This document shows, in pieces, positions 1 to 21,511 of a stretch of 21,511 nucleotides of DNA. A model generated the notes under the pieces. That model did no database searches. It saw nothing but the letters and a program-made list of their open reading frames with translations, and was not told the origin of the DNA. This stretch comes from a virus: positions 1 through 21,511 of the IMG/VR virus record IMGVR_UViG_3300045743_000096. One strand, given 5' to 3'. How positions within the stretch are numbered: the first letter of the stretch is position 1; each line of letters starts with the position of its first letter. The position numbers and the translations under genes were made by a program.

Positions 1-292
1 GTGTCTTCTGGTACTTGATCATGTTCTCGAGGAACTCGATCGGGTTCTGAATCCCGAATCGACGCATCGAGTTCATGATCTTACCTTCAGCCGCATTGCA
101 GGCTCGATGAAGCACAGAACGGATATGACCACCCTTGTGGTCATGATCGAGTACTGCTTGATCATCGGTACAGTCGCGTTGACAGAGCGTGCACTTGTAC
201 CCTTGCTTCTCGAGGAGGGAAGCACGAGTACTCTTGACGTCTTTGCCTTTGAGCTTGACTGGTAGAACTGGTGGGTACGGGAAGAGGTCCAT
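1..292 (-). CDS. 49: Recombination endonuclease VII (T4 gp49-like), 3' end cut by window edge
   Basis: Holliday-junction and branched-DNA resolvase that clears junctions before DNA packaging in T4-type phages. The first 97 residues are visible. A zinc pair C34-x2-C37 (CTLC) is followed by LDHDH at 48-52, then H62-x2-C65 and N66 in a CNAAEGK stretch. These align with T4 endonuclease VII C23/C26, D40/H41, C58/C61 and N62, so the catalytic D, H and N are present. One zinc cysteine (T4 C58) is His here, giving a Cys3His site. The ATG at 292 is the only in-frame start after the stop of orf149, which lies in the same frame 24 bases upstream. A GAGGA sits 13 bases before it, so the ribosome site is weak. 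The C-terminal dimerisation region lies outside the window. Family assignment is firm. Confidence 0.93.
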   Translation of the reverse strand, partial: MDLFPYPPVLPVKLKGKDVKSTRASLLEKQGYKCTLCQRDCTDDQAVLDHDHKGGHIRSVLHRACNAAEGKIMNSMRRFGIQNPIEFLENMIKYQKT

Positions 293-296
293 CCCG

Positions 297-304
297 TATT
301 TAGG
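297..304 (-). promoter_or_regulatory. Weak late-promoter-like box CCTAAATA
   Basis: On the minus strand CCTAAATA is followed by CGGGA, so it fits the TAAATANNNGA pattern seen at the four better candidates. It ends only 4 bases before the endonuclease VII ATG. A transcript starting at the usual distance would be leaderless or would miss the start codon. It may be a chance match, or a promoter for genes beyond the left edge. Confidence 0.25.
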
Positions 305-316
305 TTCCTCAGGAGA

Positions 317-766
317 TCACTTCTCCGTGTACATCGCCTCGAAGTCCTTGGCCTTCTTGACTTCATACGTGAACTGATCACCCTTCGGTGTCTTGATCAG
401 GTAGTCGCCCTTACTGATCAGAACGCCGTTCAGCTTCTCGGTGTCGCCGGTGTACTTGAACGCTTCGACCTCGTCGACCTTCCGGTACTGAGTGTACCCT
501 TCGGCGTCAGGGTTCTGGTTCGGGCGAACTGGTGTGAACGCTTGATCGAGGGCCTGCTTCGTGAGGTTCGCGAACGGCTTCCGTTCAGTGCCGGTGGTAG
601 TTGTGACCTCGTACTTCATGCCACCCTCGAGCTTCTTCACGCCGTACACGGTGTTGTTGATGTACGTCTTCGAGCTGTCAGCGTTCTGCGCCCACACGTC
701 TTCCGGCGCAGTGACGGTGATGTCTTCTTCGTTCAGAGCGGTGCCGAACAGTTCATTCAGTTTCAT
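317..766 (-). CDS. PGDYG-like domain protein, late-expressed (orf149)
   Basis: 149-aa protein of unknown function. The C-terminal half (about residues 95-149) reads VEAFKYTGD, then KGDYLIKTPKGD, then KDFEAMY. This resembles the small phage PGDYG-type domain, in which a VEA-x-QYTGD strand leads to GDYxxKGxxGE and ends F-E-x-x-Y; the match is from memory of the family. The N-terminus MKLNELFGTALNEED looks like a separable leader and shares MK-x-x-ELF with orf250. The start at 766 has a GGGGA Shine-Dalgarno 6 bases upstream and a late-promoter box 22 bases upstream. It lies downstream of gp46 and upstream of endonuclease VII in the same direction. No catalytic motif is seen. Possibilities are an internal capsid protein or a small accessory protein. 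Confidence 0.8.
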   Translation of the reverse strand: MKLNELFGTALNEEDITVTAPEDVWAQNADSSKTYINNTVYGVKKLEGGMKYEVTTTTGTERKPFANLTKQALDQAFTPVRPNQNPDAEGYTQYRKVDEVEAFKYTGDTEKLNGVLISKGDYLIKTPKGDQFTYEVKKAKDFEAMYTEK

Positions 767-767
767 A

Positions 768-822
768 GGGTTCCCCGAGCAGATCTGCTATTTACTCACT
801 CGTCATAGAACATACTGAACCC
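768..822 (-). promoter_or_regulatory. Inverted repeat around the orf149 late promoter
   Basis: On the minus strand GGGTTC (822-817) is repeated inverted as GAACCC (773-768). GAACCC lies between the GGGGA ribosome site and the ATG of orf149. The late-promoter box at 796-789 is inside the 43-base loop. mRNA reading in from gp46 could pair the arms and hide the start, while mRNA begun at the late promoter would lack the first arm. The stem is only 6 bp, so chance is not excluded. Confidence 0.45.
789..796 (-). promoter_or_regulatory. Late promoter box AGTAAATA for orf149
   Basis: Minus-strand AGTAAATA matches 6 of 8 bases of the T4 late -10 element TATAAATA. It is followed by GCAGA and ends 22 bases before the orf149 ATG. 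The gp46 stop codon TGA shares its last base(s) with the box (TGAGTAAATA). A 12-bp palindrome, AGCAGATCTGCT at 778-789, lies over the expected transcription start. Confidence 0.65.
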
Positions 823-2534
823 GTTCTCCTTCCGAACCGTCACGTTCTTGTCCAGACGTCCGACGATACTCGGGTGATGCGAGATCACGAACACTGACAG
901 ATCCTCGTCACGGCTCTTCTCCTTCAGGATCCGGACGATGCTGTCGATGCCTTGTTGGTCAGGGCGCCGTCGAGTTCGTCGATCACCAGGAGGTTCGTCT
1001 TCGCGTGCAGGTGATGCAGAACATCACGGAAAGCAAGCGCCATCGCTGTGTTCACACGCTTCTTCTCACCGGCCGAGAGGTTCCCGAAGTCGAGCTCACG
1101 ACCGAACTCGGCCACAGTACAGGACATGTCGGCATCGAACTTCACGACGTGCGGCAGGCCGAGGGTCGAAGTGAAGTGGTTCAGACGAGCGTTCAGGAAC
1201 GGGATCGTCTTGTTGATGATCCGACGACGGAGGAACGAGTTCTTGTCCGTGAGGAGCTTCAGCAAGAACTGCTGGTGATCGAGACGCTTCCGAAGAGCAT
1301 CGACCTTCAGGTAGTCGACGGTCGACGTGGCTTCGCTCACGAGCTTGTCCCGAGCTTCGATGTGCGGGTTCGAAGCGACCTTGAGCTCCTCTGCCTTCTT
1401 GCGCAGGCCCTGTGCGTTGTCACGAGCAGCCAGGAGTTCATCGAGCTCTTGGTACTGAATGCCACGTTCGACTTCGCCGAGACGAGTCTTGAACTCGGTC
1501 GCCTTCGCATCGAGCTCAGCGATCTCAGCCTCGAGTTCAAGGACGCGAGCACCGCGGGACTCGATGCCAGCATCGACTTCGGAGAGCTTCTCAGCGGCGT
1601 TCGCGAACGCTTGCGAGCAGTACGGGCACTTCGCATCAGCGAGGTGATCGTGCTCACGCATCAGCTCTTCGACCTTCGACGAGAGGGTCTTGAAGTCCTT
1701 CCGCTTCGGAGCAAGCTTCGCAGCAAGGTACGCGCCCTGTTCCTTCAGCGATGCCCGTTCGGCGTGCAGCTTCTTCTCGGCATCGAAGTCGATCTGACCA
1801 ACGATCAGCAGCGTCTCTTCGATCTCGGTGATCTCGTCGGTACGTTGCTTCTCCCAGCGCGTCACGCGGGTGTTCGCTTCAGCGACATGCTTCTTGTGAA
1901 GCTCGAGCGCGCCCTCTTGCTGCTTGCAGATCGCCTCTTGAACCTTGATGTCCTGTTCGGTCGACTTGATCTTCTCCTTCAGGATCGTCGCCTTCTCGGA
2001 GAGCATCGTGATGTTGAACAGCTCTTCGATCTGGTTCCGTTGCTGGAACAGCGGGAGCTGCAAGAACGCCGGCGAGTTCCCAGAGAAGATGATCGTCTTC
2101 GTAAAGAGCTCGTAGCTGATCCCGATGATGTCCACGAGCAGGGCATCGCACTCGACAGCGCCCTTGCCCGGCGTGATGTCCTCGCCGTCCTTCAGGATCT
2201 CGATCTTGTACTCGGCACCACGCGCACGGAACACTTCGTACTCGCAACCGTCCTTCTCGAACGTGAGGCGAACCTCCATCGAGGTGTTCTTCAACGAGTT
2301 CGTCGTGTTGATCAGACGCTGAAGCGTGATCGCATCGAACGCCTTGTTGTACAGGGCGTAGCACAGGGCATTGATGATCGTGGTCTTCCCCGAGCCATTC
2401 GAACCACCTTGGTCGATGTTCTCGCCCGTGATCGTCACGGTGCCTTGTTCATCAAGTTCGATCGTGCTCTCGGAGTTCCCGAAGGACATGAAGTTCTTCA
2501 GGGTCAGGGTCTTGAAGATCAGTGGTACGCTCAT
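796..2534 (-). CDS. 46: Recombination nuclease ATPase subunit (T4 gp46-like, Rad50/SMC family), frameshifted near the 3' end
   Basis: ATPase partner of gp47; together they resect DNA ends for recombination-dependent replication and help degrade host DNA in T4. From the ATG at 2534 it shows Walker A GSNGSGKTT (44-52), long coiled coils on both sides of a zinc hook CPYC (303-306), the signature LSAGEKKR (486-493) and Walker B LLVIDE ending at D519-E520. The continuous frame then stops at 924 after an unrelated tail. If one base is restored at about 960, the frame continues as DQQGIDSIVRIL, an H-loop VISHHP, and ends MFYDE at the stop at 796. That gives about 579 residues, close to T4 gp46 (560). 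The 2534 start overlaps the orf62 stop as ATGA, so it is preferred to the ATG at 2561. Either a sequencing error or a real lesion is possible. Confidence 0.92.
958..965 (-). other. One-base frameshift point in gp46
   Basis: On the minus strand the codons GCC CTG (965-960) end the Walker B-side frame. The following GAC CAA CAA GGC, read from base 960, opens the correct frame for the rest of the protein. Joining them gives DELDGALD, with the Leu-Asp of the ABC/Rad50 D-loop at the normal distance from the Walker B DE. A lost G (CTGGAC read as CTGAC) would explain it. No slippery heptamer of the X-XXY-YYZ type is present, so programmed slippage is less likely. Confidence 0.85.
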
Positions 2535-2719
2535 ACTGGAGACCTGTGATCTGGCGCGCATCGCGCCACGTAGAAGTTCTCGCCGGTCAACCCGTACTGC
2601 ACGCGTGCATCCTCTGCCTCTTGGGCAGAACGATACGGCGCGAACAGCAACGGGTACTCAGCTGAACTGAATTGAGGTGTGCGTTCGAACACTGCGAACT
2701 GAATGACTTCACGACTCAT
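2531..2719 (-). CDS. Small hypothetical protein between gp47 and gp46 (orf62)
   Basis: 62-aa protein with no recognised domain. It starts MSREVIQFAVFER, contains an aromatic/proline stretch (YPLLFAPY) and ends near CAPDHRSPV. The ATG at 2719 is chosen over a longer TTG-started frame from 2812. It has GAGG 6 bases upstream, and the extra N-terminal residues are only the shadow of orf84. Its start overlaps the orf84 stop by 11 bases and its stop overlaps the gp46 start as ATGA, which points to translational coupling. T4 also has small unknown genes (46.1, 46.2) between 46 and 47, so the position is conserved even though homology cannot be claimed. Confidence 0.8.
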   Translation of the reverse strand: MSREVIQFAVFERTPQFSSAEYPLLFAPYRSAQEAEDARVQYGLTGENFYVARCAPDHRSPV

Positions 2720-2963
2720 CGTTGTCCTCGAGGAGCTCGTCGTAGTCCTCTTGCAGTTCAGCGAGCTCGCGTTCGAAGTTCTCGATCGAGAACCCGCCTT
2801 CGTCGAACGCAATGAACTTCGGGTCGATGCCGATCGCCTTCAGCTTCTCGGCTGTCGAGACCAGGTCGCCGGTCATATCCCAGATCGAACGCTCGGTTGA
2901 ACGTTGGACTGGGTACACGACCAGCTCGGGCAGGTGACGTGAGTGACGTGTCGAATAGATCAT
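2709..2963 (-). CDS. Small acidic hypothetical protein between gp47 and gp46 (orf84)
   Basis: 84-aa protein of unknown function. The N-terminal 30 residues are basic and aromatic. The C-terminal 25 are strongly acidic and probably helical (ENFERELAELQEDYDELLED), perhaps a short coiled coil. The ATG at 2963 overlaps the gp47 stop as ATGA, and GAGGAG stands just upstream inside the gp47 end. Position and coupling suggest it is made in step with the gp46/gp47 complex, and an accessory or inhibitor role is possible. That is inference from position only. Confidence 0.8.
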   Translation of the reverse strand: MIYSTRHSRHLPELVVYPVQRSTERSIWDMTGDLVSTAEKLKAIGIDPKFIAFDEGGFSIENFERELAELQEDYDELLEDNDES

Positions 2964-4051
2964 ACAAGCTCCTCGTACAACCGAACCAGCGCTTGTGGAT
3001 CGATCGTTGGTGAAGGCGAGACGCCTTCGTTGATCAGTTGCCGAACCGTGTTGTCGAGCGAAGTCATGTCGAGTTCGGTCTCGAGTTCAAGACCTTCGGA
3101 CAGCATCTCCTTCCGAGCTTGAACGTCTTCTTCAACCGAGAACTCGCGAAGGCTGAACGTCTTGATCATCTCTTCACGAAGGCCTTGAACATCGCTGTAC
3201 CCGATGTCGGCATCGAGCAGGCAACGCACACGGCTCTTTGGCGGCCATTCACCCTCACCATCAAGGACACGACTGAGCTTCGTCTTGAAGAACAGCGGTG
3301 CGTCAGCCCAGTTGTGGAAGAACACTTCGTCGTTCTCGATGTCGAACACAGCCATCCCACGCTCGTCATCTCCAGCGTCGCCGTAGTTCGTTGGGAACGT
3401 GTTCCCGATGTACACGATGTTCTGGTTGAACTGACGCTTGTGAAAGTGACCAGAGAAGATGTACCGTGGCCCAGTGAACATCTCGGCATCCGGTCCGTGG
3501 TCAAGAGTGCGAGTGCTGCCAGCCACGACGAAGTTCCGGAACTCAAAGTGACCCATCACGTACTTGTGGCTGTTGATGTCGGCAGCGAGAGTTGGGTACT
3601 CATCCTTGAACAGGAACGGAGCAGCGAACCAGTCCTTGTCGAGCTCAGTCGGTTCAGAGACGATGATGAAGTTCTCGAGATCGTCGAACATGTTCGTGCT
3701 GAAGATCTTCCGGTTCGATCGGTGGTACAGATCGTGGTTCCCCACGATCCAGATCACTGGCAACCCGAGAGCATTGATCCGGCGGCAGGCTTCTGTCGCG
3801 CTGTTCAGAGTGCGGACATTGATCGCGTTCCGGTTCTCGAAGAAGTCGCCGAGGAACGCGATGTGGCTTGGCTTCTCTTCCTTGACGCGTTCGATGAACC
3901 AGTCGACGAAATCGAGGTTGTCGAGGTTGTGTTGGTCCGAGTTGTTCCGGGCGCCGAAGTGGATGTCCGTGAACATGCACAGCTTCCGGATCGGACCGCG
4001 CAGTCGCTCCGACAAAAGCTTCGGGCGCGAAGCAGTATTGAACACCGCCAT
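2960..4051 (-). CDS. 47: Recombination nuclease subunit (T4 gp47-like, Mre11 family)
   Basis: Metal-dependent nuclease partner of gp46, acting in DNA end resection and recombination-dependent replication. Calcineurin-like phosphoesterase motifs occur in order: TDIHFG (D29, H31), LGDFFE (G68-D69), GNHD (104-107), then GHFEF and GHFHKR, the late His motifs that bind the two metals. The length of 363 aa is close to T4 gp47 (339). The ATG at 4051 is preferred to a GTG at 4057 because GGGGAG lies 5 bases before it. The gp55 stop is at 4056-4054, just before this start, and the gene's own stop overlaps orf84. All catalytic positions appear intact, so the frameshift in its partner gp46 is not part of general decay. 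Confidence 0.95.
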   Translation of the reverse strand: MAVFNTASRPKLLSERLRGPIRKLCMFTDIHFGARNNSDQHNLDNLDFVDWFIERVKEEKPSHIAFLGDFFENRNAINVRTLNSATEACRRINALGLPVIWIVGNHDLYHRSNRKIFSTNMFDDLENFIIVSEPTELDKDWFAAPFLFKDEYPTLAADINSHKYVMGHFEFRNFVVAGSTRTLDHGPDAEMFTGPRYIFSGHFHKRQFNQNIVYIGNTFPTNYGDAGDDERGMAVFDIENDEVFFHNWADAPLFFKTKLSRVLDGEGEWPPKSRVRCLLDADIGYSDVQGLREEMIKTFSLREFSVEEDVQARKEMLSEGLELETELDMTSLDNTVRQLINEGVSPSPTIDPQALVRLYEELV

Positions 4052-4053
4052 GT

Positions 4054-4596
4054 TCACTCCCCAGAGTTCGAACCGCGGAATGCTGAGTCGTCGTGTGTTA
4101 CGCCGGCGCGCGTCTTCTCTTGGAAGCTGAACGATGGGTTCGCACCAGCCTCGACCAGAAGGTTGTCCCGGATCTCGCGATGCTTCTTCTCGTCAGCGAG
4201 GTACTGAAGGAACGAACGGTACGCTGCGGTCGTGTAGAACGCGAACGGATTGTCGGACTTCGCCGGATCGAACTTGTGCCAGTTCGCGCAAAGGTTCACG
4301 ACGGCAATCGAGACCATGTCCTCACGGAACGAGTACCCAGCAAAGGACGGCGAGAACGAGTACCGTTCCGCAATCATCCAGAGGTACTTCGCGAGCTTCG
4401 AACTCAGCTTGTACCCGTTTGCCTTGTCGGCGGCGATCGCCTCGATCAGCTGTGCGTTCGTGACGTAGTGTCCGCGCGTGCTGGTCGAACGTTCCTTCTT
4501 GACCTTGATCGGCTTCGGAGCCTTCACTGGCTTCTCGACCTTGGCTGGCTTGGTTACCTTGGTGTCTTCAGTTAGCTTTGCGGTCTTTGTCGCCAT
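4054..4596 (-). CDS. 55: Late-transcription sigma factor (T4 gp55-like)
   Basis: Phage sigma that directs host RNA polymerase to late promoters. The core (about residues 45-140) contains AERYSFSPSFAGYSFRED, a FDPAKSDNPFAFYTTAAY stretch and a basic FLQYLADEKKHRE. These correspond to the T4 gp55 segments with FNFSGY, NFDETKYKNPHAYIT and FVQRIKKERKE. The N-terminal 40 residues form a Lys/Pro-rich tail absent from T4. The C-terminus ends SAFRGSNSGE, without the hydrophobic-acidic tail by which T4 gp55 binds the sliding clamp. The ATG at 4596 (MATK) has GAGG 7-8 bases upstream. The ATG at 4608 is too close to its AGGA. It is the first gene of the minus-strand operon and faces the promoters it probably reads. 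Total 180 aa against 185 in T4. Confidence 0.92.
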   Translation of the reverse strand: MATKTAKLTEDTKVTKPAKVEKPVKAPKPIKVKKERSTSTRGHYVTNAQLIEAIAADKANGYKLSSKLAKYLWMIAERYSFSPSFAGYSFREDMVSIAVVNLCANWHKFDPAKSDNPFAFYTTAAYRSFLQYLADEKKHREIRDNLLVEAGANPSFSFQEKTRAGVTHDDSAFRGSNSGE

Positions 4597-4640
4597 GATG
4601 TTCCTCATTCCTAAGTGAGTTTAGTGGCGACTCAAGAATG

Positions 4641-4649
4641 ATTGTAACA
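4641..4649 (-). promoter_or_regulatory. Extended -10 promoter for the gp55-gp47-gp46 operon
   Basis: The minus strand reads TGTTACAAT, a TG-N-TATAAT-type extended -10 with one mismatch, about 45 bases before the gp55 start. No good -35 hexamer and no MotA box (GCTTTA) is seen at the usual distance, so it is best read as an extended -10 promoter for host sigma-70 polymerase. It is the only plausible promoter in the divergent gap for this strand. Confidence 0.5.
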
Positions 4650-4676
4650 CACTGTTGACCGCCCTCGATCGAAAAT

Positions 4677-4725
4677 CAGGATCTCCGGTGACTCATAAAT
4701 ACAGGACACTCACCGGAGCTACCTG
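4677..4725 (+). promoter_or_regulatory. Perfect inverted repeat enclosing a late promoter and covering the ribosome site of the nucleotidyltransferase gene
   Basis: CTCCGGTGA (4683-4691) is repeated inverted, without mismatch, as TCACCGGAG (4710-4718). An outer CAGG (4677-4680) pairs with CCTG (4722-4725). The 3' arm contains the GGAG Shine-Dalgarno of the gene starting at 4727. The late box CATAAATA lies in the 18-base loop. RNA entering from upstream can fold and bury the ribosome site, while RNA begun at the late promoter lacks the 5' arm. This is the arrangement described for T4 gene e. A DNA operator is the alternative reading. Confidence 0.75.
4694..4701 (+). promoter_or_regulatory. Late promoter box CATAAATA for the baseplate operon
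   Basis: Matches 7 of 8 bases of the T4 late element TATAAATA, followed by CAGGA. It ends 25 bases before the ATG at 4727. The expected start of transcription is about 4707-4710, inside or just before the 3' arm of the inverted repeat. It probably drives the six genes from 4727 to 10742. Confidence 0.75.
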
Positions 4726-4726
4726 T

Positions 4727-5428
4727 ATGTATGAACACGAACTGTTCGAAGAAACCGTCGGACAACAATCGAAGCCAGCAGTCGTGATGGTCGGTCGGAT
4801 GAACCCTCCAACGGGAGGTCACTACAAAGTGATCGACCTGATGAAGAAGTTCGCTCGGGAGAACAAGGGCGTGACGCCGATCGTTGTGGTCGTCGCTGGC
4901 GCCGGAACCTCGAAGGACCTTCACAAGAATCCGTTGTCGGCGGAGGACCGGATCAAGTTCATGACCGCCTCGAAGAAGGCGAACGGGATCAAGTTCATCA
5001 CCTCAGGTTCAGCGTTCGCCGCGTTCGAAGACGTTCGGAAGGCCGGGTACGAACCGTACGCGATCGCTGCTGGTTCAGACCGTGGCGCGAAGTACCTCGA
5101 GATGCTCGACAAGTACTTCACTGGACCAGAAGGTCAGAAGCTGAAGCACGTGATCATGCCTGGTCTTCAGGAACGTGAGGACCCAGATGACGATGGCACA
5201 CCATCAGAAGAAGTTCTTCAGATGGCCGAGAACGGCGAAGAGATTCCAGTGCACCTGATTTCAGGTTCGATGGCTCGTCTCGCTGTGAAGCTCGGCTTCA
5301 AGAAGGCGTTCGCGAAGATCCTGAGCGTTGATCAACAGCTCGCTGACATCATCTTCAAGAAGGTCGCAGCGGCCCTTGACACGCCAGCACCCGAACCAGA
5401 GAAGAAGCCAGCGAAGGCGAAGAAGTAA
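4727..5428 (+). CDS. Nucleotidyltransferase, NMN adenylyltransferase-like, late-expressed
   Basis: 233-aa member of the HxGH nucleotidyltransferase superfamily, which transfers AMP or CMP to a mononucleotide or alcohol phosphate. NMN to NAD+ is the most likely reaction but substrate is not fixed by sequence. Visible motifs are a first strand VVMVGRMNPPTGGH (19-32, with TGGH as the TxGH site) and ISGSMAR (178-184) as the second ATP-binding motif (ISxTxxR). The protein ends in a Lys/Pro/Ala-rich tail. The ATG at 4727 has GGAG 8 bases upstream; a TTG at 4655 lies before the promoter and is rejected. Residues 1-15 (MYEHELFEETVG) precede the fold and resemble the leaders of orf149 and orf250. It is oddly placed, heading a baseplate operon under a late promoter. 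No Nudix or NAMPT gene is in view. Confidence 0.85.
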   Translation: MYEHELFEETVGQQSKPAVVMVGRMNPPTGGHYKVIDLMKKFARENKGVTPIVVVVAGAGTSKDLHKNPLSAEDRIKFMTASKKANGIKFITSGSAFAAFEDVRKAGYEPYAIAAGSDRGAKYLEMLDKYFTGPEGQKLKHVIMPGLQEREDPDDDGTPSEEVLQMAENGEEIPVHLISGSMARLAVKLGFKKAFAKILSVDQQLADIIFKKVAAALDTPAPEPEKKPAKAKK

Positions 5429-6874
5429 ATGCCGACTCTCCCGACCCTCTCTGGCGCGGCAGCGCTTCAAGATTCATTGAAGCCGTCCGAGACGACGGCA
5501 ACGCTGCCGGGTGCAGTCGATGGTGGTACGAACCTTTCGGCTGCATTCGCCGAGACTCTGCCACAGACATCTTCCGAACGTAGCCTGCTTAGCAGTATGG
5601 AAGCTTCCGTGAGTTCTGGCATTGGCGGGGTTACTGGAGTTACTGGGCTAAAGTTCAGCGATGCCGCGCGCGGCGCTCAAGATGCTGCATCAGCTGTTGC
5701 AGCGACGTGGACCAAGGGTATCCAGAACCTAAAGCTTGGTGATGTGTCATCGAAGCTTACAGAGGGCGCGTACTCATTGGTCGGCAAGTTCTCAGCAAGT
5801 GCTGGCCCGTTCGGCAAACTTGCTGTTGGCGCTGCATCATTCGCTGGTCTTAGCAGCCCGAAGGAGATCGGAAAGACAGGAGCTGGTGCCTTGACTGCTG
5901 GGCAGAAGGGCGCTGCGGCTGCTAGCAATTTAGGTCAGGTTTCTGCGGCCCAAGCAAATGCAGCTCAGCAAGCAAATGAAGAGGATAAGACGTACCTCGT
6001 CACGCTGACGGACGACGAAGGGTTCTCAGTCGTGTTTCAGATCCTTCCTGAAATCGTTGAGAATCGGAGCATTAGGTATCAGGCAGTTCAACCACCACAA
6101 TTCCCAGGTGCTTTTCAAAAGTACGAGGGCACGGACAGTGTTCAGTGGTCGGTGAATGCAGTTCTCGTGTGCCGAACAACCAAAGAAGCAACAGTGAACT
6201 TGATGTACTTGAACCGCTTGCGTGGTTGGACGATGCCGTTCTTCGGCGAGGCCATGGCAAAATCACCTCTCACTATCCTCAATGACAAGGTTGGTGCACC
6301 GCCGCCGGTCTTGAGATTCCACGGGCTACGAACGAACGTCATCGGCCCTGTACCGGTTGTGATTACATCGTTGAACTGGAGCTGGCCGCGTGACGTCGAT
6401 TACATCCCAGCCCAAAAGCTTGATTCAAGTTCCTATGCAGACGATTACGGTAATCCAAGAATGGTTGGTGACGCCACCGTCCCATTCCCAGCGGTGATCT
6501 CGATTTCAATTCAGTTGGTTGAAAGCTTCAGTATTGCCGAATTCAATGGGTTCGATCTTGAAGCATATCGAGTGGGTGATTTCGAGAACGCATATAAGTC
6601 GAAGCCGCAGAGCGCCGATGTTGATCAACAACCTACTGGTGAGGAGGCGCAGAAGCAGATGAGCTCTGGGCCAGCAGCACTTCAATCGGTTGGACCATTA
6701 GCTTCGGTCTCGGCATTCCCGGCACTTCCAAAGCTGCCGCCGCTGCCAAATATGATCTCTGAAGCGAAGAAGTCGAATCGACCGTTCCTCGGACGTGTCA
6801 GCCAAATGTTCAAAGACAAAAAGGGCTGGGATGGTCCAGAGCCTGGTCACAAAGACACCCTTACAGGATTCTGA
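5429..6874 (+). CDS. Baseplate tail-tube cap/initiator protein (T4 gp48/gp54-like)
   Basis: 481-aa structural protein. Residues 1-190 are low-complexity, rich in Ala, Gly and Ser. From about 190 to 390 there is a beta-rich domain: YLVTLTDDEGFSVVFQILPE, then SIRYQAVQPPQFPG, then RLRGWTMPFFG. This pattern belongs to myovirus proteins that join the baseplate hub to the tail tube; the assignment is from memory of these proteins. The C-terminal 90 residues are Pro- and Lys-rich. T4 uses two such proteins (gp48 and gp54), and only one is present here, 1.3-1.5 times longer. The start follows the previous stop directly with a poor ribosome site, so coupling is likely. Codon choice looks slightly less GC-biased than in the wedge genes, by eye only. 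Confidence 0.65.
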   Translation: MPTLPTLSGAAALQDSLKPSETTATLPGAVDGGTNLSAAFAETLPQTSSERSLLSSMEASVSSGIGGVTGVTGLKFSDAARGAQDAASAVAATWTKGIQNLKLGDVSSKLTEGAYSLVGKFSASAGPFGKLAVGAASFAGLSSPKEIGKTGAGALTAGQKGAAAASNLGQVSAAQANAAQQANEEDKTYLVTLTDDEGFSVVFQILPEIVENRSIRYQAVQPPQFPGAFQKYEGTDSVQWSVNAVLVCRTTKEATVNLMYLNRLRGWTMPFFGEAMAKSPLTILNDKVGAPPPVLRFHGLRTNVIGPVPVVITSLNWSWPRDVDYIPAQKLDSSSYADDYGNPRMVGDATVPFPAVISISIQLVESFSIAEFNGFDLEAYRVGDFENAYKSKPQSADVDQQPTGEEAQKQMSSGPAALQSVGPLASVSAFPALPKLPPLPNMISEAKKSNRPFLGRVSQMFKDKKGWDGPEPGHKDTLTGF

Positions 6875-6876
6875 TT

Positions 6877-7248
6877 ATGGCTGAGAAGAATAGTGTGCTC
6901 ATCAAGAACTCACGGTACGTGAGTGGTGGTGAAACTGAAGTTGGTCTGAACACAATCGAGCACTGGGAGCGCGCCGTGTTCCCAGTGAACAGCGACGACA
7001 TCTCGTACGTCGTCGAGAAGAAGTTCGTTGGGCGGCTTGATCTTATCACCGCGCTTCTCTTGGTTGAGCCACGGTACTGGTGGGTTGTTGCTCAGTACAA
7101 CAACATTCTTGATCCGTACGGCGAGATCGTCGAAGGACGAATTTTGTATATCCCAACACTCGATCGTGTGAAGACACTTCTGGCCGGCAAGACCGGCGGA
7201 GTTCAGTCGACACGCGAAGTCCCGCTCGCAATTCTCCCGGTGGTCTGA
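6877..7248 (+). CDS. 53: Baseplate wedge protein (T4 gp53-like)
   Basis: 123-aa wedge subunit that ties baseplate wedges to the central hub in T4. The diagnostic stretch runs from about residue 48 to 92: FVGRLDLITALLLVEPRYWW, then VVAQYNNILDPYGEIVEG, then ILYIPT. It corresponds to the LysM-like core of gp53, where a short helix and PxxWW lead to NN-x-x-DPY and a closing strand. T4 gp53 has 196 aa, so this version keeps little beyond the core. ATG at 6877 has AGGA 9 bases upstream, 2 bases after the preceding stop. Its own stop shares one base with the next start (TGATG). Confidence 0.8.
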   Translation: MAEKNSVLIKNSRYVSGGETEVGLNTIEHWERAVFPVNSDDISYVVEKKFVGRLDLITALLLVEPRYWWVVAQYNNILDPYGEIVEGRILYIPTLDRVKTLLAGKTGGVQSTREVPLAILPVV

Positions 7249-9248
7249 TGGAAATCCCAAAGAACGCTCTTGGACGTATTGAGAACGTCCTTGACAACTT
7301 CAGGTCGTACTCAACTCAGTTCACGTTGTTCGTGTGCCGTACAACTGAGAAGGCGCGGCTGTTCGCTGCCCTTGAGGGTCCGGAGTTCTTGAGCGCCGTG
7401 AATGATGTGAAGAAGCTCGGTGACCCAGTGAAGTTCGGGGCATCTACAGACGATGTGTACTTGGCAATCGATACTCGTCGGTTCAGTCAGTTCTCCGTTG
7501 AGTCACTTCGGTACGACGTGTACTTGAACGGGTTGCAAAAGGGTGCAAGCACTTCGAACCTTGCCGCTGATCTTCAGATGGTTGTGCTTGACGCAGTTGG
7601 GATCTCATTCGCCGAGTTCTTGCAGTTCATCATGGACAAGAAGCTTGAGTCGAGTTACGATGGCATGATCTTCATGCTGCGCACGATGTTCGTTGGGCAC
7701 AATGCTGACGGGACAACTGAGACTGTGCACACTGAAACTATTCCGATGCACTTGAATCGGATCGAGATCAATCTGGACTTCGCGAAGGGTGCGTACACAA
7801 TGGAGTTCATGCCGAACATGAACTTCGATGTGAAGAAGTACCATCGATTCCTGTCGATCGGGAACGAGACTGGGGCTGTACCGAGAGCTAACGATCAGCT
7901 TGGCGGGATCATCAGCGGTCTTGAAGAACGGCTGAACACAGCATCGAAGAAGCATTATGACTTCGTTCAAAAAACCCTTAAGGACATTGGTAGAACTAAA
8001 GCCGGTGATAAGCCGAAGGGTCGTCTGGTGAAATACCAGATCACTCTTCCAGACAAGTGGGCTAACTTCAAGTCGGCTGGCAAGAATGTAACGGCGGCAA
8101 ATGAACCAAAGAACCGCCCAGCTGATCCGAAGGCGCCGATTGACATCACAACGGCAGGCGGTGAGACGAACTTGAACCTGAAGCCAGGTATGTCGATCAC
8201 CGCGGCTATTGATGAGATCTTCAAAACAGTTCCAGAGATTGCTGAACTTGGGAACTTCAAGCAGACTGATCCATCCAAAGACGGATCAGTTACGTTCTAC
8301 AAGCAGATTGTCGGTCTCACAAGTAACGACGAAGAGGTGTGCGTTCACGTTGATGTGATTGACTATACGATCCCGAATGCATTCCGGCGTAAGCGGAGTC
8401 AGAAGGACATCGATGCCGGCAGCATTAGCCAGAAGACACATCACACAATCAAAGACGATAACGGGAACGAATTCACCCTTCCAAATGACTACGCCGAATA
8501 CGACTACATCTTCACTGGACGGAACAAGGACATTCTGAGTCTTGAGCTCAAGGTTCAGGAGTTCCAGATGTTGTTGGCTTCGAACCTGAAGATCGGACCA
8601 GCCGATCTGCTTTCCGCCACATCGGACGGGGTGCCGCCTGATCCAGAGGTTGCTCGTCAGATCGAAGAGATTCTGAACGCTCGCCCGAATGACCCGATCT
8701 TCCTTCCGTTACTCTCAAAGGAACAGGAAAAAGGGTTCACAGACCTCACACGACTCGGTGCTGAGAAGCAAGATGAGGCGAAGCGGAAGCGACAGAACTA
8801 CACGCGGAACCTCTCGATGTTCTACTCTGGATCGCCTGTCGTTACAACGATGAGCATCAGAGGGAACCCAGCAATCATGCACAAGTTCAACATCAGCCAG
8901 ATCGCAACACATACATCGACACCTGCTAATAGTGGGAAGCGTCGAGTTGAACTCGAGAATGAGATCCTTTCCAAGAACTCTAACACTGGGCGTGATGCTT
9001 CGAACCGCCTCACGATCACTGGGTTCTCGAACGACACGTACGCAAAGAGTCCTGTGTTCGTGAAGGTGAACATCTACGGTCCACCGAACAATGAAGAGTG
9101 GTCGAACAAGAAGTCAGTGTTGTCCGACGTGTACTACGTCGTGTTCAAGCTCTCGAACGTATTCCAGAACGGTGCGTTCACACAAGAGCTTGAGCTGTAC
9201 TCGCACAACGTGTTCGGGCCGGCTGAGCTTGGAAAGGCTACTAAGTGA
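7248..9248 (+). CDS. Baseplate hub protein (role of T4 gp27)
   Basis: 666-aa protein between the gp53- and gp5-like genes, the position of the trimeric hub that carries the spike. The N-terminal 225 residues end in a typical hub strand set (LNRIEINLDFAKGAYTMEF, then MPNMNF). A middle part starting MSITAAIDEIF leads to a YKQIVGL strand, VHVDVIDYTIPN and YDYIFTGRNKDILSLELK, a pattern seen in long hub proteins of large phages. The C-terminal part has VFVKVNIYGP and FTQELELYSHNVFG. T4 gp27 has 391 aa, so about 275 residues are extra, mostly between the two halves. It overlaps the gp53 stop by one base and the gp5 start by four. The role follows from position plus these patterns; direct homology to gp27 is not proven. 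Confidence 0.7.
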   Translation: MEIPKNALGRIENVLDNFRSYSTQFTLFVCRTTEKARLFAALEGPEFLSAVNDVKKLGDPVKFGASTDDVYLAIDTRRFSQFSVESLRYDVYLNGLQKGASTSNLAADLQMVVLDAVGISFAEFLQFIMDKKLESSYDGMIFMLRTMFVGHNADGTTETVHTETIPMHLNRIEINLDFAKGAYTMEFMPNMNFDVKKYHRFLSIGNETGAVPRANDQLGGIISGLEERLNTASKKHYDFVQKTLKDIGRTKAGDKPKGRLVKYQITLPDKWANFKSAGKNVTAANEPKNRPADPKAPIDITTAGGETNLNLKPGMSITAAIDEIFKTVPEIAELGNFKQTDPSKDGSVTFYKQIVGLTSNDEEVCVHVDVIDYTIPNAFRRKRSQKDIDAGSISQKTHHTIKDDNGNEFTLPNDYAEYDYIFTGRNKDILSLELKVQEFQMLLASNLKIGPADLLSATSDGVPPDPEVARQIEEILNARPNDPIFLPLLSKEQEKGFTDLTRLGAEKQDEAKRKRQNYTRNLSMFYSGSPVVTTMSIRGNPAIMHKFNISQIATHTSTPANSGKRRVELENEILSKNSNTGRDASNRLTITGFSNDTYAKSPVFVKVNIYGPPNNEEWSNKKSVLSDVYYVVFKLSNVFQNGAFTQELELYSHNVFGPAELGKATK

Positions 9249-10354
9249 ACGAAACTATTCTGGTTGAAGGCGTCGTGTTCGACACATCTGATCCACACGA
9301 GATGGGTCGTCTCCGAATCTGGTGTCCGTCAATCGACGGCGAGATCGATTCATCAAAGGTTCTTCCTTGGGCACAGTACGTGTCGCCGCTTGCTGGTGCT
9401 GCTTACGGGTACCCAGCTGGTGGATCAGGTACGAAATCGGTTGGTCCGGTTGCTTACGGGTTCTGGGCGCTGCCAAAGATCGGCGCGAAGGTTCTCGTCG
9501 CGATTCTGTATGGTGACTACAATCAGCGAGTGTACCTCGGATCGTTCTTCGACGACTTCGGGAACCGATCGCTGCCGACTGGGCGGAACAATCCAGACGG
9601 CACGCTGACCTCTGACTCCGGTGACATCATTGAACCGGCGAACTCGCTGTTGAAGGCTCAGTTCGCAGGTGATCTTACGAACTCGATCTCGAAGACTCGC
9701 GGCGCATACGAACGTCAGGTCGGGCAACCAGCAGACACGAAGACACCAGACGAAGGGTACGGCACTCGCGGCGTCTCTGAAGGGATGAAGGACATCGGCA
9801 CGCTCGATCCGCAGACGTACTGCATCACGACGCCCGGTCGGCACGCGATCATCATGCAAGACGAGCCAAAGTTCGCTCGCGTTCGTGTGAAGACTGCCGA
9901 AGGTCACCAAGTCATCCTCGATGATGCGAATGAACGGATCTACGTTTCGACCGCTGGTGGGAAGACGTGGTTCGAGATGGACAAGGACGGGCACGTTCAC
10001 GTGTACGGTGCCGAGTCGATCAGCATGTCAACTGGCGGTGACTTCAACATCTCAGCGATCGGGAACATCAACCTGAGCGCTGGGAAGAATGTGAACATCG
10101 CTGCGGCTGGTGCCGGCCTGTTCACTGCTTGCGAAAAGCTATCACTCACTGGCAATGGTGTCGACATCACCTCTGGTGATACAATGAACATCCTCGCCAG
10201 CGGCTGGATTCATCAGACTGGATCAGAGATCCACTTGAACGGTCCGGGTGCTACAACTGCCGCGTGCGCTGGGAAGCCGTCGATCACACCGTCAACTGAG
10301 CCGTGGACACGACCTGCAACTACTGGCACTCGCGGCACAAACTGGAAAGCCTAA
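9245..10354 (+). CDS. 5: Baseplate spike protein (T4 gp5/VgrG-like) without a lysozyme domain
   Basis: 369-aa central spike. Residues 1-115 form the OB-fold: ILVEGVVFDTSDPHEMGRL, VLPWAQYVSP, a GFWALPKIGAKVLVAI stretch, then DYNQRVYLGSFFDD. A linker leads to a second barrel strand set, PGRHAIIMQDE and GHQVILDDANERIYV. Residues 225-330 repeat short strands (ISMSTGGDFNISAIGNINLS and following) that build the triple-stranded beta-helix needle. T4 gp5 (575 aa) has a lysozyme domain between the OB-fold and the helix. Here that gap holds only about 80 residues without catalytic residues, so cell-wall cutting must come from elsewhere. The GTG start overlaps the hub stop (GTGA) and has AAAGG 7 bases upstream. 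Confidence 0.88.
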   Translation: MNETILVEGVVFDTSDPHEMGRLRIWCPSIDGEIDSSKVLPWAQYVSPLAGAAYGYPAGGSGTKSVGPVAYGFWALPKIGAKVLVAILYGDYNQRVYLGSFFDDFGNRSLPTGRNNPDGTLTSDSGDIIEPANSLLKAQFAGDLTNSISKTRGAYERQVGQPADTKTPDEGYGTRGVSEGMKDIGTLDPQTYCITTPGRHAIIMQDEPKFARVRVKTAEGHQVILDDANERIYVSTAGGKTWFEMDKDGHVHVYGAESISMSTGGDFNISAIGNINLSAGKNVNIAAAGAGLFTACEKLSLTGNGVDITSGDTMNILASGWIHQTGSEIHLNGPGATTAACAGKPSITPSTEPWTRPATTGTRGTNWKA

Positions 10355-10355
10355 C

Positions 10356-10742
10356 ATGACATACGACCGAGCAACATACCGCGGGTTCAGCACTGCGAAG
10401 CAGCTTGAGACTCGTGGCGGAGCATTCAACACTGCTGACATCGAGACGGTGAAGCGCGATCTGCTGAATCACATCTACACTATCCCAGGCGAACGTGTGA
10501 TGGCACCGAACTTCGGCACTCGTATCCCGTTGATGCAGTTCGAACCATTGGACGAGAAGTCGATCAAGATCATCAAGGACGATCTCACGTTAGTGATGAA
10601 CTTCGACCCGCGAGTGCGCCTGATCGACATCGCTGTGCTCGCCCTACCAGATAACAACGCAATCGTCGCTCTAGTTGACCTCGAGTTCGTGAAGCTTGGC
10701 GTCACAGAAACGATGAAGCTTGAGTTCCCCGTGGGCGCATAA
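10356..10742 (+). CDS. 25: Baseplate wedge / sheath initiator (T4 gp25-like)
   Basis: 128-aa protein of the gp25/lysozyme-like baseplate family, which starts sheath assembly and contacts gp6. T4 gp25 has 132 aa. The core is DLLNHIYTIPGERVMAPNFG (36-55), then RIPLMQFEPLDEKSIKIIKD and FDPRVRLIDI, where the usual E-P-R motif reads D-P-R. The ATG at 10356 lies one base after the spike stop. A longer frame opening at 10248 only reads the end of the spike gene in another frame. The stop codon TAA at 10740-10742 is part of the late-promoter box for the next gene. Confidence 0.92.
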   Translation: MTYDRATYRGFSTAKQLETRGGAFNTADIETVKRDLLNHIYTIPGERVMAPNFGTRIPLMQFEPLDEKSIKIIKDDLTLVMNFDPRVRLIDIAVLALPDNNAIVALVDLEFVKLGVTETMKLEFPVGA

Positions 10743-10769
10743 ATATCTGACACGATCAACGGGCAGAAC
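10724..10769 (+). promoter_or_regulatory. Inverted repeat enclosing the gp6 late promoter and abutting the gp6 start
   Basis: GTTC-CCCGT (10724-10732) pairs with ACGGG-CA-GAAC (10759-10769): nine base pairs with a two-base bulge on the 3' side. The 3' arm ends directly at the gp6 ATG and includes the only G-rich stretch before it. The loop of 26 bases contains CATAAATA and the gp25 stop codon. Read-through mRNA from the upstream operon can hide the gp6 start, while late-promoter mRNA cannot form the stem. Ribosomes ending on gp25 would cover the 5' arm, which may modulate the effect. Confidence 0.6.
10738..10745 (+). promoter_or_regulatory. Late promoter box CATAAATA for gp6
   Basis: Seven of eight bases match the T4 late element, and TCTGA follows. 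The box ends 24 bases before the gp6 ATG and uses the gp25 stop codon TAA as its central bases, so coding end and promoter are fused. Confidence 0.72.
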
Positions 10770-13700
10770 ATGGCACTTCGCACCACGTACACAGCAGAAT
10801 CCTGGGACAAGATCTATCAGGCGTTCGCGGCTGTTAGCTTCGTCTCGTACGACTTCGACGCTATCAAGCAGAGCCTCGTTGACTACACCCGCACGTACTA
10901 CCCAGAGCAGTTCAACGATTACATTCAGAGCTCTGAGTTCATCGCGATGCTCGAGATGTTCGCGTACATCGCCGAGCAGCTCGCGTACCGTGTTGACATG
11001 GTTGCTCACGAGAACTTCATCACGACTGCTCAACGGAAGCAATCGATCCTTCGTCTGGCGAAGCTGATTTCGTACAAGGCGACACGGAACATCCCGGTCC
11101 GTGGCCTCGTGAAGTTGAACACAATCTCGACCACTGAGCGTATCCTGGACTCGCGCGGTGTGAACCTTTCTGGGATCACAATCACGTGGAACGATGCGAA
11201 CAACAGTAACTGGAAAGAGCAGTTCACGTTGGTGATGAACCGTGTGCTCGCTTCTCGATTCGGACAGCCGTCGAAGACCGTACAAGTCGGTGACGTGGTC
11301 ATGGACTTGTACTCGCTGAAGAACGATACAGCCTCATTCAAGAATGGTGTGTTCGGTTATACCGCGGCGACTGGTACTGAGTCGTTCCAAATGGAAGTTG
11401 TTCCAGCCGACATCGACTCAAATGGTCCGTTTGAACGCGAACCAGATCTGGCTTCATCGCTGTCATTGATTTACTCGAACGACGGGATCGGTGATGGTTC
11501 GGACTACACTGGGTTCCTGATGTTCACGAAGCAGGGCGCGCTGACTCGGATCGATTATCAGATCGACACGGCTCTCCCAGATCGCCGGCTTGACTTCGCA
11601 CCTGAGAACGTGAATCACACAGACGTCTGGGTTCAGAAGCTTGCGTCGGACGGTACGCTCGCCGAGCGTTGGAAGCAGGTCGATACCGTTTCTGAACAGA
11701 ACCTCGTGTTCAATGATGTTCGTACGTCCAGAAAGAAGTTCGAGGTCGATACGCGGGAGAACGATCAGATCACTGTAGTGTTCGGTGACGGCGACTTCAG
11801 CGACGCGCCAGTTGGCACGTTCCGTTTCTGGATGCGTCAGTCGGCGAACCGATCACTTGTGATTCAGAAGAACCGAATCGTGAATCAGGCGATGCCTTTT
11901 GGGTACACGAGCGCTATTGGGAATGCCGAGACGTGCACGATGTCATTCAGTCTGACGAGCACGCTTCAAAACGGTTCGGCTACCGAATCGATTGAACACA
12001 TTCGCCGTTCGGCACCTAGCACGTACTACGCTCAGAACCGAATGGTGAACGGGCAGGACTGCAACACGTACTTGCTGAAGGACCCGACGATCCTTCGACT
12101 GAAGACGATCAATCGGACGTTCGCCGGTCAACCGAAGTACATCGACTGGAATGATGCGTCTGGCCAATACGAGAACGTGAAGCTCTTTGGCGATGACCTC
12201 GTGATGAAGTACCAGATCGGCCTGAACACCCTCACGACCTCGGTGTCTGGCAAGAGCCTGATCGACGAAGTGATTGAGCCGCTGTTGAAGACTTCAGGTG
12301 TTGTGAATACTCTGCTTCACGTGTCAGCCGATGACTCAGATACTCGCGGCGTCGTCTCGGCCCCGCGCCGTAAGTTCATTGAGGACAATCGCGGTGATCG
12401 GTACTTTGACAAGATCGGCGATCCTGTTTCGGTGCTTGGTGCCGGTGACGGTTCGTTGAAAGAGAAGACGGCGATGCAAGGCCTGATCGACCGGCACTGG
12501 TACGGTGAGCCGTTGTCCCGTGTGCTCGATGCTTCTGGTACATTGCTTGGTGTGATCCCAGACCCAGGCAAGTTCCCAGAAGATGACTCCAGAATTTATG
12601 ATTCGACGCTTCCACGGACGATCGATGGTGCGAACAAGTACCCACCAGGTGACATCGGCTCTGGCATTCAGCCAGTCGCCGAACAGAACTACTTCGGCCT
12701 TCGTTACAACCGATTGATGCGCGGGGTCGGGAATGGCACGATCACGCCGGTGAACGGCACTTGGATCTCGAACGGGTACTGGCTTGCTGGTGAAGTATTC
12801 ACAATCGAAGTTCAGGCTGATGGTCTGACAATTGCCGTTCGGTCGAATCTTCGAGGCTCATTCCCAACTGGGACCGTGAACGATCTGTATTCGATTCAAC
12901 CGTCTGGGTTCAGCGAAGCTGTTCCGATGTTCACGCTGAATCAAACCACAACCTCTGGTGCTGTGCTACTCGCTGCCGGTGATGCGTTCATCCTCGACAC
13001 ACACGCGTCGACTGGGCTCAGTGATCCAATTCCATCTGGGGCTCTTGTCCGTCGAGTTCTTGGGGCATCGAACGGGAGCATTGGTCCAGTGAACTTGAAC
13101 GGCTGGTGGGAGATCATGGATGCGGCGTCGATGCCGGACTATGCCGCAAGCATGCAGCCGTCGCAAACGTTCACGATGTCTGAGACAACGGCTCCGAACT
13201 TGAAGCAACACTCGTGGACGATCTTCGTTCGCAAGATCCGTCAAACCGTAGGTGGCATTGTGATCGGGTACGAAGTTCACTACCGTGATCTGAAACTGAC
13301 TGTTCAATCACCGACTACAAAGTTCTGGTACAACGAAGTTGATCAGCTCCTCGACGGGAACACAAAGAAGCGTGTGTTCGACAACATCAAGATCCTTGGG
13401 TCGAACGTCGCGTCTAAGCAGACTCAAGCCATCAAGAAGAATCAGACGTACGACGTCGTCGGTGCTGTTCGGAACTCTGATGGCATTATCGACTTCAGCC
13501 AGCTCGAGATTGTTCCAACTGACCTGCTTCAAGAGGACTCGTCTGGCGACCTGATCCCAGATCGACTGCTTCAGTTCGAGACTTTTGCTGTTGATAGCTA
13601 CGAGTACTTCCTCGTCGGTGGCGGGGCGGCTGTGTCGACAGCCGCTGGCGAAGCGGCAACCTGGGCGCCTGGCGCAACGATCGATAACTCATTGACGTAC

Positions 13701-14360
13701 GGTCGGAACCTCCGGATGCCGACGTTGGCTGGCACGAGTAACACTGGTCTCGACTTCATGTGGCAGCACTTCTCGCCATTCACGAACATCATCGACCCAT
13801 CAGTCACGAACATTCACGATGCGTACGTGATGACACGCGGGTACTACGACAACGTAATCAGCTACGTGCGCGGCACAACAACTTCGGCACCGACACCAAT
13901 GACGCCGCTCGAGCTGCGGAACACGTACGGGTACCTGCTCGAGAACAAGATGCTCTCGGACACATTCGTGTTGCACTCTGGGAAGCTTCGTCTGCTATTC
14001 GGCGGTCTGGCTGAACCACAGCTCCGTGCGAAGTTCAAGGTCGTTCGTTCACAGAGCGCAACGCTCACGAACGAACGAATCAAGGAAGAGATTCTGAACG
14101 TTGTGAACACGTTCTTCGACATCGATGGCTGGGACTTCGGTGACACGTTCTATGCGACTGAGTTGATCGCCCTGATCCATCAGCGCCTCCCGGCAGATGT
14201 GGCCTCTGTCGTTCTGGTCCCAGTGTACTCGACGAACTCGTTCGGTTCGATGTTCACAGTGGAGTCAGGCGTCGACGAGATCCTTCAATCAGCAACCGAG
14301 CTCGGTGACATCGAAGTCGTTGAGGCTCTTACCCCAACCGTGATTCGACAGGTGAAATAA
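10770..14360 (+). CDS. 6: Baseplate wedge protein (T4 gp6-like), enlarged
   Basis: 1196-aa core wedge protein that forms the inner iris of the baseplate with gp53 and gp7. The N-terminus is typical: YYPEQFNDYIQSSEFIAMLE, then AYIAEQLAYRVD, HENFITTAQRKQSILRLAKL and ISYKATRN (about 40-110). The C-terminus ends FGSMFTVESGVDEILQSA, then DIEVVEALTP, also as in gp6. T4 gp6 has 660 aa, so about 500 residues are extra. Much of this is a beta-rich, Gly/Asn/Thr-rich stretch at about 580-900, including the GNGTITPVNGTW and SNGSIGPVNLNGWW repeats. The ribosome site is weak (GGG 6 bases before the ATG) and lies inside the 3' arm of an inverted repeat. The stop shares one base with orf250. Confidence 0.9.
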   Translation: MALRTTYTAESWDKIYQAFAAVSFVSYDFDAIKQSLVDYTRTYYPEQFNDYIQSSEFIAMLEMFAYIAEQLAYRVDMVAHENFITTAQRKQSILRLAKLISYKATRNIPVRGLVKLNTISTTERILDSRGVNLSGITITWNDANNSNWKEQFTLVMNRVLASRFGQPSKTVQVGDVVMDLYSLKNDTASFKNGVFGYTAATGTESFQMEVVPADIDSNGPFEREPDLASSLSLIYSNDGIGDGSDYTGFLMFTKQGALTRIDYQIDTALPDRRLDFAPENVNHTDVWVQKLASDGTLAERWKQVDTVSEQNLVFNDVRTSRKKFEVDTRENDQITVVFGDGDFSDAPVGTFRFWMRQSANRSLVIQKNRIVNQAMPFGYTSAIGNAETCTMSFSLTSTLQNGSATESIEHIRRSAPSTYYAQNRMVNGQDCNTYLLKDPTILRLKTINRTFAGQPKYIDWNDASGQYENVKLFGDDLVMKYQIGLNTLTTSVSGKSLIDEVIEPLLKTSGVVNTLLHVSADDSDTRGVVSAPRRKFIEDNRGDRYFDKIGDPVSVLGAGDGSLKEKTAMQGLIDRHWYGEPLSRVLDASGTLLGVIPDPGKFPEDDSRIYDSTLPRTIDGANKYPPGDIGSGIQPVAEQNYFGLRYNRLMRGVGNGTITPVNGTWISNGYWLAGEVFTIEVQADGLTIAVRSNLRGSFPTGTVNDLYSIQPSGFSEAVPMFTLNQTTTSGAVLLAAGDAFILDTHASTGLSDPIPSGALVRRVLGASNGSIGPVNLNGWWEIMDAASMPDYAASMQPSQTFTMSETTAPNLKQHSWTIFVRKIRQTVGGIVIGYEVHYRDLKLTVQSPTTKFWYNEVDQLLDGNTKKRVFDNIKILGSNVASKQTQAIKKNQTYDVVGAVRNSDGIIDFSQLEIVPTDLLQEDSSGDLIPDRLLQFETFAVDSYEYFLVGGGAAVSTAAGEAATWAPGATIDNSLTYGRNLRMPTLAGTSNTGLDFMWQHFSPFTNIIDPSVTNIHDAYVMTRGYYDNVISYVRGTTTSAPTPMTPLELRNTYGYLLENKMLSDTFVLHSGKLRLLFGGLAEPQLRAKFKVVRSQSATLTNERIKEEILNVVNTFFDIDGWDFGDTFYATELIALIHQRLPADVASVVLVPVYSTNSFGSMFTVESGVDEILQSATELGDIEVVEALTPTVIRQVK

Positions 14361-15112
14361 TGAAAGTCTCTGAACTCTTTGAAGCCCCGAACTACAGCAA
14401 GATGTCGATCAATTCGATCATCGACTCGGAGATCCAACGTCAGCACAACGCGAGCAAGCCGAAGCAAGCTGACGATGTGAAGGCGAAGAACGCTTACATC
14501 CGTGGGTTCCGCGGTGGATTCAGCGGGCGAGCAGATGACACTGGGATTGGTGCTGGTGTTGCTGATCACTTCGAACGTGGGCAGAAGCACGGTAAGGAAG
14601 CTCGGTCGAAGCATAAGGATGAACTGCCGGTGGCGTTCACGAAGAACTCGTACGGTGAGAAGAAGGTCAATCAAGCGTACGAGAAGATCGTGAAGGGTGT
14701 GATGGTGCCGTACCTCGATGCTGTGAAAGAGGATCTGAACGAGGCAAAGGAGCCAGACCTGATGATGCTCGTGAAGCAGATCGCTCAGGCTTGCGGAGCC
14801 CGTGCTACATCGACGAACACGAAGATCGGTCCGCGTGGTGCTGACCTTACTGCGAAGCTCAGCGACAAGACGAAGGAGCATCTTGCGAAGGCGTTCTTGA
14901 AGGGTCTCGGGTTCAAGGAAGCCGCGATGAAGGGCACGAAGGGTTCGTCTCAAGGTGACTTCTCAAGCGACATCTACGGTTCGTCGTACGAGCACTCAAG
15001 TGGTGCTACAGTTCGAGTGTTCTCGAACTTCAAGTTCTCGCCGGCTACGTTCCACATCGGGGTTCAAGCCTCGCCTGAACAGCTCGCCAAGGTGTTCGCC
15101 AAGGCAAGCTGA
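14360..15112 (+). CDS. Unidentified Lys-rich protein between gp6 and the giant wedge protein (orf250)
   Basis: 250-aa protein of no recognised family. The N-terminus MKVSELFEAPNYSKM resembles the leader of orf149. Residues 45-90 are rich in Gly, Arg, Lys and His (AYIRGFRGGFSGRADD). A site LNEA at 126-129 fits the T4 prohead-protease consensus (Leu/Ile-x-Glu before Ala/Gly) and would cut the protein into two near-equal halves. The second half starts with helices (LMMLVKQIAQACGA) and ends in beta strands (SGATVRVFSNFKFSPATFHI). The ATG shares one base with the gp6 stop and has AGGTGA upstream, so it is co-translated with gp6. It does not look like a baseplate subunit. A virion-internal protein is one possibility; nothing in the sequence proves it. 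Confidence 0.8.
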   Translation: MKVSELFEAPNYSKMSINSIIDSEIQRQHNASKPKQADDVKAKNAYIRGFRGGFSGRADDTGIGAGVADHFERGQKHGKEARSKHKDELPVAFTKNSYGEKKVNQAYEKIVKGVMVPYLDAVKEDLNEAKEPDLMMLVKQIAQACGARATSTNTKIGPRGADLTAKLSDKTKEHLAKAFLKGLGFKEAAMKGTKGSSQGDFSSDIYGSSYEHSSGATVRVFSNFKFSPATFHIGVQASPEQLAKVFAKAS

Positions 15113-15138
15113 CCCAATTTTCGAGGACTGCCACTGTT

Positions 15139-15146
15139 CGTAAATA
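15139..15146 (+). promoter_or_regulatory. Late promoter box CGTAAATA for the giant protein
   Basis: Six of eight bases match the T4 late element. The following GCTGATCT resembles the GCAGATCT after the orf149 box. It ends 25 bases before the ATG at 15172. A weak inverted repeat, CCAAT (15114-15118) with ATTGG (15160-15164), flanks it, which may be chance. No terminator is seen in the 59-base gap after orf250. Confidence 0.65.
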
Positions 15147-15171
15147 GCTGATCTACCTGATTGGCTACACA

Positions 15172-18100
15172 ATGGCGCAGCAGCTCGACTACACGATCCC
15201 TTTCAACGACCTTACACAGTACGTTCCGCAGAACCTGCGGAACCAAGTGATCACAGGGTTGATCGACAACCTGTTCAACAGGTTCATGACGCACGACGAG
15301 AGCATCCCGTTCTACGGGTACGTCGGTCGGAAGCCGGTCGCTCCAGAGGATCGGACTGGTCGTGTTCCACAGATGAACGTCGAGCGTGATCTGAACGCTG
15401 TGATCCCGGTCCTGCACTTCGACCAAGGCACTCAGAAGTACGCGTTCACGGTTCAGGACCTGATCGCGAAGGCGAAGGTCCTTGGCGTCGATCAGGCCGG
15501 AATGAATTGGTTGTACACGCAGGCGAACAACTACCTGCCGCCGATCGACATCGACAAGTTCGCAAACTTCTACAACTACTTCTGGATTGCGAAGTCGCTT
15601 CCGACCACACCATCGCTGTCGTGGAACACCGAGAACCTGCCAGAGTACTACGTGATCGCTCGGCCGCCAGCGTCAGATATTCAGAAGATGAACGTCGTGT
15701 GCGCGACTACCGAGCAGATCGTTCGGACTGGCACTGGGTTCAACGACCAGTCGTTCACGGTGTATTTCAACACCGCTACCAATTTCACGGTCACGGCTAA
15801 TGCACCGCTTGGCACATTCTACACGACTGGTGCCGGTGTTCAATCGCGGACATATAACCTGACAACGCCTGAAGATTCGTTCTCATTTGATGTTACGAAC
15901 GGTTCAACGACCGTAACGCTGATGACGTTCAAGATTCAGCGGGATCCAGTGTACGACTCTAGCGGCAACTTGTCACAGTACGAAGAGTACATCGCTGGTG
16001 ATACGCTTCTGATCGACACGATCTTCTTGTCGCGGACGTACAGCGTGACACCTGTCTCGCTGACTGCCGGCATCAAAGGCAAGATCAAGAACGTTGAAGC
16101 GCTGAACAAATACCAGACGATCGATGGGATCACCGTTCAAGAGGGTCAGCGCGTCCTCGTGAAGAACAACTCGAACATCGAGAACGGCATTTACATTGTC
16201 GGACCACAGGCATGGACGCGCGCTCCTGACTACGACGGTGAGAACATCGTCGCTGGTGTGTTCGTCTGGATCGCTGATGGCGTCGTGAACAAGCACCGTC
16301 TGTACGAATCTGGTCCAGGGAATTCATGGCCAGACCCACTTCACCCGGCACTTGTTGCCGAGTCGAACACGAACGATTGGCAAGAAGGGAACTACTGGGT
16401 TCATGCTTCTGAATTGCCGGCGCTCGGTCTAACTCGTTCAAAGGCTGTTCAGGCTGTTCGCCCGATCATCGAGTACCAATCAGACCTTCAACTGAACGGG
16501 TACATCACGAACGGTGTCCCATCAGAAACTGGGTTCGTGTTCTTCAAGCAGAAGAAGTCCGAGTTCAATCAACTCCCGTTGTTCGACCTGTTCCGCTATG
16601 ACGGTACGCACTCTGGTCTTGTATCCTCGATCTTTTACTACGTCGAGGACCTCACTGGCGCCCTTGACCTTGATCTTCAAAAGCGCGTAAAGACTTCAGG
16701 CACTGACTCAGCCGACTACATGTTCAACCACGGGATGGTTGATGCGAATGGTGATCTACTGTTCTACAAGAAGGCTGGATCGCTGAAGACGATCTGGCAC
16801 GCTGGGTACGACTCAGCAGTCGCTGTTGACCAGTCATTCGTCGGGAAGCACAAGGGCGAGATCACTACATTGATCCCGACGACGATCTCGGTTCCGCAGA
16901 CGTGGACGCTCACTGCGCTCACGACACCGGCGGCTACAACATCGACAACATTCTCAGTCGTTGGTTCGATCACCGGCGCACTCCCAGATCTCACAGTCGG
17001 TCTCGAATACGTTGATCAACAATTCGCGATCACAGTAACGCTCGGGACGATCCCGTTCTACCCAGGCGAGCAGTTCGTGTTCACGATCAGTGCAGGCCCA
17101 GCTGTGTCGCCGATCACGTGGGTTGGTCCAGTGAAGGGTACGCTCACGAACATCGTTCCGAACACGCATACTCAACAGCAAATCTGGACGTTGCAAGCGA
17201 TCTCGCCAACACAGTTCCGTGTGTCAGGCTCGAAGACTATCGCGCTCCCTTCATCAGTCGATACACTCACAGTTGGCACGCTGTACTCGAACGGCGAGTT
17301 CTCCTGCTTGGTTACTGCTGGTACGCAGCCATTCGATGCTGATGACACATTCTTGTTCCGCATCGGGAACTTCGAGGTACCGCGATACGTGTACCGTGAT
17401 TCAAGTGACAAGATCTACGATCTGTACGGTGGCGAACCTGGTGATACGACTGGCATCGGTGCGTACACGATCTCACGACCGTTTGCGTACAACCCGTACA
17501 ATGAGGCTCGTGATGAGGTTCTTGAGGGCACGCTGTACGGACACTTCCGTTCGATCATTCAAAACCAGATCCCAGAGACAACTGAGAACTTTGCGTTCGG
17601 TGGCACGATCAAGAACTGGTCCGAGCAACAGACATTGCTCGCTTCGCTGCTGATGCAACGTGATCTCACGCCGATCTCGATGATCGACCTAGCACAATCG
17701 CAGTACGAAGTTGGTCTGAACTCATTGGCAGATCTGTTCAAGCAAACGATCGCGCAGTACTTTACATCGGTGAACGTTGTAGATGTTGACGGGACTGTTG
17801 AGCAAGATGCTCGCCTTGACGTGCTTGTTGATGCGCTCCTTTCTAAGCGAGCCGACGATCACGATGTTCGCACGGTGTTGTACGATACGACCTCTGGTGT
17901 TATTGGGTTCCCAACTACACTTCCACAGCTTGGAGTACTCCCGTTGTCAGTCCCAAGCATTGGGTTCGACGGGTTGCTGAACGGCGATTTCATGAAGCAC
18001 CACGACGGGCATACGTCGAACTTGTACCAAGACAACATCGACTTCCGTCGTTCAATTCTTAACAACGCGATTGATCTTGAAGTGACGCGATCTGATGGCA

Positions 18101-21100
18101 CGAAGACGCCAGCAGTCGGGTCGATTACAACTGCATCGCCGATTCGTCCGTATCGTGGCGAGCTTTGGGTGTACCCAAGCGGTGCTGACTCATTGATGCT
18201 CGCCTTTGATGTTGACTACGACCTTCAGTCTGATGCCGACAAGACGCTAGCAATTGATCGGGCTATTGGGACAACCGTGTTCCGGCGTAATGAAGGCGTT
18301 GATGGCCAGCTGTACGCTTGGGATGGCGCGCACTGGATTCTTCAGCCGTCATTCTCTCAGCAGTGGCGCGTCGTGAACATCGCCGACACGCTGAATCAGA
18401 TGCTGCTTCGTATTGAAGAACGTCTGTACGCGCACGTGAACACGAACAACCGGCGCGTTGACTTCACGCCGTTGTACGCTGACCCGAAGTTCAATCAACA
18501 ACTCGAACGTGAGTTGTACTCGTACGCTGTGAAGTACGGTCTTGATCCGTTCGCTGCTGACTACGTTCCGTCTGATGCATTCACTTGGAACTATTCGAAT
18601 ACACCGATCTCGAACTTCCCGCCACTGAACAAGCCAACAGTTCCAGCACGGTGGTTCAATGTCCTGAAGGCACACCAAGCGACAGTCGCTGGCGTGATTC
18701 TGACAGAGCGGCCGAACCTCGAGCCGTTCAAGCTCCTTGGGTGCAACGATCTGGCTTCGTGGTGGGCGACTCTCACTGTGGCTCAGCAACAGGCATTCAC
18801 GCCGTACGCGTACCCAAATGATCTTCAGAACGGCACATTCACGAACCTTGGATTCGTCCGTGTTGTGAAGACTGTGGCTGGAGTTACAACACTCGCTGGA
18901 CTTCAAGTCATCGACGGTGTCTCGCTGAACGCTGGTGATCTTGTTCTCCTTTCGAACGAATCCGCTGCGGCGAACAACGGGATCTGGGTTGTTAGCTCTG
19001 GCTCGTGGACACGGGCTTCGTTCCCAATGACACAACACGTGTACGTGACCGCATTTGAAGGTTTGTACCGTGGTAAGACGATTTGGACGTTGTCACAGAC
19101 CGTGGCTACATTGAACGTTGATCCAGTGCTGTTCAAGCAGGTTCGTCTGTGGACCGATGAGCTGTGGTTCTATGTTCAATCACAGCGCCCGACGCTTCGC
19201 CTCTCCGTCGACATCACGAACGATGCTTTGCTTCCACCGTACGTGAGCCCTTCTGTCGGTGAATCGGCATGGGCACTTACGACTGTGCCGGAACCGCTGA
19301 CCCCACCACGCTCTTACAAGTACTCACTTGGGTACGCGTACGGTGAAGGCTCGCTGGTTGAGACACTGTGGTTGCGCTCACTCGACTTCGGGTACTGCCT
19401 TGCTCGTGCTCTGTTCCGTCATGATCCGCTGTACTTCCTCGGGTTCTGCTGGGGATTCAACTGGGTCCAGATCGATGGGGTCCTGTACGATGGATACGAT
19501 CTGAACACACCGGGGCACAAGCGGTTCAAGCTGCATGGAGAGACGGTGCGTTCGATCCCGCGGACGGCCTCAGCATTCTCGATCACAAGCGCCAGCGGTT
19601 CGACGCCGATTGACGTCACCGTTGTGTACGATGCTTACGAGGCTATTGGCGGTGGACGATACCAGAACTTCAGCGTTCGTGAGACGAGCACTGGGAAGAT
19701 CATTGGGTACGTTCGCGAAGGTCAGGTCACAGCCGTTATCTCGACATATGGGTTCTCACTCACGAACATCCTGATTGAGGATCACGGTCAGCCGTACCAC
19801 ATCGGTGACTCGTTCCGTGTCACGGCGAATGCCGATGGGTCAAACCTGGTGTGGTCGTTCACTCCGATCAGCACCCACCAGATCCTTGGTTTCGGTCAAG
19901 TGTTCACGAGCGCTCTTCGGACCCTTTCGGTTGACACGACTGATTCATTCGCAATCGACGCATTCCGGAACTGGGATGTGAACATGGGGCATCGCGCTGG
20001 TGGTCTCGTGACGACTGACGATCTGAAGGTGTGGACGGACTCCGACACGCTCACGTCGGCATCGTACTCGCTGATGATCAAGAAGAATGAGATCGCGAAG
20101 GACCTCTGGGTTCAAGGTCTGCGTATCACCGTCACGAACTTCGGTAGCACTATCGATCTGAACAACGCGTACGCTCCGAAGACCGATGCATCTGACTGGA
20201 CGTTCCGAATCGAAGGGTACAACCCACGGTACACCGGGATCACGTACTACACGCTCGACACCGCTGGCCCGTACCAGACGTTCAACGTTCTCGATCAGAC
20301 CGTTACGACTTCGATCTGGAAGAACTACTCGGACATCACTGGGACCGTGACGACGAACCTGCCGTTCACGATCACTGGGTTGCAGAATGTCGTGAACTTC
20401 ATCTTCGGGTACTCGAAGTACCTTGAGGCACAGGGCTGGGCGTTCAATCAGGACCCAGCAACGAACAATGACTACGAGACAACGCGTTCACGCACTTGGC
20501 AGCTCGAAGCCGAGAAGCTGATCGCAATCGTGTACAACGGGATTCTGCCAGATCAAGGCCACATTCTGAACTCGTTCATGGATGCAATCTGGGTGAAACA
20601 GCCACAGGGTTTGTTGTCACAGTTCATTGACAACGCGATGTTCGACATCACCGCAAACCCAGGTGTGTTCGACATTCTCGGTGTGAAGATGCCGTCTTCT
20701 GACCTGTACTTGATTCGCGGGAATGAACAATCGATGATCTCGGCTGCCGCGCCGATGTACTCTGCGCACGCGCAACTTGACGAGTACGAACACCTGTTCA
20801 TCATGAACAACTACGTCGAGGGATCACTTGGCGCAGGTATCCTGTACCAGCCGTTCTCAGGGGCATCAGTTGTCACGTACAAGTTCAATGGGCGTCGGCA
20901 AGGCACGAACACACTTCGCCCAGAGTACGGTGGGCACTTCATTCAGGGACCGAACGTTCGAAAGAACCTTCAAGCATCGACGGACGCTGTCGCCGAGTTC
21001 TACGACACTAACAAGGCGTTCGAGTCTGAGACTAGTACTCGACATGCTCTTGCGTTGCTTGGGTTCAGCACAAAGGATTACTTTGATGCTCTTGACATCT

Positions 21101-21511
21101 CTGAGAAGTCGCAGTTCAACTTCTGGCGTGGTCTGATTCAAGCTAAGGGTACGAACATGTCGATCTCGGCGTACCTGAACAACAACCGATTCGAGGACGC
21201 GAAGATCGACGAGTACTGGGCGTACAAGGTCGCGACGTACGGTGACGCACGGCAGAACACGTATCCAGAATTGAAGCTTCAGGTTGTTGACACAGTTCAG
21301 CAGTTCACTCAGCTCCAGTTCGATGCACCGTCCTTGGCAGATCAACTGCCGAACTTCACGCAGATCACTCGGTTCGACGAAGACCGTTGGTTCACCATCG
21401 ATGACCTTGACCACGACACGTTCTTCAAGGCTGAAGTGATCGGCACGTTCTATCTGCCGTCATCAACTGCCGGTACGGTGTTCACACTGCCATTCGTTGC
21501 CGACAAGCTTG
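15172..21511 (+). CDS. Giant baseplate/virion structural protein in the gp7 position, 3' end cut by window edge
   Basis: An open frame of 2113 codons with no stop before the window ends. T4 gp7, which follows gp6, has 1032 aa. The start MAQQLDYTIPFNDL leads to VPQNLRNQVITGLIDNLFNR, SIPFYGYVG and a DKFANFYNYFW stretch, a pattern I associate with giant structural proteins of large T4-related phages. Two tail-fibre-type modules occur at about residues 304-383 and 1229-1309. The last 600 residues include LEAEKLIAIVYNG, a DEYEHLFIMNNYVEG motif and LIQAKGTNMSISAYLNNNRF. Nothing suggests an enzyme. The ATG has no Shine-Dalgarno, and an in-frame TAG at 15145 rules out any earlier start. Identity with gp7 rests on position; composition and size fit a wedge or peripheral baseplate scaffold. 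Confidence 0.85.
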   Translation, partial: MAQQLDYTIPFNDLTQYVPQNLRNQVITGLIDNLFNRFMTHDESIPFYGYVGRKPVAPEDRTGRVPQMNVERDLNAVIPVLHFDQGTQKYAFTVQDLIAKAKVLGVDQAGMNWLYTQANNYLPPIDIDKFANFYNYFWIAKSLPTTPSLSWNTENLPEYYVIARPPASDIQKMNVVCATTEQIVRTGTGFNDQSFTVYFNTATNFTVTANAPLGTFYTTGAGVQSRTYNLTTPEDSFSFDVTNGSTTVTLMTFKIQRDPVYDSSGNLSQYEEYIAGDTLLIDTIFLSRTYSVTPVSLTAGIKGKIKNVEALNKYQTIDGITVQEGQRVLVKNNSNIENGIYIVGPQAWTRAPDYDGENIVAGVFVWIADGVVNKHRLYESGPGNSWPDPLHPALVAESNTNDWQEGNYWVHASELPALGLTRSKAVQAVRPIIEYQSDLQLNGYITNGVPSETGFVFFKQKKSEFNQLPLFDLFRYDGTHSGLVSSIFYYVEDLTGALDLDLQKRVKTSGTDSADYMFNHGMVDANGDLLFYKKAGSLKTIWHAGYDSAVAVDQSFVGKHKGEITTLIPTTISVPQTWTLTALTTPAATTSTTFSVVGSITGALPDLTVGLEYVDQQFAITVTLGTIPFYPGEQFVFTISAGPAVSPITWVGPVKGTLTNIVPNTHTQQQIWTLQAISPTQFRVSGSKTIALPSSVDTLTVGTLYSNGEFSCLVTAGTQPFDADDTFLFRIGNFEVPRYVYRDSSDKIYDLYGGEPGDTTGIGAYTISRPFAYNPYNEARDEVLEGTLYGHFRSIIQNQIPETTENFAFGGTIKNWSEQQTLLASLLMQRDLTPISMIDLAQSQYEVGLNSLADLFKQTIAQYFTSVNVVDVDGTVEQDARLDVLVDALLSKRADDHDVRTVLYDTTSGVIGFPTTLPQLGVLPLSVPSIGFDGLLNGDFMKHHDGHTSNLYQDNIDFRRSILNNAIDLEVTRSDGTKTPAVGSITTASPIRPYRGELWVYPSGADSLMLAFDVDYDLQSDADKTLAIDRAIGTTVFRRNEGVDGQLYAWDGAHWILQPSFSQQWRVVNIADTLNQMLLRIEERLYAHVNTNNRRVDFTPLYADPKFNQQLERELYSYAVKYGLDPFAADYVPSDAFTWNYSNTPISNFPPLNKPTVPARWFNVLKAHQATVAGVILTERPNLEPFKLLGCNDLASWWATLTVAQQQAFTPYAYPNDLQNGTFTNLGFVRVVKTVAGVTTLAGLQVIDGVSLNAGDLVLLSNESAAANNGIWVVSSGSWTRASFPMTQHVYVTAFEGLYRGKTIWTLSQTVATLNVDPVLFKQVRLWTDELWFYVQSQRPTLRLSVDITNDALLPPYVSPSVGESAWALTTVPEPLTPPRSYKYSLGYAYGEGSLVETLWLRSLDFGYCLARALFRHDPLYFLGFCWGFNWVQIDGVLYDGYDLNTPGHKRFKLHGETVRSIPRTASAFSITSASGSTPIDVTVVYDAYEAIGGGRYQNFSVRETSTGKIIGYVREGQVTAVISTYGFSLTNILIEDHGQPYHIGDSFRVTANADGSNLVWSFTPISTHQILGFGQVFTSALRTLSVDTTDSFAIDAFRNWDVNMGHRAGGLVTTDDLKVWTDSDTLTSASYSLMIKKNEIAKDLWVQGLRITVTNFGSTIDLNNAYAPKTDASDWTFRIEGYNPRYTGITYYTLDTAGPYQTFNVLDQTVTTSIWKNYSDITGTVTTNLPFTITGLQNVVNFIFGYSKYLEAQGWAFNQDPATNNDYETTRSRTWQLEAEKLIAIVYNGILPDQGHILNSFMDAIWVKQPQGLLSQFIDNAMFDITANPGVFDILGVKMPSSDLYLIRGNEQSMISAAAPMYSAHAQLDEYEHLFIMNNYVEGSLGAGILYQPFSGASVVTYKFNGRRQGTNTLRPEYGGHFIQGPNVRKNLQASTDAVAEFYDTNKAFESETSTRHALALLGFSTKDYFDALDISEKSQFNFWRGLIQAKGTNMSISAYLNNNRFEDAKIDEYWAYKVATYGDARQNTYPELKLQVVDTVQQFTQLQFDAPSLADQLPNFTQITRFDEDRWFTIDDLDHDTFFKAEVIGTFYLPSSTAGTVFTLPFVADKL
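16081..16320 (+). repeat. First copy of a tail-fibre-type module inside the giant protein
   Basis: Encodes QTIDGITVQEGQRVLVKN, then ENGIYIVGPQAWTRAPD. This is the motif order ID-G-x(5)-G-x-x-VL-x-x-N, NGI-Y/W-x-V, W-T-R-A known from many phage tail-fibre and adhesin N-terminal regions. The second copy is about 920 residues downstream in the same protein. Confidence 0.8.
18856..19098 (+). repeat. Second copy of the tail-fibre-type module inside the giant protein
   Basis: Encodes LQVIDGVSLNAGDLVLLSN, then NNGIWVVSSGSWTRAS, followed by a strand that ends in LSQT. It aligns with the first copy through ID-G, G-x-x-VL, NGI, V-V and WTRA. Similarity is at protein level; the DNA of the two copies has diverged. 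Confidence 0.78.

Follow-up and report, generated by a model that had tools for sequence, protein, structure and literature searches.

The late promoters of phage T4 consist of a box placed about one helical turn from the start site, with no -35 element (PMC2988020), and the consensus of this box is TATAAATA in T4 and NATAAATA in the cyanomyoviruses (PMC2984593). In the T4 genes e, soc, 49 and I-TevI, hairpins hide the ribosome site or the AUG in longer transcripts, and the pairing of these hairpins is not universal among T4 relatives either (PMC3014915).

The locus considered here belongs to an IMG/VR virus record of 21.5 kb, which was analysed over its whole length and is referred to as the window. 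A first-pass annotation had proposed that it carries an RNA timing switch of the T4 type, with a late promoter in the loop of a perfect hairpin that covers the ribosome site. This attractive hairpin story has been put to test against relatives, and the point that survived is a conserved back-to-back arrangement of a putative gp55 promoter and a putative gp55-dependent promoter in an uncultured T4-like phage lineage. The preferred reading, to which a probability of roughly 0.7 is given, is thus a T4-type late promoter located back to back with a host-sigma-type promoter of gp55, the hairpin being a local feature with no demonstrable role.

Late promoter candidate upstream of the cytidylyltransferase gene

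The identities of the genes at this locus were obtained directly from the matches given in Table 1. As T4 does, the window phage encodes gp55; homologues of gp47 and gp46 come leftwards of this gene, and virion structural and baseplate genes come after the cytidylyltransferase/NMNAT-like gene, which starts at ATG 4727. The divergent orientation of gp55 and this downstream gene, pointed out in the first-pass annotation, was borne out. No match to the hairpin/promoter region was found in a phage nucleotide database, no curated Rfam family matched positions 4400-5000 up to E=1, and a search for a terminator at the locus found none.

Table 1. Features of the gp55-cytidylyltransferase intergenic region and its flanking genes (positions of the window).
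Feature	Position	Strand	Basis or remark
gp55, late sigma factor (T4-type)	4054-4608	minus	PHROG 234 E=2e-29
TGTTACAAT, putative extended -10 type promoter element of gp55	4641-4649	minus	sequence; plus-strand ATTGTA at similar spacing in relatives
5' arm CTCCGGTGA	4683-4691	plus	perfect complement of 4710-4718; identical only in 97% relative
Competing hairpin TCATAAATACAGG / CCTGTATGTATGA, covers start codon	4693-4705 / 4722-4734	plus	12/13 pairs
CATAAATA, gp55-dependent late promoter candidate (-10 type box)	4694-4701	plus	fits NATAAATA/TATAAATA consensus
Predicted 5' leader of late mRNA, about 20 nt, without 5' arm	4707-4726	plus	T4 rule
3' arm TCACCGGAG, holds Shine-Dalgarno GGAG (4715-4718)	4710-4718	plus	
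Cytidylyltransferase/NMNAT-like gene, putative late gene	4727-5428	plus	PHROG 3041 E=8e-16; Pfam PF01467 E=8e-5

The box CATAAATA is 25 nt from the ATG, and the motif ATAAATA appears twice in the window against 0.18 occurrences expected. Both the octamer, which resembles TATAAATA and precedes a gene start, and its distance from a short leader, ribosome site and ATG are like those of the late promoters of T4 and cyanomyoviruses (gp55/gp33/gp45 in T4). Unlike the T4 late promoters, its first position is C instead of T and it is placed divergently from the gp55 gene. Homologues of the cytidylyltransferase/NMNAT-like gene and of gp55 were drawn from viral contigs, and a late-type octamer with a following ATG frame was observed directly at the gp55-divergent position in 65 of the 81 gp55 loci examined. 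This conservation bears out the late promoter of the first-pass annotation, and CATAAATA is a strong, well-supported candidate judged by its sequence and context. Applied here, the T4 spacing of about one helical turn between box and start would place the beginning of the late transcript near position 4707, downstream of the 5' arm.

A second copy of CATAAATA (10738-10745) overlaps the preceding frame at its end, 24 nt ahead of a baseplate wedge gene that begins at 10770. At L170/L017 the late promoter divergent from gp55 is kept with a different gene directly behind it, and the NMNAT-like gene (L039) sits further on.

The inverted repeat and its pairing in relatives

The mismatch-free 9-bp inverted repeat was confirmed, with a spacer of 18 nt, as were the location of the box in its loop and of GGAG in its 3' arm and the outer pair CAGG/CCTG (4677-4680/4722-4725). 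A late promoter within a stem-loop that has the ribosome site in its 3' strand is also the design of the T4 genes e, soc, 49 and I-TevI. Mismatch-free inverted repeats 9 bp or longer, with loops of up to 40 nt, are not rare in the window: nine were found (about one every 2.4 kb) versus 3.7 in shuffled sequences; a repeat that spans a late promoter and a ribosome site is less common than perfect repeats in general. The flank-leader duplex at this site (-21.9 kcal/mol) was better than those of 300/300 shuffles (p=0.003), was matched by 0.3% of mismatched flank/leader pairs of late promoters, and ranked strongest among the 48 late-promoter sites tabulated.

A search of viral contigs for the exact arms gave a sole match, the sibling contig L026, with 97% protein identity, and the stem is therefore common to two sequences only. 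The next relatives by protein identity (L174/L003, 82%; L028, 77%; L029, 76%; L162/L030, 71%) keep the octamer, the ribosome site and the gene and have lost the arm pairs, which is the pattern that the first-pass annotation had itself named as contrary to its proposal. Compensatory changes, for which it had recommended looking, were not in excess: pairs altered on both sides were no more frequent than expected among the relatives. The reported structure was paired in 57% of the cells of the alignment of relatives versus 49% in shuffles. In this respect the repeat differs from the hairpins of T4 e, soc, 49 and I-TevI, as its pairing stops at the 97% relative. L174 has another stem of nine pairs, two of them G-U, that adjoins the ribosome site rather than covering it, and of the pair L067/L042 one member has a perfect 8-bp stem that is broken in the other.

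Stems were counted in 47 non-redundant relatives. Upstream flank-leader stems with 6 or more Watson-Crick pairs numbered 9 (7.0 expected), and those over the ribosome site 5 (2.8 expected). Across the relatives, stems with 7 or more pairs including G-U were 26 versus 17.2 expected, so a weak stem tendency may exist in these phages; this excess is counted against the preferred reading. Stem conservation was not significant with within-site shuffles (Z=-1.5, reversed-sequence control -1.25) or with a GC-stratified permutation (p=0.13), and no stem signal was detected in 35 other late promoters. The family-wide energy for opening the ribosome site gave p=0.02 without GC control, and accessibility of the Shine-Dalgarno sequence by itself gave p=0.09.

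A family-wide hairpin, suggested by an unstratified flank-versus-leader permutation (p=0.0023), was rejected after this control of composition, because matched flank and leader pairs have a common GC content.

A short complementarity recurs in the leaders of several relatives (L184, L188, L190, L195 and L229): the late box is preceded by CCTGAT or one of its variants, and the ribosome site consists of TCAGGA or CAGGA.

Comparison of the window with L026 revealed 79/79 identical sites over positions 4640-4718, including 43/43 outside the repeat, against 78% identity at the fourfold-degenerate sites of the gene and 77% over positions 4609-4639. Constraint therefore acts on the promoter-to-promoter block and not on the arms alone. 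On these sequence comparisons, the hairpin is a local trait of the window phage and one sibling, without demonstrable role.

Pairing that arose by chance, helped by the GC-rich leader, has a little less than an even chance of being the origin of the hairpin; it concerns this origin only and is compatible with the preferred reading. The frequency of perfect 9-bp repeats in the window and the near-expected rate of Watson-Crick stems in the relatives are in agreement with it, and the p value of 0.003 at the site argues against it, as does the fact that the sibling has kept the block in full, although the non-hairpin sequence is equally conserved. The unusual strength of the hairpin and its complete maintenance in L026 are also counted against the preferred reading.

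The first-pass annotation had offered as an alternative that the repeat is a DNA operator, a site for a repressor or activator between the two promoters. A perfect palindrome between divergent promoters, identical in the sibling, would suit such a site, but half-sites with up to one mismatch were at chance level in the 21.5-kb window (9 versus 6.7 expected), the repeat is not conserved in the other relatives and no candidate regulator was identified. This alternative was left unsupported and is considered very improbable.

Predicted folding and the proposed timing switch

The segment contains a competing hairpin, absent from the first-pass annotation, that spans the start codon and cannot form together with the reported stem. 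It is the minimum-energy fold predicted for positions 4660-4745, whereas in the segment 4676-4760 the reported stem is favoured (-23.0 versus -20.1 kcal/mol for the competing hairpin). One pair of the competing hairpin is broken in L026.

In a switch like those of T4 e, soc and I-TevI, a long plus-strand RNA would fold and hide GGAG and/or the AUG, and the late RNA starting at about 4707 would be translated. The box, arms and GGAG fit this geometry exactly, the arms are identical in the sibling, and the T4 genes e, soc, 49 and I-TevI are known precedents (PMC3014915). By prediction, a helix over the ribosome site or AUG would form only in the longer RNA, in which opening the ribosome site requires 13.5 kcal/mol compared with 2.6 kcal/mol if transcription starts near 4707. 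However, foreign upstream flanks placed before the same leader still give 11.1 kcal/mol on average and the native arm adds only about 2.4, so the 5' arm is not the source of most of this effect.

The long RNA of such a switch would have to be antisense to gp55 or come by read-through from far upstream. No plus-strand gene lies upstream of the repeat in the window, where the genes left of gp55 are on the minus strand, and no plus-strand sigma70-like promoter was found in positions 4500-4900. The long leftward frames of the relatives examined are also mostly on the minus strand, an approximate count because frames overlap on both strands, and no upstream sense gene was evident in them. Judged by this gene layout, there is no known read-through mRNA that needs silencing, unlike in T4 e, soc, 49 and I-TevI, and here the upstream gene is divergent. 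Together with the loss of the arms in the 71-82% relatives (L026 keeps the pairing; L174, L162, L029 and L028 do not) and the lack of a composition-corrected stem excess in the 47 relatives, this makes the switch unlikely. Of the original proposal, the geometry and the late promoter stand, whereas an evolved switch finds no support, as the arms are unconserved and no upstream sense gene is evident; a timing switch is possible solely as a property of the window phage and its sibling.

Proposed divergent promoter pair with gp55

The preferred reading of two back-to-back promoters relies on their spacing, which was measured directly. In 33 of 53 loci (4.1 expected) a sigma70-like -10 box for gp55 was separated from the late octamer by 51-65 bp, with 52-54 and 60-63 bp as the commonest spacings; in the window phage the distance between the two boxes is about 53 bp. 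At these distances the polymerase footprints should overlap, and a competition between the host-sigma and the gp55 polymerases is plausible. Mutual exclusion of two initiating polymerases at such a spacing is likewise a plausible consequence.

In the proposed mechanism, host RNA polymerase with sigma70 would transcribe gp55 leftwards early in infection. Later, the gp55-bearing polymerase would fire rightwards at CATAAATA into the cytidylyltransferase/NMNAT-like gene, producing an mRNA with a short leader and a free GGAG. Only one of the initiation complexes should be able to form at a time, and firing of the late promoter may damp the transcription of gp55. If this competition is real, the locus would provide the late switch with a simple point of feedback. 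A broader version, in which the fixed-spacing pair is a self-limiting switch by polymerase exclusion and the hairpin additionally silences antisense or read-through RNA in this phage, is considered quite unlikely.

The order gp55, then gp47 and gp46, is shared with Prochlorococcus phage P-SSM2 and Synechococcus phage DSL-LC02. Both cyanophages have a gene of the same orientation as gp55 ahead of it, whereas a divergent late gene occupies this position in the window phage, and therefore the divergent pair is not general to T4-like phages. In XacN1 the upstream gene at gp55 is divergent, as in the window phage.

A leftward TATTTA box was also found upstream of gp55 in several relatives (L159, L160, L161, L164, L167, L168 and L170), between the gp55 -10 box and the late octamer; in most of them it is separated from the -10 box by about 17-18 bp. 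From its sequence, this box may serve gp55 as a late promoter of its own, with a possible autoregulation of this gene.
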